Origin: Crocinitomicaceae bacterium
GTDB taxonomy: Bacteria; Bacteroidota; Bacteroidia; Flavobacteriales_D; Crocinitomicaceae
Assembly (NCBI GenBank): GCA_030830205.1
Contig: JAURNL010000118.1
Coordinates: 1-44,714 of the forward strand
DNA: 44,714 nt
Direction of reading: 5' to 3'
Position 1 is the first letter of the stretch. Every line of letters starts with the position of its first letter. Position numbers and translations under genes: made by a program. Below, piece after piece: positions 1-44,714 of this stretch. The notes under the pieces were generated by a model that had not been told where the DNA came from, made no database searches, and was given only the letters and a program-made list of their open reading frames with translations.

Positions 1-867
1 ACCTGACTCGCCAAAACTATCATTTACAGCAACATATTCTTGAGGCACAGGATATTGACGACTCAATACTTGTGAAACAGCCTCTCCTAAGCCTCCGTTC
101 ATCATATGCTCCTCTGCAGTGACTACACAGCCTGTTTTGCCAACAGATTTTAATATTGCGGCTTCATCGAGCGGCTTAATTGTATGCATATTGATCAATT
201 CTCCTGAGATACCAATAGCATGTAGCTCTTTAAGTGCCTCTATTGATTTCCAAACCATGTGTCCACAAGCAATAATGGTAACATCTGTGCCTTCTGCCAA
301 TACATCTGCTTTACCTATTACAAATGCTGCATCGGGCTTCACAAAAATTGGCATTACAGGGCGGCCAAAACGCAAATAAACCGGGCCCTCATGTGCGGCA
401 ATTGCAATTGTGGCTTGTTTAGTTTGATTAAAGTCTGCAGGAACAATAACGGTCATGTTTGGTAGCATGCGCATCATGCCGATATCTTCAAGGACTTGGT
501 GAGTTGCCCCATCTTCACCGAGCGTAAGACCAGCATGAGAAGCACAGATCTTGACATTCTTTTTGGAGTAGGCTACGGATTGACGGATTTGATCGTAAAC
601 ACGACCTGTTGAAAAATTAGCGAATGTCCCAGTAAAAGGAATTTTTCCACCAATGGTCATTCCGGCTGCTAGGCCAATCATATTTGCCTCTGCAATACCA
701 GTTTGAAAGAAACGATCAGGATACGCTTTTTGAAACGCATCCATTTTAAGAGAGCCCGTTAAATCTGCACAGAGTGCTACTACGTCGGGGTTTTGTTCGC
801 CTAAAACGGCCAAACCTTCTCCAAATCCCGAACGGGTGTCCTTATTTCCGAATACTTCAAATTCCAT
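1..867 (-). CDS. Transketolase, C-terminal (pyrimidine-binding) subunit, partial
   Basis: This is the second half of a split transketolase, which together with the N half at 2219-3061 would move two-carbon units between sugar phosphates in the non-oxidative pentose phosphate pathway. The 289 visible codons begin [14 protein letters not shown] at 867 and run off the left edge, so the C-terminal domain is missing from view. The stretch [14 protein letters not shown] carries the glutamate that activates thiamine diphosphate in this family. The start lies two bases after the TAA of the von Willebrand gene, so it is the third gene of a coupled operon. Two-gene transketolases are common in Bacteroidota and some other groups. 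The alternative, a 1-deoxyxylulose-5-phosphate synthase half, is unlikely because the N half at 2219 is typical transketolase. Confidence 0.93.
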
Positions 868-869
868 TT

Positions 870-2219
870 TTATAAAGTTAAATTAGTGATTTTAAGGGAT
901 GATATTGTGAATTTCTTCTCTTTAGTGTAAGTGCTTGAGCGTTGGTCCTTTTGCCGGTATACAACCTTGAACGTACCTGGTTGCAGGCGAATAGTACCTG
1001 CGGACTGATTGGATGGAAGGTCACAGACCCATTCCCATTGTCCGATATTTCGTTCATAAAATACCTGGCCAATTATACTTTTTGGAGCTTGATAAACAAA
1101 TTGACCTGCAGCAGGTATATCTATACTTGTTAGCTTGGATTGCTCAATTTTGACTTCTTTATAGGTTCGAGGGAGTGTTAATACTTCCAATTGATAGCTG
1201 CCAATCAAATATTTCTGAATCTCACCAAGTTGTTGAACATGGAGGGTTTTAGCATTTGATTCTTGTGTGATTCGCGTTTGTATCTGAGTACTTTCTGGAC
1301 TCTTTACAGATGTGATTTTAAGTTGACCCTGACCTGCAGCTATTTGAATTGTATTGTGGGTGTGCGGTATAATTGGAATGTTATTTTTAACAATTGAAGG
1401 GACTGTAGCCACTCGTAAATCATAACGTATTGAAGGGTCGAGTACAAGTGTATCTGGCAAACCTTTGCGATTGAGGGTATGAACAAATGTATATTTCAAG
1501 TCATTGGTGCCCGCCTCATAAAGAAACATACTCACATCTGTTTCTAGAGGTTTAGAATCAATCGTGTTGAGATTGATTTGAACAGTTGTATTTAAAAGAG
1601 CTTTGGACAAAATATTAGACAGTACATTTTCGAATGCAGCCTTACTCTCTGCATCCGTGTAACTTCCAATACACTCAAATTTATCTAGGTAACTCAGGTC
1701 CATACCAAGACCGATTACAAAAGGGGTGACCTTTACTCCTTTATCACGGAGTTTGCGGGCAATAAGACAAGGATCGTTGTCACAAGACTCGAGGCCATCG
1801 GTAATCAGGATGATGAAGTTTCTAGAGTTGGTGTCGGGAAAATCTTCAGCAGCGGCCTCAAGAGAACGTGCAATAGGCGTTGCTCCCTTAGCTTGCAATC
1901 CTTTAATTTTCATTTTGATTGGATCAATATTAGCTGGTCCAAAAGCAACTTCTAGTTTTGTGTCTTGGCAGTCTTGATAGGTATTAGTCACGTTTGATTG
2001 ATGGCCATATACCCGCAATGCTAGTTCTAAGTCCGGAACACCTCTCAAACTCTCGACGCTTTTGCTCAATACCTCCTTGGCCGCTGCCATACGCGTTTGA
2101 TTATTCCAATCTAGGTTCATGGAATTCGAGGCATCTAGTATAAAAAGAATACGCGTAGTGGTTTGGGTCCAGCCAAAACTGAATAAGGTCAGAAATAAAA
2201 GGGCCCAAATTGCTTTCAC
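870..2219 (-). CDS. Secreted von Willebrand factor A domain protein inside the transketolase operon
   Basis: A 449-residue exported protein. An N-terminal signal peptide ([19 protein letters not shown]) precedes a von Willebrand A domain at about residues 23-215. The metal-ion-dependent adhesion site is complete: D29-A-S31-N-S33, a threonine in KGATPIARS, and an aspartate in ITDGLESC. Residues 215-449 look like beta-rich repeats without a family I recognise. The start is GTG at 2217-2219 and shares one base with the TAG of the transketolase N gene (TAGTG); the stop is two bases before the transketolase C gene. Translation is therefore probably coupled to both neighbours. The family usually binds protein ligands through a divalent cation; the ligand here is unknown. 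Nothing in the protein suggests a link to sugar metabolism, so its position between two enzyme subunits is odd. Confidence 0.88.
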
Positions 2220-3061
2220 TAGTAATCTCCGAGTGTTTCTGAAAGTTGGTTAAGGGCAATTTGAAGCTGTTCTGCATTTGGGGCAACACCATGCCATTTG
2301 TGAGAGCCCATCATGTAGTCTACACCCTGACCCATTTCAGTTTTCATAATAATAACTACAGGTTTGCCATTTCCTGTCATGGCTTTTGCACGCTGCATTG
2401 TTGTGCGGATACTTTCAAAATCATGACCATCCATGTGTAAAACCTCCCAACCAAAAGCAGCCCATTTTTGGTGAAGATCTCCAAGTGAAAGTACGTCGTC
2501 GATATCACCATCAATTTGACGGCCATTCGCATCTATGGTTGCAATAATGTTGTCTACTTTATTGGCTGCAGCATACATAGCCGCTTCCCAAATTTGACCT
2601 TCTTGCAATTCGCCGTCACCATGCAGCGTATAAACAATAGTGGAGTCTTGATTGAGTTTTTTTATTTGAGCAGCGCCTACGCCAACAGAAAGCCCTTGAC
2701 CCAAGGAGCCTGAGGCCATTCTGACACCAGGAAGTTTTTTATCTGTGGATGGGTGGCCTTGTAAACGCGCGCCTAACTTTCTAAATGTTCCTAGCTCGGC
2801 TATCGGGAAATAACCTGCTCGCGCAAGCACGCTATACCAAACTGGAGATATATGTCCATTTGATAAAAAGAAAAGATCCTCGTGATGACCATCCATTTGA
2901 AAATCGGCAGCATTATGCTGCATTTGCTCAAAATATAAATAGGTGAGAAAGTCGGTGCAACCCAAAGAACCCCCTGGGTGACCTGAGTTGACAGCCGAAA
3001 CCATTCTAACTATATCTCTTCTTACTTGTGAGGCAATGCTTGCCAATGCTGTGTTTTCCAT
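2219..3061 (-). CDS. Transketolase, N-terminal (thiamine diphosphate-binding) subunit
   Basis: The first half of a split transketolase, 280 residues, cytoplasmic. The thiamine diphosphate motif is clear: GDG at 148-150, ELQEGQIWEA after it, and the closing asparagine in DANGRQIDG near 179. The substrate-channel motif SGHPGGSLG lies at 26-34. Length matches stand-alone N subunits; the missing half is at 1-867. It is the first gene of the operon, with a -7 box at 3088-3095. The TAG stop overlaps the GTG start of the von Willebrand gene by one base. The two halves must assemble to form the active site, since the cofactor lies at the interface of the two domains. Confidence 0.95.
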   Translation of the reverse strand: MENTALASIASQVRRDIVRMVSAVNSGHPGGSLGCTDFLTYLYFEQMQHNAADFQMDGHHEDLFFLSNGHISPVWYSVLARAGYFPIAELGTFRKLGARLQGHPSTDKKLPGVRMASGSLGQGLSVGVGAAQIKKLNQDSTIVYTLHGDGELQEGQIWEAAMYAAANKVDNIIATIDANGRQIDGDIDDVLSLGDLHQKWAAFGWEVLHMDGHDFESIRTTMQRAKAMTGNGKPVVIIMKTEMGQGVDYMMGSHKWHGVAPNAEQLQIALNQLSETLGDY

Positions 3062-3087
3062 GATAATTTATTGTACAAAAGGTCTTG

Positions 3088-3095
3088 CAAAGCTA
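3088..3095 (-). promoter_or_regulatory. Predicted -7 box for the transketolase operon
   Basis: Read on the minus strand this is TAGCTTTG, a perfect match to the Bacteroidota -7 consensus TANNTTTG. It lies 26 bases before the tktN start codon. I see no TTG at the usual distance upstream, so the -33 part is weak or absent. Confidence 0.6.
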
Positions 3096-3187
3096 CGTTT
3101 TATTAATTTAGTACTTGATTTAAAACTTTGAACATTTGACGCAACTTTTCAACGAGAATTAACGTCTTCTTTTGAATACCTCATCCT

Positions 3188-3586
3188 ATGAAATTTATTT
3201 ACACTCTACTTTTTACTTGTTTAAGCCTGTTTTCGTGGTCTCAATCCTCCTCCATCGATAATCAACTTAGCAAAAGCTATTCCAAAGATGAAATAGCTCA
3301 GTTTCGCAATGAAAACTCCCTACCTCTTTATGCTTATGCAATCGAGCATGCATGCTACCTTATCGATGCACCGCAAGGCAAAGACGTTGCTAACTTTAAA
3401 TCAATTCAGCTGAGCAAAAACCCAGCTGTTCCGATGGAAATTTCCAACGAACCCATCGTTTTTACAGATTTTGGTCTTCAAATTCTAGATCAAACACAAT
3501 ACTTTTTGGTAACAAATACCAATAAAATATTGGTAGTGAAATCCAAAAACATTCTCCAATTAGAAATGCAAAACCATAAAAAATGA
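3188..3586 (+). CDS. Small exported hypothetical protein coupled to a T9SS protein
   Basis: A 132-residue protein with a signal peptide (MKFIYTLLFTCLSLFSWSQ), so it is exported to the periplasm or beyond. The C-terminal part (about 85-125) is the most ordered looking, with EPIVFTDFGLQILD, then a short beta-strand series ending in KILVVKSK. There is no lipobox and no further membrane segment. Its TGA overlaps the ATG of the next gene (ATGA at 3583-3586), so the two are probably translated together. I do not recognise a characterised family. From context it may help export or anchoring of the T9SS type B protein downstream; this is inference only. Confidence 0.8.
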   Translation: MKFIYTLLFTCLSLFSWSQSSSIDNQLSKSYSKDEIAQFRNENSLPLYAYAIEHACYLIDAPQGKDVANFKSIQLSKNPAVPMEISNEPIVFTDFGLQILDQTQYFLVTNTNKILVVKSKNILQLEMQNHKK

Positions 3587-6051
3587 GACGTCTCCTACTC
3601 GCACTCATCGTTCTTATTAGTCTCAGTAGTGGTCTAAATGCGCAAGTTACCCTTGAACTCACCGGGCCAGATTATGGTCAAACGAATCCGCTCAACTGTG
3701 CCGGAATTGTTCCAACTGGTGGCACTAATTTTATTGATGGACCAGCCAACTATGCGCCAAACATGGACGAAACTTTAGTGCTTTGTCCTGATCTCAATCA
3801 AGGCTCCAAAGTTTCCATTGCCTTTGCGACAAATATTGGCTTTGAGTGGGACGTTCATCCAACAGATACCCTTTATATTTTTGATGGGCCATCAACTGCT
3901 GCCCCACTCATCGGTGCTTACAATAGCGGAACACATCCAGTTGGTTTATTTGCACAGGCTTCATGGAATAACCCTACGGGTTGTCTCACTTTGCGTTTTC
4001 GTTCAAACGGAGCAAATGAAGGAACAGGCTGGGTTGCAAACGTTGCTTGTGGTAATCCACCACAACCAATTGAACCTCATGTTGAAGCCTTCAGAAATGG
4101 CGGAGGTGTCAACATCATGAATCCGCTTGACACCGGTTTTGTTGACCTCTGTCCGGGTGATAGCGTATTGCTTAAAGCACTACCCAATTTCCCTTACTCA
4201 TTGGAAAACACAAATACTGGCTATTCGCAAACCAATACCAATTGCACCTTTACTTGGACGATTGGTGGTGTTGGACAATTCACCGGAGATCAAATTTGGT
4301 TTAGCCCTACCGCAAATACAGGTTATTACGTAGATCTTGCAATTACTGATCAGTTTCCTCAAACCATTCATACCAATTTCAAAATCCGCGTATCCATACC
4401 ACCTGTTTTTACCGGAACTGGGCCTTTAGAAGATACCGTATGTCTTGGGCAAAATTCTTATCTCATAGGCGGAGTAACACCACAAGATACCGTTGGTATT
4501 GAAATTCCTGGCGGTACTTTCCAAATTGGAGGCACCTTTGCAGGCCTGACCTTTTTACCCGATGGCGCTGGTCAAATGTATCAGACGTCTATCCCTATGT
4601 CTGGCTTTGATACCACAGCAGTTATTACCTCAGGTGCAGACATCGAACAAGTTTGTCTAGACATTGAGCACTCTTACATCGGTGACTTAGAAATCACTCT
4701 TACTTGTCCAAATGGAACTACCGTTTCCATAATGAATGCATATAACGGCACTCCCTTCGGTTGGAATGCACTTGTCCCTGGTGGATGTGGTAACGGAATT
4801 GGCACTTTCTTAGGAAACGACACCAACATTGACGGAGGTAATCCTGGATCACCAGTTTGGAGCTATTGTTTTTCCTCTACGAACAATACCTTCAATACCA
4901 TTTGTGCTGAAAACGCGGCAGGAAACACCGTGATCAATGATTATGGTTTCAGCTCAATGAACCCAAATGGTGTCTATTTACCAGATGGAGATTTCAATCA
5001 ATTTGCAGGTTGTCCGGTAAACGGCAACTGGACCATCACCGTTCAAGATAATCAAGGTATTGATGATGGTTATATTTTTTCTTGGGGCATTTACTTTAAT
5101 TCTGCACTATATCCTGAAAGCGAAGGTTATCAGAATTACGTAGTTAGTGAAGGTTGGATGTCTGACCCAACTATCATCTCCGGACAAAACGACACACTCA
5201 TTGTTATTCAGCCTAATGTTGCTGGAATTACCAATTATACATATAGTATTACAGATAATTTTGGTTGTAACTATGACACCACAGTTTCTTTTGTTGTTTT
5301 GCCAGGCCCAGCAATTTTTTCTGATACCGCCGTATGTCACTACAGCTATTTTGTTGGTAATACCCAAGCATACGCCGGCGGCCAATGGTATGCACTCGAT
5401 ACTGCAGTTCACTTCATGCCGAGTAATTTAGTAGATAACCCCGAAATCATGACCTATAATATGGGGGGTGTTTTCCCCGTATTTTATGTGGATAATGCAT
5501 GTCAAGATACGGTAGCGGCTAGTATAGAATTCATGCCCTATGTCTATGTCGCTATATTGGATTCTGCCATATGTCAGGGCTCAAGTTTATGGCTCAATCC
5601 TTATGTAATCAATACTACCCCGCTCCAAAGCGGCTATAGCCCGCCTATTAATGGTCAATGGTGGGATGGCAGTACCGATGTGCCTAGGTTGGCCACTGAA
5701 GCAGGAAATTATATTTATACCGCCCAAAATTCTTGTAACAGCATTAGCGACACAGCTAATATTACCTACAAACCATGTGACATCACTGCTCCTAACGTTG
5801 TAGTGCTTTCTTCACAAACAGGAAATGAAGCATTTTTTGTCAATTACGAAGGTATTGCCACTTTTAACTGTACAATTCTCAATCGATGGGGTAATGTGAT
5901 TTATGAATATACAAACCCATCTGACAAATGGTACGGTAAAACGTTAGCTGGCGATGTTGTGGAGGAGGGTACTTACTTTTACCGAATCGATGCAACCCTT
6001 GATGGTGGAATCGAAATTCAAAAACACGGATTTATCGTGTTGAAGTACTAA
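3583..6051 (+). CDS. T9SS type B secreted protein with CUB-like and proprotein-convertase P domains
   Basis: An 822-residue cell-surface or secreted protein. After the signal peptide (MRRLLLALIVLISLSSGLNAQ) comes a CUB-like region at about 25-155 (DTLYIFDGPS, then a cysteine before LRFRSNG). A P-domain follows at about 325-510, marked by IEHSYIGDLEITLTCPNG and GNWTITVQDNQGIDDG, a fold usually attached to subtilisin-type proteases. No protease domain is present. The last 80 residues form a gliding-motility-associated (CHU_C type) tail: FNCTILNRWGNVIYEY, then WYGK, GTYFYRIDA and a terminal FIVLKY. That is the type B sorting signal for T9SS. The protein is rich in N, T, G and cysteine, as in adhesins of this group. 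The gene overlaps the upstream small gene by four bases. Role: probably surface binding; ligand unknown. Confidence 0.9.
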   Translation: MRRLLLALIVLISLSSGLNAQVTLELTGPDYGQTNPLNCAGIVPTGGTNFIDGPANYAPNMDETLVLCPDLNQGSKVSIAFATNIGFEWDVHPTDTLYIFDGPSTAAPLIGAYNSGTHPVGLFAQASWNNPTGCLTLRFRSNGANEGTGWVANVACGNPPQPIEPHVEAFRNGGGVNIMNPLDTGFVDLCPGDSVLLKALPNFPYSLENTNTGYSQTNTNCTFTWTIGGVGQFTGDQIWFSPTANTGYYVDLAITDQFPQTIHTNFKIRVSIPPVFTGTGPLEDTVCLGQNSYLIGGVTPQDTVGIEIPGGTFQIGGTFAGLTFLPDGAGQMYQTSIPMSGFDTTAVITSGADIEQVCLDIEHSYIGDLEITLTCPNGTTVSIMNAYNGTPFGWNALVPGGCGNGIGTFLGNDTNIDGGNPGSPVWSYCFSSTNNTFNTICAENAAGNTVINDYGFSSMNPNGVYLPDGDFNQFAGCPVNGNWTITVQDNQGIDDGYIFSWGIYFNSALYPESEGYQNYVVSEGWMSDPTIISGQNDTLIVIQPNVAGITNYTYSITDNFGCNYDTTVSFVVLPGPAIFSDTAVCHYSYFVGNTQAYAGGQWYALDTAVHFMPSNLVDNPEIMTYNMGGVFPVFYVDNACQDTVAASIEFMPYVYVAILDSAICQGSSLWLNPYVINTTPLQSGYSPPINGQWWDGSTDVPRLATEAGNYIYTAQNSCNSISDTANITYKPCDITAPNVVVLSSQTGNEAFFVNYEGIATFNCTILNRWGNVIYEYTNPSDKWYGKTLAGDVVEEGTYFYRIDATLDGGIEIQKHGFIVLKY

Positions 6052-6058
6052 CATTGAT

Positions 6059-6066
6059 TATTTTTG
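6059..6066 (+). promoter_or_regulatory. Predicted -7 box for hutU
   Basis: TATTTTTG matches TANNTTTG perfectly and ends 16 bases before the hutU ATG. A TTG lies at 6040-6042 with a 16-base spacer, slightly short for a Bacteroidota -33 box. The box sits just beyond the stop of the preceding gene, so hutU can be transcribed on its own. Confidence 0.55.
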
Positions 6067-6082
6067 TGGCAAAACAATTCAA

Positions 6083-8083
6083 ATGATCAGTTTTGCCGAC
6101 GAAATCAGACAAGGAATTCCATCTGAACTACCAAGTTCAAAAACTTGGAATGCAACAATAAATCATGCCCCTAAGCGCAAAGAAATTCTCAGCACTAATG
6201 AAAAGAAGCTGGCAATTGCCAATGCCTTACGCTATTTCCCCAAAGAACAACATGCCATTTTAGCCCAAGAATTTGCCCAAGAATTGAAAGATTTCGGGCG
6301 AATCTATATGTTTAGGTACATGCCTGAAAACCCCATATATGCAAGGCCAATTGACCAATACCCAGGGAATTCATTGCAAGCTAAGGCAATTATGCTCATG
6401 ATTCAAAATAATCTTGATCATCGCGTTGCACAACATCCACATGAACTCATTACCTATGGAGGAAATGGAGCTGTTTTTCAAAACTGGATACAATATTGTT
6501 TGGTAATGAAATATCTATCAGAAATGACAGATGAGCAAACATTGGTAATGTATTCTGGACACCCAATGGGTTTATTCCCTTCGCATCCAAATGCTCCACG
6601 AGTAGTAGTTACCAATGGTATGATGATTCCGAACTACTCCAAACCAGATGATTGGGAGAAATTCAATGCTTTGGGTGTCACCCAATACGGCCAAATGACT
6701 GCTGGATCTTACATGTATATTGGCCCACAAGGAATTGTACACGGTACAACTATTACTGTTCTCAATGCGGTAAGGCGCTTAGCTAAAACCCGCGATGACA
6801 TTAAAGGCAAATTATTTTTAACCGCTGGATTAGGTGGCATGTCTGGAGCGCAGCCAAAAGCAGGGAATATTGCCGGTGTAATATCGGTAACCGCAGAAGT
6901 TAATCCAAAAGCAGCGCATACACGTCACGAACAAGGGTGGGTAGATGAAATCATTACTGATTTAGACCATCTTGTGACACGTGTAAAACAAGCACAGACG
7001 CAAAAAGAAGTCGTTTCAATCGCCTACTTAGGAAATGTTGTAGACGTTTGGGAGAAATTTGATCAAACAGGTGTACATGTTGACCTAGGTTCGGATCAAA
7101 CCTCTCTACACAATCCATGGGCTGGAGGTTATTACCCCGCAGGTTTGAGTTTTGACGAAGCGAACGATATGATGGCAAATGATCCTGAACAATTTAAAAC
7201 ATATGTTCAAGATAGTTTACGCAGGCATGCTGCAGCAGTCAATAAGCATACGACAAAGGGAACCTATTTCTTTGATTACGGAAACGCATTCTTACTTGAA
7301 TCTTCAAGAGCTGGAGGTGAAGTAATGGCTGAGAATCAAATCGATTTCAAATACCCCTCTTACATACAAGATATCTTAGGGCCCATGTGTTTTGATTTTG
7401 GATTCGGTCCTTTCCGTTGGGTATGTGCAAGTGGTAAGCCTGAAGACCTCGAAAAAACAGATGCAATTGCTTGTGCTGTTCTCGAGCAAATGATGCAAGA
7501 AAGTCCAGCTGAAATCCAGCAACAAATGGCAGATAACATCCAATGGATCAAAGGAGCACAAGAAAATAAACTCGTTGTAGGCTCACAAGCACGGATTTTA
7601 TACGCTGATGCAGAAGGTCGAATGCGCATTGCTGCAGCCTTTAACAAAGCCATTGCCAGTGGTGTAATTGGTCCTGTTATTTTAGGTAGAGATCACCATG
7701 ATGTTTCCGGAACAGACTCTCCTTACCGTGAAACATCCAATATATACGACGGCTCACGCTTTACTGCAGATATGGCCATCCAAAACGTGATTGGTGATAG
7801 CTTCCGAGGAGCAACTTGGGTGAGCATTCACAATGGCGGTGGTGTTGGTTGGGGTGAAGTTATCAATGGTGGATTTGGCATGTTATTAGACGGATCTGAG
7901 CAAGCACAACGAAATCTCACTAGTATGCTGCATTGGGATGTAAATAACGGTATCGCGCGTCGCAATTGGGCGCGTAATGAAAATGCAATTTTTGCGATTA
8001 AACGAGCTATGGAATCCGAACCGCTTCTGAAGGTGACACTACCCAATTTAGTAGATGAAAATCTTTTGGAAGATCTCTTTTAA
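6083..8083 (+). CDS. hutU: Urocanate hydratase (urocanase)
   Basis: Converts urocanate to 4-imidazolone-5-propionate, the second step of histidine breakdown, in the cytoplasm with tightly bound NAD+. The family blocks are plain: YGGNGAVFQNW, MYSGHPMGLFPS, the NAD-binding glycine-rich stretch GLGGMSGAQPKAGN, and the active-site cysteine block FGFGPFRWVCASGKPEDL. At 666 residues it is longer than the roughly 550-residue enzymes of Bacillus or Pseudomonas and looks like the long form seen in many Bacteroidota. The other histidine-use genes (hutH, hutI, hutG) are not in this window, so the pathway is dispersed or the rest lies elsewhere. It has its own predicted promoter and converges on the phosphatase gene at 8102, with 18 bases between the stops and no obvious terminator. 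Confidence 0.97.
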   Translation: MISFADEIRQGIPSELPSSKTWNATINHAPKRKEILSTNEKKLAIANALRYFPKEQHAILAQEFAQELKDFGRIYMFRYMPENPIYARPIDQYPGNSLQAKAIMLMIQNNLDHRVAQHPHELITYGGNGAVFQNWIQYCLVMKYLSEMTDEQTLVMYSGHPMGLFPSHPNAPRVVVTNGMMIPNYSKPDDWEKFNALGVTQYGQMTAGSYMYIGPQGIVHGTTITVLNAVRRLAKTRDDIKGKLFLTAGLGGMSGAQPKAGNIAGVISVTAEVNPKAAHTRHEQGWVDEIITDLDHLVTRVKQAQTQKEVVSIAYLGNVVDVWEKFDQTGVHVDLGSDQTSLHNPWAGGYYPAGLSFDEANDMMANDPEQFKTYVQDSLRRHAAAVNKHTTKGTYFFDYGNAFLLESSRAGGEVMAENQIDFKYPSYIQDILGPMCFDFGFGPFRWVCASGKPEDLEKTDAIACAVLEQMMQESPAEIQQQMADNIQWIKGAQENKLVVGSQARILYADAEGRMRIAAAFNKAIASGVIGPVILGRDHHDVSGTDSPYRETSNIYDGSRFTADMAIQNVIGDSFRGATWVSIHNGGGVGWGEVINGGFGMLLDGSEQAQRNLTSMLHWDVNNGIARRNWARNENAIFAIKRAMESEPLLKVTLPNLVDENLLEDLF

Positions 8084-8101
8084 GCAGCAAACTCCACATT
8101 T

Positions 8102-9046
8102 TTATTTTATGGGGAAGGCTTCTTGAAGAAATGCTCCTTTACTTGTTGGCATTTCAAAATGAAAAATAGTTGCAATTGTTTTTGAGATGTCGATCATGTC
8201 AGTTTTCTTAGCAACAATCACTCCTTTAGGAGTGTCCGGACCCAAGACTAACAGAGAAATGTGCCGACAACCAGCACATCGGCATCCATGATTTACAAAT
8301 CCAGAACGCACCCCATCAAGGTGACGACCATGATCATTGGTAATCATTAAGGTAGTTTGATCCTTTAGTAGTGGGTTTGCCTGGATCATTTCCCATAACT
8401 GAGCTGCATAGGTGTCCGATTGTGTGATGGCCTCTAAATATTTATCCCAATTGTTTGCATGACCGTATACGTCTACAGCCAACAGATTGATTAGTAGTAG
8501 CTGAGGAGGATTTTGACTCTGAACCAAAGCTGATACCTTAGCAAAAGTTTTATCATCCCGACCATAGCCTAGACCGTTTCCGTTTGGACCACAATAGGTG
8601 CTTGCTACATACTGATTGTGCCACTTTTTATGTTTGGTATTTACTAAGACATCTAACTTGCCTTTGCTCGCCACTACATAAGCAGCACTAGCATCCTGAT
8701 TAGTTGCCTTAAGAAAATACTGAAATATAGAGGGTTGTTTGGGTAATGTTGTACCCGAATTGGAGATGCGTTGATAGTTCCCAGTCACGATTGCCGCATG
8801 ACCAGGTACTGTAAAAGTGGGGCCATTGTTTTGGAAGTTTGCATAGAATGTTCCTTCTTTTTTAAGCGAGTCACACAGAATTGGGCTGTATTTACAATTC
8901 TGTTCGCCGTAGGTTTCTGAATACCTTGGACCGTCAATCACAAGAATATATACAAATTTAGTATTGAAGCTATGGTCAAAGACTTGACTAAAAGCTTGAC
9001 CTGTAATACCAAAAAAGCAAAAGAGAATGAGGAAATTGACTTTCAT
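8102..9046 (-). CDS. Secreted alkaline-phosphatase-superfamily hydrolase (phosphodiesterase/nucleotide pyrophosphatase type)
   Basis: A 314-residue exported enzyme with signal peptide MKVNFLILFCFFGITGQAFS. The metal and nucleophile residues of the superfamily are visible: D38 in VIDGPRYS, the probable nucleophile T79 in TFTVPGHAAIVTG, D192 and H196 in AVDVYGHANN, D238 and H239 in ITNDHGRH, and H253 in FVNHG. This is the two-metal pattern of type I phosphodiesterases, so it should cleave phosphate esters outside the cytoplasm; the substrate cannot be read from sequence. An unusual CRCAGC cluster (C255, C257, C260) between H253 and H262 sits beside the active site. A -7 box ends four bases before the ATG. 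It is transcribed away from the suf operon. Confidence 0.87.
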   Translation of the reverse strand: MKVNFLILFCFFGITGQAFSQVFDHSFNTKFVYILVIDGPRYSETYGEQNCKYSPILCDSLKKEGTFYANFQNNGPTFTVPGHAAIVTGNYQRISNSGTTLPKQPSIFQYFLKATNQDASAAYVVASKGKLDVLVNTKHKKWHNQYVASTYCGPNGNGLGYGRDDKTFAKVSALVQSQNPPQLLLINLLAVDVYGHANNWDKYLEAITQSDTYAAQLWEMIQANPLLKDQTTLMITNDHGRHLDGVRSGFVNHGCRCAGCRHISLLVLGPDTPKGVIVAKKTDMIDISKTIATIFHFEMPTSKGAFLQEAFPIK

Positions 9047-9050
9047 CTGC

Positions 9051-9058
9051 CAAAATTA
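9051..9058 (-). promoter_or_regulatory. Predicted -7 box four bases before the phosphatase start (leaderless type)
   Basis: On the minus strand this reads TAATTTTG, then GCAG, then ATG. With a transcription start four to seven bases after the box, the mRNA would begin at or next to the start codon. No TTG at the expected -33 distance. Confidence 0.55.
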
Positions 9059-9100
9059 AGTAGAATCTCAAACAAGCCTTGAATTTCTTTGTTTAATTCT

Positions 9101-9132
9101 TTGGATGAAATACCATTAAAGTGGTAAATTTG
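9101..9132 (+). promoter_or_regulatory. Predicted suf operon promoter
   Basis: TTG at 9101-9103 (TTTG from 9100), a 21-base spacer, then TAAATTTG at 9125-9132. Both elements match the Bacteroidota housekeeping consensus, making this one of the two best complete promoters in the window. The leader to the sufA ATG at 9179 would be about 40 bases, and it is A/T rich without a Shine-Dalgarno sequence. Confidence 0.72.
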
Positions 9133-9178
9133 CACCAAATAAAGTGTTTTATTTATAATTAATCTAAATAAAAACGAG

Positions 9179-9502
9179 ATGCTAACTGTTACTGATGCCG
9201 CCAAAAAACAAGCGCTTCGCCTTATGGAAGACGAGCAAAAAGATGGATTCTTTATTCGTGTAGGTGTACAAGGAGGAGGCTGTTCGGGTCTAATGTATCA
9301 ACTTACCTTTGATAATCAAGAAAATGAAGGAGATATGTCCTTTGAAAATAATGGCGTAAAAGTTGTTGTTGATAAAAAGAGCTACCTCTACTTAGTCGGA
9401 ACCACACTAGATTTCTCTGGTGGGCTAAACGGTAAGGGTTTCGTATTTCAGAATCCCAATGCTGATCGAACATGTGGTTGTGGTGAATCTTTTTCTGTAT
9501 AA
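9179..9502 (+). CDS. sufA: SufA/IscA-type iron-sulfur carrier protein
   Basis: A 107-residue A-type carrier that accepts clusters from the SufBCD scaffold and passes them to target proteins in the cytoplasm. The three cysteines of the family are in place: C35 in GGGCSGL, and C99 and C101 in TCGCGESF near the C-terminus. Length is typical. It leads the operon sufA-sufB-sufC-sufD, with sufB beginning two bases after its stop, and has a well-formed promoter 46 bases upstream. Neither sufS nor sufE, the sulfur donors, follows within this window. Confidence 0.95.
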
Positions 9503-9504
9503 TT

Positions 9505-10953
9505 ATGTCAAACTACACTGAAAACGAACTTGCTCAAGAACTAGAAAACCAGGAATACAAATTTGGTTTTATAACTGATATTGAATCAGACACGGTTCCT
9601 ATTGGTCTAAATGAAGATATCATTCGCCTTATATCGACCAAAAAAAATGAACCCTCTTGGTTGCTTGACTACCGACTCAAGGCCTTTACCATATGGAATA
9701 ATATGACTGAGCCAGAATGGGCACATGTACATTATCAAAAACCAGACTTTCAGGCAATTGCTTATTATTCTGCCCCAAAACAAACAAAAAAATATGAATC
9801 TTGGGATGATGTAGACCCAGAGCTCAAAGAAACCATGAAAAAACTAGGGATTTCCATGGAGGAACAACAACGACTCACGGGTGTAGCTGTTGATTTTGTT
9901 ATGGATTCTGTCTCTGTCGCGACCTCGTTCAAAGCCAAACTAAGTGAACTTGGAATTATTTTTTGTTCCTTTTCAGATGCAGTTCAGGAGTATCCTGAGC
10001 TCGTTCAAAAATATATGGGGACTGTTGTCCCTCATACCGATAACTTTTATGCAGCACTTAACAGTGCAGTATTTACGGATGGTTCATTCTGTTATATCCC
10101 AAAAGGCGTACGCTGCCCAATGGAACTTTCAACCTACTTTCGAATCAATGCCGGGGGTACTGGTCAATTCGAGCGCACGTTAGTAATAGCTGATGAAGGA
10201 TCCTATGTATCGTATCTAGAAGGCTGTACTGCGCCACAGCGAGATGAAAATCAACTACACGCAGCAGTAGTAGAGCTCATCGCTTTACAAGATGCAGAAA
10301 TTAAATATTCAACTGTTCAGAATTGGTATCCTGGCGATAAAGAAGGTAAAGGCGGAGTTTTTAACTTTGTTACGAAGCGTGGTATTTGTGAAACCAATGC
10401 CAAAATTTCTTGGACTCAAGTAGAAACGGGCTCTGCGGTTACTTGGAAATATCCTTCTTGTATTCTCAAAGGGGATAATTCAATCGGTGAATTCTATTCA
10501 GTTGCTGTTACCAACAATTTCCAGCAGGCCGATACAGGTACTAAAATGATTCATCTTGGTAAGAACACCAAATCAACCATTATTTCTAAAGGTATCTCTG
10601 CAGGAAACTCACAAAACTCTTATCGCGGACTCGTACAAATTCAAAAAGGCGCCCAAAATGCACGCAACTTCTCACAGTGCGATTCCTTACTCATGACTGA
10701 CCATTGTGGAGCACATACCTTTCCCTACATTGAGTGCAAAAATCCTAGTGCAAAAATTGAACACGAAGCAACAACTTCCAAAATTGGTGAAGACCAACTT
10801 TTTTACTGTATGCAACGCGGAATAAGCGAAGAGAAAGCTATTAGTTTAATAGTTAATGGCTACTGCAAGGAAGTACTCAATCAGTTACCCATGGAATTTG
10901 CTGTTGAAGCTCAAAAACTTTTAGCAATAAGTTTAGAGGGTAGCGTAGGTTAA
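9505..10953 (+). CDS. sufB: Fe-S cluster assembly scaffold protein SufB
   Basis: Core of the SufBC2D scaffold on which iron-sulfur clusters are built. The 482 residues match the family length. Recognisable blocks include [38 protein letters not shown] and [18 protein letters not shown], and the C-terminal region around [20 protein letters not shown] with [18 protein letters not shown]. These cysteines and glutamates form the sulfur-handling tunnel known from the E. coli protein. The start is two bases after the sufA stop. A 35-base gap to sufC is the only loose joint in the operon. Confidence 0.97.
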
Positions 10954-10988
10954 TAATATTCTTATTTCTAGACACGAACGAAAATACA

Positions 10989-11735
10989 ATGATAAAAATT
11001 GAAAATTTACACGCAAGCATAAATGGTAAGGAAATCCTAAAAGGACTAAACTTAGAAGTCAAAGCTGGCGAAGTACATGCTATTATGGGACCGAATGGTG
11101 CAGGAAAGAGTACGCTCGCCTCTGTTCTAGCTGGCCGTGAAGATTACGAAATCACACAAGGTAGTGTAACCTTTCTCGACAAAGATTTACTAGAGTTGTC
11201 TACCGAAGACCGCGCACGTGAGGGTTTATTTTTAGCATTTCAATATCCAGTAGAAATTCCTGGCGTGAGTAATGTTAACTTTTTAAGAACAGCATTGAAT
11301 GAAAAGCGAGCTTATCTTGGGCAAGACCCCATTTCTGCCAAAGAATTTATGGCACTCGTTCGCGAAAAATCTGCACTTGTTGAACTCGATTCAAAATTAG
11401 CCTCCCGTTCAGTGAATGAAGGCTTTTCAGGAGGTGAAAAGAAACGAAATGAGATTTTCCAGATGGCGATGCTTGAACCAAGACTTGCCGTTCTTGATGA
11501 AACTGACTCTGGACTTGATATTGATGCACTGCGCATTGTCTCACAAGGTGTCAACGCCCTTAAATCTCCAGCAAATGCGAGTATCGTTATAACCCACTAC
11601 CAACGCCTACTCGACTACATCGTTCCAGATGTAGTTCATGTACTTTACGACGGAAAAATTGTCAAATCAGGGCCTAAAGAATTGGCTCTTGAACTTGAAG
11701 AACGAGGTTACGACTGGATTAAAGAAAGTTTGTAA
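10989..11735 (+). CDS. sufC: SufC, ATPase of the Fe-S scaffold
   Basis: A soluble ABC-type ATPase of 248 residues that drives shape changes in SufBCD. The Walker A motif GPNGAGKST lies at about 34-42, the signature SGGEKKRNEIFQ replaces the transporter LSGGQ, and Walker B reads LAVLDETDSGLDIDAL, all characteristic of SufC rather than of a transporter subunit. The ATG follows a 35-base gap after sufB in which I see no good promoter. Its TAA is one base before the sufD ATG. Confidence 0.97.
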   Translation: MIKIENLHASINGKEILKGLNLEVKAGEVHAIMGPNGAGKSTLASVLAGREDYEITQGSVTFLDKDLLELSTEDRAREGLFLAFQYPVEIPGVSNVNFLRTALNEKRAYLGQDPISAKEFMALVREKSALVELDSKLASRSVNEGFSGGEKKRNEIFQMAMLEPRLAVLDETDSGLDIDALRIVSQGVNALKSPANASIVITHYQRLLDYIVPDVVHVLYDGKIVKSGPKELALELEERGYDWIKESL

Positions 11736-11736
11736 G

Positions 11737-12975
11737 ATGGAGACTAAATTGGACAATAAACTCGAAAATTTTTGTGCCGATCTTCAGGCTAAACCATCTC
11801 GAATACCCTCAGATCTACAAGCGGAGGCGCAAAATTACATGCTAGATAAGGACTTTCCTACAACTAAATCTGAAAGGTTTAAATATACCCGATTAGCTAA
11901 ACTTTCCAATACCACTTTCAATACAACTCAAGCATTAGCTTTAGCTGAACTCGAAGCGCATTGCATTTTGAATAATGCATATACCATCTACTTTAACAAC
12001 GAACAAGTTTTTTTACCGAACGATCTCCCATTGGGTGTAACTATATGTCCAATTGCTGAGTCCCAAACACATTACCACGAAGCTTCGTTTAATGATGTTT
12101 TTAGCGCACTCAACGTGCTTTACGCACAACACGGGGTGAGCATTAAAATAAATGCACATTGCGCTCTTGACAAACCAATTCAACTCATTCAAGTTAATAG
12201 TGGTGGAAAACATTTTTATAGGCACCACTTTGAATTTGGAGAAAATTCAGAGGCGTCTATTTATATTGTCTCCAAAAGTATAGCAGCAACTCATAGTTTT
12301 GCGCATACTCATTTTCAGTACGAAATTGCAAAATCTGCTCGTATTAAAATTTCAAAAATACAAGATTGCAGTACAGGACATTTTCATTTTACCGAAGACC
12401 GTGCCAAACAAGATGCTCAATCTCATTTTGAAATCAATACAATCACGCTAGACGGTAGCTTTGTCAGGAATGATTCCGTTGTAAAAATAGAAGGTCAACA
12501 TGCTCAAACATATCTAAATGGAGCTTACTGGCTTAAAGAAGAGCAGCATGTAGCTAATTATACCACAATGGATCATAAAGTAGCAAATTGTGAATCTTTT
12601 GAGACATACAAAGGTGTTGCCTCCGACAGATCTACAGCAGTCTTTAACGGTAAAGTTTTTGTTCGTAAGGATGCGCAAAAAACTAATGCGTATCAAAGTA
12701 ATGCCAATGTTTTACTCTCTGACCATGCCAGTATCAATTCCAAACCGGAATTAGAAATTTATGCAGACGACGTCAAGTGTTCTCATGGCTCTACCACTGG
12801 CCAACTAGATGAAACCGCTCTATTCTATTTACGCGCAAGAGGTCTTAGTGAAGCATCTGCAAAAAACCTGCTTTTACAAGCATTTATGGAAGATGTATTG
12901 ACCTATATTAAAGAAGAGGAGGCATTGAATTATATACATGAACGCATTGCTTCTAGATTTAATTGGAATTACTAA
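11737..12975 (+). CDS. sufD: SufD, Fe-S scaffold subunit
   Basis: Pairs with SufB at the cluster-forming interface of SufBC2D. I place the start at the ATG at 11737 (METKLDNKLENFC), one base after the sufC stop; the open frame extends upstream into sufC, but those codons overlap a conserved gene. This gives 412 residues. The C-terminal half shows family features: VANYTTMDHKVANCESFETY, VFNGKVFVRKDAQKTNAYQ, and DDVKCSHGSTTGQLDETALFY, where the histidine of CSHG corresponds to the conserved SufD histidine. The N-terminal half is divergent, as is usual. It ends the operon and is followed by a strong hairpin at 12996-13024. Confidence 0.95.
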   Translation: METKLDNKLENFCADLQAKPSRIPSDLQAEAQNYMLDKDFPTTKSERFKYTRLAKLSNTTFNTTQALALAELEAHCILNNAYTIYFNNEQVFLPNDLPLGVTICPIAESQTHYHEASFNDVFSALNVLYAQHGVSIKINAHCALDKPIQLIQVNSGGKHFYRHHFEFGENSEASIYIVSKSIAATHSFAHTHFQYEIAKSARIKISKIQDCSTGHFHFTEDRAKQDAQSHFEINTITLDGSFVRNDSVVKIEGQHAQTYLNGAYWLKEEQHVANYTTMDHKVANCESFETYKGVASDRSTAVFNGKVFVRKDAQKTNAYQSNANVLLSDHASINSKPELEIYADDVKCSHGSTTGQLDETALFYLRARGLSEASAKNLLLQAFMEDVLTYIKEEEALNYIHERIASRFNWNY

Positions 12976-12995
12976 GTAGAAAAACATATCCAACA

Positions 12996-13024
12996 AAAAA
13001 GAGCGCTCAATGAGCGCTCTTTTT
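12996..13024. terminator. Bidirectional intrinsic terminator between sufD and atpG
   Basis: Arms AAAAAGAGCGCTC and GAGCGCTCTTTTT pair over 13 bases around the loop AAT, giving a GC-rich core flanked by an A run and a T run. It can therefore stop transcription from both sides. It lies between the convergent sufD stop (12975) and the atpG stop (13044). Confidence 0.92.
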
Positions 13025-13043
13025 GTATCTAATTATTTTTTGA

Positions 13044-13913
13044 CTATCCATTAAGGGCCTCAGCACCACCAACAATCTCAAGGATCTCATTGGTAATCGC
13101 TGCTTGTCTTGCTTTATTATAGCTCAACTTGAGACTCTTCTGAAGTTCACTTGCGTTATCTGTTGCTTTGTGCATTGCTGTCATGCGTGCACCGTGTTCT
13201 GCAGCAAATGAATCTCTAATTGCTTTATAAAGCTGCAATTTCATTGATTTTGGTAAAAGGTCTTCGACAATGTCCATTTTTGATGGTTCAAAAATATAAT
13301 CGCCAGACTCTGCATTACTCGCAGTTGGAACAATCGGTAAAAATTGTTCAGTTTCGATTGCTTGAGTAGCCGCATTTACAAAACGGTTGTAAACCAATAC
13401 CACTTTATCAAATGACTTATTGAGAAATTGAGCCATGATTTCTTCCGCTACTTGAGCTACTAACTCAAAACGTAAGTCTGCATAGACATCCTCCATGTTT
13501 TCAATCTTCTCATTGGCATAAAAATGAGGAGTGCGTTTGTATACATCCTTAATTTTTTTACCCAAACAAAGTACTGAAACATCTTTTCCTGCGTAATCCT
13601 CAGCGATGAGTGTACCTACTCGCTTGATAATATTGTTGTTGAATCCGCCGCAAAGACCACGATTAGAAGTGATTCCAACAATAAGTATTTTATTGGCTTC
13701 TCGTTGTTCAGCATAAGCATTTTCCGAAAGATCAAGACTAGCGCTCAAATTCTCAAGAATTTCGCGAAGTTTACCTGCATACGGACGCATTTGCGTTACA
13801 GCATCTTGGGCGCGTTTCAATTTAGCAGCCGACACCATTTTCATTGCAGAGGTGATCTGCATGGTGGAGCCCACTGAACTGATGCGGTTACGTATTTCTT
13901 TTAGATTCGCCAT
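13044..13913 (-). CDS. atpG: ATP synthase F1 gamma subunit
   Basis: The central rotor stalk of F1, 289 residues. The N-terminal helix is typical: MANLKEIRNRISSVGSTMQ, followed by ITSAMKMVSAAKLKRAQ, the most conserved gamma signature. The C-terminal helix is also typical, with AMHKATDNASE, LSYNKARQAAITNEI and a closing EIVGGAEAL. It is the last gene of the operon; the Bacteroidota arrangement places atpD and atpC at another locus, and neither is present here. It ends against the shared terminator at 12996-13024. Confidence 0.98.
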   Translation of the reverse strand: MANLKEIRNRISSVGSTMQITSAMKMVSAAKLKRAQDAVTQMRPYAGKLREILENLSASLDLSENAYAEQREANKILIVGITSNRGLCGGFNNNIIKRVGTLIAEDYAGKDVSVLCLGKKIKDVYKRTPHFYANEKIENMEDVYADLRFELVAQVAEEIMAQFLNKSFDKVVLVYNRFVNAATQAIETEQFLPIVPTASNAESGDYIFEPSKMDIVEDLLPKSMKLQLYKAIRDSFAAEHGARMTAMHKATDNASELQKSLKLSYNKARQAAITNEILEIVGGAEALNG

Positions 13914-13937
13914 TGTAATCCTAAATTAAGGCTGTAA

Positions 13938-15515
13938 TTATGCAAATTTACCAGCAACTTCTTTTGCTGTCTTTGTAAGTACAGCTTCTATTTCGTCTGT
14001 ATATTTTCCTGCTTTCAATGCAACAAGGGTATCAGCATGACTTGCTTCCAAAACAGTAAGATAGTCTTTCTCAAATTCCTTTATTTTAGCAACTGGAACT
14101 GGCTGCATTAGGCCTTTCACACCAGCATAGATAATTGCAATTTGCTTTTCTACTGGATATGGATCGCCTTCGCGTTGCTTCAATATCTCTACGTTACGAG
14201 CACCTTTATCAAGGACAGCTTTTGTAGCCGCATCAAGGTCCGAACCAAATTTAGCAAATGCCTCAAGTTCGCGGTACTGTGCTTGATCAAGCTTTAATGT
14301 ACCAGCAACCTTTTTCATGGATTTGATTTGTGCGGAACCTCCAACACGTGATACAGAGATACCAACGTTAATAGCTGGGCGAATTCCAGAGTTGAACAAA
14401 TCAGACTCCAAGAAGATTTGACCATCAGTAATCGAAATTACGTTAGTAGGGATATAAGCTGATACGTCACCTGCCTGTGTTTCAATAATTGGAAGTGCCG
14501 TTAGTGAACCTCCTCCACGCACTTTTTCTTTCAAAGATGCAGGAAGATCATTCATTTGCTTAGCGATATTATCATCGGCGATTACTTTCGCTGCACGCTC
14601 AAGTAAACGGGAGTGAAGATAGAATACATCTCCTGGATAAGCCTCGCGACCTGGCGGACGACGCAAGAGAAGTGATACCTCGCGGTATGCAACTGCTTGC
14701 TTAGAAAGATCATCATAAACAATAAGAGCTGGCTTACCACAGTCGCGGAAGTATTCTCCTACTGCAGCACCAGTCATTGGTGCATAAAATTGCATTGGCG
14801 CAGGATCAGAAGCATTTGCAGCAACAACCGTTGTATAGGCCATTGCACCAGCGTCCTCTAGTTTTTTTACAATTCCTGCAACCGTTGAACCTTTTTGACC
14901 AATGGCTACGTATATACAATATACAGGCTCGCCACGATCATAAAACTCGCGCTGATTAATGATCGTATCAATAGCAACTGTAGTTTTTCCAGTTTGACGG
15001 TCACCAATAATAAGCTCGCGCTGACCACGACCAATTGGAATCATGGCATCTACAGCCTTAATACCCGTTTGAAGTGGTTCATTTACTGGTTGACGGAAAA
15101 TAACACCTGGTGCCTTACGCTCGATTGGCATTTCGTAAAGTTCACCTTGGATAGGCCCTTTTCCATCAATTGGCTGGCCTAATGTATCAACTACACGACC
15201 AACCATGCCATCGCCAACTTGTACCGAAGCAATTTTACCCAAACGACGAACTGTGTCACCTTCTTTAACGCTAGATGAGCGACCAAGCAATACTGCTCCG
15301 ACGTTATCTTCTTCTAGGTTTAGTGCAATTCCTTGCATTCCACCATCAAATTCAATGAGTTCGCCGTACTGAACGCCGTTCATTCCGTAAATGCGTGCAA
15401 TACCATCTCCTACCTGAAGTACCGTTCCTACTTCTTGCAATTCAGCCTCTGAGCGGAAACCTGAGAGTTGCTCTCTCAATATTGCGGAAACTTCTGCTGG
15501 TTTAATATCTGCCAT
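13938..15515 (-). CDS. atpA: ATP synthase F1 alpha subunit
   Basis: The non-catalytic nucleotide-binding subunit of F1, 525 residues, within the usual size. It shows the P-loop [15 protein letters not shown], the arginine-finger region with [17 protein letters not shown] downstream, and [21 protein letters not shown], the alpha-family signature. The N-terminal segment ([17 protein letters not shown]) is the delta-binding helix. It lies 28 bases downstream of atpH and 24 bases upstream of atpG. Confidence 0.99.
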
Positions 15516-15543
15516 GTGTACTTATTTTTTTGTCTGTTGACGA

Positions 15544-16074
15544 TTATACAAATTGTTGTTTGAGACGCTTAAGTTGACTTGCAACGGAAGCATCGATTTG
15601 GTGGTCGCCCATACGAACTATAAAACCACCGATTAGATCAGCATCTATTTCTTCAGTAATTTCTGGGGTGCCGTTAACGGAAGCAGAAATTTTAGAAAGT
15701 ATAGAAGCTTTGGTATTTTCTTCTAATTGTTGCGCACTTACAATTGTAACTGGAACGATTCCTCTGTGCGCCTTTAATTTTGTAATAAACTGTTTGGCAA
15801 TTTCAATCATAACCCCTTCACGGCCATTGTTGGTTACCAATGCCAAGAAGTCTAAGGTAGTTTGGTTGAAATCCTGAAATAGCTGCTTAATAACAGCAAT
15901 TTTCTTGTCGATGTTGATAAGTGGGGAATTCAAGAATACTTGAAAATCATGAGCTTCTTCGGCTGTACTCAAAAGCTTTAAAATATCTGCTTCTATGAGC
16001 TCCACTTTATTGTGATCAATAGCCAACTCTAAAAGAGCAGTGGCATAACGAACAGCTGATTTATTAGACTTCAT
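15544..16074 (-). CDS. atpH: ATP synthase F1 delta subunit
   Basis: The stator protein that joins the alpha/beta head to the b subunits, 176 residues. The start MKSNKSAVRYATALLELA is the expected N-terminal helix (RYAxAL), and the C-terminal domain contains DLIGGFIVRMGDHQIDASV followed by QLKRLKQQF, the family signature. It starts three bases after the atpF stop, a spacing that suggests coupled translation. Confidence 0.97.
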   Translation of the reverse strand: MKSNKSAVRYATALLELAIDHNKVELIEADILKLLSTAEEAHDFQVFLNSPLINIDKKIAVIKQLFQDFNQTTLDFLALVTNNGREGVMIEIAKQFITKLKAHRGIVPVTIVSAQQLEENTKASILSKISASVNGTPEITEEIDADLIGGFIVRMGDHQIDASVASQLKRLKQQFV

Positions 16075-16077
16075 GGA

Positions 16078-16572
16078 TTAGTTCATTTTGATTTCACCAG
16101 CAAGCTGCGTTGCAAGCGCTTTTTGTTTATCGTCTGAACTGAGTTCTTGACGTACAACTTTCTCCGCAATTTCTAATGAAAGACTGGCTACATGATTTTT
16201 CAATTCAGCCATAGCCGCAGCTTTTTCACTATTGATTGTTTGACGCGCAGACTCCACAATTTTTGCAGCTTCGTCCTTTGCTTTGCCTTTGGCATCTTCT
16301 ACCATTCCGGTAGCAGCTTCCTTCGCTTCTTTTAAAATAAGATCACGCTCTGCACGGGCTTCTTTTAAAATTTGATCGTTCTCTGCTTTAAGTGCCTGCA
16401 TTTCTGCCTTTGTCTTCTCGGCAAGTTCTAATGCTTCAGCAATTTTTTCTTCACGAGTATTAACCGCATTGAGAATAGGTTTCCATGCAAATTTGGCTAA
16501 TAAGAACAATAAAAGGCTAAAAACGAGGCCAGTCCAAACAAGTAAACCAAAATCAGGTAATATCAAATCCAT
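16078..16572 (-). CDS. atpF: ATP synthase F0 b subunit
   Basis: The membrane-anchored peripheral stalk, 164 residues. One N-terminal membrane helix (LLVWTGLVFSLLLFLLAKF) is followed by a long charged coiled coil rich in A, E and K, beginning APILNAVNTREEKIAEAL-like with KPILNAVNTREEKIAEA. Only one b-type gene is present, so the stalk is probably a homodimer. A strong terminator-like hairpin lies just upstream (16593-16632), between atpE and this gene, so its expression may be lower than that of atpE. Confidence 0.96.
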   Translation of the reverse strand: MDLILPDFGLLVWTGLVFSLLLFLLAKFAWKPILNAVNTREEKIAEALELAEKTKAEMQALKAENDQILKEARAERDLILKEAKEAATGMVEDAKGKAKDEAAKIVESARQTINSEKAAAMAELKNHVASLSLEIAEKVVRQELSSDDKQKALATQLAGEIKMN

Positions 16573-16592
16573 TTTTGTGTGTTTTAAAATTT

Positions 16593-16632
16593 AAAAAAAG
16601 GAAACCGCAACCAACCGCTGCAGTTTCCTTTT
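16593..16632 (-). terminator. Terminator-like hairpin (candidate attenuator) between atpE and atpF
   Basis: On the minus strand, eight bases after the atpE stop, two 16-base arms pair (two G-U pairs included) around the five-base loop GGTTG. The outer ten base pairs are AAAAGGAAAC with GTTTCCTTTT, and the 3' arm runs into seven consecutive T. This is the form of an intrinsic terminator, but it lies inside the operon, so partial read-through is expected. Confidence 0.8.
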
Positions 16633-16640
16633 GAGTTTAA

Positions 16641-16880
<240 letters not shown>

Positions 16881-16887
16881 TTACTAA

Positions 16888-17994
16888 TTAATGGTGTGCT
16901 TCCTCAACAGCTGCCCCAATGAACAATGCTGATAGCATTGCAAAAAGGAAGCCTTGCAAGAACGCAACAAGGATTTCGAGCACCGAAATAAACAAGGCCA
17001 TCGGGACAGACAAGCCTGCCCAAGCGATATTTTTGTTGATAAAGATAATTGAAATCAAAGCTAATACGATAATGTGCCCTGCAGTGATATTCGCAAATAA
17101 ACGAATCATGAGCGCAAATGGTTTTGTGAGGATCCCGATAAGTTCTATAGGAATCATAAAGATTTTCATGGGGACAGGGATTCCAGGCATCCAGAAGATA
17201 TGGCCCCAATAATTTTTGTTACCAGAAAATACGGTCACAAGCAAAGTACAGAAAGCCAAGAATAAGGTAATAGTGATATTTCCTGTGAGGTTTGCACCAC
17301 CCGGAATAATTGGAATAAGTCCTAACATATTATTGATCCATATAAAGAAGAAAATGGTCAATAGGTAAGGAACATATTTGTGATATTTGTGCTTATCAAT
17401 ATTAGCTTTTGCAATGTCGTCACGAACCATGACAATAATAGGTTCTAAAAACTTAGCTAAACCTTTTGGAGCAACGGCACCGTTTTTACGATAAAACCTA
17501 GCAACTGAAAGCATTATAATCAGAATCAGTAAAGATCCAAAAAGTAACGAGGCCACGTTTTTAGTGATGGATAAATCTGTCGGAGTAGAGTTATGCGGGT
17601 GTTCACCTACAAAGTGTAGTGAGCCGTGTGCGTCTAGCTTGTAAATTTCCTCATGATAAAGCGCATACCCTTCTGCAGGCCCTACACCAGCCATAAAATG
17701 GTAAGATGTGCTATCATTGATAGCAACTTCCATTTTTTGACCATGATAGAAATGCTTGGAGCTAAAAAACTTAAAACCGTTGTCGTGAAGAATGACTGGA
17801 AGATAAACACTAATGCCTCCGTGTTCTGGGCCAGCGATGTGCCACTCATGCGCATCTTTAATGTGGTGCATGATCATTTCGCCAACGTTGAAATTTTCTT
17901 CTTCAGAAGCCTTTGCAAAAGGTTGATAAACAAAGAATGACAATGCGAAAACTATGATTTGCAAAAGTGAAGAAAACTTACCTGCCTGCTGCAT
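16888..17994 (-). CDS. atpB: ATP synthase F0 a subunit
   Basis: The stationary membrane subunit that forms the proton half-channels, 368 residues. The essential arginine is R298 in LMIRLFANITAGH. Residues 1-140 are an extracytoplasmic extension after a signal-like helix (LQIIVFALSFFVYQPFAKA), rich in histidine; long N-terminal extensions are usual in Bacteroidota a subunits. Five or six membrane helices follow. It is the first gene of the operon, 25 bases before atpE, with a complete promoter upstream. No atpI-type assembly gene sits in front; hemJ is upstream on the same strand. Confidence 0.97.
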   Translation of the reverse strand: MQQAGKFSSLLQIIVFALSFFVYQPFAKASEEENFNVGEMIMHHIKDAHEWHIAGPEHGGISVYLPVILHDNGFKFFSSKHFYHGQKMEVAINDSTSYHFMAGVGPAEGYALYHEEIYKLDAHGSLHFVGEHPHNSTPTDLSITKNVASLLFGSLLILIIMLSVARFYRKNGAVAPKGLAKFLEPIIVMVRDDIAKANIDKHKYHKYVPYLLTIFFFIWINNMLGLIPIIPGGANLTGNITITLFLAFCTLLVTVFSGNKNYWGHIFWMPGIPVPMKIFMIPIELIGILTKPFALMIRLFANITAGHIIVLALISIIFINKNIAWAGLSVPMALFISVLEILVAFLQGFLFAMLSALFIGAAVEEAHH

Positions 17995-18031
17995 TAGAAT
18001 GTGTTTTTGCGTGTTTGCGAAAAAATTTTTG

Positions 18032-18061
18032 CAAAGGTAGTCAAACTTTCTAAAGAAACAA
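18032..18061 (-). promoter_or_regulatory. Predicted ATP synthase operon promoter
   Basis: On the minus strand, TTG (18059-18061), a 19-base spacer, then TACCTTTG (18032-18039). Both boxes match consensus. It ends 37 bases before the atpB ATG and lies between the hemJ stop and atpB, so the operon need not depend on read-through from hemJ. Confidence 0.75.
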
Positions 18062-18078
18062 TTTAATTTTTGAACAAA

Positions 18079-18630
18079 TCAGGCTTGAGTTTTCCTCAAT
18101 TTCTTATAAAGTTTGATTCCGAGCATTAATGCAATGCCCACACTAAAAAACCCAATTGTTCCTCCTATCCAGCCTAAACGGCTTTTCAAAACAACTAAAA
18201 ATACGATGATAACTAATAGTAAGGTTGCGACCTCATTCCAAATCCTAAGCTGATTGGAGGTCCAACCCAGCTTGTCTGCTTCTGCGTTTCTCAAAAGTTT
18301 TTGAGAGTAAAAATGATAGGCAAGTAAGAGAACAACAAAGCCTAATTTGAGGTGCATCCAAGGTGAATGGAGTAAATAGGTTGCATTGAGTGCAATCATC
18401 CAAGTACCAAAAACAACCGTTAAGACCATCGCTGGCGTAGTTATGATCCACCATAGACGCTGCATCATAATGATGAATTGCTTCTGTAAGATTTCTTTTT
18501 CAGTGATTGGTTTGTCTGCTGCTTCCCTGAAGTATATAAACAAGCGCACCATGTAAAATAGTCCTGCAAACCAACTTACCACGAAGATGAGGTGTAACGC
18601 TTTGATGAAGTCGTAGGATTGATAGGTCAT
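18079..18630 (-). CDS. hemJ: Protoporphyrinogen IX oxidase, HemJ type
   Basis: An integral membrane protein of 183 residues with four or five helices that oxidises protoporphyrinogen IX to protoporphyrin IX, late in haem synthesis. The HemJ signature begins at FIKALHLIFVVSWFAGLFY, with the conserved histidine H13, and continues at SPWMHLKLGFVVLLLAYH, with the conserved lysine K95; both residues are reported as essential in cyanobacterial HemJ. Length fits. A CopD-like copper-resistance membrane protein is the nearest alternative but lacks this pattern. The -7 box ends four bases before the ATG. The hemA-hemC-hemD genes lie 2 kb away on the other strand, which supports the call. Confidence 0.92.
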   Translation of the reverse strand: MTYQSYDFIKALHLIFVVSWFAGLFYMVRLFIYFREAADKPITEKEILQKQFIIMMQRLWWIITTPAMVLTVVFGTWMIALNATYLLHSPWMHLKLGFVVLLLAYHFYSQKLLRNAEADKLGWTSNQLRIWNEVATLLLVIIVFLVVLKSRLGWIGGTIGFFSVGIALMLGIKLYKKLRKTQA

Positions 18631-18634
18631 ACTA

Positions 18635-18642
18635 CAAATTTA
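18635..18642 (-). promoter_or_regulatory. Predicted -7 box four bases before hemJ (leaderless type)
   Basis: On the minus strand TAAATTTG is followed by TAGT and then the hemJ ATG. It faces away from the plus-strand box at 18665-18672, only 22 bases off. Confidence 0.6.
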
Positions 18643-18664
18643 CATGAAAGGTCTTGAATCCTAC

Positions 18665-18672
18665 TATATTTG
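18665..18672 (+). promoter_or_regulatory. Predicted -7 box for the T9SS gene at 18689
   Basis: TATATTTG is a perfect TANNTTTG box ending 16 bases before the ATG at 18689. It lies inside the longer open frame that begins at 18644, which argues that translation starts at 18689. Confidence 0.55.
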
Positions 18673-18688
18673 TGATAAAAGCAAGCAA

Positions 18689-19501
18689 ATGTTGGTTCGT
18701 TTATTGTTCTTATTACTCATTTTCTCAAGCCTAATCTCTAATGCACAAGTAGAGTTGCTCTCGCTTGAAGGGACCTACCAAGAAAAGAACTTAATTGTCA
18801 ATAATCCACCCATGGCCGATGGTTTTGGCTTTTGTGTCAGCAAAGTGCTTGTCAACGGAGAGATCCTTCCTGCTGTCATTCAAACATCACACTTTGAAAT
18901 CGATTTTAAACTCTTTCACCTAAAAAAAGGCGACGATGTTTTTGTCGTGCTCGAGCATGCTGTAGGCTGTGAACCTCGATTTTTAAATCCGAGCATCTTA
19001 CTTCCTAAAAGCACATTTGTCTGCACGCAAATCAATACAACTAAAGAAGGAGAACTAACCTGGACGACTAACAACGAACAGGCCATTTTAGATTTTAGTA
19101 TCGAGCAATTTAAATGGGGGCGTTGGGTAGAAGTTGGACAAGTAAAAGGAAAAGGCAGCAAGGGAACAAATCATTACCAATTCCAATTAACGCCACACTC
19201 TGGTAAAAATACAGTGAGGGTGAGTCAAACGGATAGCTCTGGCAAACCTAGGTTTTCAAAAAGCACAAGCTTTATATCAGCTACACCTGAGGTGGGGTTC
19301 AGTCCAACAAAGGTGCACACAACATTGACGTTCAAGGCTAAGGGCCAGGTAGTTAAAACCAAATATGAAATTTACGACGCTTATGGTAATCTGCTCAAAA
19401 CCGGCTTCGGAAATACCGTAGATTGCCGCAACATCGTGAGTGGAGTCTATTTTATCAATTACGATAATAAAACGGGCAAATTCATCAAAATCGACGATTA
19501 A
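18689..19501 (+). CDS. Secreted T9SS type A sorting-domain protein, function unknown
   Basis: A 270-residue exported protein. I choose the ATG at 18689 because it puts a clean signal peptide (MLVRLLFLLLIFSSLISNAQ) at the N-terminus and follows a -7 box; the upstream ATG at 18644 would add 15 residues in front of the signal and overlaps the hemJ promoter. The middle is beta-rich with several cysteines (FGFCVSK, AVGCEPRF). The last 70 residues have the form of a type A sorting domain: YEIYDAYGNLLKTG, then DCRNIVSGVYFINY and KFIKID. No enzymatic motif is visible. The stop is one base before the mce ATG, so the two genes probably share a transcript, although their functions seem unrelated. Confidence 0.85.
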   Translation: MLVRLLFLLLIFSSLISNAQVELLSLEGTYQEKNLIVNNPPMADGFGFCVSKVLVNGEILPAVIQTSHFEIDFKLFHLKKGDDVFVVLEHAVGCEPRFLNPSILLPKSTFVCTQINTTKEGELTWTTNNEQAILDFSIEQFKWGRWVEVGQVKGKGSKGTNHYQFQLTPHSGKNTVRVSQTDSSGKPRFSKSTSFISATPEVGFSPTKVHTTLTFKAKGQVVKTKYEIYDAYGNLLKTGFGNTVDCRNIVSGVYFINYDNKTGKFIKIDD

Positions 19502-19502
19502 C

Positions 19503-19907
19503 ATGAAACGCATTGAACACCTCGGCATTGCCGTTCAAAGTATAGAACAATCTTTACCTATATTTGAAGCACTCCTTAATACCGTATGTTACAAACAAGA
19601 AGCTGTAGCATCTGAAGGGGTTAAAACTGCATTTTTTCAAGTAGGAGAATCTAAAATTGAATTGTTAGAAGCAAGCAATCCAGCGTCACCAATTGCCAAA
19701 TTTCTAGAAAAAAATGGGCCTGGTTTTCATCATGTTGCGTTTGAGGTAGAAAATATTGATGACGAGATAGTGCGCCTTTCTAAAGCTGGTTTTCAACTGA
19801 TTCACCATACACCAAAAGACGGAGCAGACAACAAACGCATTGCTTTTTTGCACCCGAAGTCAACAAATGGATTGCTCGTGGAGTTATGTCAAGAAAAAAT
19901 CTCGTAA
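19503..19907 (+). CDS. mce: Methylmalonyl-CoA epimerase
   Basis: Interconverts the R and S forms of methylmalonyl-CoA in the cytoplasm, linking propionyl-CoA metabolism with succinyl-CoA. The 134-residue protein is a glyoxalase-fold member with the expected metal ligands: H6 in IEHLGIAV, H76 or H77 in GPGFHHVAFEV, and a glutamate in GLLVELCQ. A second set lies at SKIELLE. The start at 19503, one base after the previous stop, gives the canonical N-terminus; the frame stays open upstream but that part overlaps the T9SS gene. Its 3' end overlaps the convergent HAD gene by 19 bases. Methylmalonyl-CoA mutase is not in the window. Confidence 0.93.
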   Translation: MKRIEHLGIAVQSIEQSLPIFEALLNTVCYKQEAVASEGVKTAFFQVGESKIELLEASNPASPIAKFLEKNGPGFHHVAFEVENIDDEIVRLSKAGFQLIHHTPKDGADNKRIAFLHPKSTNGLLVELCQEKIS

Positions 19908-20506
19908 AAGTCTTGGGCCACTTGATAATAAAAAGTCTGTAAACCTGCTGCCTTTGCACCCTCAATATGCTGTGGGGAATCATCTATAAATAAGACTTCT
20001 CTTGGATCAAAACCCATTTGCCTACAAGTCCATTTAAAAGTGTCAGGATGTGGTTTTCTTTTACCAATTTGATGAGATAAAAACACTTGCTCAAAGAAAC
20101 TATTTAAATGATCTTGAGTATGCTTTTTCAACGAACGTTCCACCTCAGTGAAGTGAAGCTCATTTGTATTACTCAATAAAAACAATGGGACTTTCGCTTG
20201 CTTAAGGTTTTTTAAAAGGGCCAATTTTTGGATTGGGAAGTCTCCTATCATGGCATTCCATGCTGCTGCTACTTGGTTTGGAGAAGTACCCATTTTCGTC
20301 TCAGGCAATAACAAATTAATAAAGTGTTGTTGAGAAATTTTTCCGCACTCAAAACGATCAAAAACCTCATTTTGAGCAAATTGCGTATACCGATCTTTAA
20401 AGTCTGCAACACCAAGCTTTTCGAACGCTTTTTCTGTTGCCATATAATCGATATCAATGAGAACGCCGCCCAGATCAAAAAGTACAGCCTTACAAGCAAT
20501 TTTCAT
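19889..20506 (-). CDS. HAD-family sugar-phosphatase-like hydrolase (subfamily IA, variant 3)
   Basis: A 205-residue cytoplasmic phosphatase of the haloacid dehalogenase superfamily. All four motifs are visible: motif I VLFDLGGVLIDID (nucleophile D, followed by G in place of the usual second D, as in YihX-like enzymes), motif II LLSNTNELH, motif III with lysine in IGKRKPHPDTF, and motif IV VLFIDDSPQHIEGA. The alpha-helical cap lies between motifs I and II. YihX of E. coli removes phosphate from glucose-1-phosphate; the substrate here is not determined. A -7 box ends four bases before the ATG. Confidence 0.88.
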   Translation of the reverse strand: MKIACKAVLFDLGGVLIDIDYMATEKAFEKLGVADFKDRYTQFAQNEVFDRFECGKISQQHFINLLLPETKMGTSPNQVAAAWNAMIGDFPIQKLALLKNLKQAKVPLFLLSNTNELHFTEVERSLKKHTQDHLNSFFEQVFLSHQIGKRKPHPDTFKWTCRQMGFDPREVLFIDDSPQHIEGAKAAGLQTFYYQVAQDFYEIFS

Positions 20507-20510
20507 AAAG

Positions 20511-20518
20511 CAAAGTTA
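20511..20518 (-). promoter_or_regulatory. Predicted -7 box four bases before the HAD gene (leaderless type)
   Basis: On the minus strand TAACTTTG is followed by CTTT and then ATG. No TTG at the -33 distance; a TTC lies 17 bases upstream. Confidence 0.55.
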
Positions 20519-20595
20519 AGCTTCTTGGGTTATTTGAACCCATTCTAAATTAGTAAATATGACATTTCAATGACAATCCCGCTGCAGCTAGTGCT

Positions 20596-20603
20596 TAGTT
20601 TTG
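20596..20603 (+). promoter_or_regulatory. Predicted -7 box for hemA
   Basis: TAGTTTTG is a perfect TANNTTTG box. It overlaps the first codon of the longest open frame (TTG at 20601), so the true start should be further downstream; the TTG at 20622 is 18 bases after the box. Confidence 0.5.
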
Positions 20604-20621
20604 CAGCATAGAAAAAGCGCT

Positions 20622-21854
20622 TTGTTGCAACAACTCCATATTATCGCCTTTACGCACCGGCAATTAGATGTCAGTAAAATAGGATTGTTACACATCGAGA
20701 AAGAAGCGCAATCCCAACAATTAGTTCAACTCAAAGAAGAATTAGGGCTTACAGAACTCATGTTTCTTACAACATGTAACCGCGTTGAACTCACAATTGT
20801 CAACGGTTCCGATCTCGACACGCCTTTTCTAACGCGTTTACTTCAAACCTTGTACCCTAAGTTAGTACCCATTCAGCTAGAAGACTTTGTTCGAAAAGCC
20901 GAGGTCTACACCGGAAGCGCAGCTGTTCAGCACGCACTTTCTGTAGCATCATCCATAGATTCAATGATTATTGGGGAACGTGAAATTATTACACAAGTTC
21001 GCTTGGCCTATGAATATTGTCACAGTCTTCTACTCACCGGTGACCTCCTTCGCTTACTGATGAAAAAAGTGATCGAAACGGCCAAACGCGTCTATACAGA
21101 AACCAGCATCTCTACCAAACCTGTTTCTGTTGTTTCATTAGCTTACCAGCACCTCAAACAACTCAACATTCCTCTTGAGGCACGTATCCTGATTATTGGA
21201 GCCGGCGTAACCAACACCACTATGGCTCGTTTTCTAAAAAAACATGGGTTTAAAAATTTTCAAATTTTCAATCGTTCCTTATCAAACGCCCAAAAACTTG
21301 CTGACGAAATTCGGGGTCATGCATGTGTTTTAGAAGACCTTGCAAACTACCAAAGTGGTTTTGATGTCCTCATCACTTGTACGGCAGCAGATGGTATCAT
21401 CATTACACCAGCTCTTTACGACTCTTTACTCCAAGGAGATAAACAAGAAAAAATAGTCATTGATCTAGCAATCCCACAAGATCTAGATGAAGCCATCATT
21501 AAAGAATATCCAGTCAAATATCTTTCCATCTCATATCTTCAGCGCATATCTAATGAAAATGTTAAAGAGCGCTCTAAAGAACTCCAGCAAGTAGAAGAAA
21601 TCATTGCTAATGCCCGCTATGAATTCCAACATCTTTTGCGCGAACGCAAGGTGGAAATTGCAATGCGCGATGTCCCAGCACAAGTTAAAGAACTTCGGGT
21701 TATGGCTTATGCAGAAATATTTAAAGAAGACTTAGAAACTTTAGACCCGCAAGCTAAAGAGGTGCTTGATAAAGTGGTTAGTTACCTAGAAAAAAAATAC
21801 ATCAGTGGCCCTATGAAATTGGCCAAAGAAATCATACTCAATCATGCAGACTAA
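20622..21854 (+). CDS. hemA: Glutamyl-tRNA reductase
   Basis: First committed enzyme of haem synthesis by the C5 route: it reduces glutamyl-tRNA to glutamate-1-semialdehyde with NADPH. The catalytic cysteine is in FLTTCNRVEL; the signature SSIDSMIIGEREIITQVRLA follows, then the NADPH domain with RILIIGAGVTNTTMARFL and a C-terminal dimer helix. No ATG precedes the catalytic region, so the start is non-ATG: TTG at 20622 (LLQQLHIIAFTH) or 20625 are best, giving about 410 residues. The open frame to 20601 overlaps the -7 box. hemC begins inside its last 11 bases. The call is certain; the start is not. Confidence 0.93.
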   Translation: MLQQLHIIAFTHRQLDVSKIGLLHIEKEAQSQQLVQLKEELGLTELMFLTTCNRVELTIVNGSDLDTPFLTRLLQTLYPKLVPIQLEDFVRKAEVYTGSAAVQHALSVASSIDSMIIGEREIITQVRLAYEYCHSLLLTGDLLRLLMKKVIETAKRVYTETSISTKPVSVVSLAYQHLKQLNIPLEARILIIGAGVTNTTMARFLKKHGFKNFQIFNRSLSNAQKLADEIRGHACVLEDLANYQSGFDVLITCTAADGIIITPALYDSLLQGDKQEKIVIDLAIPQDLDEAIIKEYPVKYLSISYLQRISNENVKERSKELQQVEEIIANARYEFQHLLRERKVEIAMRDVPAQVKELRVMAYAEIFKEDLETLDPQAKEVLDKVVSYLEKKYISGPMKLAKEIILNHAD

Positions 21855-22722
21855 ACCGCTCATCCGCATTGGAACACGCGGCAGCGACCTTGCCTTGTGG
21901 CAGGCAAACTTTGTCAAAAGACAACTCGAAGAACTCGGCTGTGAGGTTCATATTCAAATCATCGTCACACAAGGTGATCGCATTCAAAATCTCAGTTTTG
22001 ATAAATTAGAGGGTAAAGGTTTTTTTACAAAAGAAATAGAAGCTGCGCTGATCAGCAACACCATAGACCTTGCGGTTCACTCTCACAAAGATCTTGAAAC
22101 CACCCAACCAGCAGGCCTTTGCATCGGTGCAGTTTCATACCGAGAAGATCCTTCAGAACTTTTGCTGATGCGAAATTCCGCACACGATCCTTTGCAAAAA
22201 TGGGGGCTAAAATCAGGCGCCGTCATTGGGACTTCCTCTGCACGCAGAAAGTCTATCATTAAAGCGTTGCGTCCTGATCTTCAAATTGAAGAATTGCGCG
22301 GAAACGTACCTACCCGAATAGATAAACTTCGAAATGGCAACTACGATGCAATCTTACTTGCCAATGCTGGAGTAAGTCGTTTGCAGCTTGCTATTGAAGA
22401 TCTTTACACGATTGTATTAGATCCTACCGAATTTGTTCCAGCACCAGCTCAAGGTGTTTTAGGATTACAAATCCGTGAAAATGACAATCGAACACAAGAA
22501 ATAGTTAACATGCTCAATCATCCAGTTGTTGCGGCAAAGATTGGTATTGAACGAGGTGTGCTTCAAGCTATGGATGGGGGTTGTCAATTGCCACTTGGAG
22601 TGTTTTTTGGCGATGACAAAATCCATGTTGCCCATGCTGCAAATTCAAACGAACCCGCCAAGTTTTTTCAATTTGCAATCAATGCAGGAATTTCTGAAAT
22701 TGTGTCAACCTTAAACTACTGA
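21844..22722 (+). CDS. hemC: Hydroxymethylbilane synthase (porphobilinogen deaminase)
   Basis: Joins four porphobilinogen units into hydroxymethylbilane. Family blocks: IRIGTRGSDLALWQANFVK at the N-terminus, HSHKDLET with the catalytic aspartate, IGTSSARRKS, ELRGNVPTRIDKL, and the dipyrromethane-bearing cysteine in AMDGGCQLPLG. At 292 residues the third domain is a little shorter than in E. coli. The ATG overlaps the end of hemA by 11 bases, so translation is probably coupled, and hemD follows two bases later. Confidence 0.96.
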   Translation: MQTKPLIRIGTRGSDLALWQANFVKRQLEELGCEVHIQIIVTQGDRIQNLSFDKLEGKGFFTKEIEAALISNTIDLAVHSHKDLETTQPAGLCIGAVSYREDPSELLLMRNSAHDPLQKWGLKSGAVIGTSSARRKSIIKALRPDLQIEELRGNVPTRIDKLRNGNYDAILLANAGVSRLQLAIEDLYTIVLDPTEFVPAPAQGVLGLQIRENDNRTQEIVNMLNHPVVAAKIGIERGVLQAMDGGCQLPLGVFFGDDKIHVAHAANSNEPAKFFQFAINAGISEIVSTLNY

Positions 22723-22724
22723 TC

Positions 22725-23378
22725 GTGAGCAGGGTCTTCATATCAAAAGATCCTGAAGATCTACAAGAAGGATTACACTTCCTGCTGCAAAATGGAATTT
22801 TAGAAGCACGATCACTTATTGAATTCAAGGGGCAAAGTTTTGAATGCCCAACCAACTACGATATCTTGTTCATAGCAAGCATACATGCAGCGTCATTCTT
22901 TTTAAGTAAGTGCCATACTACAGCTCTAATTGCTTGTGCTGGTGTGGAAACTGCTAAAAAAGTAGCCGAACGCTACCAAAAGAAAATAGATTTTATAGCT
23001 CATCAATCTGGCTTGCCCATAGAAGAAGCTGAGCGCTTTAATATTTGGCGAGATGGGCGTACTGTTTGTTTTCCGAGCAGCCAACTATCTCTCGGCACCT
23101 ACTCCAAGCATATTCCAGAAAACGAGAAAATTATAATGCCTGTTTACCAAACCCAATACAAAAGCCTTATCATTCCTGAAAAAGATATTTATATTTTTAC
23201 CTCTCCAAGTAACGTTAGTGCCTTTTTTAACAACAATCAAATCCCATCAAATGCAAAAGTCGTAGCATGGGGTAGGTCGACTGAGCAGAAACTCCTTGAG
23301 TACCAAATATCTGTAACTCAGGTTTTGAAAGGACAACAACAAATGGAACTTTTGACTTGGTTGAGTAAATACCTATAA
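22725..23378 (+). CDS. hemD: Uroporphyrinogen-III synthase
   Basis: Closes and inverts ring D of hydroxymethylbilane to give uroporphyrinogen III. This family is very divergent, and the call rests on length (217 residues), the two-lobed Rossmann-like pattern and place directly after hemC. Supporting features are the N-terminal VFISKDPEDL, the hinge region, and the late block IYIFTSPSNVSAFFNN with VVAWGRSTEQKLLEY, which matches the usual TSPSAV and G-x-x-T segment. The start is GTG, two bases after the hemC stop. hemB, hemE and hemL are not in the window. Confidence 0.83.
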   Translation: MSRVFISKDPEDLQEGLHFLLQNGILEARSLIEFKGQSFECPTNYDILFIASIHAASFFLSKCHTTALIACAGVETAKKVAERYQKKIDFIAHQSGLPIEEAERFNIWRDGRTVCFPSSQLSLGTYSKHIPENEKIIMPVYQTQYKSLIIPEKDIYIFTSPSNVSAFFNNNQIPSNAKVVAWGRSTEQKLLEYQISVTQVLKGQQQMELLTWLSKYL

Positions 23379-23393
23379 AAGCCTAACTCGCAA

Positions 23394-24389
23394 ATGAAAT
23401 TTGAACAAACTGAGTACATTAATTCTGATTTAATTAGGCTTTTTGAACAAACAGTACTCGGTACAAATGGAGCTAAATACAAACATTTGGATGTTGGAGA
23501 AAGTGTGGCTCATACTGATAACCCGCTCAGTTTTTCCTTGAGAAGAAAAGAACAGCTCATCGCTAATATTACTTTCTGTAAGCGCCCATTTGGTTTATAT
23601 CTGCGCTATTTTGCATTCGACAAACGCTTTCAATCAACGGGGAAAGCCAGAATGAATCCCAAGTCACAAATAAAGAAAGAAATAGAAAATGTTTTTCTAG
23701 ACATCACCTCTCAATTCCCCGGTAATCAAAACTATTGTTACGCCTATATTGATGCAAAAAACGTACGCAGTAAATGGATGAGCGAAACTTTTGGATTTCG
23801 AACAAAAGCCAAACTGAACACACAAACTTTTAGTCGCGTATTTCCAAAGGCTGCAGCGAATTTGAAAAAAGAAGCAATTTCAAGTGAGCTTTCCCAAATC
23901 ATAGAAAACAACTATGGCCATTACACTGCTTATTTCACACATTTCTTTGAAAACGGGACTGTATTTTCACTTTTTAATGATAATGGTGATCGTATAGCCT
24001 TTGCACAATTTCATCACGTTCGTTGGGAAATTCAACGATTCCCAGGAAAGTTAGGTGGGCTTTGGGTAAAATTATTGCCTTTTATACCCATTTTACGTAA
24101 AATAATCCAACCAAAAGAACATACGTTTTTAGTGCCGGATATTGTTTGCAATCCCTCAGGAAACATTGCGGATGTGCAGCGCTTATTTGAAGCGGTTCTC
24201 GCTCACGAAAATTTGCATTCCATGCTTTGGTGGAACGATACAAGAGATCCTATATATCAAAGAGCCCAGAAGCATTTCAACTGGGGCTTGCTTCATCATA
24301 TCATTGGTATAGCGGAGGTCGATGTTGTGATCAGAGGAGACTACGAGCCCAAAGAACCCATCTTTATTGCTGCCTTCGATATGATCTGA
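23394..24389 (+). CDS. Hypothetical protein, probably GNAT-like
   Basis: A 331-residue protein without signal peptide or membrane segments, 15 bases after hemD. The first half resembles a GNAT acyltransferase fold: beta strands at PLSFSLRRKEQLIANITF, then QNYCYAYIDAKNVRSKWMSETFGFRTKAKL, where a residue run of the type N-x-x-S-x-x-x-x-x-x-FGF is common for the last helix and strand of such folds. The second half, from about 185, may repeat the fold (VFSLFNDNGDRIAFAQFHHV, then HSMLWWNDTRDPIYQRAQKH). No clear acetyl-CoA pyrophosphate loop is seen. Function unknown; the assignment is tentative. Its stop faces the stop of the gene at 24393 with a three-base gap. Confidence 0.6.
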   Translation: MKFEQTEYINSDLIRLFEQTVLGTNGAKYKHLDVGESVAHTDNPLSFSLRRKEQLIANITFCKRPFGLYLRYFAFDKRFQSTGKARMNPKSQIKKEIENVFLDITSQFPGNQNYCYAYIDAKNVRSKWMSETFGFRTKAKLNTQTFSRVFPKAAANLKKEAISSELSQIIENNYGHYTAYFTHFFENGTVFSLFNDNGDRIAFAQFHHVRWEIQRFPGKLGGLWVKLLPFIPILRKIIQPKEHTFLVPDIVCNPSGNIADVQRLFEAVLAHENLHSMLWWNDTRDPIYQRAQKHFNWGLLHHIIGIAEVDVVIRGDYEPKEPIFIAAFDMI

Positions 24390-24392
24390 TTT

Positions 24393-24758
24393 TCAGTAAG
24401 AAAGTAATCTAGTAATGAGGAGTTCCTTAATGCGTTTATCAACCGCGTTTTTATTTCTTAAGTAAAATTGAAATTCTTCCTCGCTAAATAATCCGATGAT
24501 CATACCAATATATCGATGAACTAGTCCTGGAGTTTTGGAGAGCAAATTAGCAAGTTTGCTGCGTTGCAAAATAGGGTTTTCAATGGATTGCAAAATCTCA
24601 AATACAGGGTTTCTCGACCATTCTATTTGAAAAATTTCATGCTGTAACTTCAAAATTGGTCGCAGCACTTCATTTTGAAACTGCTCTAATTCGTTGGATT
24701 CACTATTTTCCTTTTGAATAAGTGGTCTCAGGTTTTTTAGGGTGTCGTTTGGCCTCAT
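24393..24758 (-). CDS. Small hypothetical protein, third gene of the mazG operon
   Basis: A 121-residue soluble, helix-rich protein. Recognisable stretches are LRPILKLQHEIFQIEWSRN and a C-terminal IGMIIGLFSEEEFQFYLRN with KRIKELLITRL. Proteins of this shape recur in Flavobacteriales, where I recall them being loosely labelled glyoxalase, but no glyoxalase metal ligands are present and I would not use that name. The ATG overlaps the stop of the helicase-like gene by four bases (ATGA), so the two are translationally coupled, which suggests a joint role. Confidence 0.7.
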   Translation of the reverse strand: MRPNDTLKNLRPLIQKENSESNELEQFQNEVLRPILKLQHEIFQIEWSRNPVFEILQSIENPILQRSKLANLLSKTPGLVHRYIGMIIGLFSEEEFQFYLRNKNAVDKRIKELLITRLLSY

Positions 24759-25300
24759 GCTTCTTCAGACAATTCAAGGATGCGAATGTTTGGATAGAAT
24801 TCATCTAGGTAACTTACGGAGCGTTCCTCGTCAGGGTTTGCTGTGAAAAACAACGACTTACATTTTGGCAAACTCTCAGTAAGCCTTACAATATAACCTT
24901 TATGGCCAGCACGCATTTGTTCTTCCAAACCAAGTACTATAAATAATTTCAATTTTTTAATATTGAAACCATTTTGAAAATAGAGCTCGGCCATTCGGCG
25001 AGTAGTACCGACGATAATCTCGGTGCCATCAAAAAGATCATTGCGCTGTTGTAATTTGTTTCCTTTTTCGACCACAAGGTCAACAGTTAGGTCCTTTGCT
25101 TTAACTAACTTCACAAATTCCGCATGAATTTCTCTGGCTTGTGTATCGCTTGTACATAATATTATTGCTCGAGGTGAGCCTTCCTCGGGTTGCGGAATCA
25201 CTTCGTCAATCAGGGGCCAAAGATTCATTTGATATTGACTTGGCAGTGCTGATACCAATAAATATTGACTGGGTTGTAATGCTTTTTGAATGATTTCCAT
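24755..25300 (-). CDS. Degenerate DEAD-box-helicase-like protein (single RecA domain)
   Basis: A 181-residue protein that resembles the first RecA domain of a DEAD-box RNA helicase. The strand AIILCTSDTQAREIHAEF matches motif Ia, IIVGTTRRMAELYF at 96-109 matches motif Ib (usually GTPGRL), and KSLFFTANPDEE at 148-159 stands where motif III (SAT) would be. However, the Q motif and Walker A loop are missing and motif II is replaced by IVLGLEEQMRAG in place of a DEAD box. The second RecA domain is absent. It should therefore not hydrolyse ATP. The frame is intact and both ends are coupled to neighbours, so it is a kept gene and not a decaying one. Confidence 0.7.
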   Translation of the reverse strand: MEIIQKALQPSQYLLVSALPSQYQMNLWPLIDEVIPQPEEGSPRAIILCTSDTQAREIHAEFVKLVKAKDLTVDLVVEKGNKLQQRNDLFDGTEIIVGTTRRMAELYFQNGFNIKKLKLFIVLGLEEQMRAGHKGYIVRLTESLPKCKSLFFTANPDEERSVSYLDEFYPNIRILELSEEA

Positions 25301-25629
25301 TAAGATTTTAGTTTGGGGTTTTCATGATGGCGTGTCGCATCGCGATGTGTCTTTTTTTCTAGATTTTTAACTAGGGCAGTATCCAAATCTATTCCCGTTT
25401 GATTGGCCAGGCAACAAAGTACAAATAAAATGTCGGCCATTTCATCTCCCAAGTCTTTGTCCTTGTCACTTTCCTTCTCAGATTGCTCGCCATAGCGCCT
25501 TGCTATAATGCGTGCAAGTTCACCTACCTCTTCCATGAGAACTGCCATATTGGTTAGTTCATTGAAATAGCGGACGCCGAGTGTTTGGATCCAATGATCA
25601 ACTTTTGCTTGTGCTTCTTTGATTTCCAT
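25300..25629 (-). CDS. MazG-like nucleotide pyrophosphohydrolase
   Basis: A 109-residue all-alpha NTP pyrophosphohydrolase of the MazG/dUTPase superfamily, which cleaves nucleoside triphosphates to monophosphate and pyrophosphate with magnesium. The metal motif is clear: MEEVGELARI (E-E-V-G-E) and then DLGDEMADILFVLCCLA, giving the ExxE...ExxD set. Single-domain MazG-like proteins are often house-cleaning enzymes for damaged nucleotides; the substrate here is unknown. It leads a three-gene operon with TAATG coupling to the helicase-like gene. A -7 box ends four bases before the ATG. Confidence 0.9.
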   Translation of the reverse strand: MEIKEAQAKVDHWIQTLGVRYFNELTNMAVLMEEVGELARIIARRYGEQSEKESDKDKDLGDEMADILFVLCCLANQTGIDLDTALVKNLEKKTHRDATRHHENPKLKS

Positions 25630-25633
25630 GTTA

Positions 25634-25641
25634 CAAAGGTA
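25634..25641 (-). promoter_or_regulatory. Predicted -7 box four bases before mazG (leaderless type)
   Basis: On the minus strand TACCTTTG, then TAAC, then ATG. The diverging ALDH gene has an identical TACCTTTG at 25665-25672, with 23 bases between the two boxes. Confidence 0.6.
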
Positions 25642-25664
25642 TCAAAACCTCTCGTTGATATGCT

Positions 25665-25672
25665 TACCTTTG
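25665..25672 (+). promoter_or_regulatory. Predicted -7 box for the aldehyde dehydrogenase gene
   Basis: TACCTTTG ends six bases before the ATG at 25679, so the leader would be at most a few bases. It opposes the mazG box in a 49-base intergenic region. Confidence 0.6.
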
Positions 25673-25678
25673 TAGTGT

Positions 25679-27121
25679 ATGGAAAAATTAAGCAATTTCA
25701 TCAACGGCCAATATGTCGCTCCGAACAATGGCCGCTACATAGACAACTACGAGCCTGCAACTGGTCAAGTCTATTCCTTGATTCCAGATTCTGATGCCAA
25801 TGATGTTGAACAAGCCGTATTAGCAGCTGAGGCAGCATTCCCTTTGTGGTCCACAATGGGAATAGAAGAGCGCGCGGGAATTCTTCGCAAGTTATCAGAA
25901 GGGATTGAGGCAAACATGGACGCCTTTGTAGCTGCTGAATCCAAAGACAACGGAAAACCAATAAGTTTAGCACAACATGTAGACATACCAAGAGCGGTAT
26001 CTAACTTTCATTTCTTTGCTACGGCCATTGAACATTTTGCCTCAGAATCTCATCAAATGGAAGGTGTAGGTCTCAATTATACCACTAGAAAACCTATCGG
26101 TATAGTTGGTTGTATTTCTCCTTGGAACTTACCATTGTATCTTTTCTCTTGGAAAATTGCACCCGCTTTGGCTGCTGGGAATTGCGTGATTGCAAAACCC
26201 TCTGAAATTACACCTTACACAGCATTTATGCTTGGGAAAATTGCCAAAGAAGCAGGTATGCCAGACGGAGTTCTCAATATACTACACGGCACAGGACCTA
26301 GCGTTGGAGACGCAATTGTAAAACATCCGAAAATCAAAGCAATTTCATTTACGGGAGGTACTAAAACAGGAGAATATATTGCTCAAACAGCTGGCCCTAT
26401 GTTCAAGAAATTATCTTTGGAACTAGGTGGTAAAAACCCAAATATCATTTTTGCCGACTGTGATTTCAAAGATGCTCTCAGTACAACTATTCGTTCTTCT
26501 TTTGCCAATCAAGGTCAAATTTGTCTTTGTGGCTCACGTATTTTTATCGAACGTTCTATATATGAGCCGTTTAAAGATGCATTTGTAGCTGCAGTATCTA
26601 AAAGTAAAGTTTCATTCCCAGAAGACCCTGAAGCAAAACTTGGAGCTGTTGTTTCCAAGCCTCACATGGAGAAAATATTAAGCTACATAGAACTCTCTAA
26701 AGAAGAAGGAGGTACCATTTTATGCGGTGGGAAACGCAAGATTTTAGAAGGTGAGCACTCCCAAGGATATTATATAGAACCAACCATCATAGAAGGTTTA
26801 CACTACAATTGTCGAACCAATCAAGAAGAAATATTTGGGCCTGTGGTTACGATTACACCTTTTGATACAGAAGAAGAAGTCCTTACTATGGCCAACTCTA
26901 CCCAATATGGTCTTGCAGCAACTGTTTGGACATCTGACCTCAAACGCGCACATAGAGTAGCCGATCATGTTCAGGCCGGCATCGTTTGGGTCAACGCATG
27001 GTTAGTTAGGGACCTTCGAACCCCTTTTGGAGGTGTAAAAGCTTCAGGGGTTGGCCGCGAAGGTGGTTGGGAAGCATTGCGCTTCTTTACTGAGGCTAAA
27101 AATGTGTTTATCAAGTATTGA
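25679..27121 (+). CDS. NAD-dependent aldehyde dehydrogenase, aminomuconate-semialdehyde type
   Basis: A 480-residue cytoplasmic aldehyde dehydrogenase. The glutamate motif LSLELGGKNPNIIF and the catalytic cysteine in FANQGQICLCGSRIF are present, as are the cofactor loop SFTGGTKTGEYI and the closing PFGGVKASGVGREGG. The CLCGSR context and the word KNPNIIFADCD resemble 2-aminomuconic / 2-hydroxymuconic semialdehyde dehydrogenases (ALDH8 group), which act in tryptophan-kynurenine and catechol breakdown. No other gene of those pathways is in the window, so the substrate is a guess. Its TGA overlaps the ATG of the GH16 gene by one base. Confidence 0.92.
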   Translation: MEKLSNFINGQYVAPNNGRYIDNYEPATGQVYSLIPDSDANDVEQAVLAAEAAFPLWSTMGIEERAGILRKLSEGIEANMDAFVAAESKDNGKPISLAQHVDIPRAVSNFHFFATAIEHFASESHQMEGVGLNYTTRKPIGIVGCISPWNLPLYLFSWKIAPALAAGNCVIAKPSEITPYTAFMLGKIAKEAGMPDGVLNILHGTGPSVGDAIVKHPKIKAISFTGGTKTGEYIAQTAGPMFKKLSLELGGKNPNIIFADCDFKDALSTTIRSSFANQGQICLCGSRIFIERSIYEPFKDAFVAAVSKSKVSFPEDPEAKLGAVVSKPHMEKILSYIELSKEEGGTILCGGKRKILEGEHSQGYYIEPTIIEGLHYNCRTNQEEIFGPVVTITPFDTEEEVLTMANSTQYGLAATVWTSDLKRAHRVADHVQAGIVWVNAWLVRDLRTPFGGVKASGVGREGGWEALRFFTEAKNVFIKY

Positions 27122-28359
27122 TGAAAGCGCTAATCATTTTTTTGCTGCTACTTAATTTTGTAGTGCACTCTCAACTGCAGCCCGCACTTTTTCAATTCAA
27201 AACAGATACCGTGCTGCAATGGCATTACCATTTTGGCGATGAATTTAGAGAGCAAGAAGTTGATCAGAGCAAGTGGCATCCGCGCTATCCTTGGGGTGGT
27301 TTGTTGCTCGATCAAAGCCAATGGGCGGTTCCCGAAATGCTTTCTCAAAAAGATGGCTGGCTGCATTTAGGAGCCAAAGAATTTAAGCAAAAAACAGCTG
27401 TTCCTAACTGGATGATCAACCAACAACAAGCCAAAGAACTGGGACTGAATATCAAAAACGACACTGTGTATCTCGATTACCTCACCTCCTGCATCTGGAG
27501 TGTCGACACCTTTCGCTATGGTTATTTTGAATGCAGAGCAGTTGTGCCCGAGGGTAAAGGCTTGTGGCCCGCATTTTGGCTTTTTGGTCAGAATGGAAAA
27601 GACGAAATCGACATCATGGAATGTAAAGGTGAGCGCAGCAACGATGTGCATGTGGACATCCATTTACCAGAACGAAAAGATTACGTCAAAAACAATATTG
27701 GTCTCAGAAAAGACTGGGGCGGTTGGGTCAAAATGAAAACGCCCATCGTAAATGACACCATTATTTACTCAGGCGTTTGGTTGCCTAATTCACTTACGTA
27801 TTTTATAAATGGTGTGCCCATCTCGCATTTTGGCGGCGATTTTTCTACGCCAATGAATGTAATTGTCAATTTAGCAGTAGCCCGCGATAATTATCCTTTC
27901 AACCCTGGTCCCGATGCCCAAACGGTTTTCCCAGCCGACTACCAAGTTGACTACATTAGAGTTTGGAAATTAGAGCCCAACGCAGCCAAAAAAATGACAG
28001 TTTTCCCTCAAGTTGATGTCGAAGATAATGGCTGGATTACCATCAAAAAGGAAGTGCTCAAAAAGAAAATTCCACTGATTTACCCTAAAAAAGAATTGCA
28101 AAAAGAGCAGGGTTTTGTGAGCCTCATTCCTATTGATCAGACGAATTATTTGGTGCAGGTCAATGGCAGTGGTGAAGTGCAGGTTAGTGCTTGGGTAAAG
28201 GGAATTGAGCAACCCAAATTTGTTGCAGATATTATTAAACGTCAAGGCGATGCTTTACTCGGCAGGGATATTTCGATAGTACTGAAAGATGCCCCAAGCA
28301 ACATCGAACTGCGCATCACATACAACGGAAAAACGGCTTCCTACTTTCCCTTTAATTAG
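27121..28359 (+). CDS. Exported glycoside hydrolase family 16 protein
   Basis: A 412-residue exported enzyme. Start is the ATG at 27121 (MKALIIFLLLLNFVVHSQ, a signal peptide), which shares one base with the ALDH stop (TGATG); a TTG three bases earlier is not needed. The GH16 beta-jelly-roll spans about 35-290. The catalytic motif is DEIDIMECKGE, with nucleophile E162, assisting D164 and acid/base E167, and the strands YGYFECRAVVPEGKGLWPAFW before it are typical. GH16 enzymes cut beta-1,3 or beta-1,4 glucans and galactans, such as laminarin or agar; the exact target is open. The last 100 residues form an extra beta-rich segment and lack a clear T9SS signal. The 3' end overlaps the next gene by eight bases. 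Confidence 0.88.
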   Translation: MKALIIFLLLLNFVVHSQLQPALFQFKTDTVLQWHYHFGDEFREQEVDQSKWHPRYPWGGLLLDQSQWAVPEMLSQKDGWLHLGAKEFKQKTAVPNWMINQQQAKELGLNIKNDTVYLDYLTSCIWSVDTFRYGYFECRAVVPEGKGLWPAFWLFGQNGKDEIDIMECKGERSNDVHVDIHLPERKDYVKNNIGLRKDWGGWVKMKTPIVNDTIIYSGVWLPNSLTYFINGVPISHFGGDFSTPMNVIVNLAVARDNYPFNPGPDAQTVFPADYQVDYIRVWKLEPNAAKKMTVFPQVDVEDNGWITIKKEVLKKKIPLIYPKKELQKEQGFVSLIPIDQTNYLVQVNGSGEVQVSAWVKGIEQPKFVADIIKRQGDALLGRDISIVLKDAPSNIELRITYNGKTASYFPFN

Positions 28360-29305
28360 CGCTCTTTTCTTTCTCTTTGAAACGATAACCGGCAACAAAC
28401 TTAAGGGCAAAATAAATTTGGCGGTACTTCAAGTCATCAAAACGCAGACTTTTATTGTCAAAATCACTTACTAAAAAGAAGAATTTTTCATCGGAAGAGT
28501 ATCCACCCATTAATCTTACATCATATCGAGGTGCAAGTCCCAATCTGATTTGAGAGTAAGTGGCTGTTTCGTATTCTTTGAATTGTACAACTGGCCCTAA
28601 ACCCGCCCAACCGCCTATTTGCCAATTTTGTTTGCGATGAACATAAGCAATACCAGGTGTTGCACCAAAGTCAAATGCTTTGAGTCGCTCGATTGTCAAT
28701 ATTTGATCATTCTCGTTTTGAGCATCATTTGGAATCAAACTACCAGATGAATTGCCTGATCCAAAATAATTAAGCGTCCCTTTTAAGTACCAGGTAAGAA
28801 TCTGGGCATTGTAGTGAGCTCTTTTACCTAGTAGTCCATCGATTTGAAAATCTGGATTGTGAAAATACCACCCATTAGTCATTAAATTGAAAGAGTATGC
28901 ATCAGGTAAAATGAACTTGGGTTGTTTAAGGGCATAACCGAATGTTGTTTTCAATTCCAGATCGTACCAAATGTGCTTGTGAGAAAAATCATAGGCAAAG
29001 TTGTATTGGGTCGTTTTGCCAAATTTATTATTTGGACGTAAATTGCCAATAACCGGAAAACCGAAGCGTACATGAAACCATTTGTAGGCAAAGCCCAGTC
29101 CTAAAAAAGGACTAAAATTATTTTTATAGGCTAATGCTCCTAATTGCCCTGAAAATGGATATTCAATCCGAAATGGGTTGACATTGTAACCGAGGTCAGC
29201 ATAAAGAATTGGACGATTCTTAAAACTTACTACAGCCTGATTTTGGGCATTTGTTTGAATTACCCAAACCAGAATGTAAATACTAAAAAGTGCTACCTTC
29301 TTCAA
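28352..29305 (-). CDS. Outer-membrane beta-barrel-like protein (DUF4421-like)
   Basis: A 317-residue exported protein with signal peptide MKKVALFSIYILVWVIQTNAQ. It consists of alternating aromatic-hydrophobic beta strands (GLGFAYKWFHVRFGFPV, WYDLELKTTFGYAL, IGGWAGLGPVVQF, IYFALKFVAGYRF) as expected for a small outer-membrane barrel. The order and the FSPFLGLGFAYKW segment remind me of DUF4421 proteins of Bacteroidota; I hold this loosely. The start lies 23 bases inside the end of the oligopeptidase gene, so the two are transcribed together and possibly translated by re-initiation. Function unknown. Confidence 0.72.
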   Translation of the reverse strand: MKKVALFSIYILVWVIQTNAQNQAVVSFKNRPILYADLGYNVNPFRIEYPFSGQLGALAYKNNFSPFLGLGFAYKWFHVRFGFPVIGNLRPNNKFGKTTQYNFAYDFSHKHIWYDLELKTTFGYALKQPKFILPDAYSFNLMTNGWYFHNPDFQIDGLLGKRAHYNAQILTWYLKGTLNYFGSGNSSGSLIPNDAQNENDQILTIERLKAFDFGATPGIAYVHRKQNWQIGGWAGLGPVVQFKEYETATYSQIRLGLAPRYDVRLMGGYSSDEKFFFLVSDFDNKSLRFDDLKYRQIYFALKFVAGYRFKEKEKSAN

Positions 29306-31373
29306 GCCCTAAAATAAATGCATATACTTTAGCGCGCTCTAAGCGCTCCACACTTCGACCTGAACCACCACCATGGCCTGCATCCATATTGCATTCAAAA
29401 ATAAGTGGTTCATTATTGCTTCGCATAGACCTAAGCTTGGCAACATATTTAGCAGGCTCCCAATATTGTACTTGTGAATCATGGTACCCTGAAGTAATAT
29501 ACATAGCCGGGTAAGCCATTTGATGCAAGTTGTCATAAGGAGAATACTTGAGCATATAGTAGTAATAATAAGGGTCATTTGGATCGCCCCACTCTTCATA
29601 TTCACCTGTAGTTAGTGGAATACTTTCATCTAACATTGTTGTAACCACATCAACAAACGGAACCTCAGAAACAATTCCTTTGAATAGATAAGGAGCCATA
29701 TTTGCGATTGCACCCATGAGTAATCCACCTGCGCTTCCTCCATTTGCGTATATGCGATTTGGATCGCAGTAACCCATAAGACCTAAGAATTCAGCGGCAT
29801 TGACAAAATCGGTAAACGTATTTATTTTTTTATCAAATTTCCCGTTCTGATACCATTCTTCACCTAGATACTTGCAGCCTCTAATGTGTGCTGTTGCAAA
29901 TACAAAACCTCGATCGAGTAATGATATCCTAGTTGGGCTAAATACATCTGGGATTGTATAACCGTACGATCCATAACCATATAATAATAAAGGAGCTTTT
30001 TTTAAAACCGTTCCCTTCTTATATACAAGGCTTATTGGGATTTGAGTGCCATCATTGGCAGTTGCCCATACGCGTTTAGACACATAGTTGTCTGGACTAA
30101 AATCAGGGTCTCTTAACTTTTTTTCAAAGAAAACTTCCCGATTTGAAGACTTGAGGTCATAGGAATAAACCCTTGATGGGGTGGTCATGGAATTGAAAAC
30201 ATAATAAATTTTATCTGCCGAATAGTCATCGTTTGTAGCCAGTCCCAAGAAATAGGTTTCCCCATCTACATCAATATACTTTTCATGGCCATCCGTTAGA
30301 TTTTTTAATTTCAATTTCAAAAGACCATTGGTTCTTTCTTCCAAAAGCAAGTAGTCTTGAAATACACTTATGCCTTCTATCAATACATCCCGATCGTGTT
30401 TGATGTACTCTTGACAAGCAGTAAGGTCTTTTGGAATCCCTTTAGAGAATAGGATGCGATTATTCATCGCATTGTCATTGCTCAAAATATAGAAACCATT
30501 CTCATGATGGGCTACTTCATATAAATGTCCTGCCTTTCTGGTTAAAAAGACTTCTGGCAAGGCCTTAGCTGAGGAGGCATCGAGAAGTTGAATTTCTGCA
30601 GTAGTGGTACTGTAACTATAAATTAATATGTACTCATTGGTGATGGTTTTACTGATATCTACACTGAATTTGTCATCCTTTTCTTCAAAAACTAATTCAT
30701 CAGCACTTTGCGGCGTTCCCAATTGATGACGATAGACCAAATACTCCCTGAGTGTTTCCGGATCTTTTTTGGTGTAATATACCGTTTTGTTATCCTTGGC
30801 CCAAACAATACTACCGCTTGTTTCAGTGAGCACATCTTTAAGGTATTTGCCGTGCTCACGAAATCGTATTTCATATTTTCTACGCCCTTTGAAGTCCTCA
30901 GACACAGCTAAAATTTTATTATTCGGAGAAGGTGCCCAACTCGCTAGTTCATAAAAGGACTTGCCCTTAGCACGTTCATTTTCGTCAAAAAATAATACTG
31001 CCTTATCCTCTTGATCATAACGATAAATCTGCTCGTAATCTTGACCTGCTAGATTTCGCCTTTGATACTTATAACCATTTACAATAAATGGGGCGCTTGT
31101 CTCATTTGGATCAATTCGCGTTTCAAATTCAACTAATAATTCATGAACCAAAGGCTCCAAGTTATTAAAGTATGCCCTTGCAAAATCATTTTCCTTTTCA
31201 AGATAGTCCAGTACAGGTTGAGCATCTCGTTCACGCAACCAGTAGTAAGGATCAAGGCGCTGGTGTCCATGTTTTTCGAGTAAATATTCTTGGCGCGGTG
31301 CAATGGGTTCTTGGGCAATAAGTTGGTCTAGCATAATCAAAAAGAGACTTGTAAAAATGAGCCGTAGTTTCAT
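29283..31373 (-). CDS. ptrB: Oligopeptidase B (S9A prolyl oligopeptidase family), exported
   Basis: A 696-residue serine peptidase that cuts short peptides, usually after arginine or lysine. An N-terminal seven-bladed propeller (about 70-415) is followed by an alpha/beta-hydrolase domain. The nucleophile is S547 in NGGSAGGLLMGA, and the histidine is in MDAGHGGGSGR near the end. The GGSAGG motif and the opening PIAPRQEYLLEKHGHQRLDPYYWLRERD are characteristic of oligopeptidase B. The N-terminus MKLRLIFTSLFLIMLDQLIAQ is a signal peptide, so it probably works in the periplasm, unlike the cytoplasmic E. coli PtrB. It is the first gene of a two-gene operon, with a -7 box 14 bases upstream. Confidence 0.93.
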   Translation of the reverse strand: MKLRLIFTSLFLIMLDQLIAQEPIAPRQEYLLEKHGHQRLDPYYWLRERDAQPVLDYLEKENDFARAYFNNLEPLVHELLVEFETRIDPNETSAPFIVNGYKYQRRNLAGQDYEQIYRYDQEDKAVLFFDENERAKGKSFYELASWAPSPNNKILAVSEDFKGRRKYEIRFREHGKYLKDVLTETSGSIVWAKDNKTVYYTKKDPETLREYLVYRHQLGTPQSADELVFEEKDDKFSVDISKTITNEYILIYSYSTTTAEIQLLDASSAKALPEVFLTRKAGHLYEVAHHENGFYILSNDNAMNNRILFSKGIPKDLTACQEYIKHDRDVLIEGISVFQDYLLLEERTNGLLKLKLKNLTDGHEKYIDVDGETYFLGLATNDDYSADKIYYVFNSMTTPSRVYSYDLKSSNREVFFEKKLRDPDFSPDNYVSKRVWATANDGTQIPISLVYKKGTVLKKAPLLLYGYGSYGYTIPDVFSPTRISLLDRGFVFATAHIRGCKYLGEEWYQNGKFDKKINTFTDFVNAAEFLGLMGYCDPNRIYANGGSAGGLLMGAIANMAPYLFKGIVSEVPFVDVVTTMLDESIPLTTGEYEEWGDPNDPYYYYYMLKYSPYDNLHQMAYPAMYITSGYHDSQVQYWEPAKYVAKLRSMRSNNEPLIFECNMDAGHGGGSGRSVERLERAKVYAFILGLEEGSTF

Positions 31374-31387
31374 GACAGGATTTCTAG

Positions 31388-31395
31388 CAAAATTA
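31388..31395 (-). promoter_or_regulatory. Predicted -7 box for the oligopeptidase operon
   Basis: On the minus strand TAATTTTG, 14 bases before the ATG. Faces away from the box of the methyltransferase gene (31419-31426) with 23 bases between. Confidence 0.55.
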
Positions 31396-31418
31396 GCGAT
31401 ATTCTCTCTTGAAAAGTT

Positions 31419-31426
31419 TAACTTTG
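31419..31426 (+). promoter_or_regulatory. Predicted -7 box four bases before the GTG of the methyltransferase (leaderless type)
   Basis: TAACTTTG is followed by AAAT and then GTG (31431). The out-of-frame ATG at 31429 would meet TGA at once, so GTG is the start, again four bases after the box. Confidence 0.58.
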
Positions 31427-31430
31427 AAAT

Positions 31431-32204
31431 GTGAAGAAACTTTATAAATACTTACTCAATACCCTACCACGTCCTTTACTCATCAGGCTGAGTTACCTTT
31501 TTAGAATCATAGCTCCCACATTGTACAAAGGAAATAATGTACACTGCCCAGTATGCGACAAATCATTTTCCAAGTTTCTGTCTTATGGTTCTGATGTAGC
31601 TCACCGTGAGAACGTTCTTTGCCCTTACGATCTTACGTTAGAACGACATCGCCTGATGTGGCTTTATCTCAAAAACCACAGTGCTTTTTTTACTCAACCA
31701 AATTTATCGGTACTACACATGGCCCCTGAGCAATGTTTTATTGACCGATTCAAGGCGCAAAAAAATTTAAACTACCTCACTGCCGATATCGTTTCCCCGA
31801 TTGCAGATATGCATTTTGATTTACATCAAATTCCTCTAGAAGACAAGCGCTTTGACGTCGTTTTTTGTAATCACGTCATGGAACACGTGCAAGACCCTAT
31901 TCAGTGCATGTCGGAATTATTTAGGGTCATGAAACCAGGCGGTTGGGCTATTATGCAAGTGCCACAAGATTTTTCTAGAGATACCACTTTTGAAGACCCT
32001 TCTATCATCACAGAAGCTGACCGGGAGAAATATTATTGGCAAAAAGATCATGTGCGCTTATTTGGGAAAGATTACCCCAATTACCTTGAAAAAGTTGGTT
32101 TTCAAACGGATATTTTCGACTTCCATTCTCATTATTCAACTGAAGAAATAAAACGCTTTCGCCTTATGAAAGATGAAGTATTCTATATTTTTAAAAAACC
32201 CTAG
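31431..32204 (+). CDS. SAM-dependent methyltransferase (Methyltransf_11 type) with N-terminal zinc-ribbon-like motif
   Basis: A 257-residue cytoplasmic class I methyltransferase. After an amphipathic N-terminus, C39-P-V-C42 and C64 (VLCPYDLTLERHRL) make a probable zinc-binding element. The SAM fold follows: LSVLHMAPEQCF in the place of motif I, LTADIVSP, motif post-I FDLHQIPLEDKRFDVVFCNHVMEH, and VMKPGGWAIMQVPQ. The substrate is unknown. The start is GTG at 31431. The stop is three bases before the MbnP-like gene, and the MbnH-like gene follows three bases after that, so the three form one operon. A role in making or using the MbnP product is possible but unproven. Confidence 0.85.
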   Translation: MKKLYKYLLNTLPRPLLIRLSYLFRIIAPTLYKGNNVHCPVCDKSFSKFLSYGSDVAHRENVLCPYDLTLERHRLMWLYLKNHSAFFTQPNLSVLHMAPEQCFIDRFKAQKNLNYLTADIVSPIADMHFDLHQIPLEDKRFDVVFCNHVMEHVQDPIQCMSELFRVMKPGGWAIMQVPQDFSRDTTFEDPSIITEADREKYYWQKDHVRLFGKDYPNYLEKVGFQTDIFDFHSHYSTEEIKRFRLMKDEVFYIFKKP

Positions 32205-32207
32205 CTC

Positions 32208-33182
32208 ATGAAAGCAATTGGTTTTATTTTGAGTTTGATGTTTGTGCTAAACGCATTTGCTCAGAAAAATATCTTTTTAAATATTGAACCAAAATTTGGC
32301 AATCAATCATTTGTATTAAATCAAACCTATATTGGTAATGACGGTGTTGCAGTAGAAATCCAAGATTTCAATTATTATTTATCAGATGTCAGTATTTTCC
32401 ATGACAACGGGCAACAAACCGATCTTTCAAACGATATTTGGCTAGTGACTCCAACCCAACACAGTCTTTATCTAGGTTATTTGGGAATTGATCAATTGGA
32501 CTCTATTTGTTTTACTATAGGTGTCCCCAAGCGCTACAATACGCAATCTGGATCCCTTGCACAGGATATTTCCACTTATCCCGAGACTCACCCTTTGAGC
32601 TTTCAAAGTCCATCAATGTATTGGGGCTGGGCTTTTGGTTACATGCACATGATTGTCGGAGGAAAAGCAGACAATAATAATAACGGCATACCTAACGCTT
32701 ATTTTGAATTGCATAACCTCGGCAACAACAACCAACAAACAGTTACCTTACCACTTATTCAAACTAACATAGGCTCACAAATTGATCTGTCGCTAAATTG
32801 TCATTTAGATCGCTGGCTCAACCAAATGCCACTTTCTAGTGTAGGTGTTTTGCATGGTGAAACCGGACTCAATCAAAATGTGATGCAAAATATTCAGATT
32901 CAGGATGTATTTACATTAGATGCAGCGGCACAAACAGTATCGCATCAAATAAACCCATTTACCTGGATGCAATCTGCCAATGAAGTCACTGTTTTTTGTG
33001 ATCAAAATGAGGTAATTGACCATTTTAAGGTATACGCCAACACAGGCCAACTTTTACTTGAAGGCGCCCCCTTTCTTTCTACAGCAATTATTCCACTTGA
33101 TCATTTCAACAGTGGCGTTTATCTCTTTCAGATTGAAACTTCAAAGGGTCCTTATCCCGCTTTTAGGATTATCAAACCATAA
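32208..33182 (+). CDS. MbnP-like copper-binding family protein with T9SS type A tail
   Basis: A 324-residue exported protein. Signal peptide MKAIGFILSLMFVLNAFAQ; an MbnP-type beta domain at about 20-240; a type A sorting domain at 260-324 (VTVFCDQNEVIDHFKVYANT, then NSGVYLFQIET and a final FRIIKP). The family hallmark is THPLSFQSPSMYWGWAFGYM at 127-146, with W139 and W141. In methanotroph MbnP, and in the related CorA, a tryptophan is oxidised to kynurenine and then binds copper(I) with histidines; candidate histidines here are H85, H128, H147, H199 and H216. The next gene encodes the matching di-haem enzyme. The T9SS tail points to delivery to the cell surface. Family recognition is firm; copper binding is inferred. 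Confidence 0.87.
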   Translation: MKAIGFILSLMFVLNAFAQKNIFLNIEPKFGNQSFVLNQTYIGNDGVAVEIQDFNYYLSDVSIFHDNGQQTDLSNDIWLVTPTQHSLYLGYLGIDQLDSICFTIGVPKRYNTQSGSLAQDISTYPETHPLSFQSPSMYWGWAFGYMHMIVGGKADNNNNGIPNAYFELHNLGNNNQQTVTLPLIQTNIGSQIDLSLNCHLDRWLNQMPLSSVGVLHGETGLNQNVMQNIQIQDVFTLDAAAQTVSHQINPFTWMQSANEVTVFCDQNEVIDHFKVYANTGQLLLEGAPFLSTAIIPLDHFNSGVYLFQIETSKGPYPAFRIIKP

Positions 33183-33185
33183 CGT

Positions 33186-34172
33186 ATGATGCGCTTTTTT
33201 TCCATAGCGCTGCTTGTGACTAGTGTTTTTTTGATGCTTAGATGTGGCCAATCTCAAGATTTGAATGCATCAGTTTTTATTCCGTCCCCAACGGATAACC
33301 CTCCAAACGCTGAGAAAATTGCACTAGGCCGAAAACTCTTTTTTGATAAACGACTCTCTCTTGATGGAACCATCTCTTGCGCTAGTTGCCACGATCCGCG
33401 CAAGGCTTTTACAGATAACCATGCTAAAAGTATAGGTATTGGCGCTCAATTAAGCGAGCGCAATGCCCCAAGTATCCTCAACGCTGCATTTTTAAAAACG
33501 GCCATGTTCGACGCACATTTAAAGAGCCTTGAATTACAGGTAATTGTGCCCATACAGGAACCGGTAGAAATGGGGCACAATATGAAAAACCTCATCAAGC
33601 AGTTACGTCAAATCCCCGAATACCAATCCGCAGCACAAACGATCTTTGGTCGAGATTTCGACGCATGGGTGCTCACTCGCAGCATTTCTGCATTTGAACG
33701 CAGCCTAATCTCCATGAACGCACCGTTTGACCAATACTTAGCTGGCCAAAAAAATGCGCTTACGCACAATCAAAAAGAGGGTTGGCGTATTTTTTCCGAA
33801 CAATTGTATTGTACAAAATGTCATCCAGCACCTTATTTCACAACTTATGAAGCAGCCAATAATGGCTTGTACAATTCTTATGAAGGAAAGGTCGATCAAG
33901 GTCGTTTTCGCATTCACCATGATTCTTCTGAAATAGGAATGTTCAAAATTCCTTCACTCAGAAATCTACCCCTAACTTACCCTTATATGCACGATGGTAG
34001 CTTAAATTCTATTTCGGAGGTGCTTTTGCATTACCAAAAAGGTGGAGCCAAGCATCCATTGCAGGATCCTCGAATTGTGGCTTTTGATCTAACATTGAAA
34101 GAAAAACAGCAGCTCATGGTTTTTTTTAATGCATTAGTAGATACTTCTTACCTGCGTAGAAACGGCTTTTAA
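33186..34172 (+). CDS. Di-haem cytochrome c peroxidase family protein, MbnH-like
   Basis: A 328-residue exported di-haem protein. Two CXXCH sites bind haem c: C65-A-S-C68-H69 and C209-T-K-C212-H213. The fold markers are ALGRKLFFDKRLSLDGTISC, SERNAPSILNAAF, and FKIPSLRNLPLTYPYMHDGS. The N-terminus ends at a possible lipoprotein cysteine (FLMLRC, C20), so it may be anchored in a membrane. Family members reduce peroxide (CcpA) or modify proteins (MauG, MbnH). Placement three bases after an MbnP-like gene favours the MbnH role: peroxide-driven oxidation of a tryptophan on MbnP. Two in-frame ATG codons (33186, 33189) are equally good starts. Maturation would need a cytochrome c assembly system that is not in this window. 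Confidence 0.9.
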   Translation: MMRFFSIALLVTSVFLMLRCGQSQDLNASVFIPSPTDNPPNAEKIALGRKLFFDKRLSLDGTISCASCHDPRKAFTDNHAKSIGIGAQLSERNAPSILNAAFLKTAMFDAHLKSLELQVIVPIQEPVEMGHNMKNLIKQLRQIPEYQSAAQTIFGRDFDAWVLTRSISAFERSLISMNAPFDQYLAGQKNALTHNQKEGWRIFSEQLYCTKCHPAPYFTTYEAANNGLYNSYEGKVDQGRFRIHHDSSEIGMFKIPSLRNLPLTYPYMHDGSLNSISEVLLHYQKGGAKHPLQDPRIVAFDLTLKEKQQLMVFFNALVDTSYLRRNGF

Positions 34173-34183
34173 GCTAGATTGCT

Positions 34184-34191
34184 TACCTTTG
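34184..34191 (+). promoter_or_regulatory. Predicted -7 box for aspS, which fixes its start
   Basis: TACCTTTG ends 20 bases before the ATG at 34212. The longer open frame starting with TTG at 34179 would span this box, so the ATG at 34212 is taken as the start. Confidence 0.6.
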
Positions 34192-34211
34192 TAGCTCCAA
34201 AATCAAAGGTT

Positions 34212-35957
34212 ATGTATCGCTCACACACTTGCGGAGAATTAAGAATTCAACACGTCGGAACCAAAGTTACACTCGCAGGCTGGATGCAACGCTCCCGTGA
34301 CCTCGGTGGAATGACCTTTATCGACCTTCGCGATCGCTATGGAATTACGCAACTTGCTTTCAATATGGAAGTCAATTCCGATCTATGCGAACAAGCACGC
34401 AAGTTAGGTCGCGAATTTGTGATTCAAGTTGAGGGTGAAGTCATTGAACGCAGCAGTAAGAATAAAAATATTCCAACTGGGGAAATCGAAATCAACGTTA
34501 CCGATTTGGTTGTCCTCAATGCCGCCAAACTGCCCCCATTTACAATTGAAGACGATACCGATGGTGGTGACGAATTACGCATGCAATACCGCTACCTCGA
34601 TTTACGTCGCAACCCTGTTCTGGAAAAACTACGCCTGCGAAACCGTGTAGCGCTCGAAACCCGTAAGTTTTTAGATTCTAAAGATTTTTTAGACGTAGAA
34701 ACACCTGTCTTGATTAAGTCAACTCCCGAAGGCGCCCGCGACTTTGTAGTGCCAAGCCGAATGAACGAAGGTCAATTTTATGCTCTTCCTCAATCACCAC
34801 AAACTTTTAAGCAGCTATTAATGGTGAGCGGATTTGACCGTTACTACCAAATTGTCAAATGCTTCCGCGACGAGGACCTCCGTGCAGATCGCCAGCCAGA
34901 GTTTACCCAAATTGACTGCGAAATGGCATTTGTGGAGCAAAATGATATCCTTGAGATGTTCGAAGGCCTCATCAAACACCTTTTTGAAACAGTTCGAGGG
35001 GTTAAATTTGAAGGCGCTTTCCCGCGAATGACTTACGCTGAAGCGATGGAGCGTTATGGTTCTGACAAACCAGATATTCGCTTTGGAATGGAATTCGTAG
35101 ACCTTACTTCACTTGCGCAACAAAATGATTTTGTGGTATTCAATACCGCTGAAGCCGTATTAGCTATCAATGCAGAAGGCTGCAGCGAATACACACGCAA
35201 ACAACTCGATGAACTCACCGAATGGGTGAAGCGCCCACAAATTGGCGCCAAAGGATTAGTCTATATCAAGTGTAATACTGACGGGACATTTAAGTCGAGT
35301 GTAGATAAATTCTATTCCGAAGATGACCTTCACGCAATGGCAGAACGCGCCAATGCAAAGGCCGGTGACCTCCTTTTACTTTTGTCAGGAGATCTTGCCA
35401 AAACGCGCAAACAACTCAACGAACTACGTCTTCACCTTGCTACACAACTCGGACTTCGAGATCCAAATATATTCAAACCACTTTGGGTACTCGATTTTCC
35501 GTTACTCGAATGGGACGAAGAAAGTGGCAGATATCATGCCATGCACCATCCTTTTACTTCTCCTAAACCAGAAGATCTACACCTCATTGATACCAATCCG
35601 GGAGAAGTTCGCGCCAATGCTTATGACCTCGCCATGAATGGCGTTGAGCTTGGTGGAGGTTCAATAAGAATTCACGACCGCGCTCTGCAATCTAGAATGT
35701 TTGACCTCCTTGGTTTTAGCAAAGAAGAAGCTCAAGCTCAATTTGGCTTTTTGATGTCGGCTTTTGAATATGGAGCGCCTCCACACGGTGGATTGGCCTT
35801 TGGCCTTGACCGCTTAGTTGCTACCATGGGCGGATCAGAGTCTATCCGCGACTACATTGCTTTCCCGAAAAATAACTCAGGTCGAGACACAATGATTGAT
35901 GCGCCATCTCCTCTAAATGAGGCTCAACTGAAAGAATTAGGCCTTAAGCTCAACTAA
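34212..35957 (+). CDS. aspS: Aspartyl-tRNA synthetase
   Basis: Charges tRNA-Asp in the cytoplasm; class IIb synthetase of 581 residues from the ATG at 34212 ([11 protein letters not shown], the usual N-terminus). An OB-fold anticodon domain ([19 protein letters not shown]) precedes the catalytic domain with motif 2 [20 protein letters not shown], the bacterial insertion domain at about 285-415, and motif 3 [16 protein letters not shown]. The size and insertion domain show the bacterial form. The 11 extra codons upstream of 34212 overlap the predicted promoter and are not conserved-looking. Confidence 0.98.
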
Positions 35958-35982
35958 GCTGCATGTTTATTGTTGTAAAGAT

Positions 35983-36756
35983 ATGAACCCACAAATCGAT
36001 CAACTTCAAGCTGCGCTAAGCGCACACCGCAACAAACTACTCGAGCACCCAATGTATGCTCAAATAAAAACTATAGAAGATTTTCAAAGTTTTATGGAGC
36101 AGCACATCTTTGCTGTTTGGGACTTCATGAGTTTACTCAAATCCCTACAACGTGACCTGACATGTGTAGAGGTTCCTTGGTCGCCAAAAGGTTCTCCAAT
36201 CACGCGTCGCTTCATCAATGAAATCGTATTGGGGGAGGAATCAGACCTTGATAAAGATGGTAAAGTCTTGAGTCATTTTGAAATGTATTTGGAAGCCATG
36301 CAACAAATTGGCGCTAATACACTTCCAATTCACCAACTCACAGAGTGGCTTTCATATGGTAAAACCCTCGACGAAGCACTATACCAATTAGAAATCCGTG
36401 AAGAAACCCGCGAATTTGTGCGCTTCACATTTGAGATCATAGAAAGTGGTCAAATTCACAAAATTGCGGCACTTTTTACTTTCGGTAGAGAAGACCTCAT
36501 TCCAGATATGTTTATTGAAATCTTGCGCGAAATGCAAAGCCAGGGCCAAGGAAACATTGACAAACTACTCTATTACCTTGAAAGACACATTGAAGTAGAC
36601 GGAGGTGATCACGGACCTATTTCTCTACAAATGATGGATGAAATTTGTGGCACTGATGTCATGAAATGGCAAGAAGCTACGGAGGTCTCTATTCAAGCTC
36701 TTGAAAAACGATACGCCCTTTGGGATGGCATCCAAGCCAGTCTTAGCTCCAGGTAG
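35983..36756 (+). CDS. DUF3050 protein, haem-oxygenase-like fold, possible di-metal oxidase
   Basis: A 257-residue soluble, all-alpha protein of the uncharacterised DUF3050 family. The opening (HPMYAQIKTIEDFQSFMEQHIFAVWDFMSLLKSL) is the haem-oxygenase-like or TenA/CADD-like first part. Potential metal ligands recur at the spacing seen in haem-oxygenase-like di-iron oxidases: E39 and H41, E80 or E85, H98, E170 (FGREDLIP), and a final E200-x-H202 with DGGDHGP (D206, D209, H210). No function is established for the family as far as I know. A near -7 box (one mismatch) lies seven bases upstream. It follows aspS by 25 bases and overlaps the convergent cysS by 14. Confidence 0.82.
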   Translation: MNPQIDQLQAALSAHRNKLLEHPMYAQIKTIEDFQSFMEQHIFAVWDFMSLLKSLQRDLTCVEVPWSPKGSPITRRFINEIVLGEESDLDKDGKVLSHFEMYLEAMQQIGANTLPIHQLTEWLSYGKTLDEALYQLEIREETREFVRFTFEIIESGQIHKIAALFTFGREDLIPDMFIEILREMQSQGQGNIDKLLYYLERHIEVDGGDHGPISLQMMDEICGTDVMKWQEATEVSIQALEKRYALWDGIQASLSSR

Positions 36757-38209
36757 TACCGTCCTTACCATCTTTAACAACAATACCAGCATTTGCAAGG
36801 CCATCTCTAATCTGATCAGAAGTTGCCCAGTCTTTATTTTTTCTGGCTTGACCTCGCAAATCAAGTACTAAATCCATGACTGGAACCAGCCGACTTTCTG
36901 AACCAGCAGCTTCTTTTTGTAAGCCTAAAACGTCATAGACAAATACGGCCATTTTATCCTTGAGCAAGTCAAGATCTGTAGCAGAGATATATTCCTTTCC
37001 GTCATTAATTAGATTAATAAGACGTGTAGCCTCAAACAAGTTAGCAACAAGAATGGGTGCATTGAAGTCATCATTCATAGCTGTATAAAACGACTGAACT
37101 AAGGCATTCACATCAAAAGAAGATGCCTCTTTTGATTCCAAGCGGTCCAAAGTAGCAATTGCATCAGTAAGTTTAGACAAGCCTTTTTCTGCCGCATTCA
37201 GCGCATCTTGCGTGAAGTCAAGGTTACTGCGATAGTGGGCTTGCATCATGAAAAAACGCACGACGTTTGCAGTATATGATTTTTGAAATAAACCTGTTGT
37301 GCCGTCCAATATTTGTTTAGGTAAAAAATAATTCCCAAAAGACTTAGACATCTTTTGTCCGTTGACATTAAGCATATTAGCATGCATCCAATAGCGTGCG
37401 GGGTTGCATCCAAATGAACCACAACTTTGTGCGATTTCATCCTCGTGATGAGGGAATTTAAGATCCATACCTCCGCCGTGGATATCAAACTGTTTTCCGA
37501 GGTATTTCGTACTCATAGCAGTGCATTCAATGTGCCAACCAGGATTTCCATTACCCCAAGGTGAGCGCCAAATTTGCATGTCGTCTGGATTGGCTTTTTT
37601 CCAAAGGGCAAAATCTGCGAAGAAACGCTTTTCATCCTGGGAATTAAGCTGACGAGTTTCATTTTCGAGCTCATCTACCTTTCGACCACTTAAAATCCCG
37701 TAATGAAAATCTTGCATGTACTTGCGCGTATCAAAATAGACTGAACCGTTTACTTCATACGCATAGCCATTTGTTAAAATTTGCTCTATGATTTCTATTT
37801 GCTCTTGAATGTGCTGTGTAGCGGTCGGTTCAATACTCGGTGGTAAAAGGTTATAAATACGCTGCAATTCTTGGAACTTAACGGCATATTTGTAGACAAT
37901 TTCTAAAGACTGTAGCTGCTCGGCTTTTGCCGCAGCACCAATGCTATCCACCTCTTGGCCTGTAGAATTGGTGATATGCCCTGCATCTGTGATGTTACGA
38001 ACATACTTCACTCTAAAACCGAGATGAAGAAGGTAGCGATATATCAGATCGAAATTGATGAAAGTACGCATGTTGCCCATATGCGGTTCGCTGTAAAGCG
38101 TTGGTCCGCATACATACATGCCAATATTTCCCTCTACAAGCGGAACAAAAGGTTCTTTCTCACCTTTTAAACTATTGTATATAACGAGTTGATCTTGCTG
38201 CGCTTTCAT
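36743..38209 (-). CDS. cysS: Cysteinyl-tRNA synthetase
   Basis: Charges tRNA-Cys; class I synthetase of 488 residues. The HIGH-type motif is [11 protein letters not shown] after YVCGPTLY, where the cysteine is a zinc ligand; further zinc ligands are in [10 protein letters not shown] and the [11 protein letters not shown] block. The KMSKS motif is exact in [11 protein letters not shown]. The C-terminal helical anticodon domain ends in GTTWS. Transcription has its own -7 box 18 bases upstream and diverges from the DUF4783 gene. The last 14 bases overlap the DUF3050 gene on the other strand. Confidence 0.98.
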
Positions 38210-38227
38210 GGTACTTGATTATTCTCA

Positions 38228-38235
38228 CAAATTTA
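38228..38235 (-). promoter_or_regulatory. Predicted -7 box for cysS
   Basis: On the minus strand TAAATTTG, 18 bases before the cysS ATG; 25 bases separate it from the opposing box at 38261-38268. Confidence 0.58.
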
Positions 38236-38260
38236 GCCAATTTTACGGCATCATTTTTGT

Positions 38261-38268
38261 TAAGTTTG
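38261..38268 (+). promoter_or_regulatory. Predicted -7 box four bases before the DUF4783 gene (leaderless type)
   Basis: TAAGTTTG is followed by TGGC and then ATG (38273). No TTG at the -33 distance. Confidence 0.58.
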
Positions 38269-38272
38269 TGGC

Positions 38273-38659
38273 ATGAATGTAATTTTCGGTTTCCTGACTG
38301 CCTTGTTGTTTTCACTTAGCCTCAGTGGAGATCTTCCTTATGCTACAATACAACGAGGGATGGAATCTAACGATGCGCATGCAATAGTTGGACTAGGAAA
38401 AGATAAAATCTTATTGCAAGTTCCTGGTTCAGATGGTGCCTACCCGCTTTCGCAAGCTGAGATGATCCTAACAAGCTTCTTTCAAAAAAATCCAAAAGGG
38501 ACATTTGTCTTCAGATATAAAAATACCAGATCAGTCGAAGGAAATGGCACGGTAATAGGCTCCTATATTTCAAAAGGCAACAGCTATCGAAGTACTTTTC
38601 AGTTCCGAAGTGGCAAGTACGAAACAAAGCTTGAAAGCTTAAGCATCGTCAAAGAATAA
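38273..38659 (+). CDS. DUF4783 exported protein
   Basis: A 128-residue protein with signal peptide MNVIFGFLTALLFSLSLSG and a single small alpha/beta domain resembling the NTF2-like family. The pattern GDLPYATIQRGMESNDAHAI, YPLSQAEMILTSFFQKNPKG, and a late series of strands (SYISKGNSYRSTFQFRSGKYE) matches DUF4783, a family widespread in Bacteroidota and without known function. It would act in the periplasm or at a membrane. It diverges from cysS and converges on the glycosyltransferase gene with a three-base gap. Confidence 0.82.
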   Translation: MNVIFGFLTALLFSLSLSGDLPYATIQRGMESNDAHAIVGLGKDKILLQVPGSDGAYPLSQAEMILTSFFQKNPKGTFVFRYKNTRSVEGNGTVIGSYISKGNSYRSTFQFRSGKYETKLESLSIVKE

Positions 38660-38662
38660 TAC

Positions 38663-40567
38663 TTAGGCTTGCTGTCCTCTATTCTCTTTGAGGGTATTGA
38701 AAAATATGATGCCGTAACCAATGGCGAGCATCAGGTGGAATGGCACCATACCGAGGTCGCCGTATAGCGCTCTGTTTACTGCCGTAAAGCCAAACGTCAC
38801 CATGAAAATACCTTCCATGATATTGATGATCGATAGGCTCTTTTTGTCGTATTTATTGCCTTTGAATTCATCTTTCTTGGCTACATTGAATTTTGGGGTA
38901 CGCACAAATGAACTCTTGATACCGAGGTAGCCCTCGATAACTGCCACCGCATTGCTGAGGCCAAGAGCCATCGAAACCGTTAAGAACTGAACAAAACGAC
39001 CCAAGAAACGAAAGAGGTCGCTAAAGAAGTTGCCGCGCTTGTCACGGAATGAATTCCAGTAGTAGAAGCCCAAGAAGATGGTGCTCGAGAAGAAATACAT
39101 CCCATACTTAATATAAATATTGAGATCAGAGAAAGAATCTTTGATGTGCAATACCGCCAAACTGAGCAAGGAAAGGATCAGGATAAATACGAACACCGAA
39201 GAATTGAAAAGGTGTGCTAAACCGTGAATGCGGTCGCCAATTTTGAGGCCCTTAGTTGTAGCCAAACGCTTCCACATTTTGATAAATACCTCTGCGCCGC
39301 CTTTCATCCAGCGATGTTGTTGGCTTTTGAGCGCAGACATTGTGATAGGCAATTCTGCCGGCGACTCGACTTCTTCTAAGTATACAAAACGCCACCCTTT
39401 CATTTGGGCACGGTAGCTGAGGTCGAGGTCCTCGGTGATGGTGTCGTGTTCCCAACCACCAGCGTCGTCAATTGTGGCGCGGCGCCAAACACCAGCCGTG
39501 CCGTTAAAATTGATATAATGCCCACTTGCATTGCGACCGCCTTGTTCTATAGCAAAGTGACCATTTAAGCCAAATGCTTGAAGTTCTGTTAATAATGAAT
39601 AGTCTTTATTGAGGTGACCCCAACGCGTTTGTACCACACCTATTTGATCAGTGAAATAAGGAATAGTGCGCAATAAGAAGTCTTTGCTCGGCACAAAATC
39701 TGCATCAAAAATGGCAATAAACTCACCTTCAACTTTATCCATTGCTGCATCTAGTGCACCTGCTTTGTAACCAGTGCGGTCAACGCGGTGAACATGCTGG
39801 ATATTGATGCCACGTGCAGCTACTTCAGCACATTTATTGGCAATAATATCTTTGGTTTCATCAGTTGAATCGTCGAGAACTTGTATTTGAAATTTATCTC
39901 TAGGGTAATCCATTTCTGCACAAGTCTCAATAATACGTTCTGCCACATACATTTCGTTGAACATTGGCAATTGTACAGTTACTTTAGGTGCAGTAGATAA
40001 ATCAAAAGGTGGTGTAACTCGACTTTGTTGCTTTTTTCTATTCTTTACATATGTAATTGCCAAGCTCAATTGGATCACGCTATAGAAGAAAATCAAGACC
40101 AAACATAAACCGTAGATCACGAGAATGATACGGGCCACCATATGTGACCAATAATGTTCTTGACCTTTGTAGTCTCCCCAGTTAAATAACCAAGAAACTT
40201 TTAATTGGGCAGTAAAAGGCTGGGTCCTACTAAAAGTATAATGAATGAGGTGCTCTTTAGCATTGGTTTCAAACACTTTGAGTGTGGTAGCGCGATAATC
40301 TTGATCCACTAGACTCAATTTAGACTTACCAATTGGAACTTTTTTGAAAGTAAACTTTCCGTTTGCATCGGTCTCAGTAGTATAAACTTTACCATTTACT
40401 AAAGAGGTTAGCTGGACCTTAACCTCATCTACAGCCCTTTTGGTTTTGTAGTCGACAAGATAGCCCTCAATTTTCTTAGAAACTAGTACTGGTAGGAGGT
40501 CTTTGTGGGCACGACCAGAAAAGGCCATAAAAAGACCAAAAAAGAGTAGCAATAAAGAATACTTCAT
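38663..40567 (-). CDS. GT2 cellulose-synthase-like glycosyltransferase with N-terminal CarboxypepD_reg-like domain
   Basis: A 634-residue membrane glycosyltransferase. Start chosen at ATG 40567 (MKYSLLLLFFGLFMAFSGRA, a signal sequence), because the longer frame from TTG 40603 would overlap the -7 box. Residues 31-112 are a carboxypeptidase-regulatory-like beta-sandwich (IEGYLVDYKTKRAVDEVKV, then GKFTFKKVPIGKSKL), followed by a membrane helix at about 145-173. The catalytic domain has LPMFNEMYV, DDSTDET, DADFVPS, TEDLDLSYR and QQHRWMKGG, the D, DxD, TED and QxxRW set of processive transferases. Three or four C-terminal helices follow. It probably builds a beta-glucan or mannan-type polymer; the sugar is not known. 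The N-terminal fusion is unusual. Confidence 0.9.
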   Translation of the reverse strand: MKYSLLLLFFGLFMAFSGRAHKDLLPVLVSKKIEGYLVDYKTKRAVDEVKVQLTSLVNGKVYTTETDANGKFTFKKVPIGKSKLSLVDQDYRATTLKVFETNAKEHLIHYTFSRTQPFTAQLKVSWLFNWGDYKGQEHYWSHMVARIILVIYGLCLVLIFFYSVIQLSLAITYVKNRKKQQSRVTPPFDLSTAPKVTVQLPMFNEMYVAERIIETCAEMDYPRDKFQIQVLDDSTDETKDIIANKCAEVAARGINIQHVHRVDRTGYKAGALDAAMDKVEGEFIAIFDADFVPSKDFLLRTIPYFTDQIGVVQTRWGHLNKDYSLLTELQAFGLNGHFAIEQGGRNASGHYINFNGTAGVWRRATIDDAGGWEHDTITEDLDLSYRAQMKGWRFVYLEEVESPAELPITMSALKSQQHRWMKGGAEVFIKMWKRLATTKGLKIGDRIHGLAHLFNSSVFVFILILSLLSLAVLHIKDSFSDLNIYIKYGMYFFSSTIFLGFYYWNSFRDKRGNFFSDLFRFLGRFVQFLTVSMALGLSNAVAVIEGYLGIKSSFVRTPKFNVAKKDEFKGNKYDKKSLSIINIMEGIFMVTFGFTAVNRALYGDLGMVPFHLMLAIGYGIIFFNTLKENRGQQA

Positions 40568-40600
40568 TCGAGAAAAAGCAATAGGTGTGAAAATAAAAAG

Positions 40601-40608
40601 CAAATATA
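40601..40608 (-). promoter_or_regulatory. Predicted -7 box for the GT2 gene
   Basis: On the minus strand TATATTTG, 33 bases before the ATG at 40567. It lies directly after the S46 peptidase gene and sets the GT2 start downstream of 40603. Confidence 0.55.
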
Positions 40609-40611
40609 GAT

Positions 40612-42726
40612 TTATTCTTTCATTAAGGTCATTTCATCGACCAAGTGTTTGGCTCCTGAATAGATATCCATGACCCATAATACATATCTGATATCTACTA
40701 CAATATTGCGACAACGGTTAGGATCGAATAAATAATCACTCATTGTACTCTCCCAACTTCGGTCAAAATTTAGCCCCATTAGATAACCATTCTTATCTAA
40801 AACAGGGGAGCCTGAGTTGCCGCCAGTAGTGTGATTAGAACCCGTAAAACAAACCCATAATTCATCTCCTTGTGCATATTGGCCATAATTTTTTGCTGTG
40901 TGCAAATCAAGCATTCGCGGCAAAAGTTCAAAATCAGGGTTGCCAGTATTGTACTTTGCAACTATCCCATCCAAGGTAGTATGTTCGGTATAGCGCATGC
41001 CATCTGTCGGTGCAGAACCTTCAAGCTGACCATAAGTAATACGCAAAGTAGAATTGGCATCTGGCCAATGTTTGTCATCAGGGAACATAGTGTATTTTCC
41101 TTCGACATAAATTTGCATCCATTTGTTCACCTCAGTCTGAAAATCCCTAAAAGCAGGAACTATTTCATTCCTAAAAGGATTGAAAAACTGATTAAAATGT
41201 ACAAAACCGGCATCTTTTTGCAGTTTTTTGACGGATTTTGCACTAAAACTGCTTAAAAATGACTTAAACCGTTCTTCATTAGTGAAAATGGACTGGCTAT
41301 AAATCTCCTCGGTAAGTTGCTCCACGGTTGTGCCTTTTAAAGATTGTTGAGAATAATTAAGATATAAATTCGTCAACTCTAAAAAGATGCGGCGATCTAC
41401 GTTGGTATTATAATTCTTGAAGAATCCATCTGCAGTGGTTTGGAGTTTGGCAAGTACGTCCTTCAACTGATTATTTGCCATATATTTTGGATAATTTGCA
41501 AGTAAATCATCTAAGCCTCGGACCAATTTAAAGTATTCCGGTCCGACAGAGAAATACTCTACGCCTACGGCATAATTATATTCAGTTTGGGTTCCTTGTA
41601 ACATTAGACTATTGAGCTTCTCGAGTGCCGCAGCATACTTGGACCATTCAGGCTTACTTGCTGCCATTGCTTTATATCGTTTCTCATAGTTGAGCTTCAA
41701 CTCATATGCATTTAAGTTTTCAAGACCTTCTACTTGTCCAATCCATTTCTTCCAGGCATTGGCAATTCTTGCTTGTTTTGCCGAATATTGAATGCGCGTT
41801 AAATCAGAAGACTTCATGCCTTCATCAATAGCCGCTAAAGAATGATTACGCATCTCTATGCGGGTTGGGCGTTCCTTTTCAATAATGAATTTGAGGTATT
41901 CTGAAACAACGTGCTGCTCGGTAAGCCCCGGAAAACCATATACCATTGTGAAGTCGCCTTCCTTGCGGTCTTGAAAGGATATTGGTAGATAATGTAAAGG
42001 TTTATAAGGTTGATTTTCATTGGAAAATTCTGCAGGTTTATTATCCTTACCTGCATAAATTCTAAACACTGAAAAATCGCCAGTATGTCGTGGCCAAACC
42101 CAGTTGTCAGTGTCGCCACCGAATTTACCTATTGAATTCGGAGGGGTGCCTACAAATCGAATATCAGTAAATGTTTCATTGACCATCAGATAATAATCAT
42201 TACCGTAATTAAAAGGCTTGATTTCAGCCCCATAATGCGTACCCGCAATAGCGGCCGCAACGATTTTCTTAATATTAGCTGCAATAACAGCGCGATCATC
42301 CTTTGAGCTAGTACCTGCTAAAACAGCCGCGGTGACATCTTCTATTCGCACAATACGCATTGCCGTTAAGCCAGGATTTGGTAACTCTTCAGCTAGATTC
42401 TTAGCCCAAAAGCCATTTTTCAAGTAGTCGTGCTCCAAAGAACTGTGCGCCTGAATCTGGCCGTAACCACAATGATGATTGGTCAAAAGCAAACCTTTAT
42501 CAGAAACCAACTCCGCTGTACAGCCACCACCAAACTGAAAAATAGCATCTTTGATACTCGTGTTGTTCACACTGTAAATATCAGCAGCACTGAGCTTCAT
42601 GCCCTTGGCTTTCATGTCGTTTTCAAACGCCGCAATCAAAGACGGAATGAGCATGCCTTCCTCTGCCAACACTGGCTTAAGGCCCAAAATAGCTACACAA
42701 AATAAGACGAGTAAACGCATTTTCAT
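40612..42726 (-). CDS. S46 family dipeptidyl-peptidase, DPP11-like (Asp/Glu-specific)
   Basis: A 704-residue exported serine peptidase that removes dipeptides from peptide N-termini in the periplasm. Signal peptide MKMRLLVLFCVAILGLKPVLA. The S46 catalytic residues are visible: H85 in LLTNHHCGYG, an aspartate in RHTGDFSVFRIYAG, and S638 in TTGGNSGSPVLD. R656 in LNFDRSWE lies 18 residues after the serine, the same offset as R673 from S655 in Porphyromonas gingivalis DPP11, where arginine selects acidic P1 residues; DPP7 has glycine there. So an Asp/Glu specificity is expected. Peptide and amino-acid use fits with the oligopeptidase B and urocanase in this window. Confidence 0.93.
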   Translation of the reverse strand: MKMRLLVLFCVAILGLKPVLAEEGMLIPSLIAAFENDMKAKGMKLSAADIYSVNNTSIKDAIFQFGGGCTAELVSDKGLLLTNHHCGYGQIQAHSSLEHDYLKNGFWAKNLAEELPNPGLTAMRIVRIEDVTAAVLAGTSSKDDRAVIAANIKKIVAAAIAGTHYGAEIKPFNYGNDYYLMVNETFTDIRFVGTPPNSIGKFGGDTDNWVWPRHTGDFSVFRIYAGKDNKPAEFSNENQPYKPLHYLPISFQDRKEGDFTMVYGFPGLTEQHVVSEYLKFIIEKERPTRIEMRNHSLAAIDEGMKSSDLTRIQYSAKQARIANAWKKWIGQVEGLENLNAYELKLNYEKRYKAMAASKPEWSKYAAALEKLNSLMLQGTQTEYNYAVGVEYFSVGPEYFKLVRGLDDLLANYPKYMANNQLKDVLAKLQTTADGFFKNYNTNVDRRIFLELTNLYLNYSQQSLKGTTVEQLTEEIYSQSIFTNEERFKSFLSSFSAKSVKKLQKDAGFVHFNQFFNPFRNEIVPAFRDFQTEVNKWMQIYVEGKYTMFPDDKHWPDANSTLRITYGQLEGSAPTDGMRYTEHTTLDGIVAKYNTGNPDFELLPRMLDLHTAKNYGQYAQGDELWVCFTGSNHTTGGNSGSPVLDKNGYLMGLNFDRSWESTMSDYLFDPNRCRNIVVDIRYVLWVMDIYSGAKHLVDEMTLMKE

Positions 42727-42745
42727 AGGATTGATAATTTGAATA

Positions 42746-42753
42746 CGAAGGTA
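42746..42753 (-). promoter_or_regulatory. Weak predicted -7 box for the S46 peptidase gene
   Basis: On the minus strand TACCTTCG, one mismatch to TANNTTTG, 19 bases before the ATG. No better candidate is seen in the intergenic region. Confidence 0.35.
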
Positions 42754-42827
42754 GGGAAATTATGGAAGTTGTAATATGTACCCGAACGGGTGTATTTTAT
42801 TCTCGGATATATATTTTTATACTCTTT

Positions 42828-42904
42828 AAGGTATATTCCTGTCGTTTTCATCCATATTTGTACCCTAAAAGGTATAAATTTAGAACATGGTCCTAAAATA
42901 TACC
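42828..42904. repeat. Short repeated GGTATA motifs in the longest intergenic region
   Basis: AAGGTATA occurs at 42828-42835 and 42869-42876, and TATACC, the reverse complement of its core, at 42899-42904. An inverted repeat ACCCG-AA-CGGGT lies nearby at 42780-42791. The region (42727-42948) is AT-rich and separates two divergent genes; the motifs could be regulator sites or chance. Confidence 0.3.
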
Positions 42905-42918
42905 ACAATGTTATACGT

Positions 42919-42926
42919 TACCTTTA
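42919..42926 (+). promoter_or_regulatory. Weak predicted -7 box for the gene at 42949
   Basis: TACCTTTA, one mismatch to TANNTTTG, ends 22 bases before the ATG. Confidence 0.3.
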
Positions 42927-42948
42927 GGTTCGAATTTGCCGAAAATCA

Positions 42949-44714
42949 ATGAAAATACCCCTCATTCTTAATATTCTTTTCATCACATTTTGGGCTAAAT
43001 CCCAAACCCCTTCAACATACCCGTACTTCAATAGGATTCATATTGCATCAGATTCAACTCACCCATCGTTTTATCATTTCTATGCTGGAGGACAAAGGAT
43101 TTCTGAGGATACTATTTTGTTATTAGGACATCAGTTTTGGGGCGGTAATGACCAAATTTACCAACGCACATTAGAATTTATTGATGTCCGTACAGGTGAT
43201 CTTCTTGACAAGATTATTGAGCCGAATGTAGCATTAATGGGTATTGAGAATCCACCTTTTAGCTCAGGTATCGTGGGTAATCAATTCGTTGATTTAGGAA
43301 TGCAAAACAACGTAGTAAGAACTTTTCGAAAGTACACAAACGTGAACCAAGGCATTAGTACCGAATTTGAATTGGATGCGCACCCTTCAGTAATGGATGC
43401 GGATTGGTATTCTCACTTCTCTATCAAAAAAAATGGCGACATTATTTGTTATGGTCGTACTCCCAATTCGAATGCGCTTATAAGTATCTATAATCCTAAT
43501 GGAACACTAACGTATTCAACAGATTTATCTCATATTATCCCACATATACCTACAAACCATGGGACTATTTATCATGCTCAGCAATTACTAAATAATTCCT
43601 TTTTAATTCAAATAAGGACAAATACAAATATCGCCAGTTCCGTGGGGCAATTTTTTTTATTAAAAGAAGACTTCACTTGGCAAAAACAGTTGTTTTTGTT
43701 AAACCAAAATATTACGGCAAATACATTTCAGCATTCTGATAGCAGTTTGTACTTCTTTGGCTTAAAAGATTCTTCTGTCTCCATTAGTAATGCGCAAGTA
43801 GTTAGTTATATCAAAAAATTTAATCAAGAAGGGGATCTTATCTGGGAAAACTATTATCCAATTCAAAATTTGAATCTTCAAGACCAAGCAAAACCTCATG
43901 CATCAAATATATGGGGTGGATTGGGACTGGAATCGGGTAACATTTTATTTTTCGGAAACGATATTTTCAAAGGTGCTGACGGCGATTATCAGCAAATGGA
44001 TGGTGAACAAAGTTTGCAAACACGCTTGCTCTGTATAACTCCTGATGGTGAAAAAATTTGGGAGCGGTCTTTTCATACCTCTACTAATAATTCTTCACTA
44101 GGGATAGGCTTTATCCCATTAGCAAACGATGATATTATAATATACGGTGGTATTATAGAAGATTTTTTCTTTTATGAAAAAGCCTTCGTATCCAAAGTCA
44201 ACTGCATAGGCAGAATGACTGACTTGATGCAGGATGTTCATGCTAATGAGCAAGATGGATTGGTATCAATACAAATTGAGGCCGACTCATTTTATGAGAC
44301 AACCATTGATTGGGGAGACGGTTCTACTTCGACCAACTTCCAAACTGCTTATTCTGATTCGAGCGAGTTGTTTTTGGCGCAACATCTCTATGCGCAGTCT
44401 CAGCCCTATCAAATTACGGTGAGCACAAGAGGCTGTAAAGACACCTTGGTTTATGAATTGGTTCAAGAGGCGCATGTACCTGATAACAATGCTGCTGAGT
44501 TAAGTATGTTTCCGAACCCAACTTTAGGTTTTTTCAAGATAAAAATTCCTACAAATGAAGTGCTGAATTTAGAAGTCACCGACGCATTTGGCAAATTAGT
44601 TTACCAATTTAAAGATGTTTCACTGTTCAATGGTTTTGATGTAGACCTAACTATGCAGCCTGTTGGGCAATACCATATCAGAATTACTGGCAAGGCGAGA
44701 AGTTGGGTTGGGAA
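42949..44714 (+). CDS. T9SS type A secreted protein with a PKD-like segment, partial at the right edge
   Basis: 588 codons are visible from the ATG at 42949, with no stop before the window ends. Signal peptide MKIPLILNILFITFWAKSQ. The long middle (about 25-420) reads as repeated beta-propeller-like strands with FEFID, GDIICYGRT, NILFFGND and DIIIYGGI elements, as in delta-60 or kelch-like surface proteins. A PKD-like segment follows (TTIDWGDGS, then AQHLYAQSQPYQITVST). The end is a type A sorting domain: LSMFPNPTLGFFKIKI, LEVTDAFGKLVYQF and GQYHIRITGKARSWVG. Because this domain is nearly complete, only a few residues should be missing. Function unknown; likely on the cell surface or secreted. 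Confidence 0.85.
   Translation, partial: MKIPLILNILFITFWAKSQTPSTYPYFNRIHIASDSTHPSFYHFYAGGQRISEDTILLLGHQFWGGNDQIYQRTLEFIDVRTGDLLDKIIEPNVALMGIENPPFSSGIVGNQFVDLGMQNNVVRTFRKYTNVNQGISTEFELDAHPSVMDADWYSHFSIKKNGDIICYGRTPNSNALISIYNPNGTLTYSTDLSHIIPHIPTNHGTIYHAQQLLNNSFLIQIRTNTNIASSVGQFFLLKEDFTWQKQLFLLNQNITANTFQHSDSSLYFFGLKDSSVSISNAQVVSYIKKFNQEGDLIWENYYPIQNLNLQDQAKPHASNIWGGLGLESGNILFFGNDIFKGADGDYQQMDGEQSLQTRLLCITPDGEKIWERSFHTSTNNSSLGIGFIPLANDDIIIYGGIIEDFFFYEKAFVSKVNCIGRMTDLMQDVHANEQDGLVSIQIEADSFYETTIDWGDGSTSTNFQTAYSDSSELFLAQHLYAQSQPYQITVSTRGCKDTLVYELVQEAHVPDNNAAELSMFPNPTLGFFKIKIPTNEVLNLEVTDAFGKLVYQFKDVSLFNGFDVDLTMQPVGQYHIRITGKARSWVG

Follow-up and report, generated by a model that had tools for sequence, protein, structure and literature searches.

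The locus analysed here raises the question of whether a bacterium of the Crocinitomicaceae (Bacteroidota) builds a copper site at its cell surface by oxidising a tryptophan. In the known MbnP/MbnH pair, the enzyme MbnH converts a single MbnP tryptophan into a group that holds copper. The window, i.e. the whole stretch of 44,714 nucleotides that was analysed, carries the three genes concerned:

31431..32204, + strand: SAM methyltransferase, a conserved neighbour upstream of MbnP and not a dedicated part (same strand and directly upstream in 76/81 loci)
32208..33182, + strand: MbnP-like protein of 324 aa with a signal-peptide-like N-terminus, an MbnP domain and a T9SS type A tail (PF20243, 93.8 bits; TIGR04183, 24.1 bits; AF2 model pLDDT 89)
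33186..34172, + strand: MbnH-like di-heme enzyme of 328 aa (TIGR04039, 249.3 bits; PF03150, 176 bits; model Z 31.6 to MbnH 6e1c)

We consider it somewhat probable that this is a T9SS-exported MbnP/MbnH pair making a surface kynurenine-copper protein, which would most likely serve for holding or scavenging copper. The MbnP and MbnH ORFs lie on the same strand with a gap of three bases, and the enzyme carries the two CXXCH motifs (CASCH at residues 65-69 and CTKCH at 209-213) noted in the sequence-only reading, which placed it in the MauG/MbnH group. The pair is not a chance assignment, as its PF20243 and PF03150 (CCP_MauG) scores exceed the respective cut-offs of 27 and 25.6 bits. MbnH is found directly downstream of MbnP in 71 of the 81 loci, often with an overlap, all three MbnP genes of the host genome adjoin its three CCP_MauG genes, and the pairing is retained across distant loci and families. 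The order MbnP-then-MbnH is also that of methanotroph and other plasmid loci. The pair had been read as starting at 31431, but the first 774 bases are the separate methyltransferase gene. Its candidacy as a third dedicated part was rejected: matches, some of them weak, are present in 144 of 150 family genomes, including genomes without an MbnP match (e.g., G001, G004, G013), and the best match can lie on a different contig from MbnP (e.g., G135, G120, G075). It is a core gene.

The features of the MbnP-like protein are as follows:

32262..32942, + strand: MbnP domain, residues 19-245 (VIA Z 17.3, rmsd 2.7, 204 residues aligned to 7l6g_E)
32616..32618, + strand: M137, two residues ahead of the first Trp (86/86 WxW-selected ORFs)
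32622..32624, + strand: W139, first Trp of WxW and predicted kynurenine precursor (aligned with the first WxW Trp of methanotroph MbnP; 81/81)
32712..32714, + strand: H169, predicted copper ligand (aligned with H204 of Methylocystis parvus MbnP; 81/81 in the clade, 80/86 in the set found by tblastn and profile)
32853..32855, + strand: H216, predicted second copper ligand (80/81 in the clade, one gap)
32952..33179, + strand: T9SS C-terminal domain, residues 249-324 (VIA Z 11.8 to RemA-CTD 8gl6_D and 9.8 to NucA-CTD 8glk_D)

The domain passes the Pfam gathering score of PF20243, has the WxW and conserved downstream His typical of MbnP, and scores under the NCBIfam equivalog cut-off (TIGR04052, 41.6 bits versus 140). 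The link to 7l6g_E, the MbnP of Methylosinus trichosporium, was made by fold, with Foldseek ranks 1-6 for the model all being 7l6g, and via the Methylocystis parvus MbnP sequence. A phmmer search of PDB sequences with the window protein found no MbnP, and a search with profile A1 hit tail regions, plus a few sequences by chance, and again no MbnP. The four-Cys motif that figures in the molecule name of 7l6g is absent: none of the cysteines invariant in proteobacterial and cyanobacterial MbnPs is matched in the window protein, whose own are residues 101, 198 and 264.

The MYWGW motif proposed from the sequence alone is indeed present (M137, Y138, W139, G140, W141). Structure prediction and alignment, the check suggested at that stage, show the fold of 7l6g and bring W139 and H169 onto the first WxW Trp and the His of methanotroph MbnP; in a profile alignment, M137, W139 and W141 likewise fall on the M-x-W-x-W motif, and H169 on the His, of methanotroph-type MbnPs. 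The loss of the Trp or His residues that had been named as grounds for abandoning the idea is not seen in the window's clade, where W139, W141 and H169 occur in 81/81 relatives and H216 in 80. The complete M-W-W-H-H pattern is kept in 80 of these 81, the remaining one being gapped at 216, in a membership found partly by these motifs. For the 80 named loci the W and H invariance is partly by choice, because they were found with the patterns PSMYWGW and FE.H.LG. A broader set of 86 MbnPs was assembled from the 30 best hits, loci from 40 hand-picked regions and further loci. Only ORFs with W-x-W followed by G or A were kept, and Trp conservation therefore has no test in this set, which also leaves out one L184 ORF along with the true MbnP of L184. 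Four regions dropped by the filter (L149, L151, L152, L156) were read separately. Their MbnP ORFs have Thr at position 137 and no same-strand two-CXXCH ORF in the stretch read, and L156 additionally lacks the second Trp. The Trichormus MbnP has Leu at 137.

Within the 86 MbnPs, H169 is replaced by N, F or R in six, four of which still have an MbnH. With the separately read ORFs included, H169 is lost in 4/77 MbnPs with an adjoining MbnH, while H169 or M137 is lost in 6/9 MbnPs without an MbnH directly behind in the stretch read. MbnH pairing and an intact site thus go together. In the 86 MbnPs, column 216 is occupied solely by His or Met: His in 67/67 tailed MbnPs, and His in 12 and Met in 7 of the untailed ones. 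Methanotroph-type MbnPs have Met there or nearby, in contrast to the His of the window protein; of three alignment modes, one puts the proteobacterial Met in column 216 and the others place it two columns away. The methanotroph MbnP His that follows a conserved Asn corresponds to Thr in the window protein in one alignment and to a gap in another. Manesis in 2021 reportedly described the MbnP copper site as His/Met/solvent/Kyn. Relative to a His, Met and Kyn site, H169 aligns, and the Met is either M137 or has been replaced by H216. Since column 216 admits His or Met only, the predicted site is probably W139 (as kynurenine), H169 and H216, resembling that of CorA/MopE. The likeness to CorA/CorB and MopE/SACCP lies in a copper protein, predicted here to be at the surface, that has a di-heme enzyme beside it, and in the proposed two His plus Kyn, the resemblance concerning predicted ligands only; no CorA/MopE structure was among the matches listed in fold searches of the window MbnP. 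CorA, a cell-surface protein, binds Cu(I) through two His, a Kyn and a water (PMC3912023).

The T9SS type A tail noted beforehand is borne out by the TIGR04183 score (cut-off 23) and by the C-terminal-domain fold. Fold and family are shared with T9SS type A cargo such as RemA, NucA and RgpB, with the difference that the MbnP domain is the cargo here; this domain is likewise an addition relative to the Methylosinus MbnP. The host genome encodes SprA (2328 bits) and has 71 T9SS-tail matches, and the tail suggests that MbnP is located at the cell surface or in the medium. The lack of methanobactin genes, also noted beforehand, is borne out in the assembly (93% complete) within the scope of the search: it has no match to PF05114 (the MbnB family), which sets it apart from the methanotroph pair.

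The enzyme has the following features:

33189..33245, + strand: N-terminal helix 2-19 and Cys20, a probable membrane anchor with a non-canonical lipobox (helix in model; Cys20 in 69/71)
33378..33392, + strand: first CXXCH, CASCH (71/71 relatives)
33507..33509, + strand: F108, inter-heme position, MauG Trp93 (aligned with the Trp of 1iqc and 6e1c; F in 66, Y in 5 and W in 0 of 71)
33810..33824, + strand: second CXXCH, CTKCH (71/71 relatives)
34032..34034, + strand: Y283, second-heme axial ligand as in MbnH/MauG (aligned with the Tyr of 6e1c and the Met of Geobacter CcpA 3hq9; 71/71)

These counts refer to 71 MbnHs read from the 81 loci. The lipobox suggested for MbnH survives in its cysteine and not in canonical form, the sequence here being LMLRC; the residue before the Cys (first Cys within residues 11-40, n=68) is R or K in 34/68 and G/A/S in 9/68. 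The enzyme stays below the NCBIfam equivalog cut-off (TIGR04039, 362.85 bits), still its best score among the families listed, and below that of the MauG family (TIGR03791, 205.5 bits versus 443.85). Q118, P122, E128, the axial Tyr and both CXXCH motifs are found in 71/71 clade MbnHs, and the spacing F108-Q118-P122-E128 equals that of MauG 93-103-107-113. A firm alignment with CcpA enzymes, which would have spoken against MbnH, does not emerge in the window's clade, where the CcpA-type axial Met is absent and the MauG/MbnH Tyr takes its place.

The main departure of the enzyme from Methylosinus MbnH and from MauG is the replacement of the inter-heme Trp by Phe. Its loss maps to one change in a tree of 81 enzymes (SH-aLRT branch support 90, under the tool's star), and partners of 49 of the 51 Trp-less enzymes are T9SS-tailed MbnPs. 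Repeated joint evolution of the T9SS tail and Trp loss was rejected: the tail changes three times and the Trp is lost once, with a sign test p of 1 on only three independent pairs. With so few independent changes, the link reflects one clade and not repeated evolution. Tail labels were assigned manually, on the basis of ORF length and ending; when 37 such hand-labelled ORFs outside the first 30 were scanned afterwards, TIGR04183 matched 30/37 and PF18962 26/37 (E 0.01 or better). In MauG, this Trp is reported to be required both to stabilise bis-Fe(IV) and to make TTQ; BthA of Burkholderia (6nx0), also di-heme with an axial Tyr, forms bis-Fe(IV) with Ser there (both PMC6405878). BthA serves as a precedent only, the window's clade having Phe or Tyr.

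Both proteins would cross the inner membrane, as their N-termini suggest, and MbnH, which its N-terminal helix would anchor on the periplasmic side, would acquire two c hemes. By homology to the Methylosinus pair, it would use peroxide to convert W139 of its partner oxidatively into kynurenine. With Phe in the inter-heme position, its hemes would have to exchange electrons without a Trp there, as reported for BthA. Kynurenine, H169 and H216, with M137 close in sequence, could in turn bind Cu(I) in a site resembling the one in CorA/MopE. The C-terminal domain might finally take the folded MbnP through SprA to the surface or the medium; the domain and SprA are both encoded. Holding or scavenging copper at the surface would be the most likely use and is the weakest step, copper capture being the least supported claim. 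As a tentative generalisation, with less confidence than for the pair itself, a large Bacteroidota MbnH clade without the Trp that relays electrons between the MauG hemes would still oxidise a partner Trp. T9SS would export the partner, finished in the periplasm, in one piece as a Cu(I) protein with two His and a kynurenine, so that the arrangement of CorA/MopE would be arrived at along a different path.

Several observations suggest that the pair does not merely duplicate that of methanotrophs: the Trp-less MbnH, equivalog scores below cut-off, the Asn-His change, the Cys loss and the failure to recognise a copper gene among recurring neighbours. An unlikely alternative is that the clade MbnH, having lost the inter-heme Trp, modifies MbnP not to kynurenine but to another Trp-derived product or cross-link, and that the surface protein has a redox or other metal role. 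F or Y at the inter-heme position in all 71 enzymes, together with Leu and Arg there in related and sister groups, fits this alternative. So does the invariance in the clade of three tryptophans (W139, W141 and W203): W203 and C198 are present in 81/81, yet in 1/19 and 0/19 untailed MbnPs, respectively. Against it, the clade retains its active-site residues as well as the WxW/His pattern, and BthA shows that bis-Fe(IV) can be made with Ser at that position.

We give still less weight to the view that the site is as described but that the surface protein, instead of capturing copper for uptake, protects against copper or stores it or another metal. No copper gene, and no uptake receptor, was recognised by eye among the recurring neighbours of the MbnP/MbnH loci, and matches to the copper TonB family in the host genome are all below cut-off; against this, copper represses CorA and its relatives, for which a part in acquisition is proposed (PMC3912023). 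Least probable of all, in our estimate, is a peroxide-removing di-heme peroxidase whose placement beside MbnP is non-functional. The fold scores are close, MbnH 6e1c leading narrowly (Z 31.6) over MacA (30.0) and 1iqc (29.6), with MauG at 27.3 and BthA at 24.7, and the peroxidase 1iqc even ranks first in the PDB by sequence (4.3e-44), just before 6e1c (2.7e-43). However, the axial residue is Tyr, not Met, the pair is retained in distant loci and families, and MbnH scores best of the NCBIfam models.

The MbnP/MbnH pair type is already known; the His/Met restriction of column 216, the surface-export tag on MbnP and the Trp-less MbnH are new here. In the literature covered, which excludes subscription papers and preprints, no paper was found whose text joins MbnP with T9SS or type IX secretion. 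The export tag on MbnP and the Trp-less MbnH turn the known system into a new version that can be tested. If the favoured reading of an exported kynurenine-copper protein is true, many Bacteroidota use a single secretion-coupled pathway both to make and to export a copper site that is built post-translationally, and at least one of their genomes has no methanobactin genes. The natural set of Trp-less MbnHs permits a direct test of the need for the inter-heme Trp in Trp oxidation, and the choice of His or Met at column 216 is a ready prediction for copper affinity.

The stretch from 31431 to 34172, which the sequence-only reading had taken as an MbnP/MbnH-type pair, comprises three genes:

31431-32204, SAM methyltransferase gene, separate from the pair (first 774 bases of the noted feature)
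32208-33182, + strand, MbnP, with matches to PF20243 and TIGR04183
33186-34172, + strand, MbnH, with a match to PF03150 and TIGR04039 as best family in NCBIfam

The start at 31431 was therefore wrong. The adjoining pair itself, both genes on the + strand with a gap of three bases, is borne out by the ORFs, the family scores and the predicted folds. MbnP reaches 93.8 bits against PF20243 (cut-off 27) and 24.1 bits against the T9SS tail family TIGR04183 (cut-off 23), with only 41.6 bits against TIGR04052, below its cut-off of 140. MbnH scores 176 bits against PF03150; its best NCBIfam families are TIGR04039 (249.3 bits, below the cut-off of 362.85) and then MauG TIGR03791 (205.5 bits, below 443.85). 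AlphaFold2 models, built from the window proteins aligned with proteins from 80 relatives' loci found by motif, have pLDDT values of 89 (MbnP) and 85.6 (MbnH). Residues 19-245 of the MbnP model share the fold of Methylosinus trichosporium MbnP (7l6g; Z 17.3 over 204 aligned residues, rmsd 2.7). For residues 249-324 the matches are T9SS C-terminal domains, those of RemA (8gl6, Z 11.8), RemZ (8gl8, 10.0) and NucA (8glk, 9.8), in line with a type A tail. Two more T9SS-tail matches lie in the window, at 19304-19489 (25.2 bits) and 44506-44697 (29 bits).

MbnH directly follows MbnP in 71 of the 81 loci of the clade (window plus the 80 relatives). Among the remaining ten, eight reach a contig end within 766 bases and in L116 the sequence downstream of MbnP enters MbnH across N's; in L086 no MbnH follows. 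The methyltransferase is a core gene, directly upstream in 76/81 loci and matched in 144/150 family genomes. Other recurring neighbours, named by reading the sequences and not by database match, are a prolyl-oligopeptidase-like protein (53), a conserved protein (52) and an aldehyde dehydrogenase (35), with mostly housekeeping genes farther out; no copper gene was recognised by eye among the recurring neighbours. In three loci (L093:10001-14985, L081:3397-7102, L099:10001-13966) the T9SS pair adjoins a second, untailed MbnP, accompanied by its own MbnH in L093 and L081; the two MbnP units of L093 are separated by an ECF sigma factor and a small protein.

The pair is best described as a T9SS-tailed MbnPH variant with a probable two-His plus kynurenine (Kyn) site and an enzyme lacking the inter-heme Trp. 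What is shown are the genes, their predicted folds, the conservation, the pairing and the host's SprA; kynurenine formation, copper binding, the sequence of modification and export, and the role are inferred. In a profile-profile alignment with MbnPs from proteobacteria and cyanobacteria, M137, W139 and W141 fall on the M-x-W-x-W motif and H169 on a His farther along. Of the 81 clade members, a set found partly by those very motifs, 80 show M-W-W-H-H at columns 137/139/141/169/216 and one has a gap at 216; the Trp and putative copper His residues are thus conserved in the clade. In a set of 86 ORFs collected through tblastn or a profile search and filtered on WxW, M137 is present in all and H169 in 80, replaced by Asn in two without MbnH and by Phe (two) or Arg (two) with MbnH. 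In four further ORFs dropped by this filter, position 137 is Thr and the stretch read contains no MbnH on the same strand. At column 216 all 67 tailed MbnPs have His and the 19 untailed ones His (12) or Met (7), a restriction that a copper ligand would be expected to show. The proteobacterial Met of Cys-Met-Ser/Gly occupies this column in the G-INS-i alignment and lies two columns off in the L-INS-i and E-INS-i alignments. The methanotroph MbnP site, as Manesis reportedly described it in 2021, combines one His, one Met and solvent with the Kyn formed from the first Trp, whereas two His are predicted here. The site of the window protein would rather resemble that of CorA, given as two His, Kyn and water in PMC3912023; M137 is a possible Met ligand. 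C198 (32799-32801) and W203 (32814-32816) are also invariant in the 81 clade MbnPs; of the 19 untailed MbnPs, none has C198 and one has W203.

Within the 86-ORF set H169 is lost in 4/77 MbnPs having MbnH alongside. Nine MbnPs, five of this set (L135, L139, L165, L166, L181) and the four dropped by the filter (L149, L151, L152, L156), are not immediately followed by MbnH in the stretch read, and six of them have lost H169 or M137. These rows are related, not independent, hence no p value is given; the count omits AL037 (contig end) and the first tandem copies in L145, L146 and L150, where MbnH follows the second copy. In L135, L139, L149, L151, L152 and L156, where the stretch read shows no MbnH on the same strand, residue 169 is Asn or residue 137 is Thr. 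A tailed subfamily (L144, L145, L146) has an MDW[SG]WP motif and a partner MbnH with Leu at the inter-heme place; tandem copies share one MbnH in L145 and L146, and H169 is Arg in L144 and in one L145 copy.

Whether the enzyme is an MbnH or a CcpA-type peroxidase is not settled by overall similarity. Its model scores Z 31.6 against MbnH 6e1c, 30.0 against MacA, 29.6 against the Nitrosomonas peroxidase and 27.3 against MauG, and by sequence the Nitrosomonas peroxidase narrowly outranks 6e1c, so that neither fold nor sequence scores separate it firmly from peroxidases. The predicted axial ligand Y283 does set it apart: its counterpart is Tyr in 6e1c and Met in Geobacter CcpA, and it is Tyr in 71/71 relatives. 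The observation of the sequence-only reading stands: neither of the refutations it named, unconserved site residues or firm alignment with CcpA enzymes, holds in the window's clade.

At the inter-heme position, where 1iqc and 6e1c have Trp, the window enzyme has F108, and its spacing to Q118, P122 and E128 (10, 14 and 20 residues) is that of MauG 93-103-107-113 (the first three positions from PMC6405878, 113 from structure titles). This position is Phe in 66 and Tyr in 5 of 71 clade enzymes. In a quick tree of 64 MbnHs all 36 enzymes with F or Y group together as a single clade (SH-aLRT 99). A second quick tree holds 81 enzymes: among those paired with tailed MbnPs the residue is F 33, R 10, W 4, Y 3 and L 3, among those paired with untailed MbnPs W 26, M 1 and A 1, and Trp loss is one change (branch SH-aLRT 90). 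According to PMC6405878, BthA, with Ser where MauG has Trp, can nevertheless form bis-Fe(IV), and for MauG the Trp is described as required for TTQ synthesis; F108 is therefore compatible with Trp oxidation without proving it, and a Trp-less MbnH may still carry out this reaction. In L150 and L188 the MbnH-like enzymes beside untailed MbnPs have Met and Ala in place of the inter-heme Trp, and Leu and Phe in place of the axial Tyr.

A lipobox had been suggested for MbnH. The Cys after its N-terminal helix (residues 2-19 of the model) is kept in 69/71, but the residue preceding the first Cys is R/K in 34/68 and G/A/S in only 9/68, which makes lipidation doubtful; an uncleaved membrane helix is as likely. 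Lipidated or helix-anchored, MbnH would remain in the periplasm when MbnP is exported, and modification would therefore have to come first; MbnP may then serve as a surface copper site. The host genome (2.02 Mb, 93% complete) encodes SprA (2328 bits) and has 71 T9SS-tail matches, 68 above cut-off. It has no PF05114 match in this 93% complete assembly, in agreement with the earlier remark that methanobactin genes were not seen. Its three MbnP and three CCP_MauG genes pair off, and only the window's MbnP has a T9SS-tail match.

The records of relatives with MbnP 54-69% identical are titled Crocinitomicaceae, Cryomorphaceae or Flavobacteriales, with a few under other names such as Chryseobacterium gleum and bins of Sphingomonadales; all of them are metagenome-assembled. 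The window MbnP is matched in 121/150 family genomes (E 1e-3 or better, untailed MbnPs counted too). At E 0.01 or better, PF20243, TIGR04183 and PF18962 match 30, 24 and 20 of the 30 best family members, and 37, 30 and 26 of 37 more distant ORFs hand-labelled as tailed. Phylum-wide, the profile matched at 1e-15 in 31/395 genomes, own genome and genus included; 11 (L173-L183) of the 18 loci read (L173-L190) hold MbnPs labelled tailed, from four other Bacteroidota families (f4, f23, f25, f33), and MbnH adjoins in 10 of these 11.

Another MbnP/MbnH pair of the host genome (L169:3537-7673, contig C89) is clustered with genes for an ECF sigma factor, a T9SS-tailed YHYH protein and a small protein that has no Pfam match; SprA is encoded nearby. 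In public plasmid records the product of the di-heme MbnH gene is called "methanobactin export MATE transporter MbnM", which appears to be an error, at:

L038:2869-4029, mislabelled MbnH gene
L040:2860-4011, mislabelled MbnH gene
L042:2878-4047, mislabelled MbnH gene
L193:1460-2614, mislabelled MbnH gene
L194:1331-2602, mislabelled MbnH gene
L197:1472-2656, mislabelled MbnH gene
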